From NCBI GenBank assembly GCA_016125275.1, contig WGMB01000003.1:434001-498000 (forward strand): a stretch of DNA of 64,000 nt, written 5' to 3'. A program made the translations under genes and the position numbers. The stretch is from Acidobacteriota bacterium. GTDB lineage: Bacteria > Acidobacteriota > Terriglobia > Bryobacterales > UBA6623. Under the pieces are notes generated by a model. It did no database searches, had not been told where the DNA came from, and saw only the letters and a program-made list of their open reading frames with translations. Below are positions 1-64,000 of the stretch, in pieces (position 1 is the stretch's first letter; each line of letters opens with the position of its first letter).

Positions 1-2
1 CC

Positions 3-1709
3 AACGCCGTCCTGCGGATCGTCGCCGCCCTCATACCGCTGGCCACCCTCGGCGTCGGCAAGCAGATCATCGACTTGGTCGTGCAGACGGCGCGCGGGGG
101 AGGGCCGATTCCTGACGACCTCTGGGCCTGGGTAGGCCTGGAGTTGGGGCTGGCTACCTTGGGAGCCGTCCTGGCCCGAGCCATCGACTATGTCGACAGC
201 CTGCTGGCGGACAAGTTCAGCCGCCATCTGAGCGTCCGCACCATGCGGCATGCCTCGCGCCTGGACTTGGCGAGCTACGAAGACCCCGTCTTCTACGACA
301 AGCTCGAGAGGGCTCGGGTGCAAGCGACTGACCGCCTGGGCATGATCCAGGCGATGGGCCGGCTGCTGCAACTCGTCGTCACCACGGTCAGTCTCTCGGC
401 CGGAATCCTCGTCTTTTCTCCCTGGCTGCTGGTCGTGCTCGTGGTCTGCGTTTTCCCGGCATTTCTCGGCGAGAGCCATTTCGCCTTCCTGGGCTACTCG
501 CTGAGCTTTCAGCAGACTCCCGTCCGGCGTCAGTTGGACTACCTGCGCGTGCTGGGGGCGAGCCGCGAGAGCGCCAAGGAACTCAAGCTGTTCGGTCTCA
601 GCGACGAGCTGACGGACCGCTTTCGGCGCCTCTCCGATCAGATCTTCGACCAGAATGTGGCGCTGGCCAAGCGGCGGCTTTGGGCCAGCTCGCTGCTGTC
701 CCTGCTCAGCATCGTCGGCTACTACGGCTGCTACGTCTGGGTGATCGCCCAAGCAGCGGCCGGAGAGATCACGGTAGGGTCGCTGACCTTCCTGGCCGGG
801 GCCATCGCCGGCGCCAGCGCCAACATTCAGTCGATCTTTTCGACGTTCTCGAGCATCGCCGACCAGGCTCTCTTCCTGACCGACCTGCTCGAGTTCTTCG
901 CCACCAAACCCACCATCCGTTCCAAGCCGGATGCCCTGCCGGCGCCGCGGCCCATTCGCGAGGGCTTCGTCTTCGACGACGTCTCGTTCTCCTACCCGGG
1001 CAACGACCGCATGGTACTCGACGGCTTGAGCTTCCGGCTCGAACCTGGGCAGCGGGTGGCTCTCATCGGCGAGAACGGCCAGGGTAAGACGACCATCGTC
1101 AAGCTCCTGACCCGCCTCTACGACCCCACCGCCGGACGCATCCTGCTCGACGGCGTGGATCTGCGCAACTACTCCACCGAGGATCTCTGCAAGCAGATCG
1201 GCGTGATCTTCCAGGACTTCATGCGCTACGAGATGACGGCCCTGGAGAACATCGCCGTCGGACGGATCGACGGCGCGGGCGATCGCGCCGAGATCGAGCG
1301 GGCCGCCCTCAAGAGCCGCGCTTCCGAGGTGATCGCCCGCCTGCCGAAAGGCTACGACCAGCTCCTGGGCCGCCGCTTCGAAGGCGGGTTGGACCTCTCC
1401 GGCGGCGAATGGCAAAAGATCGCGCTGGCGCGAGCGTATCTGCGCGACGCCCAGGTCCTGGTCCTGGACGAGCCCACGGCGGCCCTCGACGCCCGCTCCG
1501 AGTACGACGTCTTCCAGCGCTTCACCGAGCTGACCGAGGGCAAGATGGCGCTGTTGATCTCGCACCGGTTCTCCACGGTGCGGATGGCCGACGAGATCTT
1601 CGTCCTCGAGGACGGGCGCATCGTCGAGCGCGGCGACCACGACCGGCTGACAGCCGTCGGCGGGCGCTACGCGGACATGTTCGAGTTGCAGGCGGCCAGC
1701 TATCGCTAG
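3..1709 (+). CDS. ABC exporter, fused permease-ATPase, 5' end outside window
   Basis: Half-size ABC exporter with one membrane domain followed by one ATPase domain, in the inner membrane. The reading frame is open from base 3, so the TTG at 75 is not the true start; the first membrane helix (ALIPLATLGVG) lies before it. The membrane part ends near nt 920. The ATPase domain has Walker A GENGQGKTT (near nt 1070), signature LSGGEWQK (near nt 1397) and Walker B VLVLDEP (near nt 1456). The next gene starts 22 nt downstream and is a cyclic-glucan-synthase relative. Since ChvA/NdvA exporters carry cyclic beta-1,2-glucan in rhizobia, export of that enzyme's product is a reasonable inference. Sequence alone does not separate this from a peptide or lipid exporter. 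Confidence 0.85.
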   Translation, partial: NAVLRIVAALIPLATLGVGKQIIDLVVQTARGGGPIPDDLWAWVGLELGLATLGAVLARAIDYVDSLLADKFSRHLSVRTMRHASRLDLASYEDPVFYDKLERARVQATDRLGMIQAMGRLLQLVVTTVSLSAGILVFSPWLLVVLVVCVFPAFLGESHFAFLGYSLSFQQTPVRRQLDYLRVLGASRESAKELKLFGLSDELTDRFRRLSDQIFDQNVALAKRRLWASSLLSLLSIVGYYGCYVWVIAQAAAGEITVGSLTFLAGAIAGASANIQSIFSTFSSIADQALFLTDLLEFFATKPTIRSKPDALPAPRPIREGFVFDDVSFSYPGNDRMVLDGLSFRLEPGQRVALIGENGQGKTTIVKLLTRLYDPTAGRILLDGVDLRNYSTEDLCKQIGVIFQDFMRYEMTALENIAVGRIDGAGDRAEIERAALKSRASEVIARLPKGYDQLLGRRFEGGLDLSGGEWQKIALARAYLRDAQVLVLDEPTAALDARSEYDVFQRFTELTEGKMALLISHRFSTVRMADEIFVLEDGRIVERGDHDRLTAVGGRYADMFELQAASYR

Positions 1710-1731
1710 CCGGCCCGCCGGAGGATTCGTC

Positions 1732-4700
1732 TTGGATTTCACCGTCATCCGTCACCCTTCCGCTCCCGATCCCGCTTTGTCCGGGGCCGACGATCCCTCG
1801 AAGGCCTCGGCGGCGCGCTTGGCCGCGCGGGCGGCTGAAGATCGCCAAGCGTGGAAGCCTGTCACGCCGGAATCCGCGCGGCGCAAGCTCAGCGAAGCCG
1901 CCGCCACGGTGGACGCCGCCTGGGAGCGGGCGCGGCCAAGTCGCAGCGACCGGGACGCGGCGGCCCCGGATCAGGATCTGTGGCTGATTGAGAATCACCG
2001 GCTCATCGAAGCCGTAGTCAAAGACCTCGACCAGCTCCTGCGCGACCTTTCGCGACGACCACGACGCGATGAGGCCCGAAACTGGCTGACCCTCGAGGCC
2101 GCGGCCGGCTACATCGAAGCCGCCGGCGGCCGCTTCGATCCCGAAGGCGTCGAGGCTTACGTCCTGGCGGCGCAGAAGGGCCGGCCGTGGGACCTCCGCG
2201 AAGTCTGGTCGCTGAAGCCTGCCCTGCAACTGGCTTTGCTCGATCGGCTGGCTCGAGCGCTGCAGGACAAGAGCGAGGACGAAGCCGAGCCTGCGGCGGA
2301 GCGGGTTCGGCACTGCTTCACAAGCCTGATCCGCATTGAGCAGACCGATTGGGCGCGCCTCTATGAGAGTCTCAGCGAAGTCGAGCGCGTTCTGCGCCGC
2401 GAACCGGCTGACGTGTACCGCCGCATGGACGCCGAAACGAGGGAGCGTTACCGGGCTGCCGTGGCGCAACTCGCGGACCGCTCGACGCACAGCGAGGCGG
2501 AAGTGGCTCGTCGCGCCGTGGTCATGTCGGCCTCGGCACGAGCCAACCCCGCCCCGGACGCCCGCGCCGCCGAGCGCCGGGGCCACGTGGGCTACTACCT
2601 GATCGACGACGGCCGCGAGATGCTGGAGGCGGCCATCGGCTTTCGCCCCCGCCTGCGCGAACGCTTCCTGCGCCACCTGTTGCGGCAGCCCACAGCCTAC
2701 TACCTCACCGTGGTGGAGCTGATCGCTCTGGCAGTGATCCTGCTGCTGACCGGCGGTTCCGGCGACCTCAATCCCTCCTGGGCAATTCCGCTGTTGCTGC
2801 TGCTGCCTTCGCTCGATACGGCGATCGCCATCGCCAACCGGCTGGCGACGCTGCTGCTGCCCCCGCGCGTGCCGCCCAAGCTTGACTTCAGCGAAGGTGT
2901 AGCGGAGGACAGCAAGACGCTGGTGGCCGTCCCGACGCTGCTGCTCAACGAAGCCCAGGTCGAGGACATGGTCAGCCAGTTGGAGATCCGTTTCCTGGCC
3001 AATCGAGATCCGCAGATCGCCTTCGCCCTCATCACCGACGCGCCGGACTCGGACCGCGAGGTCGATGAGCATGACCGCTTGAGCGAGCTCTGCTCGACTC
3101 GCATCGAGGAGCTCAACCAGCGTCACGCGGAGGGCTCGCGGCAACCGTTCCTGCTGCTGCATCGCCGCCGACGCTACAACGAGAGCGAGAAGGCCTGGAT
3201 GGGCTGGGAGCGCAAGCGCGGCAAGCTCGTGGAGCTCAACGAGCTGCTGCTGGGCCGCTCCGATCAGTTTCCGATCAAGGTGGGCGATGTCAGGCAGTTG
3301 GAGGAGGTGCGCTACGTCATCACCCTCGACGCCGACACGCAGCTGCCGCGCGACGCCGCCCGGCGCCTGATCGGCGCCATGGCGCATCCCCTCAACCGGC
3401 CCGTCGTCGACCCGGATTCCGGCGTCGTCACCGAGGGCTATGCGCTCATCCAGCCCCGCATCGGCATCAGCGTACAATCGGCCACGCGGTCGCGGCTGGC
3501 GGCGGTCTTTTCGGGGGAGACCGGCTTCGACATCTACACGCGCGCCGTCTCGGAGACCTATCAGGATCTGTTCGGCGAAGGGATCTTCACGGGCAAGGGC
3601 ATCTACGAAGTCGAAACGTTCGAGCAAGTGTTGCGTGACCGCTTTCCCGCCAACGCCCTGCTGAGCCACGACCTGATCGAAGGCATCCACGTGCGTTGCG
3701 CGCTGTCGTCGGACATCGAGCTGATCGACGACTACCCTTCCCGCTTCGACGCCTTCGTCAAGCGCAAGCACCGCTGGGTGCGGGGTGACTGGCAGATCCT
3801 GCGCTGGCTGTTCGCACGGGTTCCAAACGGGCGGGGCGAGTGGTCGCCGAACCCCTTGTCGACGATCTCGCGCTGGAAGATCTTCGACAATCTGAGGCGC
3901 AGCCTGCAGGACTCGGCGATCTTCGCGCTGCTGGTCTGCGGCTGGCTGTTCCTGCCCGGCGGAGCTCCGTTCTGGACTGTCGCCGTCCTGATCCTGTTCG
4001 CGCTGCCCGGCTACTGCAATCTGGCGCTGACGATGCTGGGCCTGCCGTGGGCCCACAACAAGCGCTCCGCGCTGCGAGGGTCTTTGGAGGCGTTCGCGGA
4101 GAACCAGATGCATGTCTTCCTCTTTCTGGCCTTCCTGCCGTTCCAAACGCTGCTGATGCTGGACGCCATCGCGCGGACAATCCGCCGGGTTTATGTGACG
4201 CGCAGGCGGCTGCTGGAGTGGCAGACCGCGGCCGAAGCCGAGATGGGCCGCCCGCGGCGGGGACCCGTCGAGAAGTACGTGGACGCCTCGGCCTGGGTCG
4301 CAGTAGCCGTGGCGGCGGTGATCGCTTTGGTCCGGCCGGAATCGTTGTGGGCCGCTTGGCCGTTGCTGGCCCTGTGGATCCTGCTCAAGCCCATGACGCG
4401 TTGGCTCGACAGCGCCCCAGCCCCGGCGCGCCCGTCGTCGCTGCCGCGCGATGCGCGCTTCCTACGGGATCAGGCCCTGCTGCAGTGGCGCTTCTTTGAC
4501 GACAACTGCACCGCCGAGGACAATTGGCTGATCCCGGACAGCGTCCAGGAGTCGCCCGCTCTGGTCGTCCACCGGACGTCTCCCACCAACGTCGGACTGC
4601 TGCTCAACGCGCGCTTGGCGGCGCATGAGCTCGGGTTCGCCACGCTGCCGGAAACAGTCGACCGCATCGAGGCCACCCTGGCGACCATGGAGCGCATGGA

Positions 4701-6174
4701 GCGACCGCATGGGCACTTGCTCAACTGGTACGACACCCGGACACTGCAGCCGGCCCCGCCCTACTTCATCTCGACCGTGGACAGCGGCAACTTGGCGGGC
4801 TGTCTGTGGGCCCTGAAGCAAGGGCTGCTCGAGATGGTGGAGCGGCCGGCGGTATCGCCGGAAGCCGCCGAGGGCCTCACCGACGTCGCTCGGGCCCTGG
4901 CCGGCTCGCTCGAATCGCCTCCGGCCGACTTTCTGCCACGGTTCGCTGCGGCGGCCGAGGTTTGGCGCGCAGGCGGTTCGGAGAGCTCAGACCCGTTCCG
5001 CGAGATGCTGACGCTGGTGGAGAGCGCCGGCAAGGCCTCCACTCCGGCCAACGTGGAGGGCGAGTATTGGCGACGCCGCGCCACGGATCGCGTCCTCGGT
5101 CTCCGGCTCGCCATCCGCGATCTGGCGCCTTGGCTGGACCCGTCGATACGGCAGGCGCTGGAAGCGTCCGGAATCCAGCTTCCCGGCGATATCACGGCGA
5201 CCAGTCTGGCGCGGACGCCGGCCGTGCTGAAGTCGCTGATCGCCGAGGCGCGTAGCGTCGACGCCGACGACGAGCTCCTGTTCGGTCTGCTGCAATGCTG
5301 CCGCAACGCCGCCGGTTTGGTCGAACGCATCCATGACCTCGCCGACCGCGCTGACGCTTTGGCGACGGCGATGGACTTCAGCATCCTGCTCAACCGCGAC
5401 CGCAAGCTGCTGTCGGTCGGCTACGACGTCTCCACCGGCTTGCTCGAGCGGAGTTGCTACGACCTGCTGGCCTCGGAGGCCCGCATGGCCGTGTTCGTGG
5501 CGCTGGCCAACGGCTTGGTTCCTCAGGAGACTTGGTTCCGCCTCGGCCGGGCGCACGTTCGCGTGGGCAACCAGTGCGTGCTGGCCTCCTGGACCGGCAC
5601 CCTGTTCGAGTACCTGATGCCCCTGCTGTGGATGCGCTCGTATCCGCACACGCTGATCGACAGCAGCGTGCGCGCGGTGGTGGAGGTGCAGAAGCGCGCC
5701 GCGGCGCGCCAAGGAGCACCGTGGGGCGTCTCCGAGGCCGCCTACGGCCGCCGGGACCAGCACGGCTTCTACCAGTACCACGCCTTTGGGCTGCCGTCGG
5801 TCGCCCTCAAGGAGACGCTGCCGCCCGACCTGCCGCGCTGGGTGGCGGCGCCCTACGCGCTCTACCTGGGGTTGCAGATCGACCCCGGCGCGGCTCTCGA
5901 GAGCCTGCAATCCATCCACGAGAGCGGCTGGAGCGGGCGGTATGGGCTGTATGAGTCGATCGAGTTCGAGCAGGAGAGCTCAGAGGGGAGGCCGATCCGG
6001 TCCTGGATGGCTCACCACCAGGGAATGGCCTTGGTAGCCGTCTGCAACGTTTTGCACGGCTACCCCTTCCGGCGCTGGTTCCACGCCGAGCCCAGCGTGA
6101 GCGCGGCGGAGTTGCTGCTGCACGAGCGCATTCCCAGCTCCCTGGCGGCGGAGGCCGAGGAGCGGGCGGCATGA
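1732..6174 (+). CDS. Cyclic beta-1,2-glucan synthase-like GT84/glucoamylase-domain protein without GH94
   Basis: 1480-residue membrane glycosyltransferase resembling NdvB/ChvB. The start is TTG at 1732, supported by GGAGG seven bases upstream. Order: soluble N-terminal region (to about 300), two membrane segments, GT84 catalytic region with DADTQLP (about 534-540) and HRWVRGDWQ (about 680), three further membrane stretches (to about 900), then the glucoamylase-like domain (about 920-1460) ending with SWMAHHQGMAL. In NdvB, the glucans are built by the GT domain, and a C-terminal GH94 phosphorylase controls chain length; full proteins are about 2800 residues. Here a clean stop follows the glucoamylase-like domain and no GH94 gene follows, so product size control must differ or reside elsewhere. 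It is probably co-transcribed with the upstream exporter and the downstream MBL gene. Confidence 0.85.
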   Translation: MDFTVIRHPSAPDPALSGADDPSKASAARLAARAAEDRQAWKPVTPESARRKLSEAAATVDAAWERARPSRSDRDAAAPDQDLWLIENHRLIEAVVKDLDQLLRDLSRRPRRDEARNWLTLEAAAGYIEAAGGRFDPEGVEAYVLAAQKGRPWDLREVWSLKPALQLALLDRLARALQDKSEDEAEPAAERVRHCFTSLIRIEQTDWARLYESLSEVERVLRREPADVYRRMDAETRERYRAAVAQLADRSTHSEAEVARRAVVMSASARANPAPDARAAERRGHVGYYLIDDGREMLEAAIGFRPRLRERFLRHLLRQPTAYYLTVVELIALAVILLLTGGSGDLNPSWAIPLLLLLPSLDTAIAIANRLATLLLPPRVPPKLDFSEGVAEDSKTLVAVPTLLLNEAQVEDMVSQLEIRFLANRDPQIAFALITDAPDSDREVDEHDRLSELCSTRIEELNQRHAEGSRQPFLLLHRRRRYNESEKAWMGWERKRGKLVELNELLLGRSDQFPIKVGDVRQLEEVRYVITLDADTQLPRDAARRLIGAMAHPLNRPVVDPDSGVVTEGYALIQPRIGISVQSATRSRLAAVFSGETGFDIYTRAVSETYQDLFGEGIFTGKGIYEVETFEQVLRDRFPANALLSHDLIEGIHVRCALSSDIELIDDYPSRFDAFVKRKHRWVRGDWQILRWLFARVPNGRGEWSPNPLSTISRWKIFDNLRRSLQDSAIFALLVCGWLFLPGGAPFWTVAVLILFALPGYCNLALTMLGLPWAHNKRSALRGSLEAFAENQMHVFLFLAFLPFQTLLMLDAIARTIRRVYVTRRRLLEWQTAAEAEMGRPRRGPVEKYVDASAWVAVAVAAVIALVRPESLWAAWPLLALWILLKPMTRWLDSAPAPARPSSLPRDARFLRDQALLQWRFFDDNCTAEDNWLIPDSVQESPALVVHRTSPTNVGLLLNARLAAHELGFATLPETVDRIEATLATMERMERPHGHLLNWYDTRTLQPAPPYFISTVDSGNLAGCLWALKQGLLEMVERPAVSPEAAEGLTDVARALAGSLESPPADFLPRFAAAAEVWRAGGSESSDPFREMLTLVESAGKASTPANVEGEYWRRRATDRVLGLRLAIRDLAPWLDPSIRQALEASGIQLPGDITATSLARTPAVLKSLIAEARSVDADDELLFGLLQCCRNAAGLVERIHDLADRADALATAMDFSILLNRDRKLLSVGYDVSTGLLERSCYDLLASEARMAVFVALANGLVPQETWFRLGRAHVRVGNQCVLASWTGTLFEYLMPLLWMRSYPHTLIDSSVRAVVEVQKRAAARQGAPWGVSEAAYGRRDQHGFYQYHAFGLPSVALKETLPPDLPRWVAAPYALYLGLQIDPGAALESLQSIHESGWSGRYGLYESIEFEQESSEGRPIRSWMAHHQGMALVAVCNVLHGYPFRRWFHAEPSVSAAELLLHERIPSSLAAEAEERAA

Positions 6175-6209
6175 AGCGAGCTGCCGGCGCTTCGTGTACC
6201 TTAGGGGGC

Positions 6210-6923
6210 ATGCGCATGCTTGCCGCTCTCCCCCTGCTCGTTTGCCTGGCAGCCCCCGTTTGGGCCGCCGACACGCTCTCCACCAGCGCCGGTGGCGTGA
6301 AGATCACCCCGGTTCGTCATGGAACCGTACTGCTCGAGATCGGCGGCAAGGCTTGGTACGTCGACCCCTGGAGCCAAGCGGACTTCTCGAGCCTGCCGAA
6401 GGCTGACGTCATTCTGATCACCGACGTCCATGGCGACCACATGGACCCCGAAGCGATCGCCAAGATTCGCAAGCCGTCGACGGTCATCGTAGCCCCGGCC
6501 GCGGTCGCCCAAACCGTGACCGACGCGAAAACGCTCGCCAACGGCAAGTCCATGACGCTGGAAGGCGTGAAGATCGAAGCGATCCCGATGTACAACCTGC
6601 AGCGCGGCCCCGAGCCCGGCAAGCTCTTCCACGACAAGGGCCGCGGCAACGGCTACGTGCTCAACGTGGGCGGCAAGCGGATCTACTTCTCCGGCGACAC
6701 CGAAGTGACCCCGGAGATGAAGGCTCTGAAGAACATCGACGTGGCGTTCGTCTGCATGAACCTGCCCTACACGATGCCTCCGGACGAGGCCGCCGCGGGC
6801 GTCAAGGCTTTTGCGCCCAAGGTCGTCTACCCCTACCACTACCGGGGCTCGGACTTGGCGGTCTTCGAGAACGCCCTCAAAGGCTCGGGCATCGAGGTCC
6901 GCCTGCGCGGCTGGTACGAGTAG
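6210..6923 (+). CDS. Secreted MBL-fold (UlaG-like) metal-dependent hydrolase
   Basis: A 237-residue protein with a signal peptide (MRMLAALPLLVCLAAPVWA) and a metallo-beta-lactamase fold. The metal motif reads TDVHGDHMD, so the first His of HxHxDH is Asp; GDTE and YPYHYRG supply later conserved positions. An in-frame ATG at 6171 overlaps the previous stop codon, but it would place a poor leader before the signal peptide. ATG 6210 or 6216 is preferred; AGGGGG lies seven bases before 6216. A TACCTT box at 6197-6202 could give a very short leader. Substrate unknown. It is the last gene of the exporter/glucan-synthase group and is followed by a strong hairpin. Confidence 0.75.
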   Translation: MRMLAALPLLVCLAAPVWAADTLSTSAGGVKITPVRHGTVLLEIGGKAWYVDPWSQADFSSLPKADVILITDVHGDHMDPEAIAKIRKPSTVIVAPAAVAQTVTDAKTLANGKSMTLEGVKIEAIPMYNLQRGPEPGKLFHDKGRGNGYVLNVGGKRIYFSGDTEVTPEMKALKNIDVAFVCMNLPYTMPPDEAAAGVKAFAPKVVYPYHYRGSDLAVFENALKGSGIEVRLRGWYE

Positions 6924-6945
6924 CCGGAAAGGGGCGGAAACGAAA

Positions 6946-6977
6946 GAAGCCCCAGCCGGCAGCGGCTGGGGCTTCTC
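6946..6977. terminator. Bidirectional hairpin terminator between convergent genes
   Basis: A perfect 13-bp stem (6946-6958 with 6965-6977, core AAGCCCCAGCC) encloses the six-base loop GGCAGC. It lies between the convergent MBL and sulfatase-like genes. T-rich but imperfect tracts lie on both sides, so it can serve both strands. Confidence 0.75.
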
Positions 6978-7008
6978 TGCTTTCGATACTCGGCTCTCGG
7001 GAGCCCGT

Positions 7009-8412
7009 TTACTGAATGTAGCCGAGGCTCTTGAGCGCTTCCTTGTCGCGATCGGTCATGCGGTTCTCGCCGTCGCCGAGGTCCGTGGACTTGTACCACT
7101 TCGCCAGCGCCTCTTCTTCCTTCTGGTAGGCCCTCTCGTCGTCGTCGGGCTTGAGCGGGCTGTTCTCGAAGGGGTCCTTGGCGAGGTCGAAGATCTGCAT
7201 GTTCTTGTCATCCGGCTTCCAGATGACCTTGCGGTCTCCGGTGCGGTAGCCGACGAACTCGGGGAAGTTCAGCTCGCGCAGCCACATCTTCGATAGCCAG
7301 GTCGGCATCACCCACTTCTGGCCCGAGAACGCCACGTAGCGCACGGTCCGCTCGGGGATCGACGAACCTTCCAGGATGTTGTCCGCCAGGCTGCGCCCGA
7401 CGTACTCGGTGGGGACCTGCGCTTCCGGGTTGGCCCGCTTTACGGTCAGATCCACGATCGTCGGCAGCAGATCCAGCGTGCTGACCTTGGTCTCGACCAC
7501 CTTGCCGCCCTCGATCGTGCCCGGCATGCGGAAGATCATTGGGATGTGGACGACGTTCTCGTAGAGCGACGAGCTGTGGCCTTGGTAGTTCCGCTCGCCG
7601 ATGCTCTCGCCGTGGTCGGCGACCAGCACCACCAGGGTGTTCTCCTTCAGGCCCATGCCGTCGAGAGAGTCCACCAGCTTGCCCACCCAGTGGTCGGTAT
7701 AGAGGATCTCGCTGTTGTAGGCCTTCAAGTTTTCCGGCACCACCGCCTGGCCGCGGTCCTTGGTGTGGTCGGGCTCGCCGGTCGTCTTGGTGACCTCGAA
7801 CTCCTTGCGGAAGTCGTAGGGCGAGTGCGGATCGAAGAAGTGGACCCAAGCGAAGAACGGACCTTCCTTGTGCGCCTCGATCCACTTGATCGCCCGCGGG
7901 GCCACGTCCTCGGCGTAGCGCATCGAGTTGATCATCTGGTAGCTGCGGCTCAAGTCCTCGTCATAGGTGTCGAAGAACGCGTCGAGCTTCGTCAGCCGCT
8001 TCGTCAGAGGCCAAGCGCTCACGAAGGCCCCGTTCTGGTAGTGGTGCCGCTGCAAGATCTGCGGCAGGAACAGGAATTTTGAGTCCGCCGGCACGGCGAA
8101 AGCGTTCAGTTTCGCGCCGTGCTCCTGCGGGTAACGGCTGCAAAACATCGAATAGTGCGAGGGAGCCGTCCGCGAGGTCACCGTGTAGGCGTTGGCGTAA
8201 CGCACGCCTTCCCCGGCGAGGCGGTCAATGTTAGGGCTGGTTTCGAGGTGATATCCCCAGGATGAGAGGTGATCTGCGCGCAGGGTGTCGATCGTAATGA
8301 ACAACACATTGGGCAGCTTCTCCTTGGGCGTTTCCGGGGCGGCGCCGATCGAGAAGGTAACGACCAGGGCGGCGAAGACGAGCAGTAGATACGGAGCGGT
8401 ATGTCGTCGCAC
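7009..8412 (-). CDS. Sulfatase-family (alkaline phosphatase superfamily) hydrolase
   Basis: A 467-residue protein with one N-terminal hydrophobic segment (YLLLVFAALVVTFSIGAA), so lipid-anchored, membrane-tethered or secreted. The sulfatase domain starts with NVLFITIDTLRADHLSSWGY (first metal site) and has LVVLVADHGES (later metal site). The activation motif expected as CxPxR in true sulfatases reads TSRTAPSHYSM, with no Cys or Ser in the formylglycine position; a Thr probably occupies the nucleophile site, as in many phosphatase or phosphotransferase relatives. The GTG at 8412 is chosen because the upstream extension (to 8514) is basic and proline-rich and a TACAAT box ends only six bases before it. 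Substrate cannot be read from sequence. Confidence 0.75.
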   Translation of the reverse strand: MRRHTAPYLLLVFAALVVTFSIGAAPETPKEKLPNVLFITIDTLRADHLSSWGYHLETSPNIDRLAGEGVRYANAYTVTSRTAPSHYSMFCSRYPQEHGAKLNAFAVPADSKFLFLPQILQRHHYQNGAFVSAWPLTKRLTKLDAFFDTYDEDLSRSYQMINSMRYAEDVAPRAIKWIEAHKEGPFFAWVHFFDPHSPYDFRKEFEVTKTTGEPDHTKDRGQAVVPENLKAYNSEILYTDHWVGKLVDSLDGMGLKENTLVVLVADHGESIGERNYQGHSSSLYENVVHIPMIFRMPGTIEGGKVVETKVSTLDLLPTIVDLTVKRANPEAQVPTEYVGRSLADNILEGSSIPERTVRYVAFSGQKWVMPTWLSKMWLRELNFPEFVGYRTGDRKVIWKPDDKNMQIFDLAKDPFENSPLKPDDDERAYQKEEEALAKWYKSTDLGDGENRMTDRDKEALKSLGYIQ

Positions 8413-8418
8413 CTTTCG

Positions 8419-8448
8419 ATTGTACCGTGCCGCCGTCGGAGGGGTCAG
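8419..8448 (-). promoter_or_regulatory. Putative promoter of the sulfatase-like gene
   Basis: On the minus strand CTGACC (8448-8443) and TACAAT (8424-8419) are separated by 18 bases. The predicted start point falls at or next to the GTG at 8412, which would make the message leaderless or nearly so. Inference from motif spacing only. Confidence 0.4.
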
Positions 8449-8510
8449 CGGCGAGTAAGGCGAGGTCGGCTCCCCTCGTCCAACCTCGCCTCGCCGCGTC
8501 GCCCGAGGCC

Positions 8511-8738
8511 TCAAGCCTGAAAGGCGCCGTGGCCGTTGTCTTTGCCGCGCCCCGACTTGTAGATCGGGCGGTTGGGATCGGTGCGCCGCGGACGGACCTT
8601 CCGCGGCGGGTCTTCCGCCAGAGCTTCCACCTGCTCAATGGCGGAATCGAGTAGCGCGAGCTCGTCACGCAACTCCGAGATGGCCTTGTAGATCAATTCG
8701 GTAGCAATTTCAGACTGAGCGTACTTTTTCATCAGCAT
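8511..8738 (-). CDS. Small hypothetical protein, 75 residues
   Basis: I do not recognise a family. ATG 8738 is chosen over the upstream ATG at 8798 because GGGGAG sits eight bases before it. The first 45 residues look like a charged helical segment (SEIATELIYKAISELRDELALLDSAIEQ), followed by a basic proline-containing tail (DPPRKVRPRRTDPNRP). There is no signal peptide or membrane segment, so it is probably cytoplasmic. It lies between the terminator of the large haem protein gene and the sulfatase-like gene, and may be transcribed alone or with the latter. Confidence 0.6.
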   Translation of the reverse strand: MLMKKYAQSEIATELIYKAISELRDELALLDSAIEQVEALAEDPPRKVRPRRTDPNRPIYKSGRGKDNGHGAFQA

Positions 8739-8845
8739 TCTGTTTTCTCCCCTGCGGGGTCGGAATCGACTACCTGCCATCTGCATGTACGAGGCCAAAG
8801 CGACGAACGGATGGCAAAGCCCTCACGAAATGCTGAATTCGTTGA

Positions 8846-8893
8846 GAAAAAGCAACAGCGCGCAGGCGGACGGGCCGCACTGCGCGCTGTTGC
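8846..8893 (-). terminator. Rho-independent terminator after the 1602-residue protein
   Basis: A 14-bp perfect stem (8852-8865 with 8880-8893, GCAACAGCGCGCAG and its complement) with a 14-base loop. On the minus strand it is followed at once by five T residues. It lies 22 bases after the stop of the large minus-strand gene. Confidence 0.85.
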
Positions 8894-8914
8894 GTGAGAC
8901 AACCGGTGAGACAG

Positions 8915-11900
8915 TTAGCGTCCGCTCTGGAGACGATGTTGTTTCAGGACCCACTCGCGGATGAGACGGTACCCCGCCTCGTCGCGCTCGTAGCGGACGC
9001 CGCCCTGGTGCCCGTCTTCTTCGCCCGTCTGGATGTTGAGCGGCTTGATCAGGAACTTCGAGCGCTCCACGTCGACCAGATCCACGCGCTGCTGCATCTT
9101 GCGGTAGTTGGCCAGCAGATCCTCGGGCGCAATGTAGCCGGCGGCGTCCGGCGGCGCCAAATAAAGAGTCGGCACCCGCCCCGGGACTCCATGGCATGAA
9201 ATGCAAGCCCGGTTATCGCGGTCGCTGATCTTATTGAGCTCGGCAAAGACGTAGTCGCGGAAGTAAAGCAGGTCGTCGATCCAGACCTTCTCGGTCCCCA
9301 GCGGACGCACCTCCACCGCCTGCCCGCCGGACTGCTGCTCGATCAACTTGGTGAGCTGACCGCCGTAGACCTCGTCGTCACTGTTGAGGATGTTCTGGAT
9401 GCGGGTCTTGAACTGCGGGATCGGCTCGCGGTCCACATACTCGGCCAGGGCCTTGCGGATGTCGGGGTTCCGGCGCAGAGCGGTCTTGTTCGCGAGGCGG
9501 ATGGCCTGCTCACGGATCTCCTTCGGCGTGTCAGTGGAGAACCAGCGGGTGAACATGGCGACGACGTCGTCCTTGGCCACCACGATCGGATCAATCACAT
9601 CCACGCCCTGGGCGTCCTTGGCGAACAACGAACCGGTTCCGTCGTCAGGCGCCAGCTTCAGGTAGTCCAGGCCGAACACGTAGTTGGGCTCCGCCTCGGG
9701 GTTTGCGCCGAGCATGCTGATCTCCAGGCGGTTCTCGCCCTGCGTCAGCGAGAACACGCCGAGCGACACCGGTCCGCTGGCGCTCATCGATTCCCGGTAG
9801 AAGTCCCAGCTTTCGCCGATCTCCTCGCCGTTGAGCGCGAAGCGAACCGTCCCCATCTCACGGTCGTAGAGAAACGCCGCGATCAGCTCGTAGGAGCCGG
9901 CGGCGGGCGCGTCGATCGCGAACGTGAGCTTGGCCCCGGGAATGCCCTCGCGCCACCACAGCACGGTGTTGCGGCTGGCCAAGCCGTCCGGCACGAGCTG
10001 CTGCGTCGTGCGGCCGAAGGTCAGGCCCAGCACGCGCAAGTCCTCGGCCTCCACGGCGCCCTCCAGGGCCTCCTCCGCCGAGAGGGAGCCCTGCTCGTAG
10101 GAGAGCATCCACTCCGCCGAGGGCAGCCAGAACTCCGGGCGACCACCGGACACGTAGTCGAACGCCGCCGGCCGCTGCAAGGTCCGGTTCTCTCCCAAGA
10201 TCTTGCCCAGCAGCGTCGCCCGCTCGTCGTAGCCCACCGGCGCAGGCTCAGGGGCGGGCGCCGGCTCCGGAGCCGGCCTGCCCAGCAGGGTCGTCCTGGC
10301 GCGCCGGGGCGCCGCCGCCTGCCGGCGCGGCAGCGTAAGCAGTTGGTAGAACTCCCGTTCCTGCTGCTCGCTCACGTCGGCAAAGTCCCAACGCACCTTC
10401 GACAGGAAGTTGACCAGCGCCGCCGCGTCTTCGGCCCGTCCGTCGGAGAGGAAGCGGTCCACGGTCGCCAGCATCGGGCGCAGCGTCTCCGGCGTCGCCT
10501 TGAGCTCCAGGGCCTGCGGGTTCGACAGGGCCTTGGCCGCCACGGCGACCATCTCCAGGTCGTCCGACTGCAACAGGCTCAGCAGGCTTTGTTGGAGCTC
10601 CGTATGGTTGATGTTGGCAGCGCCTTCGAGGGCGATCTTGCGCCACGGAACGGCGCCGTCGCCGGCTTCGTTGCGATAGACCGCCAGCACGGCGTCGCCC
10701 AGGGTCTCGCTGGACCCTGGGGTCGAGTAGCCCATCTGGCCGGGGCCTCCATCGTTGCCGCGCTCCTGGAAGTGGGTGGCGGCGACGGCGGCCAGCCGCC
10801 GGTCGAGCAGGCTGCGTTGCGCCGACGCCAGGGCCTGCCGCTCGTCCGAGAGCAAGCGGTACAGCTCGGAGAGCTCGGGGTACTGCTGGTCGAGGTTGTC
10901 GCCGCCGGTCTGGTTGGCGATCTGGCCGTTGACGATCAGCATCGAGGCCGTGGAATAGCGCAGGGCGGCCTCGACGTGAGCGTTGGGCTCCGGCCGGCTC
11001 AGCCGCTCCACCCAGGCCCGATTGAGGACGTCCCGCATGCCGGGATTCCAGACCCACCAGCGCCAGGAAGCTTTCGGAGCGTAGGCCCGCACGCCGGGAT
11101 GGCGATCCTGGAACCCTTCGGCGATCACGCGCGCCAGCTCGGCCGGGTCCACGCTCGCCCGCGGGCCGCTCAGGTCGGCTCGGGTCACCAGCGCCTGCAT
11201 CAGCGACTGCCGCGTGCGGTCGTCGCCCTGACGGAACGCCTCGAACGCCTGCGGCCAGCCCTTGTCGTCGAGCAGCAACTGCCTGAGCGACCAGAACGCG
11301 GCTTCACGGCAAGCCTTCACGCCGTCGCCCAAGCCCTCGATCAGCGTCGGCAAGCCCTGCTCGGCCAGCGCGCCGCCCAAGCCGAGATAGGCGTGGTAGC
11401 GCACCTGAGCGTGCGGGCTGCCGGCGGCGGCGATCATCAGGTCGGCGAAGTCCTGGCGACCTGTCTTCTCGAGCGCCCGGACGCGGGCCAATTCCGCCAG
11501 GAAGGTCTCGCCGGCCTTTGGCTCGAAGTCCTCCCGGCGAAATTCCGGGGCGTCTCCGGGATAGAGCCGGCTCAAGGCGCGGATCACGTAGGCGTTGGTG
11601 ACAAAGCCCGTCTGGGCCGCCTTGTTCCACAAACCATAGGGGTACTGGTTCGCCAGCAGCCAGCCGACCGCGCGACGCACCGGGGCGTCGTCCGGCCCGT
11701 AGCCGGCCGCCCGCAGCGCAATCAGGGCGACCGCCGTGGGAGCGGCGTCGGGCGCCTCGTCCATGCGCTTCCAGCCGTCGCCGTCGGCCACGCCGAGGTC
11801 GAATCCCCAGCCGCCGTCATCCTGCTGCAAGGCGAGCAGCCGGTCGAGGTCTCGCCGGGCCTGCGCGTCCAAGGCGTCCAGCAGCTCGACGGCGGCCGCC

Positions 11901-13723
11901 TGCCGCTGCGGATCGCGGTCGCTCAGCCGCGCCACGGTCTCCAGGTACTCGTCCCGTTTGGGGAACAGATCGCGGACGAACTCGATGCGGTGCGCCAAAT
12001 CATCGACGACCTTGAGCTGGTTATCGCCCGTCGCCAGAATCTTGCGGGCCTTCTCCTCCAGCCCGAGAAAGTACTTGGGGTTGCCGGTGTCGCGCCAAGC
12101 TCGTTCGAGGATCTCGCCCGAGAACTTGAACACCACGTTCGGGCCGAAGTTGGAGCCCTTGCCGGCGGCGTTGATGCCTTGCGGATCCGCGGTCATCAGC
12201 ACGTAGTTGGCGGTGCGCCGCTGCTGATGGGAATGCAGCTTCTTGGGCCGGAAGGTCCGCTCGTGGAGCACGATGTTGCGGCCCGCGACGCGGCTGCCCG
12301 CCGGGGCGTCGCCCAAGTCGTTCGGCGCCAGCGAGGTGTTCACGGCGCCGTCCTCGAGCTTCACCGTCGGCCGCAGGCTCTCGTACATCGTGTTCACCAG
12401 CCTGCGATGGTTCTGGTTCGTGCCCTCGGGCCGATAGCCGGACCGGAAGGCGTCCGCCACGCCCCACACGCCGCTCTGGGTGTGGCAGCTCATGCAAGAT
12501 TCGCCAAACAGGCTCGATCCGTCGCGGACCCGAGTGTGGGTGGCGATGTTGCGCGGCCGGTGGATGAGCCAGGCGTCCACCTCGGCGAGGTGATAGTAGA
12601 TCGACTGCCGAACGGCGTCGTAGGGGTTGTCGAATGGCGCTCCGTCGATCAACCGCAGCTCCAGCTCATAGCCGGGCTGATTGGCTTCGACCCGCAGATA
12701 GTAGGTCTCGCCGGGCTGGATCTTGCGCGCCAGGAAGGACCGGAAATTGTCGTCCTGCTGGTGCAGGCGCTCGTTGATGTCGCGTCCGTCGTAGAAGGTG
12801 TAGACGGGCTGGGGACCCGGCAGGATCTCGGCCGGCGGGTGCACGTAGGGCACGGGATTGGCGTTGCCGAAATCGGTCGACGGCGGGGGCTCGCGCGGCT
12901 CGATCTCGTCGGCGGAAGGCTCTCCCTGGCGGTAGAAGCGCAGCCGGGCGCTGACCACGGGCTCCGCCATCTGCAGATTGGCCGTCAGCAGCTTCGGTTT
13001 GCTGCCACGATGGACCACCCGAAACCAGTCGTCCGGCCCCTTGCCGGATTCGGCGTTGTGGAAGTACTCCAGCTCGTCCTGGCCGCCGAGGATACGGATC
13101 GTTTGGTTCGCGTCTCCCGCCGCCAGCGGGAGATCCGTAGCCATCTCCGGCGTATTGTTCGGCTCGGCTTCGAGCAGCAGGCCTTCGCCGGCCAGCTTGT
13201 CGACCTTCGCGAGCGACACTTCCACGGCGGTCCCGGCCGGCGCAGGCGTTCGCGTCGGCAAAGGCGTGGCCTTGCTCGCCAGGCCGTCGTCACGCTGGTA
13301 GTCCGGCGTGGGTTGCGGCGCGTCGAGCAAGGGAGAGACCGTCAGGGTGTAGCGGCCCGCCTTCGGCGCTCGGTAGAGCAGATAGACGTCGGGGTCGAGA
13401 GCGTGCAGCGTCTTCGACCAGTCCGCCGTCGCCTCGGCGTGCAAGTCGCCGCGTTCGCCGCGGTACTGTTCCAGAGCCGGCCCGGTCCAGCGCGCCAGAA
13501 TGCGGGCATTGGGCGGCAGTAGCGACGGCTCCTTGACGCCGACGCGGATCTCCAGCGCCTGGCCTTCGATGAAATCCCACGATTGCGTCCACGAAGCGTC
13601 GGAAGAAAAAGTGACTGACAGGGGCGGCGCGGACGACCCGGAGGATTCGGCGCTCCAAGCCAGAACGGCCGCCCCGGAGACGACCGCGATCAACAAGAAA
13701 ATAAGGCGAAATCGTGGTCGCAT
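8915..13723 (-). CDS. Giant secreted multidomain protein: PPC-like, two CxxCH haem sites, QW/terpenoid-cyclase-like repeats
   Basis: A 1602-residue protein. Residues 1-25 are a signal peptide. A segment beginning EAEPNNTPEMATDL (about 186) has the look of a bacterial pre-peptidase C-terminal (PPC) domain. CMSCH at 410-414 is a c-type haem site. QQDDGGWGF at 633-641 and a second similar stretch near 690-700 resemble QW repeats of squalene-cyclase-type alpha/alpha barrels. Helical repeats of HEAT type probably fill about 740-1150. A proline/alanine linker near 1160 precedes a sugar-binding-like beta domain (about 1230-1350). CISCH near 1507 is the second haem site. It is likely periplasmic or surface exposed. 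Function unknown; with the haems it could move electrons or sense redox. It has its own terminator and a candidate promoter. Confidence 0.8.
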   Translation of the reverse strand: MRPRFRLIFLLIAVVSGAAVLAWSAESSGSSAPPLSVTFSSDASWTQSWDFIEGQALEIRVGVKEPSLLPPNARILARWTGPALEQYRGERGDLHAEATADWSKTLHALDPDVYLLYRAPKAGRYTLTVSPLLDAPQPTPDYQRDDGLASKATPLPTRTPAPAGTAVEVSLAKVDKLAGEGLLLEAEPNNTPEMATDLPLAAGDANQTIRILGGQDELEYFHNAESGKGPDDWFRVVHRGSKPKLLTANLQMAEPVVSARLRFYRQGEPSADEIEPREPPPSTDFGNANPVPYVHPPAEILPGPQPVYTFYDGRDINERLHQQDDNFRSFLARKIQPGETYYLRVEANQPGYELELRLIDGAPFDNPYDAVRQSIYYHLAEVDAWLIHRPRNIATHTRVRDGSSLFGESCMSCHTQSGVWGVADAFRSGYRPEGTNQNHRRLVNTMYESLRPTVKLEDGAVNTSLAPNDLGDAPAGSRVAGRNIVLHERTFRPKKLHSHQQRRTANYVLMTADPQGINAAGKGSNFGPNVVFKFSGEILERAWRDTGNPKYFLGLEEKARKILATGDNQLKVVDDLAHRIEFVRDLFPKRDEYLETVARLSDRDPQRQAAAVELLDALDAQARRDLDRLLALQQDDGGWGFDLGVADGDGWKRMDEAPDAAPTAVALIALRAAGYGPDDAPVRRAVGWLLANQYPYGLWNKAAQTGFVTNAYVIRALSRLYPGDAPEFRREDFEPKAGETFLAELARVRALEKTGRQDFADLMIAAAGSPHAQVRYHAYLGLGGALAEQGLPTLIEGLGDGVKACREAAFWSLRQLLLDDKGWPQAFEAFRQGDDRTRQSLMQALVTRADLSGPRASVDPAELARVIAEGFQDRHPGVRAYAPKASWRWWVWNPGMRDVLNRAWVERLSRPEPNAHVEAALRYSTASMLIVNGQIANQTGGDNLDQQYPELSELYRLLSDERQALASAQRSLLDRRLAAVAATHFQERGNDGGPGQMGYSTPGSSETLGDAVLAVYRNEAGDGAVPWRKIALEGAANINHTELQQSLLSLLQSDDLEMVAVAAKALSNPQALELKATPETLRPMLATVDRFLSDGRAEDAAALVNFLSKVRWDFADVSEQQEREFYQLLTLPRRQAAAPRRARTTLLGRPAPEPAPAPEPAPVGYDERATLLGKILGENRTLQRPAAFDYVSGGRPEFWLPSAEWMLSYEQGSLSAEEALEGAVEAEDLRVLGLTFGRTTQQLVPDGLASRNTVLWWREGIPGAKLTFAIDAPAAGSYELIAAFLYDREMGTVRFALNGEEIGESWDFYRESMSASGPVSLGVFSLTQGENRLEISMLGANPEAEPNYVFGLDYLKLAPDDGTGSLFAKDAQGVDVIDPIVVAKDDVVAMFTRWFSTDTPKEIREQAIRLANKTALRRNPDIRKALAEYVDREPIPQFKTRIQNILNSDDEVYGGQLTKLIEQQSGGQAVEVRPLGTEKVWIDDLLYFRDYVFAELNKISDRDNRACISCHGVPGRVPTLYLAPPDAAGYIAPEDLLANYRKMQQRVDLVDVERSKFLIKPLNIQTGEEDGHQGGVRYERDEAGYRLIREWVLKQHRLQSGR

Positions 13724-13759
13724 GGCGCTTTGGAGGAACTATTTCCCTGGTCGGGCGGC

Positions 13760-13768
13760 ATTTTATCA
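13760..13768 (-). promoter_or_regulatory. Extended -10 element upstream of the 1602-residue protein gene
   Basis: The minus strand reads TGATAAAAT at 13768-13760, an extended -10 form (TGN plus hexamer). The start codon is at 13723, leaving a leader of about 30 bases. No clear -35 box. Confidence 0.35.
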
Positions 13769-13777
13769 CAGCCAGCC

Positions 13778-13850
13778 GAAACCGCCGTTTCTAGGCGGTT
13801 TCACCTACCACGTATGGATCGGTAGTCCCACCAAAATGAACCCTTCGGGG
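13778..13850 (+). other. Three consecutive hairpins in the divergent intergenic region
   Basis: Hairpin 1: GAAACCGCC (13778-13786) with GGCGGTTTC (13794-13802). Hairpin 2: CTACC (13805-13809) with GGTAG (13821-13825). Hairpin 3: CCC-TTCG-GGG (13841-13850), a stable tetraloop form. They lie upstream of the GGDEF-EAL gene. They could be a leader structure or protein sites; I cannot match them to a known riboswitch. Confidence 0.35.
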
Positions 13851-13880
13851 GATTGACCATCCGTAGCATTCAATCGGATC

Positions 13881-15890
13881 TTGAGTGAGACAGGAAAAGA
13901 GGGTTCGGCCGATCCGCCGGAGCTTCAGCCGTCTTTCTTGAGACAAATGCGGCCTTCCCAACGAGCGCCCCGTTCGGAGAGCGCCCTGGGCCCGGTGAAC
14001 CCGGCGCCACTGGGGACGCTCTACCTGGCCCTTGCCTTGCCGCCGACGGACCCCTGGACCCTCGGCTTGCTGGCGGCGTTCTGCTTCACACTCTTCGCGC
14101 TCATTCGCTCGCGGCGCAACGCCGGCTTGGCCCAGAAAGCGCTGAAGGATAAGAAGGCCAAAGCCACGACCCTGGAGCGCTTCGCGGACATCGCCCTCGA
14201 GGACGCCGAGGTCGGCCGCTGGGTCTGGGACCTCAAGAAGGACAAGGTGGAGTACTCGGCCGGCTGGCGGCGCATGATGCGGCTGGAGCCGGACGACCTG
14301 CGCGGCGACCTGAACGACTGGTTCCAGAGAATCCATCCCAATTACCTGGGCGAGGTCAAGGAAGCCATCGCGGCGCACTTGGAAGGCAAGAATCCCCGCT
14401 TTGAGTGCGACTTCCGCATTCAGCGCGGCGACGGCACCTACCTGTGGGTGCTCAGCCGCGCCGCCGCCCACCGCGACGCCGCAGGGAAGCCCGAGTACCT
14501 CGTCGGCGCGCAGATCGACATCACCGCGGTCGTCGATGTGGAAAAACGGGTCCTGCACGACGCCTACATCGACAAGCTGACCGGGTTGCCGAACCGCCGA
14601 GCCTTCCAGAGCATCCTCGAGCGAGCCTGCGAACAATCCGCCCGCGACAACTTCCAGTTCGCCGTCGTATTCATCGACCTGGACCGCTTCAAGCAGGTCA
14701 ACGACAGCCTCGGGCACGGGGTGGGCGACGAGCTGCTCGCGGCCGTTTCGGCCCGGCTCAACCGCCAACGCCGCTCCGGCGATACCGTGGCGCGGCTGGG
14801 CGGCGACGAATTCGTGGCGTTGCTGGGCGACATCATCGAACCCGAGCAGGCCGTGGACGCCGCCAAGCGGATTCACCGCGCCCTCTGCGAGCCCTTCCGC
14901 CTGGGGCGGCACGAGGTCTACAGCGGCGGCAGCATCGGCGTAGCGGTCAGCGGCTGCCCGTCCTGCGACGCCGAGACCATCCTGCGCCAAGCCGACCAGG
15001 CCATGTATCAAGCCAAGACCGGCAAGACGGGCGTGGCCCTGTTCAGCGAGACGATGCGCTCGAAGGCGTCGCGCGAGCTCAGCATGCAATCGGAGCTGGT
15101 GCGCGCCGCCGAACGCTCGGAGTTCCAACTCTACTTCCAGCCGATCGTAGACCTGCGCTCGTGGCGAATCGTCTCCGCCGAAGCCTTGCTGCGCTGGACG
15201 CGGCCGGACGGCGAACGCGTCCGCGCCGCCGAGTTCATCCCGCTGGCCGAAGAGCTGGGCTTGCTGGGCGAGTTGGGCGAGCTGGCGTTACGGATGGCCT
15301 GCACGCAGCGCGCGGAGTGGTTCGCTCAAGGCTTCCAGCAATTCCGCATGGCCGTGAATCTCGGCTCGCTGCAGTTGCAGAAGCACGACCTGGCCGCCCA
15401 CGTGGAGAGCATCCTGCTGCAATCAGGCCTCGACCCGCAGCTCCTCGAGATCGAGACGACCGAGTCGGCTCTCATCGACAGCCTGCACGTCGCCTCCAGG
15501 AATCTCGCGCGCCTCGACTCCATCGGCGTCGGCCTCTCGCTCGACGACTTCGGCGTGGGCTACGCCTCGCTGTCCTACCTGCAGCGCTTTCCCTTCCAGA
15601 GCGTGAAGGTGGACCGCTCCGTGATGGGAGAGCTCGAACCGGGTTCCAAGGCCGTCAGCCTGCTGCGGGGGATGGTCACGCTCGCGCACTCCCTGGACAT
15701 GCGCGCCGTCGCCGAGGGCGTGGAAGCCCCGGCCCATCTGGAGACGCTGCGCGAGCTGGGCTTCGACCGCGCCCAAGGCTTCTGCCTGGGGCGTCCGATG
15801 CCGGCCGAGCAGCTCACCCAGCTTCTGGCCGGAGAGGCCCGCATGCTGCGGGAGCGGCTCACCGCCCGCGAAGCGACGACCTCGCACTGA
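13881..15890 (+). CDS. PAS-GGDEF-EAL cyclic-di-GMP turnover protein
   Basis: A 669-residue signalling protein. One or two membrane segments lie near residues 50-75 (LYLALALPP... GLLAAFCFTLFALI). A PAS/PAC sensor follows (about 105-220, EVGRWVWDLKKDKVEYSAGW). The GGDEF domain has an intact RLGGDEFVAL (about 305-313), so diguanylate cyclase activity is possible. The EAL domain has AEALLRW (about 433), LEIETTESALID, DDFGVGYASL and AEGVE, so phosphodiesterase activity is also possible. The start is TTG at 13881; ATG 13947 is an alternative with no better ribosome site. A PilZ protein and flagellar genes in the window are possible outputs, though not linked by operon. Confidence 0.9.
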   Translation: MSETGKEGSADPPELQPSFLRQMRPSQRAPRSESALGPVNPAPLGTLYLALALPPTDPWTLGLLAAFCFTLFALIRSRRNAGLAQKALKDKKAKATTLERFADIALEDAEVGRWVWDLKKDKVEYSAGWRRMMRLEPDDLRGDLNDWFQRIHPNYLGEVKEAIAAHLEGKNPRFECDFRIQRGDGTYLWVLSRAAAHRDAAGKPEYLVGAQIDITAVVDVEKRVLHDAYIDKLTGLPNRRAFQSILERACEQSARDNFQFAVVFIDLDRFKQVNDSLGHGVGDELLAAVSARLNRQRRSGDTVARLGGDEFVALLGDIIEPEQAVDAAKRIHRALCEPFRLGRHEVYSGGSIGVAVSGCPSCDAETILRQADQAMYQAKTGKTGVALFSETMRSKASRELSMQSELVRAAERSEFQLYFQPIVDLRSWRIVSAEALLRWTRPDGERVRAAEFIPLAEELGLLGELGELALRMACTQRAEWFAQGFQQFRMAVNLGSLQLQKHDLAAHVESILLQSGLDPQLLEIETTESALIDSLHVASRNLARLDSIGVGLSLDDFGVGYASLSYLQRFPFQSVKVDRSVMGELEPGSKAVSLLRGMVTLAHSLDMRAVAEGVEAPAHLETLRELGFDRAQGFCLGRPMPAEQLTQLLAGEARMLRERLTAREATTSH

Positions 15891-15913
15891 GCTTCTTCGA
15901 TCCGCCTGGCGAC

Positions 15914-17062
15914 CTAGCCCGCGACCATCGAAGCCGTCCGCCGCTGCATCTGCAGCAGCGCTTCCTCGATACGGCGGCAAGCGTGGCCGTCGCCGAACAG
16001 CGGCCGGACGCGGCTGCGACGCTCATATTCTTCAGGATCATCCAGCAGGAGGTTGGCCGCCGCGAGCAGCCGTTCGGCCGAGCAGCCGACCAACTGGGCC
16101 GTCCCGGGCCGGATCGCCTCGGGCCGCTCGGTGACGTCCCTCAGAACGAGAACCGGCTTGCCCAGCGAGGGCGCTTCCTCTTGGATGCCGCCGGAATCGG
16201 TGACCACGAAATGAGCGCGCCGCAGCAGGTCCACAAAGGCCGCGTAGCCCAGCGGCTCCAGCAACTGCGCCGGCGTTCCTCGTAGGGCCGCGCGCAGAAC
16301 CTCCCGCGCCTGCGGATTCGGATGGGTCAGGCAGACCAATTGGACGTCCGGCCTTTGGGCCAGCCGCCGCAAGCCGGCTCCGATCTGACTCATCGCCGGC
16401 CCGAAGCTCTCCCGGCGGTGGGCTGTCGCGACGATCAAGCGCCGGCGAGGGTCGAGCCAGGGCCAAGCTTGCGCCGCGATGACGCCGGACTCCAGGCCCG
16501 CCACCACCTCGAGCAAAGCGTCCACACCGGTATTCCCGGTCAAGCGAATGCGGGAGGCCGGCACGCCTTCGTCCCGCAGCCTCTCCACCGCCGTCTGCGT
16601 CGCCGCAAAGTGCAGCGACGCCAACCGGCTCACGACCACGCGGTGCATCTCTTCCGGGAACGGCCGATGCATGTCGCCGGTCCGCAGCCCGGCTTCCACG
16701 TGAGCCACCGGCGCGCCGGCGTAGAATCCGGCCAAGGCGCCGCAAAAGGTGGAGGTCGTGTCTCCCTGCACCACCACCCAAGCCGGGTTCGTTTGTCGGA
16801 TCACGCCATCGAGCCCGGACAGGATACGAGATGCGCAGGCCGTGAGACCTTGGGCGGGCCGCATGACGCCCAAATCGAAGTCCGGCCGCACGTCGAAGAC
16901 GCCCAAGGCGTCCGCCAGCAGCTCGCGGTGCTGACCGGTCACGCACACCAGCGTCCGAAACGAGCCGCACCGCCGCATGCGCCGGATCAGCGGGCAGAGC
17001 TTGATCGCTTCAGGACGCGTACCAAAAACGAACAGGAGATCTCGATCCATCGACGCAGCCAT
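15914..17062 (-). CDS. wecB: UDP-N-acetylglucosamine 2-epimerase (non-hydrolysing)
   Basis: Converts UDP-GlcNAc to UDP-ManNAc for surface polysaccharides; cytoplasmic. 382 residues from ATG 17062, close to the usual 370-390. Motifs: FGTRPEAIK near the start, TGQHREL, VQGDTTSTF, HVEAGLRTGDMHRPFPEEMHR, AHRRESFG and DSGGIQEEAPSLGKP. The family often has N before R in the PEExNR motif; here it is H. ATG 17050 (MDRDLLFV) is an alternative start. The frame stays open upstream to 17446 but that part has no family similarity. It is convergent with the GGDEF-EAL gene (23-nt gap). The 277 nt before it (17063-17339) hold no gene; a CATAAT box at 17216-17221 on the plus strand is the only promoter-like element I see. 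Confidence 0.9.
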   Translation of the reverse strand: MAASMDRDLLFVFGTRPEAIKLCPLIRRMRRCGSFRTLVCVTGQHRELLADALGVFDVRPDFDLGVMRPAQGLTACASRILSGLDGVIRQTNPAWVVVQGDTTSTFCGALAGFYAGAPVAHVEAGLRTGDMHRPFPEEMHRVVVSRLASLHFAATQTAVERLRDEGVPASRIRLTGNTGVDALLEVVAGLESGVIAAQAWPWLDPRRRLIVATAHRRESFGPAMSQIGAGLRRLAQRPDVQLVCLTHPNPQAREVLRAALRGTPAQLLEPLGYAAFVDLLRRAHFVVTDSGGIQEEAPSLGKPVLVLRDVTERPEAIRPGTAQLVGCSAERLLAAANLLLDDPEEYERRSRVRPLFGDGHACRRIEEALLQMQRRTASMVAG

Positions 17063-17339
17063 CCGGCCGGAGTCTTCCGGCGGAGAACGGACTGAACCCG
17101 AACGGCGTCCGAGAAGCGGAGACGCTGACGAATCCTGCGCGTCGACGAGCGAGGCGGGGCGGGCGACGGCCCCAAGGAAGGGAAAGCCGGGCGTTGGCGG
17201 GCCACGGCTCTCGGTCATAATACCCGATTCCGCGGCAGGGAGACCAAGGAATCGCGCCCAGCGCGGCTCCGAGCCGCAAGCGGCACGGTATGATGCTCGT
17301 TTGTTTCGGCTTACCGGCAGAGAGGGGTTCACACAAAAA

Positions 17340-20300
17340 ATGCGGATCGATCGAGGAGGCGGCCGGACCGCCGCTCGACAGCTCATCTGGGCCGTCGGCG
17401 CCACGGCGCTGCTGGGAGCGACGTCGCTGCTGGCGGACTCCCCCATGCAGGCTCTGTCCCGCGAGCCCCTCTCGTTCCTGCCGCTCTCCGCCGGACAGGG
17501 GCGGCCTCCGACCTGGGCCGCGACGAGCGCTCGCTATCGGGCGACGATGGCGCCCAATGCGCTTCGCCTGCGGAGCCGGGCGGCCGGCGTTGACACGCTC
17601 ACCCTCAGCCTGTTGGGCGCCCGCTCGGACGCGTCCGCGACGCCGCTCGATCCGTTGCGCCGTTCCACCATCCGCTTCGAAGGAGGCGAGACCCCTTCGC
17701 GCTCCGGAGGGCGGCACTACGGCCGGTTGCGGTTCGCCGAGGTCTACCCGGGAATCGACCTGCTCTATTACGGTCGCGGCGAGGAGCTCGAGTACGACTT
17801 TCTGGCCGCCCCCGGCGCCGACCTCGGCGGCATCCGCATCGGGCTCGAGGGTCCGGCGGCGATCCAACCGGACGGCAGCCTGCGCCTGGGGGCTGACGGC
17901 GGCTTCGTGCTGGCTCCGCCGCAGGCATACCAGCCCGGCCCGGACGGCGACCAGCCCGTCGAGTGCGCCTTCGCACTGGTCGAACCCAAGACGGCCGCGT
18001 TCGTCCTGGGCGCCTACGACCCCGCTCTGCCGCTGGTCATCGACCCGCGCGTGGGGCTGGCCACCTACCTGGGCGGAGAGACCGCCGACCGCATCTTCGA
18101 CATCCACGCGGACGAGCAGGGAGCGGTGTGGGTGGCCGGCGCCACCGATTCGTTCGACTTTCCCCTGCCCCCGCAAGCCTTCCCCGTACAGCCGGCCGGC
18201 GGCTCGGACGTTTTCGCCACCAAGCTCGTCAAGAACGTCTCCAACCCCGCTCAGCCGGTGTGGGAGATCGAAACCACCGTCATTCTCGGCGGCGCCGCCG
18301 ACGACCGCGCCGTAGCCGTCACGGTGGGAGCCGACGGCAGCCTCTACGTGATGGGTGAGACCCGTTCGGACAATTTCCCGGTCTCGCCCGACGCTCTACA
18401 GCCCCGCCGCAAGGGAGGGTCCGACGCCTTCCTGGCCGTGCTCCGTGAGACCGACTTTCCCTTCTTTCAGCTCCGCTCCGAGGATTCGAGCCCCGCCCAG
18501 AACGCCTTCACCAACTATGAGATCGAGTTCGCGACGCTGCTCGGCGGAAGCGAAGACGAGCTGGTCGAGGATGGCTTCCTGGCGCCGTTGGCCCAAGACA
18601 ACGCGGTCCCCTGTGTGGCCCTGGTCGGGTTGACCGACTCGGCGACGTTCCCCTCCACGCTGTTTGCCGTGCAGACGCAGAAGGCCGGCGGCTCGGACGC
18701 CTTCTTCTCCTTCTACTGCCGCGAGCCGGGCGGCGCCACGCTCTACAACCTGACGTATTCCACTTTCTTGGGCGGCAACCGCGAAGAGCTCGACGCGCGC
18801 GCCGGCGTCGCCGACTCGGGAGCCTTCTGCATCGGCCTGAGGACTTCCTCGCCCGGGCTGCCCGCGCCCGGCTTCCAAGCCGCCCCGGCCGGCACGAGCG
18901 ACTTCTACGCCAGTTGCCACACGCCCATCCGTCGGCGCTTCGGCCTGCCGTTCACCTACCAGTCGATCGGAGGAACGTTCTACGGCGGTTCGGAGAACGA
19001 GACTCTTTCGGGCATGGTTCTTCAGAACGGCGTGGTCGGCCAGCACGGCTTCCGGCTGTGGACGTTGCTCGAGAGCCCTTCGAGCGACATCCCGGAGAGG
19101 ACGACCCTGCCGGCGCCTCCCGCCGGGGCCTCTCGCCGCAACCCCGGCTCGCGGAGCCTGCTCGTGGCTGCCTTCGACGCCACCCTCAAACAGTTGCAGA
19201 CGCAGTTCTGGATCGGCGGCGGCGCCATCGAGCAGGGCGGCGACCTGGCCTGGCGCGACGGCTGCTTGGCGATCGCCGGCCGCACGCGCTCGGCCGATTT
19301 CCCGCTCAGCGAGACGTTCCCGCAAGGCCCCATCTCCGGCGGCTCCGACGCTCTGGTCGCCAAGTACTGCTTCGATTCCCAGCTCCAGGCGACCCGCGAG
19401 TATTCGGGATTCTACGGCTCCTCGGCCGAGGACGTCACCACGGCCATCGCCATGGGGCCGGAGGCCGATGAGTTCGTGGCGGGGCATGTGGACTACTCTC
19501 CCGCCGCCGGGCAGGTGGGCCAAACCTCTCCCGGGCTCGTGGTCACGCCCAACGCCCCCCAGCAGGAGTTCCACGGCGGCCAAGCGGAAGGCTTCGTGCT
19601 GGAGTTCTTCCGCCCTCGGCTCGAACGCCGCGCCATCGTGGGAGCGGCGGACTTCCAGGAGCGGCCCATCGCGCCCGGCCAGATCCTCTCGCTGTTCGGC
19701 GTCAGCATCGGGCCCGACGTCCCTCTCGGGGCGCAGTTCGACGCCCAAGGCCGGTTGGCGACCAGGCTCGGGCCGACGCGCGTTCTATTCGACGGCGTAG
19801 CCGCTCCGCTCGTATTCGCCGCCAAGAACCAAGTCAGCGTCGTCGCGCCCTTCTTCCTGGCCGAGCGAGCCTCCACGCGCATCGAGATCGAGGTCGACGG
19901 CGCGCCGTCCCTGCCCGTACAGGCTCAGGTGGCCGCGACCTCTCCGGCGGTCTTCTCGCTCAACCAGAGCGGCAGCGGCCAAGGCGCGGTGCTGCACCAG
20001 GATTTCTCGGTCAACGGACCGAACCATCCGGTGTCGGGCGGCGAAGCGATTCAGATCTTCCTCACCGGGGGCGGCCAAACCACGCCCCCCGGAGTGGACG
20101 GCGAGCTCACCCCGGTCCGCCAGCCGTTTCCGCTGCTGGTCGCGGCTCCGGGCGTGACCGTCCGCATCGGAGGCCAATCGGCGCAGGTGCTCTACGCCGG
20201 CGGCGCGCCGGGCCTGCTCCAGGGAGTCAATCAGATCAACGCACTGGTGCCGCGCGGCCTGCCCGCCTCGTCGCAGACGCCGCTGGAGATCTCGATCGGC

Positions 20301-20342
20301 GGCCGGAGCATTCAGCCTGGGATCACCATCGCGGTTCGCTAA
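17340..20342 (+). CDS. Secreted SBBP beta-propeller-type protein with Solibacter C-terminal domain
   Basis: 1000 residues from ATG 17340, preceded by AGAGGGG. A signal peptide covers about residues 1-32. Residues 35-230 resemble the N-terminal domain that usually precedes SBBP repeats (YPGIDLLYYGRGEELEYDF). Several SBBP-like repeats follow (LATYLGGETADRIFDI, ATLLGGSEDELVED, STFLGGNREELDA), predicting a beta propeller. From about residue 755 comes the acidobacterial C-terminal domain (GAADFQERPIAPGQILSLFG to the end, TIGR03437-like), whose copies are numerous in Solibacter genomes. It probably acts at the cell surface or outside; function unknown. An AUG further upstream in frame (16977) lies inside wecB on the other strand and is not used. 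Confidence 0.8.
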   Translation: MRIDRGGGRTAARQLIWAVGATALLGATSLLADSPMQALSREPLSFLPLSAGQGRPPTWAATSARYRATMAPNALRLRSRAAGVDTLTLSLLGARSDASATPLDPLRRSTIRFEGGETPSRSGGRHYGRLRFAEVYPGIDLLYYGRGEELEYDFLAAPGADLGGIRIGLEGPAAIQPDGSLRLGADGGFVLAPPQAYQPGPDGDQPVECAFALVEPKTAAFVLGAYDPALPLVIDPRVGLATYLGGETADRIFDIHADEQGAVWVAGATDSFDFPLPPQAFPVQPAGGSDVFATKLVKNVSNPAQPVWEIETTVILGGAADDRAVAVTVGADGSLYVMGETRSDNFPVSPDALQPRRKGGSDAFLAVLRETDFPFFQLRSEDSSPAQNAFTNYEIEFATLLGGSEDELVEDGFLAPLAQDNAVPCVALVGLTDSATFPSTLFAVQTQKAGGSDAFFSFYCREPGGATLYNLTYSTFLGGNREELDARAGVADSGAFCIGLRTSSPGLPAPGFQAAPAGTSDFYASCHTPIRRRFGLPFTYQSIGGTFYGGSENETLSGMVLQNGVVGQHGFRLWTLLESPSSDIPERTTLPAPPAGASRRNPGSRSLLVAAFDATLKQLQTQFWIGGGAIEQGGDLAWRDGCLAIAGRTRSADFPLSETFPQGPISGGSDALVAKYCFDSQLQATREYSGFYGSSAEDVTTAIAMGPEADEFVAGHVDYSPAAGQVGQTSPGLVVTPNAPQQEFHGGQAEGFVLEFFRPRLERRAIVGAADFQERPIAPGQILSLFGVSIGPDVPLGAQFDAQGRLATRLGPTRVLFDGVAAPLVFAAKNQVSVVAPFFLAERASTRIEIEVDGAPSLPVQAQVAATSPAVFSLNQSGSGQGAVLHQDFSVNGPNHPVSGGEAIQIFLTGGGQTTPPGVDGELTPVRQPFPLLVAAPGVTVRIGGQSAQVLYAGGAPGLLQGVNQINALVPRGLPASSQTPLEISIGGRSIQPGITIAVR

Positions 20343-20451
20343 CCCTTGCGGTTGCGGAAGGTTCCGCGAAAGGAAACCGTTAGTACCATAAAATTTTGAG
20401 ACCCATGGCCTATTGAGATCAGAGGGAGACCCTAGAAGAATTAGGAGAGCA

Positions 20452-20751
20452 ATGGTCGAGCGCCCTACACGTTTTGAGATCTCAAAGCCAGTGGAGTACA
20501 CGGTACGCAGTCAGGGTGGAGCCGTAGAGGGCGCCGGCAGGACGGTGAACATCTCCCGCCGCGGAGTGCTGTTCGAGAGCAAGCATCCCATCGCCTTGGG
20601 GCGGCGCGTAGAGCTCATCGTAGACATGGGCGACGACATGGGCGCCCCGACGAACCTCCACATCCAGGGCATCGCCGTCCGAAATCAGGATGGGACGGTG
20701 GCCGTCGCGATCAAGAAGTACAAGCTTCGGGCGCCCGGCAGCCCGGCCTGA
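20452..20751 (+). CDS. PilZ domain protein
   Basis: A 99-residue single-domain PilZ protein, a likely c-di-GMP binder. RPTRFE near the N-terminus and NISRRG (the D/NxSxxG motif) at about 32-37 are visible; the arginine motif has spacing RxxR rather than the usual RxxxR, so ligand binding is likely but not certain. Start ATG 20452 follows AGGAGA. Upstream (20343-20451) there is a short GCGGA/TCCGC hairpin at 20354-20367 and an AT-rich TAAAAT at 20389-20394 that may be a -10 box. Confidence 0.8.
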   Translation: MVERPTRFEISKPVEYTVRSQGGAVEGAGRTVNISRRGVLFESKHPIALGRRVELIVDMGDDMGAPTNLHIQGIAVRNQDGTVAVAIKKYKLRAPGSPA

Positions 20752-20835
20752 CGCCGCGGCTCCGCCCCGGCGCCCGCGCCCTTCCGATCCCGCTTCTCCG
20801 GCGGGAGCCGATCCGTCCGCAACCCTGAGGTTCGC

Positions 20836-20841
20836 TACAAT
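20836..20841 (+). promoter_or_regulatory. TACAAT -10-like box before the SDR gene
   Basis: TACAAT lies 38 bases before the ATG of the SDR gene, with AAGGAG (20862-20867) between. No clear -35 box. The same hexamer occurs before other starts in this window. Confidence 0.35.
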
Positions 20842-20879
20842 CGACCCTTTGTCCCTCAGGTAAGGAGAATCAGAGCCCC

Positions 20880-21614
20880 ATGAAGCTCGCAGGCAAGAAC
20901 GTCATCGTCACCGGCGCGGGAAGCGGCGTCGGTGAAGCCATCGCCGCGGAGTTCGCCCGCGAAGGCGCGCGCGTCGTCACCGTCGGCCGCACCGCCGACA
21001 AGCTCGAAAAGGCCCGTCTGACGGCGGGTGACGCCGCCGAGCGCATCTTTCCCTTTGCCGCCGATGTATCGAGCCGCGAAGGCGTCAACGCTGTGATGGC
21101 GTTCGCGCACGAAAAGCTGGGCCAGATCGACATCCTGGTCAACAACGCCGGCACCAACGTCCCCAAGCGCAAGCTCACCGAGCTGTCGCCCGAAGACTTC
21201 GAGTACATGGTGAACGTGAACCTCAACGGCGCGTTCTACTTCATCCACGCGGTTCTGCCGGAGATGCGCGACCGCAAGGACGGCATCATCCTCAACGTCT
21301 CGTCGATCGCTGGCGTCCGCCCGACGGTTCTGGCCGGCACGGGCTACAACGCCAGCAAGCACGGCATGGCTGCGCTGAGCCTCTCCGTGCATCTGGAAGA
21401 GGGCAAGAACGGCATCCGCTGCTGCCTCATCTGCCCCGGCGAGATCAACACGCCGATCTTGCTGAACCGGCCCGTGATGCCGAGCGACGAAGCCAAGGCC
21501 AAAATGCTGCAGCCCGAGGACTTGGCGGCGGCGGCGATGCTGTGCGCCACGCTCGACCCGCGCGCCACGATCCCCGAGCTGATCATCACCCCGACCATCC
21601 AGGACTTCGCCTAG
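20880..21614 (+). CDS. Short-chain dehydrogenase/reductase (SDR)
   Basis: A 244-residue classical SDR, cytoplasmic. NAD(P) motif TGAGSGVGEA at residues 11-20, NNAG near 90, catalytic Ser in NVSSIAG near 142, YNASK near 158-162. Arg in VGRTADK after the second strand hints at NADPH. The C-terminal segment (RPVMPSDEAKAKMLQPEDLAAAAMLCA) is typical of FabG-like reductases, but it is not next to fatty-acid genes. Substrate unknown. AAGGAG lies 12 bases upstream. Confidence 0.85.
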   Translation: MKLAGKNVIVTGAGSGVGEAIAAEFAREGARVVTVGRTADKLEKARLTAGDAAERIFPFAADVSSREGVNAVMAFAHEKLGQIDILVNNAGTNVPKRKLTELSPEDFEYMVNVNLNGAFYFIHAVLPEMRDRKDGIILNVSSIAGVRPTVLAGTGYNASKHGMAALSLSVHLEEGKNGIRCCLICPGEINTPILLNRPVMPSDEAKAKMLQPEDLAAAAMLCATLDPRATIPELIITPTIQDFA

Positions 21615-21618
21615 TTCC

Positions 21619-21957
21619 CTACGAGCGGGTCAGTCGGCCCAGCACGAATCCCAGCGCGGCGCCTAGGAGCGCCGCGCCCAGGATCTTCTTCTCCATCCCG
21701 AACTCGACATACTCCACCCCTCCCGGCGTGAGCTCGACCACGCCGGCGGGGGTTAGGCGCGCCCCGCCGCCGCCTCCGCCGCCTTCCTCTTCATCGCTCT
21801 TGCCGCCTCCTCCCGCGCCGAAGCCGTAGCCGACCTTCGCCACCGGGATCACGGTGCGCTCCCCCACGGTGATCGGCTCGCCGAACACCCGCCGGACCGT
21901 CGCTTCGGTCGACAGCCTGTCACTCAGGGCGCCGACCACCTCGTGTACGTTGATCAC
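21619..21957 (-). CDS. GerW/YtfJ-family protein
   Basis: 112 residues from GTG 21957. This start is decided by GGAGG seven bases upstream; the ATG pair at 21978/21981 contains the ribosome site itself. The fold is that of the GerW (YtfJ) family: EATVRRVFGEPITVGERTVIPVAKVGYGFG followed by a glycine-rich loop with a DEEE patch, then LTPAGVVEL. The C-terminus has a small-residue helix (ILGAALLGAALGFVLG). In Bacillus YtfJ is a sporulation protein, but relatives are common in non-sporulating bacteria, where their job is unknown. No sporulation gene is nearby. Confidence 0.75.
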   Translation of the reverse strand: MINVHEVVGALSDRLSTEATVRRVFGEPITVGERTVIPVAKVGYGFGAGGGGKSDEEEGGGGGGGARLTPAGVVELTPGGVEYVEFGMEKKILGAALLGAALGFVLGRLTRS

Positions 21958-22014
21958 TTCTGTTCCTCCGCCCTCCATCATAGGCGCGGCTGGCCGGCCC
22001 TCGGCGTTCACACC

Positions 22015-22043
22015 TTGACATCCTAGGCATAGCGCGATATCCA
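22015..22043 (+). promoter_or_regulatory. Promoter and likely PadR operator
   Basis: TTGACA at 22015-22020 and TATCCA at 22038-22043 are 17 bases apart, just before the PadR start at 22052. GATATC and imperfectly dyad CTAGG/CTACC halves surround the -10 box, as expected for autoregulation by PadR. Inference. Confidence 0.45.
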
Positions 22044-22051
22044 TAGGTAGA

Positions 22052-22417
22052 ATGACTAGGCAACAAGACCCGCAATCCCGCGAGGCCGAGCTGCTGCAAG
22101 GCACTCTCGACCTGCTGATCCTCAAAGTGGTCGCCCTGGAACCGATCCACGGCTACGCGATCGCGCAGCGCATTCAGCAGATCTCCCGCGAAGCCCTCCA
22201 GATCCGCCAGGGCTCTCTCTACCCCGCCCTGCACCGGCTGGAGAACCGCGGCTGGCTCGAAGCGCGCTGGGAGACCACGGACAGTGGCCGCAAGGCCAAG
22301 TTCTACAGCCTCAGCAAGGTCGGGCGAGCGCAGCTCGAAGTGGAGACCGGGGCTTGGGAACGGCTCTGCGAAGCCATCGCGCTGGTGCTGCGCGCCGAAG
22401 CGGGAGAGCTGCAATGA
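22052..22417 (+). CDS. PadR-family transcriptional regulator
   Basis: A 121-residue winged-helix repressor of the short PadR type. LQGTLDLLILKVVALEPIHGYAIAQRIQQIS forms the first helices, QGSLYPALHRLENRGWLEA the recognition helix, and SGRKAKFYSLSKVGRAQLE the wing. The C-terminal helix serves dimerisation. The stop overlaps the ATG of the permease gene (ATGA), so the two are translationally coupled. This PadR-permease arrangement is repeated many times in acidobacterial genomes; the regulator presumably controls its own operon. Confidence 0.9.
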   Translation: MTRQQDPQSREAELLQGTLDLLILKVVALEPIHGYAIAQRIQQISREALQIRQGSLYPALHRLENRGWLEARWETTDSGRKAKFYSLSKVGRAQLEVETGAWERLCEAIALVLRAEAGELQ

Positions 22418-25083
22418 GGCTACCCGACTTCCTTCGCCACCGTCGAAGGGAAGAAGACCTCGACGCCGAGATCCGCTTCCACCTCGAGCAGCAGGTCGAC
22501 GACTTGCGGCGCCAGGGCCTGAGCGAGCAGGAGGCTCGTCGGCGCGCCCGGCGAGAGTTCGGCGGCGTGGAGCTTGCCAAGGAGGAGTGCCGCGACGAGA
22601 GACCCTTGCGCTGGCTCGCCGATCTGGTTCGGGATTTGCGCTATGCGGCCCGAGGCTTTCTGCGCAGCCCGGGGTTCACCCTGGTGGCCGTGCTAACGCT
22701 CGCGCTGGGCGTGGGCGCGAACACCGGCATGTTCACGCTGGTCCGCCGGGTGCTGCTGCAGACGCTGCCCGTAAGCCGGCCCGAGCGGCTGGTGGAGCTG
22801 AGTTGCATCAACACGAACGAGCCCGACAAGGTCGGCTGCCGGTTCTCCTACCCGGCCCTGCGCCTCTACGAGGGCGCCCCGGCCCTGTCGAGCTTTTTCG
22901 GATTCGTCACGCTCAATGACCTCAACGTCGTCCACGACGGCAACAGCGGACTGGCCTCCGCCATGCTGGCCGGCGGCGACATCTACGCGACGCTCGGCGT
23001 GACGCCGGCGCTGGGCCGGCTCTTCAACCGCTCGGACGACGATCCGGCCGCGGCGCCGGCGGCCGTGCTCAGCTACGGTTTCTGGCAGAGGCGGTTCGGC
23101 GGCGATCCCGCTATCGTCGGCTCCACCCTGCGTCTCAACACGCGCGCCGTGACCGTCATCGGAATCACGCCGCCGGCCTTTCGGGGAATCACCGTGGGCT
23201 CTTCTCCCGACATCACCATGCCGCTCGGGTCGGCCGCCGAAGCCTTCTACGGCCAAGGGAGCCTCCAGAACAGCGGCAACCAGTGGCTGCGCGTGCTCGG
23301 CCGCCTCGCCGACGGCGTCAGCCTGAGCCAAGCGCAAGCCGGCTTGGAGCCCGTGTTCGCCGGCGCCGTGGACGACCTGATCGCCTCCCTGCCTCCTCCG
23401 GTCGCCGTCAGGGCGCGCGAATATTTTCAAGGCGTCCGCTTCCTGCTGCGCCCGGCCTCGGGAGGGGGCGCGTCGGAATTTCAGCGCGACCTCGACGGCC
23501 CGCTTCGGGTCCTGATGGGGGCGGTCGGGGTAGTATTACTGCTGGCCTGCGTCAATCTGGCGTCGATGCTGCTGGCTCGGACGACGGACCGACGGCGGGA
23601 AGTCGGCGTCCGTCTCTCGTTGGGCGCCTCGCGCCTCCGACTGGCGCGGCAGTTCCTGGCCGAGAGTCTCTTGTTGTCACTCGCCGGCGTCTCGCTGGGA
23701 CTGGCCTCGGCGGGCTGGGTGGCGCGGGCGGTCCTGACGATGGCGTCCGGCGACGCACCGCTCGACGCCATCGACCTGACGCCCGACGGCCCGACCTTGC
23801 TGTTCACAGCCGGAGTCGCCGTCCTGGCGACGGTTCTGATGGCGCTGGGGCCGCTCTGGCGGATCACCCGCACGGACCCTCTGCCGGCCGTGCGAGGCGG
23901 GACCGAGGCCGGCCCCTCTACGACCCTCTCGCGAGCCCTGGCGCCCCTGCAGGCGGCTCTGGCGGTGATTCTGCTGATCGGCGCGGGGCTGTTCGTGCGG
24001 ACTTTCGAGAGCTTCCGGCAGGTCGATCTCGGCTTCCTCAGCGCCGACGTGGTCACCTTCCAGGTCCGGCCCGGGCTGGCGGGCTATGACGGCCCGCGCG
24101 CCGCGGCCTACTTTCGGGAACTCCGCGAGCGCCTGCTGACCCTGCCCAACGTCGCCGCCGCCACCTACTCGAGCGAGCCGATGGGCGGACTCTCCAGCAC
24201 CACGCTCGTCAACACGCCCGGGCTCGAGGCCGCACCGGTGATGGAGCACACCACCGGCAGGAATCGCGTGGCCGAAGACTTCGTGCGCACCAACGGCCTG
24301 CGCTTGCTGGCCGGCAGGGACTTCGCGCCGGGCGACGCCGAATCCGCCTCCCGAGCTGCCATCGTCAACGAATCCTTCGCCCGGCACTTTCTGGGAACAG
24401 TCGATGTGGTCGGCCGCGAGATCGCCTTCAACCCGAACGAGCGTCCGTATACGATCGTCGGGCTGACGGCCGACGCCCGCGACCGGGGCCCCAAAAATCC
24501 GGCCGAGCGCGTGATCTATACGCCGTTCGCCGAGCAGAGCGCCGGCTCGGCCTCGTTTGCCGTGCGGGCCCAGGGCTCCGAGACCGCTCTGTTGAGCGCC
24601 GTGGCGGAGACCGTCAAGCAGCTCGATCCGACCGTGCCGGTCTGGAACCTGGCGACGCTGGACGCGCGGCTGAGCGCCGAGCTACGGCGTGAACGGATGC
24701 TGGCGGTGCTGGGAACCCTGTTCGGCGGGCTGGCGCTGCTCCTGGTCGCGCTGGGGTTCTACGGGCTGATCGCCCAGGCGGCGGCCAGGCGAACCAAGGA
24801 GATGGGGATTCGGTTGGCCGTGGGCGCCGGCCGCTGGAGTGTGCTGTGGATCTTCGTCCGGCAAGGGCTCTGGCTGACCGGCATCGGGCTCGCCGCCGGG
24901 CTCGCGGCCGGCGCCTTCCTCACCCGCTTTGTGAGCAGCCGGCTCCACGGAGTGACGCCGTTCGACCCGGTAGCCTTCGGCGTGGCCGCCGGAGCTCTGC
25001 TACTGGTCGCACTGGTCGCGGTGTGCCTGCCGGCGCTACGCGCCCTGCGCGCCGACCCGCTTGTCTCGCTGCGTAGTGAATGA
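22414..25083 (+). CDS. Acidobacterial-type MacB/FtsX duplicated permease (ADOP)
   Basis: 889 residues from ATG 22414, preceded by GGGAG. A cytoplasmic N-terminal helical part (RREEDLDAEIRFHLEQQVDDLRRQGLS) precedes the first membrane helix (FTLVAVLTLALGVGANTGMF), then a large MacB-type periplasmic domain, an FtsX unit with three helices near 390-510, a second periplasmic domain and a second FtsX unit at the C-terminus. It therefore holds both permease halves of a MacB-type transporter in one chain. No ATPase gene is adjacent. The family is expanded in Acidobacteriota; substrate unknown. Confidence 0.88.
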   Translation: MRLPDFLRHRRREEDLDAEIRFHLEQQVDDLRRQGLSEQEARRRARREFGGVELAKEECRDERPLRWLADLVRDLRYAARGFLRSPGFTLVAVLTLALGVGANTGMFTLVRRVLLQTLPVSRPERLVELSCINTNEPDKVGCRFSYPALRLYEGAPALSSFFGFVTLNDLNVVHDGNSGLASAMLAGGDIYATLGVTPALGRLFNRSDDDPAAAPAAVLSYGFWQRRFGGDPAIVGSTLRLNTRAVTVIGITPPAFRGITVGSSPDITMPLGSAAEAFYGQGSLQNSGNQWLRVLGRLADGVSLSQAQAGLEPVFAGAVDDLIASLPPPVAVRAREYFQGVRFLLRPASGGGASEFQRDLDGPLRVLMGAVGVVLLLACVNLASMLLARTTDRRREVGVRLSLGASRLRLARQFLAESLLLSLAGVSLGLASAGWVARAVLTMASGDAPLDAIDLTPDGPTLLFTAGVAVLATVLMALGPLWRITRTDPLPAVRGGTEAGPSTTLSRALAPLQAALAVILLIGAGLFVRTFESFRQVDLGFLSADVVTFQVRPGLAGYDGPRAAAYFRELRERLLTLPNVAAATYSSEPMGGLSSTTLVNTPGLEAAPVMEHTTGRNRVAEDFVRTNGLRLLAGRDFAPGDAESASRAAIVNESFARHFLGTVDVVGREIAFNPNERPYTIVGLTADARDRGPKNPAERVIYTPFAEQSAGSASFAVRAQGSETALLSAVAETVKQLDPTVPVWNLATLDARLSAELRRERMLAVLGTLFGGLALLLVALGFYGLIAQAAARRTKEMGIRLAVGAGRWSVLWIFVRQGLWLTGIGLAAGLAAGAFLTRFVSSRLHGVTPFDPVAFGVAAGALLLVALVAVCLPALRALRADPLVSLRSE

Positions 25084-25111
25084 GCGCCGGGGCGCAGCGA
25101 ATGAGCGCCGG
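25078..25111. repeat. 21-bp tandem duplication over the permease stop codon
   Basis: GAATGAGCGCCGG occurs at 25078-25090 and again at 25099-25111, offset by 21 bases. The first copy holds the TGA stop of the permease gene. The second lies in the 31-nt gap before the convergent CNNM gene. Confidence 0.6.
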
Positions 25112-25114
25112 CGG

Positions 25115-26368
25115 CTAGTCTTCGTCGTGGTGAGCGTGCTCGGCTTCGTCGGGCGTGATCAGCCGCACCCAGGTCGCGCGGCCGGCCTGGGTCTCCACGA
25201 TCTCGATCGTGAGCCCGTCCACAACGATCTCGTCGCCGGCGCGCGGCAGGCGCCCGATTCGTTCGGCGACCAGCCCGGAGATCGTGTCGACCTCTTCGGA
25301 CGAAAGATCCAGCCCCAGCTCGCGGTTCAGCCGGTCCAGTTGCAGGTGGCCGCGCACCTTGTAGACGCCCTCCTGCTCGGGCACGATGTCGGGCGCTTCC
25401 TCGTCGAACTCATCGCGGACGGCGCCGACGAGCTGCTCAAAAATGTTCTCCATCGTGACGATGCCGACGACGGTGCCATACTCGTCCACCACCGCCACCA
25501 TGTGCTGCCGAGCGCTCTGCATCTGCCGCAGCAACTTGCTGATGCCGAGCGTGTCCGGCACGGTGCGCAGCGGCCGGGCGATCTCTTCGAGGTCGAAGTC
25601 CTCGCTGGCCTGCACGCCCAGCAGGTCCTTGATGTGCACCAGCCCGGAGATGGAGTCCAGCGACCCGTGGCAGATCGGATAGCGCGTGTGGCGGGTGCGC
25701 CGCACGATCTCGAGACATTCGGGCAGGGTCTGGCCGATGTCGAAGTAGACCACCTCCCGTCGCGGCAGCATCACTTGGCGCACCACGGTCTCGTCGAAGT
25801 GGAACACCGCAGTGAGTAATTGCAGCTCCGACGGCGAAAGCTCGCCTTCGCTGCCGCCCATGCGGATGACGGCCTGAATCTCGTCCTCGGTCACGTTGGT
25901 CGAGCCCTGATCGCCGGCGATCAGGTCGGAGACCTTCTGCGTCAGCCAAATCGCCGGAGCCAAGGCGCGCCGCAAGAAGCTCAGCGGCCACACCACGAAC
26001 GGCCAAGCCGAGCGCCAAGCGGTGGCGCCGTAGGTTTTTGGCAGGATTTCGCCGATAAACAGGATGAGAACCGTGAGACCGATCGAAAAAGCCACGATCA
26101 GCTGTGGGCCCAAGACGTCCGTAGCCACCATGCCCGCCACCGCCGCGCCGGCCGTGTTGGCGATGGTGTTCAGGACCAGGATCGCCGCCGTCGGCTGCGC
26201 GATGCGGCGCTTGAGGTCGAGCATCCGCCGCGCCGCGCGGGCGTGCCGTCCGCCGGCCGCCTCCGCTTCCAGCAAGCCCACCCGCGTGGAATACAGTGTC
26301 GCTTCGAACAGGGAGCACATCGCGGAGATGAGCACCGTGGCCGCTACGACGATGATGAGGATGGTCAT
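25115..26368 (-). CDS. CNNM/CBS/CorC-type membrane protein (HlyC/CorC family)
   Basis: 417 residues. The N-terminal CNNM (DUF21) membrane domain has three to four helices (MTILIIVVAATVLISAMCSLFEA; AAILVLNTIANTAGAAVAGMV; LTVLILFIGEILPKTYG). A pair of CBS domains covers about 200-325 (VMLPRREVVYFDIGQTL; HMVAVVDEYGTVVGIVTMENIFEQLVG), and a CorC_HlyC domain covers about 335-410. Family members are linked to magnesium or cobalt efflux; the older name hemolysin is not informative. Proline in GEILPK is the conserved motif of the family. It is divergent from the flagellar operon. Confidence 0.9.
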   Translation of the reverse strand: MTILIIVVAATVLISAMCSLFEATLYSTRVGLLEAEAAGGRHARAARRMLDLKRRIAQPTAAILVLNTIANTAGAAVAGMVATDVLGPQLIVAFSIGLTVLILFIGEILPKTYGATAWRSAWPFVVWPLSFLRRALAPAIWLTQKVSDLIAGDQGSTNVTEDEIQAVIRMGGSEGELSPSELQLLTAVFHFDETVVRQVMLPRREVVYFDIGQTLPECLEIVRRTRHTRYPICHGSLDSISGLVHIKDLLGVQASEDFDLEEIARPLRTVPDTLGISKLLRQMQSARQHMVAVVDEYGTVVGIVTMENIFEQLVGAVRDEFDEEAPDIVPEQEGVYKVRGHLQLDRLNRELGLDLSSEEVDTISGLVAERIGRLPRAGDEIVVDGLTIEIVETQAGRATWVRLITPDEAEHAHHDED

Positions 26369-26538
26369 GGGTGCGGAAAGATCCCGACGCTGCTCCGACT
26401 ACAGCATGGAGCAAAACAGCGCCGCAAGACCCTGTCAGCCAACAAATGGAACAACCTGCCGCCCGACGCCGCAGAGCTCCAGCCTGCACAAGATGATACC
26501 GAGATGGCGCGCCGTCCCGCTGCGCCCGAAATTTTGTT

Positions 26539-26566
26539 TATAGCCTCGCTCCCGGTTGGCCGATAA
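26539..26566 (+). promoter_or_regulatory. Sigma-28 (FliA)-type promoter for the flaG-fliS-fliD operon
   Basis: GCCGATAA at 26559-26566 is identical to the FliA -10 consensus. Upstream, TATA at 26539-26542 stands near the expected -35 position (consensus TAAA, usual spacing 15; here 16). The first gene starts 60 bases further on. The rest of 26369-26626 holds no gene that I can support. Confidence 0.6.
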
Positions 26567-26626
26567 GCGTGTTGGTCGGAGCCCAGCTCCGGCTCGGTCC
26601 ATTTGCTGGAGGCCACGGAGGGCTTC

Positions 26627-26929
26627 ATGACAATCACAGATGTAACAGCAACACGGGACCTCGCTTCGCGGACCGCGACCTCCGCCAAGGACGGCGAAAA
26701 GGCGGGCCGCAATCGCGAGATTGCCGAAGCGGTCCGGAAGATCAACGAAGGCGGAGGCCTGGGCGCCAACAGCGAGCTCCAGTTCTCCGTCGACGAGGGC
26801 ACCGGGCAGCCGCTGATTCGCGTGGTCGATCGGATCACCGAGGAGGTCATCACTCAGTTTCCGCCGGAATCGACGTTGCGCACGGCCGAGGTGCTCAAGA
26901 GCCTCCGCCCAGGCGATCGGATCGCCTAA
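26627..26929 (+). CDS. flaG: FlaG-family flagellar protein
   Basis: 100 residues from ATG 26627, preceded by GGAGGG. The first 45 residues are low complexity and charged. The C-terminal half fits FlaG: LQFSVDEGTGQPLIRVVDRITEEVITQFPPE, where family members show the same D-x-x-T-G and I-x-x-IPPE pattern. FlaG affects filament length in other bacteria. First gene of the operon flaG-fliS-fliD-fliT-like, directly behind the sigma-28-type promoter. Confidence 0.85.
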   Translation: MTITDVTATRDLASRTATSAKDGEKAGRNREIAEAVRKINEGGGLGANSELQFSVDEGTGQPLIRVVDRITEEVITQFPPESTLRTAEVLKSLRPGDRIA

Positions 26930-26946
26930 GCCGAGGATGATGGAGC

Positions 26947-27456
26947 ATGATCGGAGACTACGTACAAAACAGCGTCGAAACCCAAGACCCCGTCGAGCTG
27001 GTGTGCCTGCTCTACGCCAAGGCGATCGAGAAGCTCAAGGCGGCTCGCGAGCACCTGGCCCGCCACGAGATCGCTCCGCGGGCCCAGGCCATTGCGCACG
27101 TCTCGCAGATCCTGGTGGAGTTGCAGACCTCTCTCGACGCCGAACGCGGCGGCTCGATCGCCGTCGAGTTGGCTCGGCTCTACGACTACATCCAGGAACG
27201 CCTGGTGGAGGCCAACGCGCAACAGCAGGATGCGCCGCTCGAAGAGAGTCTGCGCCTGCTCGAGACGGTCTACGCCGGATGGCTGGAGTGCCGCACGAAC
27301 TTGGCCCTGACGGCCCAACCGTTGCCATCGGCCCCGTTGCGGCAGCCGACGCCGCGCGTCGAGCCCAGGAGGGAAGAACGGCGGACGGCGGACGCCCCCG
27401 CCTTCGAGGAAGAGCCCGAGCTGGCCGCGGCGGCCCCGCGAGCCTGGACTCTCTGA
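26947..27456 (+). CDS. fliS: Flagellin export chaperone FliS
   Basis: 169 residues. FliS binds flagellin in the cytoplasm to stop early polymerisation. Family features: VETQDPVELVCLLYAKAIEKLKAA at the start, ILVELQTSLDAERGGSIAVELARLYDYIQERLVEAN in the middle and LRLLETVYAGW near 115. Typical FliS proteins have about 120-135 residues; a proline- and glutamate-rich tail (about 125-169) is extra. GAGGA lies nine bases upstream. No flagellin gene is present in this window. Confidence 0.85.
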   Translation: MIGDYVQNSVETQDPVELVCLLYAKAIEKLKAAREHLARHEIAPRAQAIAHVSQILVELQTSLDAERGGSIAVELARLYDYIQERLVEANAQQQDAPLEESLRLLETVYAGWLECRTNLALTAQPLPSAPLRQPTPRVEPRREERRTADAPAFEEEPELAAAAPRAWTL

Positions 27457-27472
27457 AACGTAGAGGTGGCTT

Positions 27473-29443
27473 ATGAGCCTTCCACCCACCAGTTTCGTCG
27501 GAGTCAGCACGTTCTCCGACAGCTTCCAGACGGTGCTCGAGCGCACGTTCAACGCCGCGAGCCTGCCCGTCACGAACCTCCAGACCGAGCAGACCATCCT
27601 GCAGAGCCGGCAGGTGGAGCTCGGCAATCTGGAAGGCGACCTCAACAAGCTGCGCGACGTCTTCAACACGCTGGGCGTCTCCGGCGCACAGGGAACGGTG
27701 AAGGTCACCTCCAGCAACACCTCGGTCGCCAGCGTCACGCGCGTCGGCACCCCGGAGCCGGTCGACTTCGACATCGAGGTCACCTCGGCGGCCGACAAGG
27801 CGCGGGAGACGACGGCGGTCGGGCTGACCGATGTGGACGCCACGGCCCTGTCGTCCGACGGCGTCTACAGCCTCACGCTGGGGAGCTCCAGCGAGACCTA
27901 CAACTTGTTGACGGTGGGTTCGGGGCGCACGGCCGGCACGAACGGGTCGGCCACGCCGTCTCCCAAAGTCAGCGTCGATGTGGCCTTCTCGGGCGGGCTC
28001 TCGGGCTCGATCTCCGCCGAGCTGGACAGCTTCTTCGTGGCTTCGTCGGCTCCTTCTACCGTCGGGGCCGGCGATCAGGTCACTGTCTCGTTCGCCAGCG
28101 TGGATGGCGGCACGAACGAAACGATCACCACCGACGGACTCAACGCCCTCGATGACGCCGACGCCATCGCCACGGCGCTCAACGACAAGATCGCTCTCAA
28201 TGCCAACCTCAACGGCAAGGTCAGCTTCTCGGCGGTCGGCGGCAAGCTCGAGCTCACGGTCAGCGACTCGGCCGGCACGGGCTTCAACTTCACCTCCTCG
28301 TCGACCGGAACGACCGTCACCGGCCTCGAGAGCGGCGGAACCGCCGGCGGCCACTCCGCGGCGGAGATCGCCGCGGCTCTCAACGCATCGGTCCAGGCGA
28401 GCTCGACGCTGAAAGCAGCCGGCGTCCGGTTCTCGGCCTACGGCGGAGAGGTGCGCGTGGAGGGCGATACGGCCTTCGACATCACCGTCACGGACAACGA
28501 CCAGGGCACGGGCTTTGCCTCCGGTTTGGCCGGCGTCCACTCCGTCGCCGGGTTCGACAATACGCTGGCCGGCCTTCGAGACGCCATCAACGCCGGCAAT
28601 CTCGACGTCACCGCCACGCTGGTGAACTTCTCCGACAATCCGGCGGTGGGAGACTACCGGATCCTGCTCAGCTCGAACAAGACCGGCTCGACGACCTTGA
28701 CGCTCAAGGACAGCTCCAACGGCGATCTGATCACGACCAGCAACCAAGGCGTCGACGCGGTGTTCACCGTCAACGGCGTGCAAATCACCAACTCCGGCAA
28801 CACGATCTCGGACTTCGCGCCGGGCCTGTCGCTGACGATCGTCGGCGCGGGCTCCACGCGCGTGGCGGCCTCGAACGATCAATCGGGGACCTCTTCGAAT
28901 CTGTCCGACCTGGCGGCGGCCTACAACACCGTCCTCGCCCGGATCGGCCAGCACATCGGCAAGGACGCCGGCGTGCTCTCCGGCGACGTACTGGTGCGCG
29001 AAGCGCAGGCGACGCTGCGCGCCATCGCCGGCTACACCGGCTCGGGCTCGATCCACTCGATCGCCGAGCTCGGACTGGAGCTCAACGAAGACGGGCTGAT
29101 GACGTTCAACGCCATCAAGTTCGCCTCGACCGCCGCTTCGGACTTCAACGGCGTCAAGGACTTTCTGGGAACCACGACGACGGGATTCATCGGCGCCAGC
29201 CGCAGCCGGGTCGCCGACCTTTCCGATCCGGTCAACGGGGCCATCCAGACGGCCATCGACTTCATCCAGGAGTCCGACGCCTCCTTGTCCAAGCAAATCA
29301 CGGCGCTGCAAGAGCGGATCGACCAGCGCATCGCCGCCCTGGAGGCCCAGTTCGCCGCCGCCGATACCCTTTTGGCGGGACTCGAATCGCAGAAGGACCT
29401 GCTCACCCAGCTCTTCAAGCCGCAGAGCAGCAGCAGTAATTGA
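27473..29443 (+). CDS. fliD: Flagellar filament cap protein FliD (HAP2)
   Basis: 656 residues. FliD caps the growing filament and helps flagellin subunits to add. The N-terminal coiled region (FQTVLERTFNAASLPVTNLQTEQTILQSRQVELGNLEGDLNKLRDVF) and the C-terminal FliD_C part (SDLAAAYNTVLARIGQHIGKDAGVLSGDVLVREAQATLRAI to LEAQFAAADTLLAGLESQKDLLTQLF) are characteristic. The middle is Thr/Ser/Gly-rich beta structure (D2/D3-like), variable in the family. GAGG precedes the ATG. The stop overlaps the next start. Confidence 0.9.
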   Translation: MSLPPTSFVGVSTFSDSFQTVLERTFNAASLPVTNLQTEQTILQSRQVELGNLEGDLNKLRDVFNTLGVSGAQGTVKVTSSNTSVASVTRVGTPEPVDFDIEVTSAADKARETTAVGLTDVDATALSSDGVYSLTLGSSSETYNLLTVGSGRTAGTNGSATPSPKVSVDVAFSGGLSGSISAELDSFFVASSAPSTVGAGDQVTVSFASVDGGTNETITTDGLNALDDADAIATALNDKIALNANLNGKVSFSAVGGKLELTVSDSAGTGFNFTSSSTGTTVTGLESGGTAGGHSAAEIAAALNASVQASSTLKAAGVRFSAYGGEVRVEGDTAFDITVTDNDQGTGFASGLAGVHSVAGFDNTLAGLRDAINAGNLDVTATLVNFSDNPAVGDYRILLSSNKTGSTTLTLKDSSNGDLITTSNQGVDAVFTVNGVQITNSGNTISDFAPGLSLTIVGAGSTRVAASNDQSGTSSNLSDLAAAYNTVLARIGQHIGKDAGVLSGDVLVREAQATLRAIAGYTGSGSIHSIAELGLELNEDGLMTFNAIKFASTAASDFNGVKDFLGTTTTGFIGASRSRVADLSDPVNGAIQTAIDFIQESDASLSKQITALQERIDQRIAALEAQFAAADTLLAGLESQKDLLTQLFKPQSSSSN

Positions 29444-29745
29444 TGACGCCTTCCCGTGAGATCGAACAGTTGACTGCGGCGCTGGTCCAAGCCGTCGAGC
29501 GCGGCGATCTCACTGCCGCCGAGCAAGCCTTGCGGCGCCGAGGAGCGCTCCTGCAGCCCGGCCCGACCGATGCCCCGCTCGATCCTCAGTCTTTGCTGGC
29601 CAGCGACAACCGTGCGATCGAGGCTCTGCGGCAGCGCCAATCCGCCCTGCGCCAGGAGATCGACCGGCTGCGCCGCGCCCGCGGCCTGAACCCCGCCTTC
29701 AGCCCCGCTCGCCAGGGACGCAAACGGCTGGACCTGCAAGCCTGA
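29440..29745 (+). CDS. FliT-like flagellar chaperone candidate
   Basis: 101 residues. Sequence similarity to FliT is weak, and the call rests mainly on position right after fliS-fliD, where fliT usually stands. It is predicted to be helical: a first helix (EIEQLTAALVQAVERGDLTAAEQALRRRGALL) and a later coiled stretch (NRAIEALRQRQSALRQEIDRLRRAR). ATG 29440 overlaps the fliD stop (ATGATGA); ATG 29443 is equally possible. FliT would chaperone FliD. Confidence 0.55.
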   Translation: MMTPSREIEQLTAALVQAVERGDLTAAEQALRRRGALLQPGPTDAPLDPQSLLASDNRAIEALRQRQSALRQEIDRLRRARGLNPAFSPARQGRKRLDLQA

Positions 29746-29800
29746 AACGGAACGCCGGGAGCTAGCGGCGAAAGCGCCGGTCTTGGTACAACAGGGCGTG

Positions 29801-30472
29801 ATGCGCAGCGCAATCCTGCTGCTGTTGGCGGGCCTGGTCGTCCCGCCGATCGTTCGCGGAGCCGAGGCTCAGGCGGACTTCGAGACAGGGGATCTGTCCC
29901 AGTGGCTCGTGCCCCTGCCGCGCGACTGGAAGCTGGTTTCCGAGGACGGCAACCGCTTTCTGCGCCTGGAAAAGCCCGGCCCGGTCGGCAACCCGCGCCG
30001 CCCCACCAAGTTCGCGCTCTGGAAGGCGGATTGCGTCGGCGATTTCAAGCTCACCGTCCGAGTCCGCCGCATCGACAAGAGCCTGCTGGTCGCCTTTGGC
30101 TACCAGAATCGTTCGCGCTTCTACTACGCCCACATCTCGAGCGACGACGGCAATCATTCCGTGCACAACGGCCTGTTCAAGGTGCACGGCGGCAGCCGCT
30201 TCCGTATCGCCGGCGTCGGCTCGGCCCCCGCTCTACCGGATCAAGACTGGCATACGATTCGCATCGAGCGCACCTTGGCCGACGACCGTATCGCCGTGTT
30301 CGTCGACGACGACAAGGAACCGCGCTTCGAGGCCATCGACGGCTCGTTTCGCTTCGGACGCGTCGGTCTGGGCTCCTTTGACGAGACCGGCGACTTCGAC
30401 GACTTCCATCTCGAGGGCGAATCGGTCGAAGGCTGCCCCGCCTCCGACTACAGCCCGCTCGACCCTTCCTGA
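29801..30472 (+). CDS. Secreted LamG/3-keto-disaccharide-hydrolase-like jelly-roll protein
   Basis: 223 residues with a signal peptide (MRSAILLLLAGLVVPPIVRG). The mature part begins ADFETGDLSQW and continues through patterns typical of DUF1080/LamG-like beta sandwiches: KADCVGDFKLTVRVRRIDKSLLVAFGYQNRSRFYYAHISSDDGNHSV, WHTIRIERTLADDRIAVFVDDDKEPRFEAIDGSFRFGRVGLGSFDETGDFDDFHLEG. It is probably carbohydrate binding or a glycan hydrolase relative. The start is ATG 29801; a TTG at 29783 is an alternative without a ribosome site. It is followed 12 nt later by the HAD gene and may open that group. Confidence 0.65.
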   Translation: MRSAILLLLAGLVVPPIVRGAEAQADFETGDLSQWLVPLPRDWKLVSEDGNRFLRLEKPGPVGNPRRPTKFALWKADCVGDFKLTVRVRRIDKSLLVAFGYQNRSRFYYAHISSDDGNHSVHNGLFKVHGGSRFRIAGVGSAPALPDQDWHTIRIERTLADDRIAVFVDDDKEPRFEAIDGSFRFGRVGLGSFDETGDFDDFHLEGESVEGCPASDYSPLDPS

Positions 30473-30484
30473 GAATCTTCTTTG

Positions 30485-31300
30485 ATGACTAACGGTTTGG
30501 AAATCATTCGCCCCGACGCCTCCGCCGCCCGCGCCCGCGTCGTGCTGTTCGACTTTGACGGAACTCTGTCGTTGGTTCGCGCCGGCTGGGAAGGCGTGAT
30601 GATCCCGATGATGGTGGAGTTCCTGGCCGAGACCGGCAGCGGGGAGAGCGAAGCCGAGCTCACGGCCATCGTGCGCGAGTTCGTCGGGCGTCTGACAGGC
30701 CGACAGACCATCTACCAGATGATGGAGTTGCGCGACCAGGTGTCCCAGCGCGGCGGGACGCCCAAGGACCCGCTGGAGTACAAGCACATCTACCTGGACC
30801 GCTTGATGGAGAAGATCACCGATCGCCGCGAGGGCCTGCGGTCAGGCAAGATCTCCGCCGACGAGCTGATCCTGCCGGGCGGCCGCAGGCTGTTGGAAGC
30901 TCTCGTCGAGCGCGGGCTGACGCTGTACCTGGCTAGCGGCACCGACCAGGTCTATATGCGCGAGGAGGCCGAGCTGCTGGACGTGGCCAAGTACTTCAAC
31001 GGCAACGTCTTCGGCGCTCTGGACGACTACAAGGCCTTCTCCAAGAAGATCCTGGTCGAGAAGCTGATCCGCGAGAGCGGCTTCGGCGGCGAAGAGTTTC
31101 TGGGCTTCGGCGACGGTTTCGTGGAGATTGAGAACGTCAAGGAAGTCGGCGGCGTGGCGGTCGGCGTAGCCTCCGATGAGCCCGACTGCGTGAAGGTCGA
31201 GCCGGTCAAGCGGGAGCGCCTGATCGGCGTCGGCGCGGACTGGATCGTGCCGAACTTCAACGCCTACGACGATTTGATGGCTGTCCTGTTCCCTGCCTGA
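30485..31300 (+). CDS. HAD-superfamily phosphatase
   Basis: 271 residues, cytoplasmic. HAD motif I DFDGTL at about 22-27, motif II LYLASGTD near 155, Lys motif III in SKKILVEKL near 185, motif IV GFGDGFVEIENVKEVGG near 205. The insertion after motif I makes it a C1-capped, phosphoglycolate-phosphatase-like HAD rather than the uncapped GmhB type used for heptose bisphosphate. It is followed by a deoxyhypusine-synthase-like gene, a PfkB-type kinase and an SIS isomerase, so a sugar phosphate is the likely substrate (inference). Confidence 0.75.
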   Translation: MTNGLEIIRPDASAARARVVLFDFDGTLSLVRAGWEGVMIPMMVEFLAETGSGESEAELTAIVREFVGRLTGRQTIYQMMELRDQVSQRGGTPKDPLEYKHIYLDRLMEKITDRREGLRSGKISADELILPGGRRLLEALVERGLTLYLASGTDQVYMREEAELLDVAKYFNGNVFGALDDYKAFSKKILVEKLIRESGFGGEEFLGFGDGFVEIENVKEVGGVAVGVASDEPDCVKVEPVKRERLIGVGADWIVPNFNAYDDLMAVLFPA

Positions 31301-31320
31301 ACCGGGCCGCCGAGAGCGCG

Positions 31321-32289
31321 ATGCAATCGAAATACCCCATCTTTGACCGCGGGCGTCTGCACCTGCGTCCGCTGGCCGAGCGCGACCACGACATGCGCTT
31401 GGATTATGTGCTCGGGCTCGACGAAGCTGCGCCGGAGCTCGACCACCCGGACCTGCCCGTCGTGGCGGACCGGCTGGCGGCGGCGCGGGAGCGCGGCGCT
31501 GCGCGGCTGCTCATCATGGGCGCGCACCTGATCAAGCAGGGCGCCTCGCGGCACATCATCGACCTCATCCGGCGCGGCTGGATCGACCACGTCGCCTTCA
31601 ACGGCGCCGGCGGCATCCATGACTACGAGCTGGCGCGCATGGGAGCGACGACCGAGTCGGTCGCCCGCTACATCCGTACCGGCGAGTTCGGCCTGTGGAC
31701 GGAGACGGGCGAGATCAACGAGATCGCCAAAGAGGCCGCCGCCGAAGATTTGGGGCTGGGCGAGAACCTCGGCCGCCGCATCCTGGCCGACAAGCTGCCC
31801 CACGCCGACGTGAGCATCCTGGCGGCGGCCTATGAGGCGGGCGTCCCCGTCACCGTGCACGTGGGCATCGGCTACGACATCATCCACGAGCACCCCAACT
31901 GCGACGGCGGCGCGCTCGGCAAGGCCAGCTACCGCGACTTCCTGATCTTCACCAAGACGGTCGAGCGCCTCGAAGGCGGCGTGATGCTGAACTTCGGCTC
32001 CGCCATCATGGGTCCTGAGGTCTATCTCAAGGCGCTGGCGATGGCCCGCAACGTCGCCCGCCAGCAGGGCCGTCTGATCGCCAATTTCACGACGGCGGTC
32101 TTCGATTTGGTGCCCATTCAAGGCAACATCCACAAAGAGTTGCCCAAGGATGACCCCGGCTATTATTTCCGGCCGCACAAGACGATTTTGGTGCGAACCG
32201 TTGCAGACGGCGGCGAGAGCTTTTACATTCGAGGCGATCACCGCGCTGCGTTTCCGGCGCTGCGACGCGCCCTCATCGAGCGAGAATAG
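31321..32289 (+). CDS. Deoxyhypusine-synthase-like (DHS-fold) protein
   Basis: 322 residues. The middle resembles deoxyhypusine synthase: LIKQGASRHIIDLIRRGWIDHVAFNGAGGIHDYELAR matches the family pattern of the SGL...IIxxLxxxxxVDVLVTTAGGIEHD block, and ILAAAYEAGVPVTVHVGIGYDIIHEHP matches the following SIxxxAxxxxIPVFxPxxTDGxxGDMI block. The conserved C-terminal stretch that carries the catalytic lysine (SWGK) is absent; residues after about 255 are different (NFTTAVFDLVPIQGNIHKELPKDD). No eIF5A-like protein is expected in bacteria. It is therefore an NAD-binding relative of unknown chemistry. It stands inside an HAD/kinase/SIS group. Confidence 0.6.
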   Translation: MQSKYPIFDRGRLHLRPLAERDHDMRLDYVLGLDEAAPELDHPDLPVVADRLAAARERGAARLLIMGAHLIKQGASRHIIDLIRRGWIDHVAFNGAGGIHDYELARMGATTESVARYIRTGEFGLWTETGEINEIAKEAAAEDLGLGENLGRRILADKLPHADVSILAAAYEAGVPVTVHVGIGYDIIHEHPNCDGGALGKASYRDFLIFTKTVERLEGGVMLNFGSAIMGPEVYLKALAMARNVARQQGRLIANFTTAVFDLVPIQGNIHKELPKDDPGYYFRPHKTILVRTVADGGESFYIRGDHRAAFPALRRALIERE

Positions 32290-32298
32290 GGGTAGGTC

Positions 32299-33294
32299 AT
32301 GGATTGGTCCGGCTTGATGGCGTCGTTCAAGAACGCGAGCGTGCTCGTGGTGGGCGATATTTGTCTGGACCGCTGGTGCCAGTACGACCCGCGCGAGAGC
32401 GACGTCTCGCGGGAGACCGGCATTCCGCGCATCGGGATCACGCGCACCGAAGCCACGCCGGGTGCGGGCGGCACGGTGGCCAACAACTTGGCGGCTCTGG
32501 GAGCGGGCCGGGTAGCCGTGCTCGGCGCGATCGGCCAGGACGGCTTCGGCTTCGAGCTCGAAAGGTCTCTCGCCAAGCGCCACATCGACTACTCCAATCT
32601 GGTCGCCTCGCCGAAGATCCAGACCTTCACCTACTCCAAGGTGATCAACGCGGAGACGGGCATCGAAGACCGGCCGCGCGTGGACTTCATCAACACCAAG
32701 CCGCTGCCAGGAGACGTCGAGGACCAGCTCATCGCGAACTTCTCCACGGTGTACGAGCGCTTCGATGTGATCATGGTCGCCGACCAGGCGGAGACGCTCG
32801 AGGGCGGCGTGGTGACCGACGCCTTCCGCGAAGTGATCGCCGACGTCGCCGAGCGGGAATCCTCGAAGCTCGTCTTCGCCGATTCGCGGCGCCGCATCGA
32901 AAAGTACAGCCACGCCATCGCCAAGCCCAACGCCGCCGAGGCCGAAGACGCCTGCATGCGGCTGTTCGGCAAGATCGACTACGAGATGCTGCGCAAGCAC
33001 ATCGGTCCGCGACCGATGGTGGTCACGCAGGGAGACCGCGGCGTTCTGCTGGTTCGCGACGGCGAGCAGCGGGCCTTCCCGGCGGTCGCCGTCGGAGACC
33101 CGGTGGACTTCTGCGGCGCCGGAGACAGCTTTGCCGCCGGCATGGCCCTGGCGCTCCACGCCGGAGCCGACTTCGAGAACGCGGTCCGCTTCGGCTCGAT
33201 GGTTTCGAGCATCACGATCATGAAGCGCGGCACCGGCACGGCCAGCCCGAAAGAGGTGCTGGCGGCAGCGGACGCACTGGCAGTCAGAGAGTAG
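32299..33294 (+). CDS. PfkB-family carbohydrate kinase, HldE N-domain-like
   Basis: 331 residues. PfkB/ribokinase fold: VLVVGDICLDRW at 15-26, ATPGAGGTVANNLAALGA near 53-70 (sugar site), and CGAGDSFAAGMALAL near 274-288 with the catalytic Asp and anion hole. The best family guess is the kinase domain of HldE/RfaE, which phosphorylates D-glycero-beta-D-manno-heptose 7-phosphate. The cytidylyl/adenylyltransferase half of HldE is missing and no separate one lies nearby. It starts 9 nt after the DHS-like gene, so same operon. Confidence 0.75.
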   Translation: MDWSGLMASFKNASVLVVGDICLDRWCQYDPRESDVSRETGIPRIGITRTEATPGAGGTVANNLAALGAGRVAVLGAIGQDGFGFELERSLAKRHIDYSNLVASPKIQTFTYSKVINAETGIEDRPRVDFINTKPLPGDVEDQLIANFSTVYERFDVIMVADQAETLEGGVVTDAFREVIADVAERESSKLVFADSRRRIEKYSHAIAKPNAAEAEDACMRLFGKIDYEMLRKHIGPRPMVVTQGDRGVLLVRDGEQRAFPAVAVGDPVDFCGAGDSFAAGMALALHAGADFENAVRFGSMVSSITIMKRGTGTASPKEVLAAADALAVRE

Positions 33295-33297
33295 TAC

Positions 33298-33423
33298 GTG
33301 AACGGTGAGCCGTGAACCGTGAGCCGCTAGCGGAATCGGTTCATTGCTCACAGCCGCTACGAAAACAAGTAGCTGCAAGCGTCCGCTCCGATTCCCAACC
33401 ACGGCTCACGGTTCACGGCTCAC
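33298..33423. repeat. 22-bp perfect inverted repeat made of heptanucleotide units
   Basis: The left arm (33305-33326) consists of GTGAGCC, GTGAACC, GTGAGCC and one G, with a GTGAACG unit just before it (33298-33304). The right arm (33402-33423) is its exact reverse complement. The 75 bases between are unique. It lies between the kinase and SIS genes. A related array occurs at 49436-49464. Origin unknown; no open frame or transposase is near. Confidence 0.9.
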
Positions 33424-33432
33424 GAACTCCCC

Positions 33433-33993
33433 ATGTCCTACCCGAACGCTTATAAATCCGCCCTCTTCGCGGCTCTCGACACCCTCGACCTCGCCAAGGT
33501 CGAGCAGGCGATCGACGCCTTTCGCGTCGCCCGCGATGAAGGACGCACCATCTTCGTCTTCGGCAACGGCGGCAGCGCAGCCACCGCCAACCACTTCGTC
33601 TGCGACGTTATCAAGGGCTGCAGCTACGGCTGCGACAAGCGCTTCAAGATGATGGCCTTGAGCGAGATGTTGCCGACGATGACGGCCTACGCCAACGACG
33701 TGGGCTACGACGCCGTCTTCGTGGAGCCCCTGCGCAACTTCGCCAAGCCGGGCGACATCGTGATGGCCATCTCCGGCAGCGGCAACTCTCCCAATGTGGT
33801 GCGGGCTATCGAGTACGCCAACGAGATCGACTGCTTGACGATCGGGCTCACCGGCTTCGACGGCGGCAAGCTCGGCCGCTTGGCGAAGTTGCAGATCCAC
33901 GTGGACGACCGCCACATGGGCCGCGCCGAGGACGGCCACATGATCGTGTGCCACATGATCTGCTACGCCTTCATGGACGGCGCCGTCGCCTGA
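33433..33993 (+). CDS. SIS-domain isomerase, GmhA-like
   Basis: 186 residues. SIS fold with FGNGGSAATANHFVCDVIKG near 42-61 and AISGSGNSPNVVRAIEYAN near 114-132, both as in GmhA (sedoheptulose 7-phosphate isomerase, first step of heptose synthesis). Histidines near the C-terminus (DGHMIVCHMICYAF) correspond to the zinc/catalytic helix of GmhA. Together with the HldE-like kinase and the HAD phosphatase this suggests an ADP- or GDP-heptose-like route. The 138-nt gap before it holds the inverted repeat. Confidence 0.8.
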   Translation: MSYPNAYKSALFAALDTLDLAKVEQAIDAFRVARDEGRTIFVFGNGGSAATANHFVCDVIKGCSYGCDKRFKMMALSEMLPTMTAYANDVGYDAVFVEPLRNFAKPGDIVMAISGSGNSPNVVRAIEYANEIDCLTIGLTGFDGGKLGRLAKLQIHVDDRHMGRAEDGHMIVCHMICYAFMDGAVA

Positions 33994-34041
33994 GCCAGTC
34001 CGCCCCTGCTGATGGGGGATACTGGAAAGACGCATCTCCCC

Positions 34042-34731
34042 ATGTCGGGCGCCAATCCCAAATACCCTCCGCCGAACAATGATTCGCTGTCCCTCGCCGT
34101 GGAGGTCGTCCGCGGCAAGGGCGTGCTGCATCAGCTCACCGGCGTGATCCTGCATCATGGCGGCGACATCACCTCGGTCGCCATTCTCGATTCGGGCCTC
34201 GACGTCGAGACGCTCTCGTTCGAGATCGCCGATCTCGAAGACCATGCCGGCCTGGTGGCTGACCTGCGAGCGCTCGACAATGTTCGGGGCGTGGACGAGA
34301 GCCGAGCTCTCAAGCAGGTGTTCGGCAAGCGGCTGATCATCATCGGCGGCGGAGCCCAAGTGGGCCAAGTCGCAATCGGAGCCGTCTCCGAAGCCGACCG
34401 GCACAACCTGCGCGGCGAGCGGATCTCCGTGGACACGATCCCCCTGGTGGGAGAGGCCGCCCTGGCCGAGGCCGTCCGCGCCACCGCCCGGCTGCCGCGC
34501 GTCCGCGCTCTGGTGCTCGCCGGAGCCTTGATGGGCGGCGACATCGAGAACGCCGTCCGCGAGGTCCGCGAGCGCGGCTTGGTGGTCATCTCTCTCAACA
34601 TGGCCGGCTCCGCGCCGGAAGCCGCCGACTTGGTCGTGACCGACCCCGTGCAGGCCGGCGTCATGGCCGTCATGGCGATCTCCGACAACGCCAAATTCAA
34701 CATCGCCCGCCTCAGCAAGCGGCGCTTCTAG
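34042..34731 (+). CDS. ACT-domain protein, DUF5612-like
   Basis: 229 residues from ATG 34042. Residues 10-85 form an ACT domain (SLAVEVVRGKGVLHQLTGVILHHGGDITSVAIL). The rest looks like a Rossmann-type or periplasmic-binding-like domain with RLIIIGGGAQVGQVAIGAVSEADRHNLRG and ARVRALVLAGALMGGDIENAVREVRERGLVVISLNMAG-type strands. I recall methanogen proteins of this layout (DUF5612); their function is not known to me. The upstream ATG 34012 is an alternative; between the two starts lies an imperfect ATGGGG/CCCCAT dyad. It may sense a small molecule for the sugar cluster before it (inference). Confidence 0.55.
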   Translation: MSGANPKYPPPNNDSLSLAVEVVRGKGVLHQLTGVILHHGGDITSVAILDSGLDVETLSFEIADLEDHAGLVADLRALDNVRGVDESRALKQVFGKRLIIIGGGAQVGQVAIGAVSEADRHNLRGERISVDTIPLVGEAALAEAVRATARLPRVRALVLAGALMGGDIENAVREVRERGLVVISLNMAGSAPEAADLVVTDPVQAGVMAVMAISDNAKFNIARLSKRRF

Positions 34732-34814
34732 GCGTGGAGTTCCAGAGCGTCCTAAGGAAGGCGCGCAAGGGGAAAGGGGGATTCGCCTGATGTCCCCACA
34801 GGGGTCCTTGCTCT

Positions 34815-34841
34815 CATACTGAGTTCGTATACCTCGGTATG
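34815..34841 (+). other. Hairpin that includes the AAA ATPase start codon
   Basis: CATACTGAG (34815-34823) pairs with CTCGGTATG (34833-34841), nine pairs with one G-T wobble and a nine-base loop. The ATG at 34839 is inside the 3' arm. No ribosome site is visible. TATACC at 34828-34833 could instead be a -10 box for a leaderless message; the two readings exclude each other. Confidence 0.35.
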
Positions 34842-36185
34842 AGCGTCCAAACTCCGACTCCATCGCGCGCTGAAAGCGCCGTCCGCGCCGGAATCGAGCA
34901 GTTCGTTCCGCCGCCTCCGCGCTCGCTGGAGGAGGCAGGCGTCTCTCCCAGCCTCGTCGAGCAACTGATCCTCAAGAACCTCTACTTCCGCGGCGACGTG
35001 ATGGGCCGCGACCTGGCCAAGCTGCTGGGGCTGCAGTTCAGCGTGATCGAGCCGGTGCTCGATTTCCTCAAGCAGGCTCGGCTGGTGGAGGTGAAGAAGT
35101 CCGCCGGGTTCGGAACCGTGTCGGCCATGTTCGCCTGCAGCGACACGGGCCGCAACCGCGCCAAGGAGTACCTGGACGACAACCGCTTCCTGGGTCCGGC
35201 GCCGGTGCCGCTCAAGGAGTACTACTACGCCGTCCGCAAGCAGCGCGTCGAGCCCGGCTGGATGACCAAGCAGACGCTCAAGCAGGCGTTTTCCGGCGCG
35301 GTCACCACCGACGAGTTCTTCTCCAAGCTCGGTCCCGCAGTCAACTCCTTCAAATCGCTGCTCATCTACGGCGCGCCGGGAAACGGTAAGACCTTTCTGG
35401 CCGAGCAGTTGATGAACGTCGACACCGCGCCGATCTTCGTGCCCTACGTGCTGCAAGCCGAAGGCCAGTACATCAAGGTCTTCGACTCGCTCTACCACGA
35501 GAAGATCGACGATGACGACGACGAGATCAGCGCCCTGGTGCGGCAGGAAGAGAAGTACGACCGGCGCTGGGTGCGCTGCCGCCGTCCGTTCCTGACCACC
35601 GGCGGCGAGCTCACCATGGGCATGCTGGATCTGATGTACATCCAGGCGGCCAAGATCTACGACGCGCCCTACCAGCTCAAGGCCAACAACGGCATCTACC
35701 TGATCGACGACTTCGGCCGCCAGCAGATCACGCCGGCCGAGCTGCTCAACCGCTGGATCTACCCCCTCGACCGTGGCCGGGACTACTTGCAGTTCAACAC
35801 CGGTAGCAAGATCGAGGTGCCGTTCGAGTGCTTCCTGGTCTTCTCGTCGAACCTCAACCCCAACGACCTCGGCGACGAAGCCTTCCTGCGGCGGCTGGAG
35901 TACAAGATGTACATGGCGAACCCGACCGAGGATGAGTTCGCCGCCATCTTCCACGGCTACTGCCGCAAGCTCAAGATCGAGTGCCCGGTCGGGTTGCTCA
36001 CCGACGTCATCGAAACCCACTACCGCCGCACGGGCCGCAAGTTCCGCCGCTGCCACCCGCGCGACGTGCTGAATGTGGCCGTGGATCTGTTGCGGTTCGA
36101 GAAGCTGCCCTACGCGCTCACCAAGGAGCTGCTCAACCGAGCCTTCGAGCTCAAGTTCGTCCCGATGGAGCCTGTCGAGGGCTGA
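34839..36185 (+). CDS. AAA-type ATPase with N-terminal winged-helix domain
   Basis: 448 residues. Residues 30-110 look like a winged helix (VEQLILKNLYFRGDVMGRDLAKLLGLQFSVIEPVLDFLKQARLVEVKK). The AAA core has Walker A GAPGNGKTF near 180-188, Walker B IYLIDDFG near 286-293, and FLVFSSNLNPNDLGDEAFLRRLEYK (sensor 1 and arginine finger region) near 340-365. This DNA-binding-like ATPase family is widespread in Deltaproteobacteria-related and other phyla, but I know no proven function. It is in the same frame as RNase J, 45 nt apart, separated by a TGA. Confidence 0.75.
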   Translation: MSVQTPTPSRAESAVRAGIEQFVPPPPRSLEEAGVSPSLVEQLILKNLYFRGDVMGRDLAKLLGLQFSVIEPVLDFLKQARLVEVKKSAGFGTVSAMFACSDTGRNRAKEYLDDNRFLGPAPVPLKEYYYAVRKQRVEPGWMTKQTLKQAFSGAVTTDEFFSKLGPAVNSFKSLLIYGAPGNGKTFLAEQLMNVDTAPIFVPYVLQAEGQYIKVFDSLYHEKIDDDDDEISALVRQEEKYDRRWVRCRRPFLTTGGELTMGMLDLMYIQAAKIYDAPYQLKANNGIYLIDDFGRQQITPAELLNRWIYPLDRGRDYLQFNTGSKIEVPFECFLVFSSNLNPNDLGDEAFLRRLEYKMYMANPTEDEFAAIFHGYCRKLKIECPVGLLTDVIETHYRRTGRKFRRCHPRDVLNVAVDLLRFEKLPYALTKELLNRAFELKFVPMEPVEG

Positions 36186-36200
36186 GGGCGTTCCGTTTGG

Positions 36201-36221
36201 TACCCTTGGACCTTCGGGAGG
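36201..36221 (+). promoter_or_regulatory. -10-like box and ribosome site that fix the RNase J start
   Basis: TACCCT at 36201-36206 could start a short leader. GGGAGG at 36216-36221 is a strong Shine-Dalgarno site nine bases before a CTG codon at 36231. No ATG, GTG or TTG lies in frame between the previous stop (36183-36185) and 36285. Confidence 0.5.
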
Positions 36222-36230
36222 TTCACCGCT

Positions 36231-37910
36231 CTGTCCGATACACGACTGGAAATCGTTCCCCTGGGAGGGCTGGGCGAGTTCGGCATGAACATGTTGGCCC
36301 TGCGCTGTCAGGGCGACCTGATCGTGATCGACGCCGGCATCCTATTTCCGGGCCACGAGTTGCTCGGCGTGGACGTCATCGTCCCGGATCTGACGTGGCT
36401 GGTCGACCATGAGGACGAGCTGCGCGCGCTGATCCTCAGCCACGGCCACGAGGACCACGTGGGCGCAGTGCCCTACGTCCTCTCCGAGCTCAACCCGCCG
36501 GTCTACGCCACGGCCTTCACCGAGGCGCTGGTCCGCCGCAAGTTCGACGACCACGAGCTGGAGGAAGAGCCGGACATCCGGCGCATGGTTCCGGGCGAGA
36601 AGTTCCAGCTCGGCTGCTTCACCATCGAGCCGATTCGCGTCACCCACTCCACGGTCGACTGCGTGGCGCTGGCGATCGAGACGCCGCTCGGCGTGATCAT
36701 CCACACCGCCGACTTCAAGATCGACCAGACGCCCATCGACGGCAAGCTCTTCGACCTGCAGAAGTTCGCCGAGTACGGCCAACGCGGCGTGCTGCTGCTG
36801 CTCTCCGACTCCACCAACGTCGACCGGTCCGGCTTTACGCCTTCCGAGCGGACGGTCTATCCCGCCTTCGAGGACATCTTCTCGCGGGCTGAGAACGCGA
36901 TCTTCGTCACCTGTTTCTCCTCGTCCACGCACCGCGTGCAGCAACTCATCGACTTGTCGGTGGAGTTCGGCCGCAAGGTGTCGCTGATCGGCCGCAGCCT
37001 GACGTCGGCCAGCGAGCTGGCGCACGATCTGGGGCTGCTGCGGATTCCCGACGGCGTGATGGTCCGTCCGCAGGACCTGAGCCGTATCCCCAAGGACCAG
37101 CAGTTGGTGATCGTCTCGGGCTCCCAGGGCGAGCCGATGTCGTCGATGTCGCGGGCGGCGGTGGGAACCCACCGGCACGCCGTCATCGACGAGGACGACA
37201 TCGTGGTGCTGAGCGCGCGCGTCATTCCCGGCAACGAGAAGGCGATCTACCGCATGGTCGATCACCTCTGCCGGCGCAAGGCGGATGTGCGCTACGGCTC
37301 CCAGAACCCGCCGCTGCACGTCTCCGGTCACGCCAGCCAGGAGGAGCTGAAGCTCATCCTCAACCTGGTGCGGCCCAAGTACTTCGTGCCGGTGCACGGC
37401 GAGTACCGCCAGCTCTCACAGCACGCCCGGCTGGCCGCGCCTCTGCGCGACAACGGGCTCGAGGAGACCTTCATCCTCACCGACGGCGAATCGCTGGTGA
37501 TCGACGAGTTCGGCGCCCGCAAGGGATCCGAGGAGATCCCCGTCGGCCGCGTGCTCATCGACATGGGCACCGGCGACGAGATCCTCGAAGAGATGGTGAT
37601 TCGGGATCGTCGCCACATCTCCGAGTTCGGCGTCATCATTCCGATCGTGGCGATCGACCGCCGCACCGGCGAGATCGAGAGCGGCCCGGAGATCATCTCC
37701 CGCGGCTACGTGCTCTCCGAGGACGGCGAGCTGTCGCTCGATGCGGCCCGCCGGGTGGTGGAGAAGACCGTGGAAGGCTCGTCGCGGGAAGAGGTCGCCG
37801 ACCTCGGGCTGATGGAAGAGAAGATCCGCACGGATCTGCGGCGCTACTTCTCGCGCAAGACGTCGCGCCAGAGCCGCCCGCTGATCGTGCCCGTCATCCT
37901 CGAGACATGA
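36231..37910 (+). CDS. rnj: Ribonuclease J, apparent CTG start
   Basis: 559 residues. RNase J is a 5'-3' exo- and endoribonuclease of the beta-CASP MBL family and works in mRNA decay and rRNA maturation. LEIVPLGGLGEFGMNM near the N-terminus is the conserved opening of the family. Metal motif SHGHEDHVGA, then HTADFKID, SDSTNVDRSGFTPSE, the beta-CASP region (FSSSTHRVQQLI) and HVSGHASQEEL. The first canonical codon, ATG 36285, would cut off LEIVPLGGLGEFG, whereas CTG 36231 has an ideal ribosome site. The CTG start is therefore preferred. The stop overlaps the next gene by four bases. Confidence 0.88.
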   Translation: MSDTRLEIVPLGGLGEFGMNMLALRCQGDLIVIDAGILFPGHELLGVDVIVPDLTWLVDHEDELRALILSHGHEDHVGAVPYVLSELNPPVYATAFTEALVRRKFDDHELEEEPDIRRMVPGEKFQLGCFTIEPIRVTHSTVDCVALAIETPLGVIIHTADFKIDQTPIDGKLFDLQKFAEYGQRGVLLLLSDSTNVDRSGFTPSERTVYPAFEDIFSRAENAIFVTCFSSSTHRVQQLIDLSVEFGRKVSLIGRSLTSASELAHDLGLLRIPDGVMVRPQDLSRIPKDQQLVIVSGSQGEPMSSMSRAAVGTHRHAVIDEDDIVVLSARVIPGNEKAIYRMVDHLCRRKADVRYGSQNPPLHVSGHASQEELKLILNLVRPKYFVPVHGEYRQLSQHARLAAPLRDNGLEETFILTDGESLVIDEFGARKGSEEIPVGRVLIDMGTGDEILEEMVIRDRRHISEFGVIIPIVAIDRRTGEIESGPEIISRGYVLSEDGELSLDAARRVVEKTVEGSSREEVADLGLMEEKIRTDLRRYFSRKTSRQSRPLIVPVILET

Positions 37911-38863
37911 AGCTGCGCAAGCTGGGATCGACCGGCCTGGAGGTCTCTCCGATCGGGCTCGGGCTGGCTGCGCTGGGCCGGCCGGGCTACATCAACCTCG
38001 GACACGCCGACGACCTCGGCCACGACTACGACGTCGCCGCCATGGAGGCGCGCGCCCACACGGTTCTAGACCGCGCGTGGGAGCTCGGCGTACGGTACTT
38101 TGACGCCGCCCGCTCCTACGGCCGCGCCGAGGAGTTCCTGGCGAGCTGGCTCACGGACTCCCACGGCGGCACGGTCGGGTCCAAGTGGGGCTACACCTAC
38201 ACGGCGGGCTGGAAGACCGAAGCCGATGCGCACGAGGTGAAAGACCACACGCTCCCGACACTAACGCGGCAACACGCCGAGTCCTCGGCGCTGCTGGGCC
38301 GGCGGTTGAATCTCTACCAGATCCATTCGGCGACGCTCGAGTCGGGCGTCCTCGATCGGCCCGAGGTCTTGGCCGAGTTGGTTCGGATGCGGGAGCGCGG
38401 CGGCGTGCACATCGGGCTCTCGGTGAGCGGACCGGAGCAGGCCGCCACGATCGGCAAGGCGCTGGAAGCCCGCGTGGACGGAACCGCCGTCTTCGAGGGC
38501 GTCCAAGCCACCTGGAACCTGCTGGAGCGCTCCGCCGAGACCGCTCTGGCGGAGGCGCACGCGGCGGGCTGGGGCGTCATCGTCAAGGAGGGCTTGGCGA
38601 ACGGCCGTCTGACGCCACGTGGCGGCGAGCCTTTCTTGGAGCGGCTGGCGGAGTTGGGCCCGATCGACGCCGTCGCGCTCGGCGCGGCCTTGGCGCAGCC
38701 CTGGGCGAGCGTCGTTTTGAGCGGCGCGGCCACCGTGAAGCACCTCGAATCGAACCTGCGCGCCGCGGATCTCGCCGCGGCCCTGCCTCTCGACGGCTGG
38801 GACTCCATGCGGGAAGATCCTGCGCTTTACTGGAAGAAGCGGGCCTCGCTGGCTTGGAACTGA
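37907..38863 (+). CDS. Aldo/keto reductase
   Basis: 318 residues, cytoplasmic, NADPH dependent by family. Catalytic tetrad visible: Asp and Tyr in YFDAARSYGRAE near 65-72, Lys in GSKWGY near 92-95, His in LYQIHSATLES near 140. The fold starts with MKLRKLGSTGLEVSPIGLGLAALGRPGY. The ATG overlaps the RNase J stop (ATGA), so it is translationally coupled to rnj. Physiological substrate unknown. Confidence 0.88.
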   Translation: MKLRKLGSTGLEVSPIGLGLAALGRPGYINLGHADDLGHDYDVAAMEARAHTVLDRAWELGVRYFDAARSYGRAEEFLASWLTDSHGGTVGSKWGYTYTAGWKTEADAHEVKDHTLPTLTRQHAESSALLGRRLNLYQIHSATLESGVLDRPEVLAELVRMRERGGVHIGLSVSGPEQAATIGKALEARVDGTAVFEGVQATWNLLERSAETALAEAHAAGWGVIVKEGLANGRLTPRGGEPFLERLAELGPIDAVALGAALAQPWASVVLSGAATVKHLESNLRAADLAAALPLDGWDSMREDPALYWKKRASLAWN

Positions 38864-38893
38864 GCGCGCCCCGGCGCGGCCCCTGCGTACCCC

Positions 38894-39268
38894 ATGGATC
38901 AATACCCCAGCCTCAAGGACGCCGTGCTCGACCTCGACCCGGTGCTCATCAACACCCTGGCCGCTTTCTGGGTGGAGCGGCATCCGCAGGGCTTGGTGGT
39001 GCTGTTCCGCTTCGCCTGGTACGGGCCGAACCTGGAAGATCCCCGCAACGTTGAGCAGTATCCCGACATCCAGGTGCTGCTGCCGGCTCACCTCGACGCC
39101 GAAGAGGAGATCCGCGGGTTGGAAGAGAGCGAGCTGCTGGGGGAGTTCAACCAGATGCAACTGCGTCCGCACGTGCTGGGCAACCCGACCGACCAGCCCA
39201 AGTGGGTGGTGAAGACCCACGCCGGCTCGCAAGCCGAGCGCATCCAGTGGCGCAATTCGATCGGGTAG
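38894..39268 (+). CDS. Hypothetical protein, 124 residues
   Basis: I do not recognise a family. It has no signal peptide or membrane segment. It is acidic in the middle (LPAHLDAEEEIRGLEESELLGEFNQ) and rich in aromatic residues before that (FWVERHPQGLVVLFRFAWYGPNLED). It probably folds as a small cytoplasmic alpha/beta domain. It lies 30 nt after the aldo/keto reductase on the same strand and is convergent with recR (9-nt gap). Coding is supported by typical codon use and by filling the gap exactly. Confidence 0.6.
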   Translation: MDQYPSLKDAVLDLDPVLINTLAAFWVERHPQGLVVLFRFAWYGPNLEDPRNVEQYPDIQVLLPAHLDAEEEIRGLEESELLGEFNQMQLRPHVLGNPTDQPKWVVKTHAGSQAERIQWRNSIG

Positions 39269-39277
39269 CGGGGCGCC

Positions 39278-39880
39278 TCAGAGCTCGCGGCGGCCTTCGA
39301 TCGATTCGCTCATCGTGGCCTCGTCAATGAACTCGAGCTCGCTGCCCACGGGGATTCCCACGCCGATGCGGCTGACCTTTACGCCGAGCGGCTTGAGCAG
39401 CCGCACCAGGTAGGAGGCCGTCGTCTGCCCTTCGGTGGTGGGGCTGGTGGCCAGAATCACTTCCCGGGTTTCGCCGGCCTGCAACCGCTCCAGCAGGTTC
39501 TTGATCTTCAGGTCCTCGGGCCGGATGTTTCGCAACGGCGAGATCGAGCCGTGCAACACGTGGTAGAGGCCGTGGTACTGCCGCGTGCGCTCCACGATCA
39601 TGATGTTGTTCGGCTGCTCGAGGACGCAGATCGTGGTGTGGTCGCGCTTGGGGTCGGCGCAGATGGGACAGTGCGGCCCCTCGGCGATGTTGTTGCACAG
39701 CTCGCAGAGCTGGATCGAGCCGCGCATGGCGATGATCGCCTCCGCCAGCCGCTCGGCCTCCTCGCGCGTCACTCCCAGCAGGTGGAAGGCCAACCTCTGA
39801 GCGGACTTGGGGCCGACGCCGGGGAGGCGCTTGAGCTCGTCGACGAGGCGCGACATCGGCGCCGCGAGATCTTCATTCAT
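39278..39880 (-). CDS. recR: Recombination mediator RecR
   Basis: 200 residues, the usual size. RecR forms a ring clamp with RecO/RecF that loads RecA at gaps. HhH region LPGVGPKSAQRLAFHLL at 20-36, zinc finger CELC...CPIC at about 59-74, Toprim domain with VLEQPNNIMIVERTRQYHGLYHVLHG and ATSPTTEGQTTASYL. Last gene of the dnaX-ebfC-recR set, which is a very common arrangement. Confidence 0.95.
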   Translation of the reverse strand: MNEDLAAPMSRLVDELKRLPGVGPKSAQRLAFHLLGVTREEAERLAEAIIAMRGSIQLCELCNNIAEGPHCPICADPKRDHTTICVLEQPNNIMIVERTRQYHGLYHVLHGSISPLRNIRPEDLKIKNLLERLQAGETREVILATSPTTEGQTTASYLVRLLKPLGVKVSRIGVGIPVGSELEFIDEATMSESIEGRREL

Positions 39881-39934
39881 GGATCGAGGCTACTCCGGCC
39901 CGGCCAACCTCGGAGCGTCGGTTACCCGCGGACT

Positions 39935-40231
39935 CTAGAACAGGCCCGGGGGCAAACCCATGCCGCCCAGCAGCCCGCTCACCTTGCGCTGGCTCTCTTC
40001 GTCAACCCGCTTGGCGGCTTCGTTGACGGCTCCGCGGATCATGTCCTGCAGCATCTCCACGTCTTCCACCGCGTCGGGATCGATCTTCACGTCGAGCAGC
40101 GACTTGTTGCCGTCCATCGAGACCGTCACCATGCCGCCGCCGGTGGAGGCCTCGACCTTGATCTTCGAAATCTCCTCGCGGAGCTTCTGCTGGGCCATCT
40201 GGGCCTGCTGCATCATCTTTTGAGGGTTCAT
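39935..40231 (-). CDS. ebfC: YbaB/EbfC nucleoid-associated protein
   Basis: 98 residues. Small dimeric DNA-binding protein of the YbaB/EbfC family: a glutamine/methionine-rich first helix (MNPQKMMQQAQMAQQKLREEISKIKVEASTGGGMV), a beta sheet, and the family motif DPDAVEDVEMLQDMIRGAVNEAAKRV. It lies one base after the dnaX stop and 54 nt before recR, so it is in the same operon. Confidence 0.93.
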   Translation of the reverse strand: MNPQKMMQQAQMAQQKLREEISKIKVEASTGGGMVTVSMDGNKSLLDVKIDPDAVEDVEMLQDMIRGAVNEAAKRVDEESQRKVSGLLGGMGLPPGLF

Positions 40232-40232
40232 C

Positions 40233-42098
40233 TCAGCTAAAGTCCTTCAAGTTCCGCACTTCGCGAATCTGCCCGGGGAAGAGATCCCGAAAGGCCAGAA
40301 TGTCGGGGTCGGCGAGCGCCCGCTGCGCCGTCTCGGTTTCGAGCGGCGAGACCTCTTCGGCCGCCTCTTGGACGGAAGCCGACTGAGCCTTCTCCGCCTG
40401 GCTCAAATCGTCCCCCAGCGTAACACGCGATCCCGGCGCGAGCTTCTTCGCGGCGGTCTCGATGTGGCTCCATTCCAGCTCGACGATCGTGCGCTCCTCG
40501 TGCGGCACGCGGATGAGCAGCGCCCCGCCCTGTTGCTCCACGATCGCCTGGGCCAGCGCACCGGCGCAGAAGTCCTGCCCGGCGTCATTGAGAGACGCGA
40601 TCAGCCGCTCGCGCAGCTTCTCCGAGCCGCTCGCGGCCGGAGGCGCCGGCGGGGGTTCGTCGATCGGCGGGTGCGGCGGGGGCTCGTCCGGCGGCGTCCA
40701 AGGGTCCGGCGGCTCCTCCACCGGCGGCGGTTCGTCCGGCGGCAGCCGCGTGGGGGGCGGCGGAGGCGGCTCGATCGGCGGCGGAACCGGTGTCTGCGCC
40801 TCAACCGCAGCCGGCCTGGAATAGGCGGGCTTGGGTTGCGGAGGTTTCGGCGCCGGCGGCGAAACCCTCTCCAGCGGCGCCCGCTCGGCGCGCGGGCTCG
40901 CGGCGGCCGAAACGCGGGCCGGAATCGATTCCGACGATGACGAGCCGCGCCCGTCGGGCTCCGGCGTGGAGCCTCCGCCCAGCGCCCGCAAGGCCTCCTC
41001 GATCGACCGCAGCCGACCGGCGTAGACCATCTTCAACAGCCCCATCTCCATGTGGAAACGGGGCTGCGCGGCAGTCTGCAGATCCCTATACAGGTCGAGC
41101 AGCAACTGCAGATAGCGGCTCAGATCCTCACGGCTGAAATGCTGCAATTGCTCGGCGGCCTGCTCGCGCTCGGAGGCGCCGGCCGTTACCAGACGGGTGT
41201 CCGAGCCGGCCACCTGCATCACCAGCAGGTTGCGGAACTGCCGTGTGAGCTCGCCCACGAAGTGCTGCGGATGGCGGCCTTCGCGAAAGAGCCGATCCAC
41301 GATGTCGAGCATCGCCCCGGCGTCGTTGTCCCGCAGGGCGCTCAGGATGCGGTCGGTGATCTCCGACGGAATCGCGCCCAGCAGATCGCGCACCGCGTTG
41401 GCTTCCAGCCGGCGGCCGCACGACGCGATCGCCTGGTCCAGCGTCGACAGCGAGTCGCGGATGGAGCCGTCGCCCGACAAGGCGATGGCGACGAGCGCGT
41501 CGTCATCGGCCTCGATGCCTTCCTTGGCGCAGATCCAGCGCATCCGGTCGACGGTCTGCTCGATGTCGACGGTGCGGAACTGGAAGCTCTGGCAGCGCGA
41601 CTGGATGGTCGCCGGAATCGCCTGCGGCTCGGTGGTGCACAGGATGAAGACCACCCACTCGGGCGGCTCCTCCAGAGTCTTGAGCAGGGCGTTGAAGGCG
41701 TCCACCGTGATCTGGTGGGCCTCATCGATGATGAAGACCTTGAAGCGGTCGCGGGCCGGCCGGTAGCGCACGCTCTCGCGCAGCTCGCGGATGTCGTCGA
41801 TCCGCCGGTTCGAGGCGGCGTCGATCTCGATGACGTCCATGCACGAGCCGGCGGCGATCTCACGGGCGACGGGGTCGTTGGGATCGAAGTCCGCCTTGGG
41901 GGCGTCGCCGGCGTTGAGAGCCATCGCCACTAGGCGCGCCATCGTGGTCTTGCCGGTTCCGCGCGGGCCGGAAAAGATGTAGCCGTGGCCGATGCGGTTC
42001 TGGTCGATCGCATTCGCAACCGTGCGCTTGACGTGGTCCTGGCTGACGACGTCTTCGAAGCGCTGCGGACGATACTTGCGAGCGATGACCTGATACAT
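40233..42098 (-). CDS. dnaX: DNA polymerase III subunit gamma/tau
   Basis: 621 residues. Clamp-loader ATPase. MYQVIARKYRPQRFEDVVSQDHV at the start, Walker A GPRGTGKTT at about 45-53, Walker B FIIDEAHQIT near 123, SRC box in IQSRCQSFQF near 168. The zinc module (four Cys between Walker A and VIEIDAAS in most DnaX) is replaced by ALNAGDAPKADFDPNDPVAREIAAG with no such cysteines. Domain III ends near 365; a long proline-rich linker (about 385-500) precedes a C-terminal tau-like domain. No ribosome site is evident before ATG 42098. The SRP RNA gene lies just upstream. Confidence 0.93.
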   Translation of the reverse strand: MYQVIARKYRPQRFEDVVSQDHVKRTVANAIDQNRIGHGYIFSGPRGTGKTTMARLVAMALNAGDAPKADFDPNDPVAREIAAGSCMDVIEIDAASNRRIDDIRELRESVRYRPARDRFKVFIIDEAHQITVDAFNALLKTLEEPPEWVVFILCTTEPQAIPATIQSRCQSFQFRTVDIEQTVDRMRWICAKEGIEADDDALVAIALSGDGSIRDSLSTLDQAIASCGRRLEANAVRDLLGAIPSEITDRILSALRDNDAGAMLDIVDRLFREGRHPQHFVGELTRQFRNLLVMQVAGSDTRLVTAGASEREQAAEQLQHFSREDLSRYLQLLLDLYRDLQTAAQPRFHMEMGLLKMVYAGRLRSIEEALRALGGGSTPEPDGRGSSSSESIPARVSAAASPRAERAPLERVSPPAPKPPQPKPAYSRPAAVEAQTPVPPPIEPPPPPPTRLPPDEPPPVEEPPDPWTPPDEPPPHPPIDEPPPAPPAASGSEKLRERLIASLNDAGQDFCAGALAQAIVEQQGGALLIRVPHEERTIVELEWSHIETAAKKLAPGSRVTLGDDLSQAEKAQSASVQEAAEEVSPLETETAQRALADPDILAFRDLFPGQIREVRNLKDFS

Positions 42099-42132
42099 CG
42101 CGGGGTTTCAACAAAAGGAGAGGCGAGTGAAT

Positions 42133-42233
42133 GTGGGCCCGGGTATCTGCGGCACGCGCCAGAGACCGTTACGGCTGCTTCCTTCCGGACCTGACCGGGT
42201 TGGCGGCATAACGCTGCACAGACCCGAACCCAC
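42133..42233 (-). ncRNA. ffs: Signal recognition particle RNA, small bacterial type
   Basis: About 101 nt. The minus strand carries the invariant apical part GGTCAGGTCCGGAAGGAAGC. The ends pair: GTGGG..CGGGT at 42133-42144 (plus strand) with ACCCG..CCCAC at 42222-42233. It has no Alu domain, so it is the 4.5S-like form that binds Ffh for membrane targeting. The position directly before dnaX is a common bacterial arrangement. Confidence 0.93.
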
Positions 42234-42238
42234 GCTTT

Positions 42239-42244
42239 AGGGTA
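42239..42244 (-). promoter_or_regulatory. -10 box of the SRP RNA gene
   Basis: TACCCT on the minus strand (42244-42239) ends six bases before the G at 42233 that begins the folded RNA, which is the expected distance to a start point. This independently supports TACNNT as a -10 form in this genome. Confidence 0.5.
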
Positions 42245-42259
42245 GCACGCTGCGAGCCC

Positions 42260-42700
42260 TCAGCCGGACTCCGCCAGATACTGTTCCCAGGCCGTGACGC
42301 CGTCCTCTTGTTCGTCGGACTCGATCGAGCACGGCCGCAGACCGCGAACGTGGTCGATCGCTTGGCGGGCGGAGAGGCCGTCGCGATGCACCAGAACGCA
42401 GGCGGCCATCGCTCCGGTCCGGCCACAGCCGGCGTGGCAGTGGACGTAGTACACAGCGCCGGTCTGGTCGGCGGCGGCGATCAGTCGGCAGAGCTGTTCG
42501 ACCTGCTCGAGCTCCGGCGCCATGAACTCCGGCACCGGCATGTGGATCACCTCGAACCGCTCGTCCTCATAGGGACGCTCGGTGAGGTTGATGATCGTGG
42601 AGACGCCGATGGCCTCCAGCCAGTCCAGGTCCTGTGCGCGCGGCCAGCGGCCGGCCGCCAGCACGCCCGGCACGGGCCAGTAGTGGTCGTCGGGGCGCAT
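42260..42700 (-). CDS. Dual-specificity/tyrosine-type protein phosphatase
   Basis: 146 residues. The CX5R active-site loop is HCHAGCGRTGAM at about 92-103, with Cys and Arg present. The upstream part (WPVPGVLAAGRWPRAQDLDWLEAIGVSTIINLTERP) fits the cyclin-dependent-kinase-inhibitor-3/atypical DSP family. The general-acid Asp is probably in the IAAADQTG or EDERF region, not certain. It lies 17 nt after the DUF1501 gene on the same strand, so likely the last gene of that operon. Confidence 0.85.
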   Translation of the reverse strand: MRPDDHYWPVPGVLAAGRWPRAQDLDWLEAIGVSTIINLTERPYEDERFEVIHMPVPEFMAPELEQVEQLCRLIAAADQTGAVYYVHCHAGCGRTGAMAACVLVHRDGLSARQAIDHVRGLRPCSIESDEQEDGVTAWEQYLAESG

Positions 42701-42717
42701 CGCGGACGCCGGCCGAC

Positions 42718-44187
42718 TCAGGCCAGCAGGGGTTTGACGACGCTCGCCGGTTCCACGCCGGTCAGCTTCTGGTCCAGCCCTTGGTACTGGTAGGTAAAGC
42801 GATTGTGGTCGATGCCGAACAAGTGCAGCATCGTCGCCTGCCAGTCGCGAATGTGCACCGGGTCCTTGACGATGTTGTAGGAGAACTCGTCGGTCTCACC
42901 GTGCACCACGCCGCCCTTCACGCCGCCGCCCGCCATCCACATGGAGTAGCAGCGGGGATGGTGATCCCGGCCGTAGGTCTCTTGGGTCAGCTTGCCCTGG
43001 CAGTAGATGGTCCGGCCGAACTCGCCGCTGAAGATCACCAGCGTCTCGTCGAGCAGGCCCCGCAGCTTCAAGTCCTGCACCAGGCCGTAGACCGCCTGAT
43101 CGACGTCACGGCACATGCTCGGCAGCACTTCCGGCAGCGAGTTGTGGACGTCCCAGCCGCGCTGGTAAATCTGCACGAATCGCACGTCGCGCTCCATCAT
43201 GCGGCGCGCCAACAGGCAGGTGTACGCCATCGTGCCGGGCTTGCGGGCGTCCTTGCCGTAGAGCTCGTAGGCCGAGGCCGGCTCCTTGGACAGGTCGGTC
43301 AAATCCGGCGCCGAAGACTGCATCCGGAAGGCCATCTCGTACTGCTCGATACGGGCGAGCGTCTCCGGGTCGGCGATCTTTTCGTGCTGGATCTGGTTGA
43401 GCTCGCTCAGCCCGTCGAGCATCGTCCGGCGCACGTCCTGCGGCACGCCCTCGGGGTTGCTCACGAACAGCACCGGGTCCGCGCCCGCCCGCAAGGCCAC
43501 GCCCGCGTACTCGGCCGACAGGAAGCCCGCGCTCCACAGCCGCGCCGAGATCGCCTGCACGCCCGCCTTGGGGTGCGAGTGCGTCGCGTTCATCACCACG
43601 AATGTCGGCAGGTCGCGGTTCATCGAACCCAGCCCGTAGGCGATCCAGGAGCCGATGCAGGGTTTGCCGGCGATCTGGTTGCCGGTCTGGATGAAGGTGA
43701 TGGCCGGCTCGTGGTTGATGGCCTCGGTGTGCATCGAGCGGATGATGGCGATGTCGTCGGCCATCTTGGCGGTCTGGGGCAGCAACTCCGAGATCCAGGC
43801 CCCGGACTGACCATACTGCGCGAACGAAAACTTCGACGGCACGATCGGGAAGCGCGTCTGCCCCGAGGTCATCGTCGTCAGCCGCTGGCCCTTGCGGATC
43901 GATTCCGGCAGGTCCTTGTCAAACCACTCCTTCATGCCCGGCTTGTAGTCGAACGTCTCCATCTGCGGCGGCGAACCCACCAAATGGATGTAGATGGCGC
44001 GTTTGGCCTTGGGCGCAAAGTGCGGCAGCGAATCGCCGACGCGGGGAACGGCCAACGCGGATTGGCCGGCCATGGAGGCCAGCGCCAGACCGCCCAGGCC
44101 GCGCGCGCCGCGCCCAAAAAACTGCCGACGGGTCTCGGTTTGAACGGCGTCAGCCGCGGTGCGGTGGGGTGACTTGGGAGGGATCAC
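42718..44187 (-). CDS. DUF1501 secreted protein with Tat signal
   Basis: 489 residues from GTG 44187. The N-terminus has a twin-arginine signal ([23 protein letters not shown], about 19-41). The DUF1501 domain belongs to the alkaline-phosphatase/sulfatase-like superfamily: [21 protein letters not shown] near 65, [16 protein letters not shown] near 362, [21 protein letters not shown] near 385. The start overlaps the stop of the DUF1549/DUF1553 gene (GTGA); the two families nearly always occur together in Planctomycetes, Verrucomicrobia and Solibacter-like bacteria. Function is unproven; polysaccharide-related use is commonly supposed. Confidence 0.9.
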
Positions 44188-47100
44188 TTGTTCAAGACCT
44201 CGTCGAGATTGAGCAGTTGGTTGGCGACCATCGTCCAGGCCGCCACTTCCGACGCAGGGCCCGGCGAGGGGGGCGACGCCCCGACGGCCAGCAGTTTGCG
44301 CGCGTCTTCGGGATTGGTGTCGTAGTGCCGCATGAATTGGCGGTACGAACCCTGCACCGCCGACCGCTCGCGCCCCTCGAACGGCCGGGCCAGCAAGCGC
44401 TCGGTGATGAAGTCCAACCGCGCATCAAAGCCGTCCGCCGAGGCCACCGTCCGAGCGGCCAGCGTGCGCGCGGCCTCCACGAACTGGGGGTCGTTCATCG
44501 TCACCAGCGCCTGCAGCGGCGTATTGGTGCGTTCGCGGCGGACCGTGCAACTCTCGCGGGTCGGCGCGTTGAAGATGTCCATCGACGGGTTCGGCGCCGA
44601 GCGCTTCCAGAACGTGTACAGGCTCCGGCGATACAGCTTCTCGCCCTGGTCGCGCTGGTAGAAACGGGTGTTGCTGCCGTACATCGCCACCGTCTCCCAG
44701 ATCTTGGCCGGCTGGTAGGGCTTCACGCTCGGCCCTCCAACCTCTTCGATCAGCAGCCCGCCCGCCGCGAGAGCATAGTCGCGCACCATCTCGCCGTCCA
44801 TCCGGAAACGCGGACCGCGCGACAGCAGCTTGTTGAGCGGATCTTTGTCGAGCTTGTCCGGCGTCGCGGCCGCCGCCTGGCGATAGGTCGACGACATCAC
44901 CATGGTCTTGATCAGCCGCTTGACGTCCCAACCGGATTCCTGGAAGTCCACGGCCAGCCAATCCAGCAGCTCAGGGTGGGTCGGCGGCGTTCCTTGCGAG
45001 CCGAAATCCTCGGCGGTCTCGACGATGCCCTTGCCGAACAACTCCTGCCAAAAGCGATTAGCGGTCACACGCGCCGTCAACGGATTGCCCGGGTCCACCA
45101 GCCAGCGGGCCAAGCCCAGCCGGTTGCGGGGCAGGTCGGCGCTCATCGGCGGCAGCACGCCCGGCGTGGCCGGCTCGACCTTCTCGCGCGGCTGGTCGTA
45201 CATGCCGCGATAGAGGATGTGGGCAAAGGCCTCGGAATCCTGCTCCTGCTGGATCAGCGTCACCGGGGTGCGCCGCAGAATGTCGAGCCGCTCAGTCTGC
45301 AGCGCCGTCAACTGCCGGTCGGCGGCCTCGAACTCGGCGTCGCGGCGCACCAAATAGTATTGCGACTGCGCTTCCCGCTCGCGCTCGCTGAGTTGGTCGG
45401 CGCGTTTGCCGCGGGAGGTCTCCACGGCGTCCCACAGCGCCAACAGCTTCGCCTCGGAGTCGCTCACGGCGCGATCCAAGACGCGGAAGTCCGCAATGGC
45501 GCCTTCCAGATAGCCCGACTTCTTGTCCGGCTCGTCCTCATCGGCCTCGCGATCGACGGCCCCTAGCACCAACGGCTGCTCGGTTGCGATCTCGGCTTCC
45601 AGCACCCGCAGGGCGCGCCCGGTGCGCTCCACCTGCAATCGCTCGCCGTCCAGGAACAACGAAAAATCTTCACGCTGCCGCCCGCCGCGATAAACCACCG
45701 TCAGATGACGCCATTCGCCGGCTTTGATCAGATCCTTCTCCGCCGCACGCATCCCAAAATCCTGGTTCTGCGCGGACATCATGGTGACCTGCGGACGCCC
45801 CTCGCGGATCTCGATGCGCCAACCGCGGTCGTCCAGCTTGTCCGGGTCCGGCTCGAAATAATTCTGGCTAGCCAATGTGCGGGCGCCTTCGACGTCGTCG
45901 AGCCGGAAGCGGATCGCCACGGTAAAGGGTTTGCCGGAATGCAACGGCTGGACTCCTGGAACGTCCGCCCAAGTCTTCTTGGGAAACAGCAAAGCCTGCA
46001 ACCCCGGGGCCGGGCCTTCGACGAGATGGACCTCCGGGGCCGGCTCGAGGTCCGTGCGGCCCTTGGGGGTTTCGAGCCGCGGCGCCTTGCTCAGATCCAA
46101 CGCGAAAGCCTCGCTCTCATCAAAGGCTCCGGCCTTGAGCTTGCGGCGCTTCCTGGAATCGAGCCAATCTGACGGATCGGCCTTTTGGGCTAGCGCATCG
46201 AGGCGGTCATGAGCCGCCGGCAACTCGGTCTTGAGGGCGTCCCAGCGCGCTTCATCCTCGGCCGACGGCACGAAGACGATCGGCGGCGTGTCATAGATAT
46301 TGCCGTCGCGCGGCTCCTGTGTGGTATTGCGGAAGAACGCCGCCAGCGAATAGAAATCCTTCTGTTTGATGGGGTCGAACTTGTGGTCGTGGCAGGTCGC
46401 GCAACCCACCGTGAGGCCCATCCAAACTGTGCCCGTGGTGTCCACGCGGTCCTTGGCGTACATCGCCGCGACCTCTTCGTCGATCACGCCGCCTTCGTTG
46501 GTGGTGACGTTGCAGCGGTGGAAGCCGGTGGCGATGAGTTGTTCGCGCGTGGGGTTGGGCAGCAGATCGCCTGCCAGTTGCTCGACCGTGAACTGGTCGA
46601 ACGGCATGTTCTGGTTGAACGCCCCGATCACCCAGTCGCGGTAAGGCCACATCTCGCGGTAGTTGTCGATGTGCAGCCCGTGCGTGTCGGCGTAGCGGGC
46701 GGCGTCGAGCCAGTAGCGCGCGCGGTGCTCGCCGTAGGCCGGCGAGGCCAGCAGCCGGTCCACGAGATTCTCGTAGGCGTCGGGCGAGGAGTCGTTGACG
46801 AAGGCTTCGACTTCGGCCGGGGCCGGCGGCAGGCCGGTCAGGTCGAGCGTCAGGCGGCGGATGAGCGTGCGGCGGTCGGCCTCCGGCGCCGGCGCCAAGC
46901 CGTTGCGCTCGAGCTCAGCCAGGATGAAGGAGTCGATGGGGTTGCGAGGCCAGTTCTGGTCGCGAACGGCCGGCGGCGCGGGCCGCTCCGGCGCGCGGTA
47001 GGCCCACGGCTCGCTCCACTCGGCGCCGGCTTCGATCCACTGCTTGATCTTTTCGATTTGCTCCGGTTTCAGCGACTTGTGCGAGTACTCCGGCGGCATC

Positions 47101-47369
47101 CGCAGCGCCGCTTGCTCGTGGGTGATGCGCTGGTAGACGAGGCTGGCGGCAGGGTCGCCGGGGGCGATCGGCGTGCCGTGGTCGCGCTTGGCAAAGGCCC
47201 CGTCCTTGACGTCGAGCCGCAGGCCGGCCATCCGCGTTTCGGGGTCAGGGCCGTGGCAATGGAAACAGGCGTCGGAGAGGACCGGGCGGATCTCCCTCTG
47301 AAAATCGGGACCGGCGGCCCCGGCGGCAGCGGCCACAAACAGCGCAAGGAGTAGCGAGCGCAAGCACAT
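44184..47369 (-). CDS. DUF1549/DUF1553 protein with planctomycete cytochrome domain
   Basis: 1061 residues from ATG 47369; ATG 47381 overlaps the predicted -10 box and is not used if that promoter is real. Signal peptide [18 protein letters not shown]. The PSCyt1 domain has haem site CFHCHG near 34-38. DUF1549 follows ([40 protein letters not shown]) with a second [12 protein letters not shown] near 300. A LamG-like sandwich lies about 460-620 and DUF1553 covers the last 300 residues ([34 protein letters not shown]). Secreted or periplasmic; likely electron transfer coupled to macromolecule use (inference). Confidence 0.9.
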
Positions 47370-47381
47370 ACGAGCGCTCAT

Positions 47382-47410
47382 ATTATGGGACGCTTTTCGC
47401 GTTCGCGCAA
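47382..47410 (-). promoter_or_regulatory. Promoter of the DUF1553-DUF1501-phosphatase operon
   Basis: Minus strand: TTGCGC (47410-47405), 17-base spacer, CATAAT (47387-47382). The expected start point near 47375 leaves about six bases before ATG 47369, i.e. an almost leaderless message. The rest of 47411-47539 holds no gene. Confidence 0.5.
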
Positions 47411-47539
47411 AGATCGTTTCGCTGATCGAAACAGGGGCGGCCCTAGCGGTCAATCTCAAAGGGGCCAACCGTTTCATCGGCCGGTCCGGCTGATGAAACC
47501 CGCGTGTTGACGTTTCGAAGCGAACTCGCCACGCGCTGC

Positions 47540-48103
47540 TTACAACTTCAAGATCGTGAGAGGTTGATACACCTCATCGCCATGCTGTGAAACAGTTCCT
47601 TCGGGTGCGCAGATTCCGGGACACTCGTTGCGGATCTTCCCCAGAATCTCCTGAGCCTGTTCCTTCTCAAGGGCCCCCAACTTTATCGTCCTACCTCCGT
47701 ATTCGAAGGCGAGCCGGAAGTAGTATCCGAGGCGGGAGATCTCGCGGTGAAGGCGGAGTTGATCGATTCCCTCTAGCACAAAAACATCTGTCCAGTCCAA
47801 ACCGAACACAGATACGGTGTACCGCAACCGCCGTTGGTCGACTCCGATCACTTCGACCCCACCCATCCACCAAATCACAGACCAGATCAGCAGCAATCCC
47901 ATAGCGATCGGCAAGGTCCACCCTATGACTGCGATCGGTCCCGACAGTGTCTGCGCGCACCTCAGCGCTCCGTAGAAAATTGGTAGTCCCAGAACCACCC
48001 CCAGGCCAGTGGAGCGAAACCGTCTGTCGGGCCTCCATCGAATCAAGAGTCCTGTACCCTCGACGACGAACTCGCAGCAGATTTGGTCCAGATTCGCGGT
48101 CAC
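47540..48103 (-). CDS. Hypothetical two-helix membrane protein with PH-like domain
   Basis: 187 residues from GTG 48103. Two adjacent hydrophobic helices cover about 33-75 (LGVVLGLPIFYGALRCA; GWTLPIAMGLLLIWSVIWWMGG). The rest looks like a bacterial PH-type beta barrel (VEVIGVDQRRLRYTVSVFGLDWTDVFVLEGIDQLRLH, YYFRLAFEYGGRTIKLGALEKEQAQEILGKI). Base composition is visibly poorer in GC than in the neighbours and codon use is less strict, so recent transfer or weak selection is possible. It begins 11 nt after the mrfB stop. Function unknown. Confidence 0.65.
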   Translation of the reverse strand: MTANLDQICCEFVVEGTGLLIRWRPDRRFRSTGLGVVLGLPIFYGALRCAQTLSGPIAVIGWTLPIAMGLLLIWSVIWWMGGVEVIGVDQRRLRYTVSVFGLDWTDVFVLEGIDQLRLHREISRLGYYFRLAFEYGGRTIKLGALEKEQAQEILGKIRNECPGICAPEGTVSQHGDEVYQPLTILKL

Positions 48104-48114
48104 AACACCTTCGA

Positions 48115-49428
48115 CTACGGTCTGGGGATCGGTTTTCGTTCTTCAAACAACGACGACCGAACTTGCGTCGCCTTGGCCAGCCGCTTCTCCAGCCGCGCCC
48201 GCCGCCGCTCCATCTCCTCGCTGGGGGCCAGCGCCAACCCCTGCAGCGTCAACTCAAGCGCCCGGGACAGATCCTTGGTCACCCGCTCGTGGTGCCGGGC
48301 CAGCTCCTCGCAGGCCTTGGCGCGAAAGGCGTTCGGCGTCGTCACCAGATCCTCCAAAATCGCGGCCTTCGCCTCGTGGTCGGCGCGCTTCTTCTCCGCC
48401 AGAGCCTGCTCCCACAATGCCTGGAACAAGTCGTGGTCGTGCATCCCGGCCTGAATCGCCCGGCGGTACAGCGCCACCGCCGAATCGGTCTGCTTGGCCC
48501 GGCGCAGCCAACGCGCCAGCCCCAGCAGATCCTGTCCGTGGCGCAGGTCAGCCTCTTCCGGCGCTGCGAAGGCCGGCAGCACCACGTGCGTCAGGCACGC
48601 CAGTGACACGATATCCATCACGTTGTGGTGGAACATCGGCGCCAGCTTGAAGGCCTGCCGCGTCCGCAAATACTCGAAGTAGTAGTACGGAATCAGCTCG
48701 CCCGGCAGGTCTCCCTGGCGCTCCACCCCCAGCAACTCCCGCTCCAGGTGCACCAGCCGGCAGCTCTCCATCCTCAGCTTGAACAGCGAGCGAGCGCCAT
48801 GCAGCAGGTCCAGGTGGTCGAGATCTTCGAGCGGCGGAGGCAGCCGGCGCAGCCGGTAGCGCGTCTCGAGCAGCGGTGCGTCGTAGCTCTTGCCGTTGTA
48901 GGTGACCAGCACCTCGTAGCGGCTCAGAAACTGCGCCAGCCCGTGCAGCATCGCGGCTTCTTCGTCGTAGTCGCGCATGAAGAACAGCCGCACCCGAAAG
49001 CCGTCGGGCTCGATCGCGCCGACGCCGACCAGGAAGGCGCAGGTCCCGGTTCCCCCGGCCAGCCCCGTCGTCTCGGTGTCGAGGAACACCCACCGGGAAG
49101 GGTCGCAGGCGGCGATCTCGCCCTTCGAAACGCCCTCGAGCCAGGAGCCAGGCATGTCCTGCAGGCGCGCGATCTCAAACCCGCCGTGCAGCTTGTGCAG
49201 CGGGAAAAACCGCTCCTGGAGGAAGTAGCGGCCGTGTTCGTTCTGCTGCTCGGTTCCGTCCAGCAGCGTCTCGGCGTCGTAGCGCTCCGGCGGTTCGAAG
49301 CGCGTCTGAATCTCCGGCTCCGGCTCGTCCAGGGCGGCCACCCGACTCAACGGCTCCATGCGGCCGCCCTCGATGCGCTCGATGCGGCGCCGCAGGCGGT
49401 CGATGTCGGCTTTGGTGATCGGGGTCAT
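48115..49428 (-). CDS. mrfB: MrfB (YprB)-like RNase H-fold exonuclease
   Basis: 437 residues from ATG 49428. RNase H-like exonuclease: the first acidic motif is VFLDTETTGLAGGTGT near 114-129, followed by VLVTYNGKSYDAPLLETRY near 190 and LDHLDLLHGARSLF near 220, then FHHNVMDIVSLACL near 300, giving the DEDD set. The last 120 residues are helical repeats of TPR type. In Bacillus subtilis MrfA (YprA) helicase and MrfB (YprB) nuclease act together in repair of mitomycin C damage. Here the helicase gene stands directly upstream on the same strand. Confidence 0.8.
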   Translation of the reverse strand: MTPITKADIDRLRRRIERIEGGRMEPLSRVAALDEPEPEIQTRFEPPERYDAETLLDGTEQQNEHGRYFLQERFFPLHKLHGGFEIARLQDMPGSWLEGVSKGEIAACDPSRWVFLDTETTGLAGGTGTCAFLVGVGAIEPDGFRVRLFFMRDYDEEAAMLHGLAQFLSRYEVLVTYNGKSYDAPLLETRYRLRRLPPPLEDLDHLDLLHGARSLFKLRMESCRLVHLERELLGVERQGDLPGELIPYYYFEYLRTRQAFKLAPMFHHNVMDIVSLACLTHVVLPAFAAPEEADLRHGQDLLGLARWLRRAKQTDSAVALYRRAIQAGMHDHDLFQALWEQALAEKKRADHEAKAAILEDLVTTPNAFRAKACEELARHHERVTKDLSRALELTLQGLALAPSEEMERRRARLEKRLAKATQVRSSLFEERKPIPRP

Positions 49429-49435
49429 GGAGAAC

Positions 49436-49464
49436 GTGAGCCGTGAACGGGAAACCGTGAGCCG
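49436..49464. repeat. Degenerate copy of the GTGARCC heptanucleotide array
   Basis: Units in seven-base steps: GTGAGCC (49436), GTGAACG (49443), GGAAACC (49450), GTGAGCC (49457), then G. Same unit and step as the inverted repeat at 33298-33423, but without the second arm. It lies in the 44-nt gap between mrfA and mrfB. Confidence 0.75.
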
Positions 49465-49472
49465 CGGTGGGA

Positions 49473-51872
49473 TCAGACCGTGGCGGCCTCGATCGCCGGC
49501 TTGTTGCGCGCCAGCAGCAGCGCGACCTCCTTGGCGCGGTCGCCGACCTCGCCGGGCGGGCCCACGCAGCTCGGGCAGCCCGCTTCGCACGCGCAGCCCT
49601 CGATCAGCTCCACAGCCTTCGCCAGCAACATCTCCCGCATGCGAAACAGCGGCTCGCTCTGCCCGATCCCGCCCGGAAAGTTGTCATAGAGGAACAGATC
49701 GGGCTCGAACAGCCCCCGCGCGTCCGGCTCGTCGCCGGTCACGGCCAGCCCCAGGTCGCGCACGTCGCTCATCAGCAGCAGCGCACCGATCGTCCGCAGC
49801 ACGTTGCCCAGGCCGACCACGCCGTTCTGTCGCTCGGTCGGCGAGAAATCCTGCAGCGAGGCCAGATAGACGGCCGGAAAGTGCAGCCAAAACGCCGTGG
49901 TGTGCCACTCCTGCTCCGGCAACTGCAAGTCCCCCGCCCCGACGTTCTCGTTCGTGTAGAACTTGATCTTCTTGAAGCCGATGATCTGCCGCGTCAGCCG
50001 CACCTCGCCGTGATTGGCGATCAGCGGGCCCAGCGTGCGGTCGTCGAAGGCGTCGAGAATCTTCACCTGGGTGTAGTCGATCGCGTCGGTGTAGTAGTCG
50101 CACTCCACCTGCTTCACATAGGCCTTGCGCTCGCCGTACTCGAAGCGCTCCACGTGGAAGAGCTTGCCTTGGTGCAGGTAGATCGCCTTCTCGTGCAGCG
50201 TGGTCAGCGCGGCCGTGAACGCCACCTCGCCGATCACGCGCGGCTCGCCGGTCTGATCGACCACGACGAAGTTGTCCGACGAGATCGAGCGTAGGCTGAC
50301 GGCGTCGGCCGGATAGGCCTCCGAGGCCCAGTGCCAAGCGCCGCCGGCGTGGTGCGCCACCCCCACGTCCTGCAAGAACTTCATCAGCTCGCCGGTCTCG
50401 TGCGGGCCGAACTTCTCGCCGTCGTGCAAAGGCAACTCGAAGAGCGCGCACTTGAGATGCGCGATCAGGATCTCCAGGTTGTCCGGGTTGATCGCCGCCC
50501 GCTCCGGCTGCGTCTCGAAGAAGTACTCCGGGTGCTCGATGATGTACTGGTCCAACGGCGCCGACGACGCCACCAGCACAGTCAGCGAAGCGGACTGCCG
50601 ACGGCCGGCGCGGCCGGAGCGCTGCCAGGTGGAAGCGATCGAGCCGGGGTACCCGGCCAGCACGCACGCGTCGAGCGAGCCGATGTCCACGCCGAGCTCG
50701 AGGGCGTTGGTGGCGACCACGCCCAAAATCTCGCCCTCGCGGATCTGCCGTTCGATCTCCCGCCGCTCCTTTGGCAGATAGCCCCCTCGATAGCCCCGAA
50801 TCGCCTGCGAAGGCCCGCCCGAGCGCTCGTAGGAGTCCTTCAGGTAGCGCACCAGGATCTCCGTCGCCAGGCGGTTGTTGGCAAAGATCAGCGTCTGCCG
50901 GCCGCGGTCCAGAAACACCTGCGCCATGCGCCGCGCTTCGTTGATGTAACTGCGGCGGATGCCGAGCTGCTGGTTGACGACCGGCGGGTTGTAGCAGACG
51001 AAGTACTTCTCGCCGGCCGGCGCCCCGTTGCGGTCGATCGCCTCGAAAGGCTCCTCGGTCAACGCCTCGGCCAGCTCCTTCGGATTCGCGATGGTGGCCG
51101 AACAGGCGATGAGCTGCGGCTTGGAGCCGTAGAACGACGCGATCCGCCGCAGCCGGCGCAGCACGTTCGCCAAGTGCGAGCCGAACACACCGCGGTAGGT
51201 GTGCAGCTCGTCGATGACGATGTAGCGCAACTTCTCAAAAAACCGAGACCACTTGGTGTGGTGCGGCAGCACTCCGGCGTGTAGCATGTCCGGGTTGGTG
51301 AGCACCACGTTGGCCCTGCGGCGCACCTGCCGCCGGGCGTCGCCGGGGGTGTCTCCGTCGTAGGTGAAGGCCTTGATGTCGGCCCCCATCGCTTCCACCG
51401 TCCCATGGAAGCTCTCGAGCTGATCCTCGCTGAGCGCCTTGGTCGGGAACAGGTACAGGGCCGTCGCGTGCGGGTCGCCGAGCAGCGCGTTGAGCACCGG
51501 CAGGTTGTAGCAGAGCGACTTGCCCGAGGCGGTCGGGGTGACGACGACCACGTTGCGGCCGTCAGCGATCAGGTCGAAGGCGGCCGCCTGGTGCGAGTAC
51601 AGCCGTTCGATCCCCCGCTGCGCCAGCACCCGTTTCAGGCGAGGATCCACCGCCGCGGGCATCTCCGCGAACTCGGCTTCGCGGGCCGGCTGCCTGCGAA
51701 TGGTGGTGATCGGCGAGCCCTCGGCCTGCCGCATCGCCTCGAACGTCTCCACCACCCTTTCGAGCGAGGAGTCCGAGCGCGCCAGCGGGTTGCGAGAGAC
51801 CGTGATGGCCTTGTCGTCGCGAGGGTCGCCGAAGTCGAGCAAAGGGAGGTTCACCGTTTGTTCGCCTGGCAT
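49473..51872 (-). CDS. mrfA: MrfA (YprA)-like DEAD/DEAH helicase with four-Cys cluster
   Basis: 799 residues from ATG 51872; GTG 51854 is an alternative. Superfamily 2 helicase: Q-like region LYSHQAAAFDLI, Walker A VTPTASGKSLCYNLP near 110-118, DELH as motif II near 215, SATI as motif III near 252, GRQTLIFANNRLATEI and TNALELGVDIGSLDACVLAGYPGSIASTWQRSGRAGRR for motifs IV-VI. Near the C-terminus four cysteines (CACEAGCPSC, about 760-769) form the cluster typical of MrfA. With mrfB it forms a probable crosslink/mitomycin-type repair pair. Confidence 0.85.
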   Translation of the reverse strand: MPGEQTVNLPLLDFGDPRDDKAITVSRNPLARSDSSLERVVETFEAMRQAEGSPITTIRRQPAREAEFAEMPAAVDPRLKRVLAQRGIERLYSHQAAAFDLIADGRNVVVVTPTASGKSLCYNLPVLNALLGDPHATALYLFPTKALSEDQLESFHGTVEAMGADIKAFTYDGDTPGDARRQVRRRANVVLTNPDMLHAGVLPHHTKWSRFFEKLRYIVIDELHTYRGVFGSHLANVLRRLRRIASFYGSKPQLIACSATIANPKELAEALTEEPFEAIDRNGAPAGEKYFVCYNPPVVNQQLGIRRSYINEARRMAQVFLDRGRQTLIFANNRLATEILVRYLKDSYERSGGPSQAIRGYRGGYLPKERREIERQIREGEILGVVATNALELGVDIGSLDACVLAGYPGSIASTWQRSGRAGRRQSASLTVLVASSAPLDQYIIEHPEYFFETQPERAAINPDNLEILIAHLKCALFELPLHDGEKFGPHETGELMKFLQDVGVAHHAGGAWHWASEAYPADAVSLRSISSDNFVVVDQTGEPRVIGEVAFTAALTTLHEKAIYLHQGKLFHVERFEYGERKAYVKQVECDYYTDAIDYTQVKILDAFDDRTLGPLIANHGEVRLTRQIIGFKKIKFYTNENVGAGDLQLPEQEWHTTAFWLHFPAVYLASLQDFSPTERQNGVVGLGNVLRTIGALLLMSDVRDLGLAVTGDEPDARGLFEPDLFLYDNFPGGIGQSEPLFRMREMLLAKAVELIEGCACEAGCPSCVGPPGEVGDRAKEVALLLARNKPAIEAATV

Positions 51873-51919
51873 CAGGATAGGCGAAGCCGACCGCCGGGGG
51901 CAAGCGCGAAGCGACCTCC

Positions 51920-53146
51920 CTACCCCGCGCTCTCTTGCGCCGCCTTCGCCCGCAGCGCTTCGGCGCCCGACGGCGCCGCCGCCGGTTCCCGCGGCGGCAG
52001 CGACCGCGGATAGCGTTTGCCGTTGAGCAGCGCCCCGATGCGGGTGGATCGCACGCCGAAGTGATAGGACAACACGAGCAGGGGAATCGCGATCACCTGA
52101 CCGATCAGGAATTTCACTCCGGCCGCCAAGGGCTCCGTCGCCATCAGCGCGGTCAGCCAGACCATCAACGGCATGTGGACGAGATAGATCCAATACGAGG
52201 CGTCCGCCATGTACCGCACGCTCGGGCTGTAGGCGTGCAAGAAGCGCAGGAACAGGCCCGTGATCGCAAAGGTCAACAAACCGGCCAGCAGCCCCGAAGT
52301 GGTCGTGGTCGCCAGCCACAGGGTCGTGTCGGCGTCTTCGCCGGCCACGGCCATCTCCTGCATCAGCCGCAGGTTCCACGGAAACAGCGCCAGGGCCAGG
52401 GCCAAGTGCGTCCACGCGCGCCGCGCGACCAGCTCGAGCAGGTCCTTCGAGCGGTAGAGCATCCAGCCGAAGCCGAAGAACAGCGCGTAGAACAGCAGCA
52501 CCCGGGGCAAGGGCAGCAGCGCGCTGCTGTCATCAATGGCGCCGGTGTGCATCGGCAGCATCAACAGCGCCGCCGCCCAGCCCAGCCAAACGGCGCGGAA
52601 GGGACTCTCCAACGCCCGCCGGAACCAGGCGTCGGGCGGCCGGACGCCTCTGCGCCGCAGCAGCACGGCGCCGGCGTAGAGCCACAGCAAGTGGTTCAGG
52701 AACCACAGGTGCATCCAGGCGCTCTTGATCAGCATGAAGATCGCCAGGGGCAGGTACGACAGATCCTGCGGGATGAACCCGACCTTGTGAGCGCCCCACC
52801 AGGCGCCGGTCGTCGTCGGCACGAACAGAAGCGCGCCGAACCACAGCAGTGGCTTGAGAATGCGCTGCTTGCGGTTGCTGATGAAGACCGCTTCGCCGCG
52901 CTCCAGGCAGAGCATCGCGGCGAAGAAGCCGGCCATCACGAAGAACACCGGCATGCGGAACGAGTGGATCAAGATCAAGACCACGTCGAACGCCGGGTGC
53001 GTGGTCGTGTCGCGCAACGGACACATCGCAAACGGCGTGGCGACATAGGGCGCGGCCCCGTGCAGGACCACGCCGAGCAGCATCATCACCGCCCGCAGAC
53101 TGTCGAGCGCGTGAAGGCGAGGGGACGAGGCGGACTGAGAGCTCAT
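51920..53146 (-). CDS. Acyltransferase-3 family membrane protein (OpgC/MdoC-like)
   Basis: 408 residues, about ten membrane helices. Opens with LHALDSLRAVMMLLGVVLHGAAPY, the RxxA...H signature of acyltransferase-3 proteins; RMPVFFVMAGFFAAML and YWIYLVHMPLMVWLTAL are also typical. The layout resembles OpgC/MdoC, which adds succinyl groups to periplasmic glucans. A glucan-synthase relative lies at the start of the window but 46 kb away, so a link is speculative. AAGGAGG sits seven bases before the ATG. Confidence 0.8.
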   Translation of the reverse strand: MSSQSASSPRLHALDSLRAVMMLLGVVLHGAAPYVATPFAMCPLRDTTTHPAFDVVLILIHSFRMPVFFVMAGFFAAMLCLERGEAVFISNRKQRILKPLLWFGALLFVPTTTGAWWGAHKVGFIPQDLSYLPLAIFMLIKSAWMHLWFLNHLLWLYAGAVLLRRRGVRPPDAWFRRALESPFRAVWLGWAAALLMLPMHTGAIDDSSALLPLPRVLLFYALFFGFGWMLYRSKDLLELVARRAWTHLALALALFPWNLRLMQEMAVAGEDADTTLWLATTTTSGLLAGLLTFAITGLFLRFLHAYSPSVRYMADASYWIYLVHMPLMVWLTALMATEPLAAGVKFLIGQVIAIPLLVLSYHFGVRSTRIGALLNGKRYPRSLPPREPAAAPSGAEALRAKAAQESAG

Positions 53147-53201
53147 CCGTCAGCCTCCTTGCTGGGCCGTGTTGCGATCGTGACCCTCCCTTTCCCCAAA
53201 A

Positions 53202-53265
53202 CCGAGAAGACAAAGACCCCGAAGCCCGGAAACGGGCGGGTCTCGGCGGCGCCTCGCCGTCTTTG
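53202..53265. other. Candidate structured RNA with two exclusive folds
   Basis: Fold 1 (plus strand): CAAAGAC (53211-53217) with GTCTTTG (53259-53265) closes a junction of GCCCG-GAAA-CGGGC (53224-53237) and GGCG/CGCC (53245-53248, 53255-53258). Fold 2: GACCC (53215-53219) with GGGTC (53238-53242) stacks on the same GAAA hairpin, and CCGA (53202-53205) pairs with TCGG (53243-53246). The two compete. It lies between the divergent acyltransferase and eda genes. The rest of 53147-53385 is without a gene. Confidence 0.35.
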
Positions 53266-53385
53266 CGGATGGCAGCGCGACGGCGGGAGGCTTCGAACTG
53301 GGAAGCGACCGGATCGGGGCCGTCAAACGTGCGGATTGCGCCTACCCTCTGCTACGTTAACGGATTAGGCTCGCTCAGGCTGGTT

Positions 53386-54033
53386 ATGAATCGAACCGCA
53401 ACAATCGGCGCTCTCCTGGAAGTGGGAGTGATCCCTATCATCCGCACGCAATCGGCGGAAACCGCGCTCCAAACGGCTCGCGCGGTGCGGCGCGGCGGAC
53501 TGCGCCTGCTGGAAGTCACCATGACCGTTCCGGGCGCGCTGGGCGTGGTCGAAAAGCTCGCCGATGAGTTCGGGGACGACTTGCTGCTCGGAGCCGGCTC
53601 GGTGCTCGACGCCGAGACGGCGCGCGCCTGCATGCTGGCCGGAGCACGGTTCATCGTCACGCCTGGGCTGAACGTCAAGACGGTCGAGATCTGCAACCGC
53701 TACTCAGTGGCCGCCCTGCCGGGCGCTTTGACGCCGACCGAGGTCATCACGGCTTGGGAAGCCGGCGCCGACATGGTCAAGATCTTCCCGGCCGACAACA
53801 TGGGCGGCCCGGCCTACATCAAGGCCCTCAAGGCTCCCCTGCCGCAAGTCCTGATGGCGCCCACCGGCGGCGTGGATCTGGACAACATGAAGGACTTCTT
53901 CAAGGCCGGCGCCAGCGCCGTCGCGGTCGGCTCGTCGCTGATGAACAAGAAGGCCATCGCGGAAGGCAACTACCAGGCGATCGAGGCTTTGGCGAAGCAG
54001 TTCCTGGACGCAGCCGTCGCCGCGCGTGGCTAG
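53386..54033 (+). CDS. eda: KDPG/KHG aldolase
   Basis: 215 residues from ATG 53386. Cleaves 2-keto-3-deoxy-6-phosphogluconate to pyruvate and glyceraldehyde 3-phosphate (Entner-Doudoroff) or related substrates. Family marks: GVIPIIRT at 14-21, LLEVTMT with catalytic Glu near 44, GAGSVLDAE near 71, the Schiff-base Lys in ADMVKIFPADNMGGPAYIKAL near 130, APTGGVDLDN near 160 and AVAVGSSL near 185. No edd lies in the window. The next gene overlaps its end by eight bases. Confidence 0.9.
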   Translation: MNRTATIGALLEVGVIPIIRTQSAETALQTARAVRRGGLRLLEVTMTVPGALGVVEKLADEFGDDLLLGAGSVLDAETARACMLAGARFIVTPGLNVKTVEICNRYSVAALPGALTPTEVITAWEAGADMVKIFPADNMGGPAYIKALKAPLPQVLMAPTGGVDLDNMKDFFKAGASAVAVGSSLMNKKAIAEGNYQAIEALAKQFLDAAVAARG

Positions 54034-55032
54034 CCGGGGCCGAGACCAGCCTCTCCAGACGCTGCCGCTTGGGGCGACCGTCGTCGTCATCCGACTCCGT
54101 TCGCTCGGCGATGCGGTCCTCACCACGCCCGCCCTGCGGATTCTGCGCGAATCGCGGCCGGACCTCGACGTGACCGTGGTGCTCGACCGGCCCTTGGCGC
54201 CTCTTCTCGAGGGCTCCCCGGACATCGACCAAGTGCTGGCCGTGGACCGCGGACGCACCCGGCAGGCGATCGAGAAGATTCGCCGCGACCGGCCCGACCT
54301 CTGCCTGAACCTGCACGGGGGATCGTCGAGCGCCTGGATGACTTGGCTCTCCGGCGCCCGCTATCGAGCCGGCTACGCCCACTTCGCCAAGTCCTTCGTC
54401 TACAACATCCGCATTCCCCGCGCCCAGCAGATTCTAGGGCTGCCGGGCGAGGCGCCGGTCCACACCGCCGAGCACCACGCCTCGGCGATGTTCCACCTGG
54501 GCGCGGACCGCCGGCCGATCCCCGGCGCCCGGCTGCACGCCGAGCCCGGGCCCGCCGAACGCCCCTACGCCGTGGTTCACGTGGCCGCCGCCTATGAGAC
54601 CAAGCGCTGGCAGGCCGAGCACTTCGTGCGCGTGGCCGAGGTCGTGCGCGAGCGCCACGGCCTGGAGCCGGTGATTCTGGCGGGACCCGGCCAGGACGAC
54701 CTGCTGGAGCAGTTCGGCGCATTCGAGACCAGGCGCGGCGTCTCCATCGCGGCGCTCAAGAACCTGCTCGCCGGCGCCTCCCTGTTCGTGGGCAACGATT
54801 CCGGGCCGGCGCACATCGCCGCGGCCTTCGAGGTTCCCTCGGCGGTGATCTTCGGCTCGTCGAGCTCGCCCGTCTGGGGCCCCTGGCGCACGCCCGCCGA
54901 AGTCTTGGAGACGGAGTGGCCGTGCAAGCCCTGCGCCGGCGATCGTTGCTACGCCTTTGACGAGCCGCGCTGTATCCTGTCGGTAACGCCCGACAGCGTC
55001 TTGGCGGCGATCGGCCGCTTGCTGCAAAAGAC

Positions 55033-55036
<4 letters not shown>
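54026..55036 (+). CDS. Glycosyltransferase family 9 (heptosyltransferase-like)
   Basis: 336 residues from GTG 54026, overlapping the eda stop. GT9 two-domain GT-B fold: VVVIRLRSLGDAVLTTPALRILRE near 19-42 is the classic N-terminal signature of ADP-heptose:LPS heptosyltransferases; LFVGNDSGPAHIAAAFEVPSAVIFGSSS near 252-279 is the nucleotide-sugar site; the C-terminus has a CKPC/RCILSV cysteine group often seen in WaaC/WaaF relatives. Next to msbA, so LPS core assembly is likely. Donor unproven, but the heptose-like cluster at 30-34 kb would fit. Confidence 0.85.
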
Positions 55037-56844
<1,808 letters not shown>

Positions 56845-56865
56845 GACGCCCTGTCGCTCCCATCG

Positions 56866-57759
56866 ATGATTCGTTCCATGACCGGCTTTGCGCGCGTAGC
56901 CAGTGAGGGAGATCCCTCGGTGGAGGTCCTGCTGCGCTCGGTGAACCACCGCTTTCTCGACCTGAAGATGCGGACGCCGTCCGAGTTGGAGAGCTGCGAT
57001 CCGCTGGTGCGCAAGCTCATCAAGGACAGCGTGCAGCGCGGCTCCGTGCAGGTGAGCGTGAACCTGCGCTCGGAGCGCAGGACCAGCCTGGCGCTCAATC
57101 GTGAGCTCGCCGAGGCCTACTTGGCGGCCTATGACGAGTTGGCCCAGACCCGGGAGCTGTCGCACCCGCCTGACCTGACGGCCATTCTGCGCGTGCCCGG
57201 CGTACTGGGCGAGCAAGAGGCGCAGCGCACCGAGGCCCAGCAGAAGCAGCTCGAGCAGCGGCTGGAGGAGACTCTGCGAGCCGCCCTCGATCAGTTCAAC
57301 GCCGAGCGCGAGCGCGAAGGCGACGGCATCGCCGCCGACGTGCGGGACCGCATCACCCGCATCGGGCAGGAAGCCGAAGGCTTGGCCGCCTACGTCGACG
57401 GGATGATCCCCGAGTTCCAGGCGCGTCTGGAGAAGCGCCTGGCAGAGTTGCTGGGCCAGACGCCCATCGAGCCGCAGCGCATTCTGCAAGAGGCCGCCGT
57501 CCTGGCCGACCGCTGCGACGTGAGCGAAGAGCTGCAGCGGCTCTCGGCCCACGTCAACCGCGTGCTCGACTTGCTCGACGGCGGCGGAGAGGTCGGCAAG
57601 CAGCTCGACTTCCTGGCCCAGGAGCTCAACCGGGAAACGAACACGCTGCTGTCGAAGACCAATCCGCTCGGCGCCGCCGGGCTGCCGGTCACCGAAGCCG
57701 GTCTGCGACTGAAAGCGGAGATCGAGAAGATCCGCGAACAGGCGCAGAATCTGGAATAA
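56866..57759 (+). CDS. yicC: YicC-family endoribonuclease
   Basis: 297 residues, typical size. Starts MIRSMTGFARVA, the family signature; ATG 56866 is the canonical start. VEVLLRSVNHRFLDLKMRTPSELES follows. The C-terminal part (GKQLDFLAQELNRETNTLLSKT near 246 and IREQAQNLE at the end) is the DUF1732 domain. E. coli YicC is an RNase that acts on the small RNA RyhB. Followed after 14 nt by gmk, the order seen in many phyla. Confidence 0.93.
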   Translation: MIRSMTGFARVASEGDPSVEVLLRSVNHRFLDLKMRTPSELESCDPLVRKLIKDSVQRGSVQVSVNLRSERRTSLALNRELAEAYLAAYDELAQTRELSHPPDLTAILRVPGVLGEQEAQRTEAQQKQLEQRLEETLRAALDQFNAEREREGDGIAADVRDRITRIGQEAEGLAAYVDGMIPEFQARLEKRLAELLGQTPIEPQRILQEAAVLADRCDVSEELQRLSAHVNRVLDLLDGGGEVGKQLDFLAQELNRETNTLLSKTNPLGAAGLPVTEAGLRLKAEIEKIREQAQNLE

Positions 57760-57773
57760 TTTTGGGAAACCCG

Positions 57774-58409
57774 ATGTCGATCGTCTTCATCATCTCGGCG
57801 CCATCGGGTTCCGGCAAATCGACTCTGGTGGAGCGCTTGATGTTCGAGGACCGGCGCAGAGAGGAGCGGCGCCTGCAGTTCTCTGTCTCCGCCACCACCC
57901 GCCCCCCGCGCGACGGCGAGCGCGACGGCGAGCACTATAGCTTCCTTTCCCGGGACGAGTTTCTGCGGCTGCGCGACAACGACGAGCTGCTCGAATGGGC
58001 CGAAGTCTTCGGCAACTTCTACGGCACCACGCGCGAGGTCTTGCGCAAGGCGGAACAAGCCGACCGCGACTTGATTCTGGACATCGACGTGCAGGGCGCC
58101 GCACAATTGAGGGAGAAGCTGCCGCACGCTGTCACGATCTTTATCCTGCCGCCCTCGCGACAGGTGCTCGAGAGCCGACTCAGGAACCGCTCCTCGGATT
58201 CCGACGAAGTCATCGAGCGCCGCCTCAGCGAAGCGGCCCGCGAAGTCGTGGACTACGAGCAGTACGACTACGTTCTGATCAACGACCAACTGGAGGATTC
58301 CTTCGAGCGCTTGCGCGGAATCCTGTTGGCCGAGCGTTGCCGCACCAACCGCATCAAGGAGAGCGTGCAGAACATCCTGGAAGGATTCCGCACCCCGACG
58401 ACCCCATGA
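57774..58409 (+). CDS. gmk: Guanylate kinase
   Basis: 211 residues from ATG 57774; an in-frame TTG at 57762 is possible. Phosphorylates GMP to GDP. P-loop SAPSGSGKSTL at about 7-17, GMP-binding SATTRPPRDGERDGEHYSFLSRDEF near 38-62, EWAEVFGNFYGT near 72, LDIDVQGAAQLR near 100. The stop overlaps the rpoZ start by four bases. Confidence 0.95.
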   Translation: MSIVFIISAPSGSGKSTLVERLMFEDRRREERRLQFSVSATTRPPRDGERDGEHYSFLSRDEFLRLRDNDELLEWAEVFGNFYGTTREVLRKAEQADRDLILDIDVQGAAQLREKLPHAVTIFILPPSRQVLESRLRNRSSDSDEVIERRLSEAAREVVDYEQYDYVLINDQLEDSFERLRGILLAERCRTNRIKESVQNILEGFRTPTTP

Positions 58410-58789
58410 GCGAAAAGACGACCCCGGAAGAAAACGCAGCCGTCCTCAGCGACGACATGCCCGCGTTGCCCAGCGAGCGCACCAAGCCGCCCGACATGCC
58501 CTGGTTCATCCCCAATGATCCCGAGCAGGGCGTCTATCGCTTCATCCTGGCTTCGGCCAAGCGCGCGCGGCAGTTGCAGGCCGGCGCTCGCCCGCTGATC
58601 TCGACGACGTCGCGCAAGCCGACCAAGATCGCCATGGAAGAGGTTCGCACCGGCGCGGTCGAGGCCGAAATGAACGCCTCCGGCACCGGCGGCCCCAAGG
58701 CGAGCTACGCCGCACTGGACTTGCCGACGGCCACGCCGGAGTCCCACGTGGCGCCGCGCTCGTCGGCCGTGGTCGAAGACAAGGCCTAG
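58406..58789 (+). CDS. rpoZ: RNA polymerase omega subunit
   Basis: 127 residues from ATG 58406. The core omega pattern is YRFILASAKRARQLQAGARPLI then RKPTKIAMEEVRTGAV (about 45-90), where the family has xxxxxARQLxxG...KPxxxALEEI. About 40 extra residues precede it and a Ser/Ala-rich tail follows. Standing between gmk and coaBC is the standard bacterial place for rpoZ. Confidence 0.9.
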   Translation: MSEKTTPEENAAVLSDDMPALPSERTKPPDMPWFIPNDPEQGVYRFILASAKRARQLQAGARPLISTTSRKPTKIAMEEVRTGAVEAEMNASGTGGPKASYAALDLPTATPESHVAPRSSAVVEDKA

Positions 58790-58808
58790 CCTCGGAGAGG
58801 TTGGGCCG

Positions 58809-60056
58809 ATGGGCAAGCCTGCACAGCCGCGAGTCCTGTTGGGCGTCGGCGGAGGGATCGCGGCTTACAAGGCCGCCGAGATCGTCCGGCGACTGCAGGA
58901 TCGCGGCTTTCGCGTGCAGGCGACCCTCACCGCCGCGGCCCAGCGCTTCATCACGCCGCTGACCTTCGCCGCCCTGACCCAGGACAAGGTCGTGACCGAG
59001 CTCTTCGAGCCCGGCGCGGCCCAACCGGATTCCGCCAGCGCCATCGAGCACATCGAGGTCCCCTTGCGGGCCGACGCCTTTCTGGTCGCGCCGGCCACGG
59101 CCGACTTGCTCGCCAAGCTCGCGCACGGCTTGGCGGACGACTTTCTCACCACCGCGCACCTGGCCTACCAGGGACCGCTGCTCGTCGCTCCGGCCATGAA
59201 CGTCAACATGTGGAATCACCCCGCCACGCAGGCCAATCTGGCCGTGCTGCGCGGCCGGGGAGTCCACGTGATCGAGCCGGACGAAGGCGCCATGGCTTGC
59301 GGAATGTACGGGCCCGGACGGCTGGCCGAACCGGACGCCATTGCGGCGGAGGTCGAGCGCGTGCTGGAGGCCGGCCGGGGACCGCGGGACCTGGAAGGCT
59401 TGTCCGTGCTGATCACGGCAGGACCCACGCGCGAGCCGGTCGACCCGGTGCGCTACATCTCCAACCGCTCGTCCGGCCGGATGGGGTTCGCCTTGGCCGC
59501 CGAGGCGTTGCGCCGCGGGGCCAGAGTGCGCATCGTGCGAGGACCGGTCGCGTTGGAACCGCCCGCCGGGGCCGAGGCGGTCGCGGTGGAGACCGCCGCC
59601 GAGATGCGGCAGGCCGTGCTGGAGCGCCTGCCCTCGTCGGACCTGATCATCATGGCCGCCGCCGTCGCCGACTACCGTCCGCGCCAAGTTGCTGACCGCA
59701 AGATCAAGAAGAGTGACGCCGCGCTCGCCATCGAGCTCGAACCGACCCAGGACATCCTGGCCGAGCTCGGCCGGCTGAAGGGAGACCGCGTGTTGGTGGG
59801 TTTCGCCGCCGAGACCAACGACCTGGAAGCCCATGGGCTCGACAAGCTGCGCCGCAAGGGCTGCGACTTTTTGGTCGCCAACCCCGTCGGAGACGCCGCC
59901 GCTGGAGCCGGCATGGATTCGGAGGAGAACCAGGGGCTGCTGCTCGGCGCGGCGGGCGAGCGAATCGAGCTGCCCAGGGAAGGCAAAGCCGCGATGGCGC
60001 GCCGGATCTTCGACGGGGTGGCGCCGGCCCTGGCGCGGAGGAAGGCCCATGTCTGA
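58809..60056 (+). CDS. coaBC: Bifunctional phosphopantothenoylcysteine decarboxylase/synthetase
   Basis: 415 residues. Coenzyme A synthesis. CoaC half: GVGGGIAAYKAAEIVRRLQDRGF at 13-35, catalytic His in SAIEHIEVPL near 80, APAMNVNMWNHPATQANL near 125, and the substrate-recognition clamp MACGMYGPGRLAEP near 160. CoaB half from about 195: ITAGPTREPVDPVRYISNRSSGRMGFALA, AAVADYRP, DRKIKK and GFAAETND. GGAGAGG precedes ATG 58809. The end overlaps the UDG gene by eight bases. Confidence 0.95.
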   Translation: MGKPAQPRVLLGVGGGIAAYKAAEIVRRLQDRGFRVQATLTAAAQRFITPLTFAALTQDKVVTELFEPGAAQPDSASAIEHIEVPLRADAFLVAPATADLLAKLAHGLADDFLTTAHLAYQGPLLVAPAMNVNMWNHPATQANLAVLRGRGVHVIEPDEGAMACGMYGPGRLAEPDAIAAEVERVLEAGRGPRDLEGLSVLITAGPTREPVDPVRYISNRSSGRMGFALAAEALRRGARVRIVRGPVALEPPAGAEAVAVETAAEMRQAVLERLPSSDLIIMAAAVADYRPRQVADRKIKKSDAALAIELEPTQDILAELGRLKGDRVLVGFAAETNDLEAHGLDKLRRKGCDFLVANPVGDAAAGAGMDSEENQGLLLGAAGERIELPREGKAAMARRIFDGVAPALARRKAHV

Positions 60057-60918
60057 GCTCGCCGCCTGGCTGCGCTTCTACCGCGACCTGGGCTTTCGCG
60101 ACATCGAGTGGACGGCCGAGCCCTCCCCCGCCCCGCTGACCACGCCCCGGGTCGCCGCGGCCCCGCCCGCGCCGGAGCCCGCCATCGCGGCTGCGCCTCC
60201 AAGACCGCGGCCCGAGCCGCAACCCGAGCCCGAGCCGCAACCCGCTCCCGCGCCGCAACCGGCCTCGGCGCCCAAGCCCGCGCTCGAAGTCCCCGAGCCC
60301 CAGCCGACCATGGCCTCGCCCGCAGCCCCCGAACACGACCCTCTGCCCATCCTGCAAGCGATTCAGGCCGACATCGGCGACGATTGCACCCGCTGCAGGC
60401 TGCACGAGGGCCGCTCGAAGATCGTGTTCGGCTCCGGCAGCCCGACGGCCAAGCTGGTCTTCGTGGGCGAGGGCCCCGGGGCCGACGAAGATGTGCAGGG
60501 CCTACCGTTCGTGGGCCGCGCCGGACAGTTGCTCACCCAGATGATCGACCGCACCGCGGAAGGCGAAGGCATCGCCATCCGCCGCGAGCACGTCTACATC
60601 TGCAACGTGGTCAAATGCCGCCCGCCGGGCAATCGCGCCCCGGAACCGGACGAGATGGCCACTTGCGGGCAGTTCCTCGAGCGGCAATTGAAAGCCATCC
60701 GGCCGAAAGCCATCTGCGTCCTGGGCTCGACCGCGGCGAAGGCCCTGCTGCAGACTTCCACCGGCATCACCAAGCTACGCGGCGAGTGGCGGCAGTGGGG
60801 AGACATTCCCGTCATGCCGACCTTCCACCCCTCGTTCCTGCTGAGGGCCTACAACAAAGAAGCCAAGCGCCAAGCCTGGGAGGACCTCAAGAAGGTCCTG
60901 CACTTCGTCTACGACTAG
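60049..60918 (+). CDS. Type-4 uracil-DNA glycosylase (4Fe-4S)
   Basis: 289 residues from ATG 60049, with GGAGG seven bases upstream. Removes uracil from DNA. The catalytic domain starts near 95: Cys pair CTRC near 111-114, GEGPGADEDVQGLPFVGRAGQLL (uracil pocket), NVVKCRPPGNRAP and ATCGQFL giving the third and fourth cluster cysteines, and HPSFLLR near 262. The N-terminal 95 residues contain a low-complexity Pro/Ala/Glu linker (about 25-85) after a short conserved head (LAAWLRFYRDLGFRDIEW); that head recurs in acidobacterial and deltaproteobacterial homologues. Confidence 0.92.
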   Translation: MSELAAWLRFYRDLGFRDIEWTAEPSPAPLTTPRVAAAPPAPEPAIAAAPPRPRPEPQPEPEPQPAPAPQPASAPKPALEVPEPQPTMASPAAPEHDPLPILQAIQADIGDDCTRCRLHEGRSKIVFGSGSPTAKLVFVGEGPGADEDVQGLPFVGRAGQLLTQMIDRTAEGEGIAIRREHVYICNVVKCRPPGNRAPEPDEMATCGQFLERQLKAIRPKAICVLGSTAAKALLQTSTGITKLRGEWRQWGDIPVMPTFHPSFLLRAYNKEAKRQAWEDLKKVLHFVYD

Positions 60919-60925
60919 CCCCTGG

Positions 60926-63900
60926 CTAGCGAATCCGCACCTGTAGGGTGTTGGCGGCTTCGCCCTCGACCTCCACGATCACGCTCACCACGCCCGCCCC
61001 GCGCAGGCTCTTGGGCAACTCGATGTTGATCTGATCCAGCCCCGGGAACTGGTTCTGCGGGCCGGCGTAGAGAACGCTGCACGAGACTCCGTTGATCAGC
61101 ACGCGCACGTCGCTGAGGTTGAGCCGGCCTCTCAGGCCTGTGCCGAAGAGTTGCAGCACCACGATGTCCGTGTCGGAGCTCAGGTCGATCGGCGCCGCCA
61201 CCACCTGCCCAACGGTGTTGAGCTGCACCACGGGTTCGAGCAACTGCTGTCCGTCCGGTTTGACGCGGATCACCCAGGCCGCCGCAAGGCCGTCCGGCGT
61301 CGCCTCGAAAAGCCCCGGCGCAATGCGCACGATCTCGACGTCGGTCGTCGTCTGATGGGAGCCCGAGCGGATCATCACCGTCGCCGGCCCGATCGCCGTT
61401 TCGGCCGGCATGTGGTAGTTGACCTGGCCGGGCGAGGCGAAAGCGACGCCCGCGTCGCGTTCCACGCCGGCCGAATCCCGCACCTTCACGCTCGCGCCGC
61501 CCAGGCTCGTCGGCCACTCCGGCGAAGGCGCCGCCGCCGTTCCGTCGGCCAGCTTCGCGCCATAGGCGGAGATAATCGAATCCGCCGCCTGCTCGCCGAT
61601 CGAGCCGCTGGCTGCCGAGACGTGGTCCACCGAGGGCAGGATGAAGTCCAGAATGGTCGCGACCGCATCCTGCGCAGTGCTCGACGCCCCCACCACGGCC
61701 AAATCCACCGGGCCCTCGCCGCCGAAATCCGCCGCCGCCAGCGAGCTGGGCGAAGCCCCGCCCGGGAACGGAATCACCCGGAACGTGCCGTCGCCGTTGC
61801 CTAGCAGCATGGACATGTCGGTCGCGCCGCAGCAGTGCGCCATCACCAGGTCGAGCAAGCCGTCGCCGTTGAAGTCCGACGCGATCAGGTCGGTCGGGCC
61901 GAAGTTGGTCTCCAGGTCCGGCATGGCCCGGAACGAACCGTCGCCGTTGCCCAGCAGCAGGCGCAGCCCGAAGAAGAAGCTCGGGGCGCCGGCGAGTTGC
62001 CCGGCCGCGGCCAGATCCGCCTTGCCGTCGCCGTTAAAGTCGCCCACCTCCACGATGGCAGGGCTCAGCCCGGCGTCCAACGGCGTCGCCGGGCGATAGT
62101 TGCCGCTCGGGTTCGCCAGCAGTAGGCTCACTCCGGCCGGCGTGCTGAGGTCCCCGAAGTTGCCCACCACTAGGTCCGGGCGGCCGTCGCCGTTGAAGTC
62201 CGCCGCCGCCACCGATCGCGGCGACCGCCCGACGGCATAAGTGGCCCGGGTGAAGGTCCCGCCCGCACCGGACAGCAACACCGCCGCCGTCCCGGCCCCG
62301 CCGGAGTCCTCCACCGTCAACAGGTCAGGCCGCCCGTCGCCGTTCATGTCAGCCGCCCGAATCGCCAACGGCGCGGACGGCCCAATGTTGACCGGCGCCC
62401 GAAAGGTTCCGTCGCCGTTGCCGGCCAGCAGGGAGAGCCCGTTGCCGGAGATCACCAGGTCGGCCGCGCCGTCGCCTGTGAAGTCGCCCGCCGCCACGTC
62501 CGTCGAACGAGTCGTCGCCCCGGCCACGGCGAGGCGCGGCGTCGCCTGGGGCGTCCGCCCGATCCTCGGGTTCAGAATGACCTTCAAGCCGCCGCTCCCG
62601 GCCACCGCCAAGTCCGCTTGCTGGTTGCCGTCGAAGTCCGCCGAGGCGACGCCTCCGGGGCCGCCCCCAATGTTGTAGGAAGGCGGCGCGACGAGAGAGC
62701 CGTCGCGATTGGCCGCCAGAATCAGGAAGCGGCCGCCGGAGCCGTCCGGGCTCAGGATCGTCGGCCGCTCGTCGTCGGGAGAGCTCGCGATCGCGAAGGA
62801 GTGGATGCTGCTGCCTGCGATGTAGCGCCCGCCGGAGACCAAGCCGCCGCTGCCGTTGTTCATCCACATCGAGATCGTCGCGGTCTCCCCGTGGAGCACC
62901 GCCACGTCCGCCTTCCCGTCGCCGTTGAAGTCGGCCGAGCCCACGAACTCCGGCCGGCTGCCCACCGCCGTCTGGACGGCCGCCCGGAACGTCCCGTCGC
63001 CGTTGCCGGTCAGGGTCGAGAGGTTGTCGGAGAAGCGATTCGCCACCACCAAGTCGAGCTTGCCGTCGGCGTTGAGATCGGCGGCGACAATCGACTTCGG
63101 GCTTTCGCCGGCTTGCAGCAGCGTGGCCGCGCCGAAGCCGCCTCGGCCGTTGCCCAGCAGGACCGCAACGCGGCCGGCATCGGCGGGAAGGTTCGGAGCC
63201 CCCAGGCTGCCGACGCTCGCCACCGCCGCGTCGAGCTTACCGTCCCCGTTGAAGTCGCCTACCGTGACTGCACTCGGCGCTACGCCGGCGGCAAAGCTCT
63301 GCGCCGGCGAGAAGGTTCCGCCGGCCAATCCCAGCAGGACCGCCAGCTTGCCGTTGTCGCCGGCGAAATCGCCGGAATCGGCCACTAGAATGTCCTGCAA
63401 TCCGTCCCCGTTCAAGTCGGCCAGCAACAGCGTCTCCGGCCCCTTGCCGGTGGGATAGACCACGCCGGCGCGCGGAAAGGTGCCCGCCGGGTTCGCCAGG
63501 CTGACCGTAGCGCCTTGGAAGTAACGGATGCCGACGGCGTCCAGATCGCCGTCCCCATCGAGGTCGGCCGTGTCCAGGTCGCTCGACGACGTAACGACGG
63601 GAACCGCCGTCGTTTGTCGCGGCTGAGCCAGACTTTTGGGCGCCGCGAACCAGTTCGGCCAAGAGCCGAAGAAGCTGCAATTGCGGACGGCGTTGGAGTA
63701 GGACGTGTAGTCGACGACCTTCTTCTTGCCGTCGTAGTTCTCGACGGTAACCGGGGGATTCGCGCCGTCTCCGATCTTGACCTTGATGGTCTTACCGGTA
63801 TCCGAATCCACGAACGATTCGGTGCTGAACAGGCCGCCGAGCTTCTTGAGCTCGCACTTGGCGTGCGCCTGGGGCGCCGCCAACGTCAATGCCATGAGGC

Positions 63901-63940
63901 CGAGTCCGAAAACAGCACAGCGGGACGCACGCAGAGCCAT
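60926..63940 (-). CDS. Secreted FG-GAP/VCBS repeat protein with Solibacter C-terminal domain
   Basis: 1004 residues from ATG 63940, with GGAGG five to six bases upstream. Signal peptide MALRASRCAVFGLGLMALTLAAPQAHA. After a short Cys-containing domain (KCELKKLGGLFSTESFVDSDTGKTIKVKIGD) come about twelve FG-GAP/VCBS repeats, each with a calcium-type loop such as DFNGDGKLDAAVA, DLNADGKLDLVVA or DFNGDGRPDLVVG (about 130-760). The end, from HVSAASGSIGEQAADSIISAYG on, is the TIGR03437-like domain also found in the 17-20 kb protein. Probably an extracellular or cell-surface beta propeller; adhesion or substrate binding is a guess. It is convergent with the UDG gene. Confidence 0.85.
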   Translation of the reverse strand: MALRASRCAVFGLGLMALTLAAPQAHAKCELKKLGGLFSTESFVDSDTGKTIKVKIGDGANPPVTVENYDGKKKVVDYTSYSNAVRNCSFFGSWPNWFAAPKSLAQPRQTTAVPVVTSSSDLDTADLDGDGDLDAVGIRYFQGATVSLANPAGTFPRAGVVYPTGKGPETLLLADLNGDGLQDILVADSGDFAGDNGKLAVLLGLAGGTFSPAQSFAAGVAPSAVTVGDFNGDGKLDAAVASVGSLGAPNLPADAGRVAVLLGNGRGGFGAATLLQAGESPKSIVAADLNADGKLDLVVANRFSDNLSTLTGNGDGTFRAAVQTAVGSRPEFVGSADFNGDGKADVAVLHGETATISMWMNNGSGGLVSGGRYIAGSSIHSFAIASSPDDERPTILSPDGSGGRFLILAANRDGSLVAPPSYNIGGGPGGVASADFDGNQQADLAVAGSGGLKVILNPRIGRTPQATPRLAVAGATTRSTDVAAGDFTGDGAADLVISGNGLSLLAGNGDGTFRAPVNIGPSAPLAIRAADMNGDGRPDLLTVEDSGGAGTAAVLLSGAGGTFTRATYAVGRSPRSVAAADFNGDGRPDLVVGNFGDLSTPAGVSLLLANPSGNYRPATPLDAGLSPAIVEVGDFNGDGKADLAAAGQLAGAPSFFFGLRLLLGNGDGSFRAMPDLETNFGPTDLIASDFNGDGLLDLVMAHCCGATDMSMLLGNGDGTFRVIPFPGGASPSSLAAADFGGEGPVDLAVVGASSTAQDAVATILDFILPSVDHVSAASGSIGEQAADSIISAYGAKLADGTAAAPSPEWPTSLGGASVKVRDSAGVERDAGVAFASPGQVNYHMPAETAIGPATVMIRSGSHQTTTDVEIVRIAPGLFEATPDGLAAAWVIRVKPDGQQLLEPVVQLNTVGQVVAAPIDLSSDTDIVVLQLFGTGLRGRLNLSDVRVLINGVSCSVLYAGPQNQFPGLDQINIELPKSLRGAGVVSVIVEVEGEAANTLQVRIR

Positions 63941-64000
63941 CGTTCCTCCTCCCAGCGCTCTTCCGAACACCAGAATACAGCGGCCGGCGAACCCTGCATA

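Follow-up and report, generated by a model that had tools for sequence, protein, structure and literature searches.

On the minus strand of the 64,000-nucleotide stretch of DNA that we analyzed (the window), a single open frame with an ATG start encodes a protein of 1602 amino acids (Table 1). By eye, its N-terminus looks like a Sec signal peptide. The neighbouring PAS-GGDEF-EAL gene (13881-15890) points the opposite way, divergently, and the space between the two genes contains an inverted repeat; the folding energy of 13770-13810 is -22.7 kcal/mol (z -4.6). The initial annotation gave the two-haem gene, as we will call it, its own promoter and its own terminator. The terminator is borne out by its folding energy. 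A simple terminator scan did not pick it up, probably because the scan allows loops of at most 8 and the inner stem is just 4 pairs long. The promoter was not recovered: a simple sigma-70 scan of 8400-14000 gave a sole site, on the minus strand at 8448-8419, which is not upstream of the gene. The gene is likely to be a separate transcription unit, with a putative promoter. Beyond the terminator, a small ORF of 75 amino acids (8511-8738, minus strand) sits between it and a sulfatase gene. Elsewhere in the window, 1732-6174 on the plus strand encodes a 1480-amino-acid protein with a C-terminal glucoamylase-type domain (PF10091) and no NCBIfam match at E ≤ 1e-6.

Table 1. Features of the two-haem gene and its flanks, with coordinates in the window
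Feature	Coordinates	Strand	Basis
Whole coding sequence, 1602 aa	8915..13723	-	ORF, stop 8915-8917; full-length relatives
Signal-peptide-like N-terminus, residues 1-25	13649..13723	-	Basic start and hydrophobic core, by eye
Beta-rich N-terminal region, residues 40-366	12626..13606	-	Strands in low-confidence AF2 model
Haem-1 module, residues 367-600	11924..12625	-	Invariant columns of alignment A1 and of 29 non-redundant core sequences
Haem-1 site CMSCH, residues 410-414	12482..12496	-	25/25 members; CxxCH in 29/29 core sequences
QW-type alpha/alpha toroid segment, residues 605-720 (QQDDGGWGF, NQYPYGLWN)	11564..11911	-	PF13243; core profile vs squalene-hopene cyclase
HEAT-type helical repeats, residues about 735-1130	10334..11521	-	Best HEAT_2 match 763-844; helices in AF2 model
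Carbohydrate-binding-module-like domain, residues about 1252-1358	9650..9970	-	MiXBM 7ehg, xanthan lyase 6f2p
C-terminal haem domain, HxGG type, residues 1481-1602	8918..9283	-	hhalign vs N-terminal haem domains
Haem-2 site CISCH, residues 1507-1511	9191..9205	-	CxxCH in 25/25
HQGG motif, residues 1572-1575, candidate distal His ligand of haem 2	8999..9010	-	His invariant 16/16
Intrinsic terminator, long stem and T-rich tail	8846..8893	-	-36.8 kcal/mol, z -7.6
Inverted repeat between the two-haem gene and the divergent GGDEF/EAL gene	13777..13803	.	Folding energy of 13770-13810

The initial annotation described a 1602-residue multidomain fusion with no known counterpart and suggested a survey of the architecture across Acidobacteriota. 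The gene and the fusion are both real: we found 24 relatives that share its order of parts at 41-64% identity. These relatives refute a chance fusion or an assembly artefact, whose probability we consider negligible. No model in Pfam or NCBIfam spans the whole protein, and a literature search on this architecture, which covered titles and the beginnings of abstracts with subscription journals mostly outside, found no paper. Judged from its relatives, the protein is real, conserved, and a member of a family without a name in these two libraries; it is not a one-off fusion, and its arrangement of parts is common to a family that occurs in its taxonomic order and also in some genomes elsewhere in the phylum.

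In a search of 61 genomes, close relatives across most of the length (best E about 1e-195 or lower) were present in 16 of the 18 genomes of its own family-level group, counting its own, and in 8 of 43 further genomes of the order. If distant paralogues are counted, 29 of the 61 genomes had a match at E ≤ 1e-6. A single-sequence search of genome contigs identified two close relatives, in MAGs of a Bryobacterales bacterium and a Terriglobia bacterium. Across the phylum, a 25-member profile matched 4 of 396 genomes at E ≤ 1e-30 (its own and three of one other family-level group), with at most two candidates scored for each listed genome. A 16-row profile of the core (A6, haem 1 plus the QW region) matched, at E ≤ 1e-30, 62 of the 150 genomes searched in the order and 6 of the 396 searched in the phylum, with at most 13 and 5 candidates, respectively, scored per listed genome. 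Ten genomes were searched with both the core profile and the profile of the C-terminal haem domain, and all 18 core matches share an ORF with that domain, as judged from place and ORF length. Besides the gene in the window, its genome contains a single distant paralogue that has the core in full (contig C10) and six more matches to the QW part of the core profile only. Relatives were absent from the viral contigs and plasmids that we searched.

The 25 full-length members, including the protein in the window, comprise 17 long forms and 8 short forms. A tree of 28 rows unites the 8 short forms with full support; the long-form branch has weak support (42/76), and the program gave a warning about long branches.

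The protein carries the conserved CxxCH of a c-type cytochrome twice. The two sites, at about 410 and 1507, had been noticed from the single sequence, and both are invariant in all 25 full-length members; the pair is also present in each of the 7 distant paralogues that we examined.

The second site lies in a C-terminal domain whose relatives can be recognized. In the 25 full-length members, an HxGG motif lies 65 residues downstream of haem 2, and HxGG follows haem 2 in all 32 distinct proteins checked; the same check found no MPP after haem 2 in the family. A profile of 16 of these domains retrieved four further proteins from the same genome besides the paralogue: two DUF1592 proteins, one DUF1549-DUF1553 protein, and one YncE-like propeller, all with the domain near the N-terminus. 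Against these N-terminal haem domains, hhalign gave a probability of 99.5% (E = 2.5e-22), a score that is not independent of the search, as the same profile had retrieved the four proteins. By this profile comparison, the domain at the C-terminus is a homologue of the haem domain that DUF1592 (PSD3/PSD5/PSD4/PSCyt3/PSD2) and DUF1549-DUF1553 proteins have at their N-terminus, and both keep CxxCH, S, HxGG, and W. (The propeller protein, at 1273-2856 of locus L068, is an unusual carrier of the domain.) Kinship to the PSCyt1 domains of the same genome is weaker (94.6%, E = 7.3e-8). In PSCyt1, MP is invariant (16/16), and from HxGG versus MP we infer, as the natural reading, that His takes the place of Met as the distal ligand of haem 2. 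The best match among solved structures is a weak one to the dihaem cytochrome FoxE (5mab, E = 7.4e-4), which is limited to positions 3-80.

Could the whole protein then be a member of the known DUF1592/PSCyt families? The initial annotation had recognized that this would undo its reading, and for the C-terminal haem domain the homology is there, along with the weaker kinship to PSCyt1. For the whole chain we consider it very improbable. The haem domain is C-terminal here and N-terminal in DUF1592 and DUF1549 proteins, and the four proteins compared have no HEAT or QW match, although three of the four end at the edge of the locus. PSCyt1-3 and PSD1-5 (which include the PSD2-5 and PSCyt3 domains of DUF1592 proteins) are unmatched in the protein in the window and are missing from the list of 13 families matched by the 25 members. 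The planctomycete cytochromes with PSCyt1 (PF07635) have a similar layout, but the family has HxGG without MPP and no PF07635 match, and a genome-wide PSCyt1 search misses the two-haem gene. The family is a variant of PSCyt-like cytochromes, so far unnamed, in which a second haem is fused to a QW-type core.

By eye, the protein has its densest invariance around haem 1 (alignment A1), where the longest dense block is 384-531. Across 29 non-redundant core sequences from both clades, Ala370, Trp385, Pro390, Arg391, Arg398, CxxCH, Gly429, Asp575, Gly674, Gln693, Gly697, Thr705, Ala716, and Leu717 are invariant. Potential ligands behave differently in the two clades: Met446 and His497 are invariant in the near clade (16/16) and both missing from the far clade (0/13), where 12 of 13 sequences have a His ahead of CxxCH. 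Aside from the His of CxxCH, no His or Met near haem 1 is common to both clades at the 80% level. Therefore, either the ligands of haem 1 are specific to each clade or its site is open.

This pattern bears on whether the protein is an electron conduit or scaffold only, with both haems acting as carriers, haem 1 in an ordinary small cytochrome c fold, the toroid and HEAT repeats binding partner proteins, and no catalysis. Cytochrome_CBB3 matches weakly at 398-444 (E = 1.9e-4, below the cut-off) and matches 21 of the 25 members at E ≤ 0.1, while the haem-2 profile is marginally similar to the haem-1 region (hhalign 82.3%, E = 1e-5, 43 columns). These two matches favour an ordinary cytochrome fold around haem 1, and in the near clade Met446 or His497 could cap the haem. 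However, the invariance around haem 1 seems, by eye, denser than a carrier needs, and neither candidate cap is present in any of the 13 far-clade sequences. We regard the conduit as possible, and as the strongest competitor to the dihaem reading given below.

We also considered a more unusual arrangement, in which haem 1 would be attached covalently inside an alpha/alpha toroid that spans about 367-720, at the mouth of the cavity. The toroid would oxidize a polymer or lipid held in the cavity and would be electrically connected to the PSCyt-type, His-capped haem about 1100 residues away in the same chain, which would make the protein a haem enzyme of a new type. We think this arrangement unlikely, because the Cytochrome_CBB3 match and the haem-2-like match suggest an ordinary cytochrome fold. 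Comparing 367-600 with 600-722 by hhalign gave a probability of 0.4%, versus 0.2% for two reversed controls, which is not significant; by this test, the haem-1 region does not repeat the QW hairpins. Two AF2 jobs with three-row alignments gave poor models (mean pLDDT 45.1 and 59.6); no haem pocket was seen in them, and the model with a mean pLDDT of 45 has helices throughout 367-752. Given these results and the cytochrome-like matches, a haem inside the toroid remains a guess. If haem 1 does sit there, the family would represent a new kind of haem site.

The QW segment itself is not a chance resemblance. PF13243 matches at 619-709 with E = 3.3e-8, over its curated cut-off, and is found in all 25 members at E ≤ 0.1. 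With the core profile, squalene-hopene cyclase scores E = 3.3e-28 (summed over repeats), and the likeness consists of the QW repeats at about 605-720. These observations raise the possibility of a terpenoid or isoprenoid enzyme, whose toroid would act on a hopanoid- or polyisoprene-like substrate, either as a cyclase or as an oxygenase that uses its haems in the manner of RoxA. But the best alignment with squalene-hopene cyclase includes just positions 219-302 of the 355 in the profile, and those with other significant chains extend at most to about 198-324. TIGR01507, the model for squalene-hopene cyclase, reaches 36.6 bits against a cut-off of 431.1, and only at residues 615-713. DxDD is the catalytic motif of squalene-hopene cyclase; it is absent between haem 1 and 330 residues farther on in all 32 distinct proteins (25 near, 7 far). 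The core profile has further, weak matches in complement C4 (E about 0.02) and MmpH (0.32), and the QW segment is therefore a general toroid. Isoprenoid genes are absent from the part of the neighbours that was scanned with profiles. Thus, the "terpenoid-cyclase-like" label of the initial annotation survives only as about 90-125 residues that match toroids, without DxDD, and an enzyme of this kind seems distinctly unlikely.

The remaining parts differ in how well they can be assigned. The helical repeats that had been noticed after the QW segment are of the HEAT type: PF13646 (HEAT_2) scores 30.5 bits against a cut-off of 27.7 (E = 4.6e-7) and occurs in all 25 members at E ≤ 0.1. The stretch that had been called sugar-binding-like resembles xanthan-binding modules in sequence. 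Its matches are MiXBM (7ehg), with E = 3.4e-4 from the single sequence and 8.2e-8 with a profile, and Paenibacillus xanthan lyase (6f2p), with 1.4e-5 with a profile. All 17 long forms have this stretch, and the 8 short forms show mostly gaps there. The PPC-like N-terminus of the initial annotation is not supported: of the N-terminal regions of 16 members, two gave a PF04151 match at E ≤ 1 (the better one 0.2), and that of the protein in the window gave none. A profile search of the region likewise gave no support for PPC.

Next, we asked what the neighbouring genes say about the substrate. The sulfatase-like neighbour that had been pointed out is indeed a sulfatase (7009-8514), 400 bases downstream of the two-haem gene with the 75-residue ORF between. 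However, the tie is not supported. BLAST with the sulfatase (E ≤ 0.01) found no adjacent relative in 21 other neighbourhoods of the family, although a divergent sulfatase could be missed; relatives elsewhere are several genes away (L038) or amount to a 43-residue match near the end of the locus (L034). The genome itself has at least 127 sulfatase match pieces among the 150 candidates scored out of 174; once six split pairs are joined, this comes to about 121 genes, or about one gene per 60 kb. Because of these numbers and the 21 neighbourhoods, the sulfatase neighbour says little, and we do not adopt a sulfatase partnership. The same genome has 56 PSCyt1 and 20 DUF1592 matches. This repertoire of sulfatases, PSCyt1, and DUF1592 in a Bryobacterales-type genome is planctomycete-like. 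The window also contains, at 42718-47477 on the minus strand, a DUF1501 gene that adjoins a PSCyt1-DUF1549-LamG-DUF1553 gene.

A relative of the PAS-GGDEF-EAL gene adjoins the distant paralogue in L046 (5397-7484, E = 8e-71) and occurs in no other of the 21 neighbourhoods. PAS-GGDEF-EAL genes are common, and their presence beside the two-haem gene in both the window and L046 may be due to chance. An AMP-binding-like gene, named by eye, recurs in L034, L035, L037, L040, and L052, and gene clusters c5 and c6 recur in four of these five loci; all are absent from the window. The 20 kb pieces of L038, L041, L053, and L045 contain DUF1549-type genes; DUF1592/DUF1552-type genes occur in L041 and L048, and a DUF1592-like gene in L036. 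Those of L038, L041, and L048 were confirmed with profiles, and the others were assigned by neighbour clustering. We did not take these genes as evidence, because they are frequent in the genome of the window and the loci are interrelated. In the far clade, the two-haem genes of L050 (5655-20000) and L051 (5952-16725) share a cluster with a TolC-family protein, a Soli_cterm propeller, and a PrsT-like TPR protein (of the two loci, only L050 was scanned with profiles). L050 has two such two-haem genes in the cluster and L051 has one; in G498 and G487, as in the genome of L050, a pair of core matches lies on a single contig with about 9.4 kb between them. Among the neighbour genes that recur, there is no conserved partner that fixes the substrate of the two-haem protein.

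Overall, the sequences show a c-type-cytochrome-like protein of an unnamed family, with two conserved haem-attachment sites, a QW segment, HEAT repeats, and a CBM-like domain. Its work is probably a redox job on large molecules. As our main reading, we propose that the protein is a dihaem oxidoreductase or electron carrier, located in the periplasm or secreted, and tied to polymer binding, and we give this function a probability of roughly one-half. The protein would be exported, and both haems would be attached outside the cytoplasm. Electrons would move to or from a partner through the C-terminal haem, which would be bound by CxxCH and probably have the invariant His of HxGG as its cap. Haem 1, fused to the conserved module at 367-720, would be the place of redox chemistry or of contact with a partner, and the HEAT repeats would keep the two ends apart. 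The N-terminal beta region and, in the long forms, the CBM-like domain would bind a polymer, probably a glycan; glycan binding would not be universal in the family, because the CBM-like domain is missing from the short forms.

Several observations point toward this dihaem reading: the invariant CxxCH pair, HxGG in 32 of 32 proteins, a haem domain of the DUF1592/DUF1549 type, the weak match to FoxE, the union of core and haem 2 in one ORF (18/18), the invariance at haem 1, dense by eye, the CBM-like domain close to xanthan-binding modules, and a genome rich in sulfatases and PSCyt genes. Against it, there is no conserved partner gene, no haem pocket in the poor AF2 models, no His or Met at haem 1 (other than that of CxxCH) common to the clades at the 80% level, and no promoter found. 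Passages of a study of freshwater Verrucomicrobia (PMC5615132) bear on both sides. They report that PSCyt genes are numerous in several genomes, often near sulfatase genes and some with CBMs, and that nothing is known of their function. This pattern of PSCyt, sulfatases, and CBMs fits a glycan-linked redox role without proving it. The same passages predict that the PSCyt products of Verrucomicrobia are periplasmic or cytoplasmic and not extracellular, which we counted against a secreted dihaem protein.

The family carries the HxGG haem domain at the end of a protein that also has a second haem, a toroid segment, and, in the long forms, a sugar-binding-like module. It thereby ties this haem domain to polymer binding, and it offers a route to testing the role of this domain.
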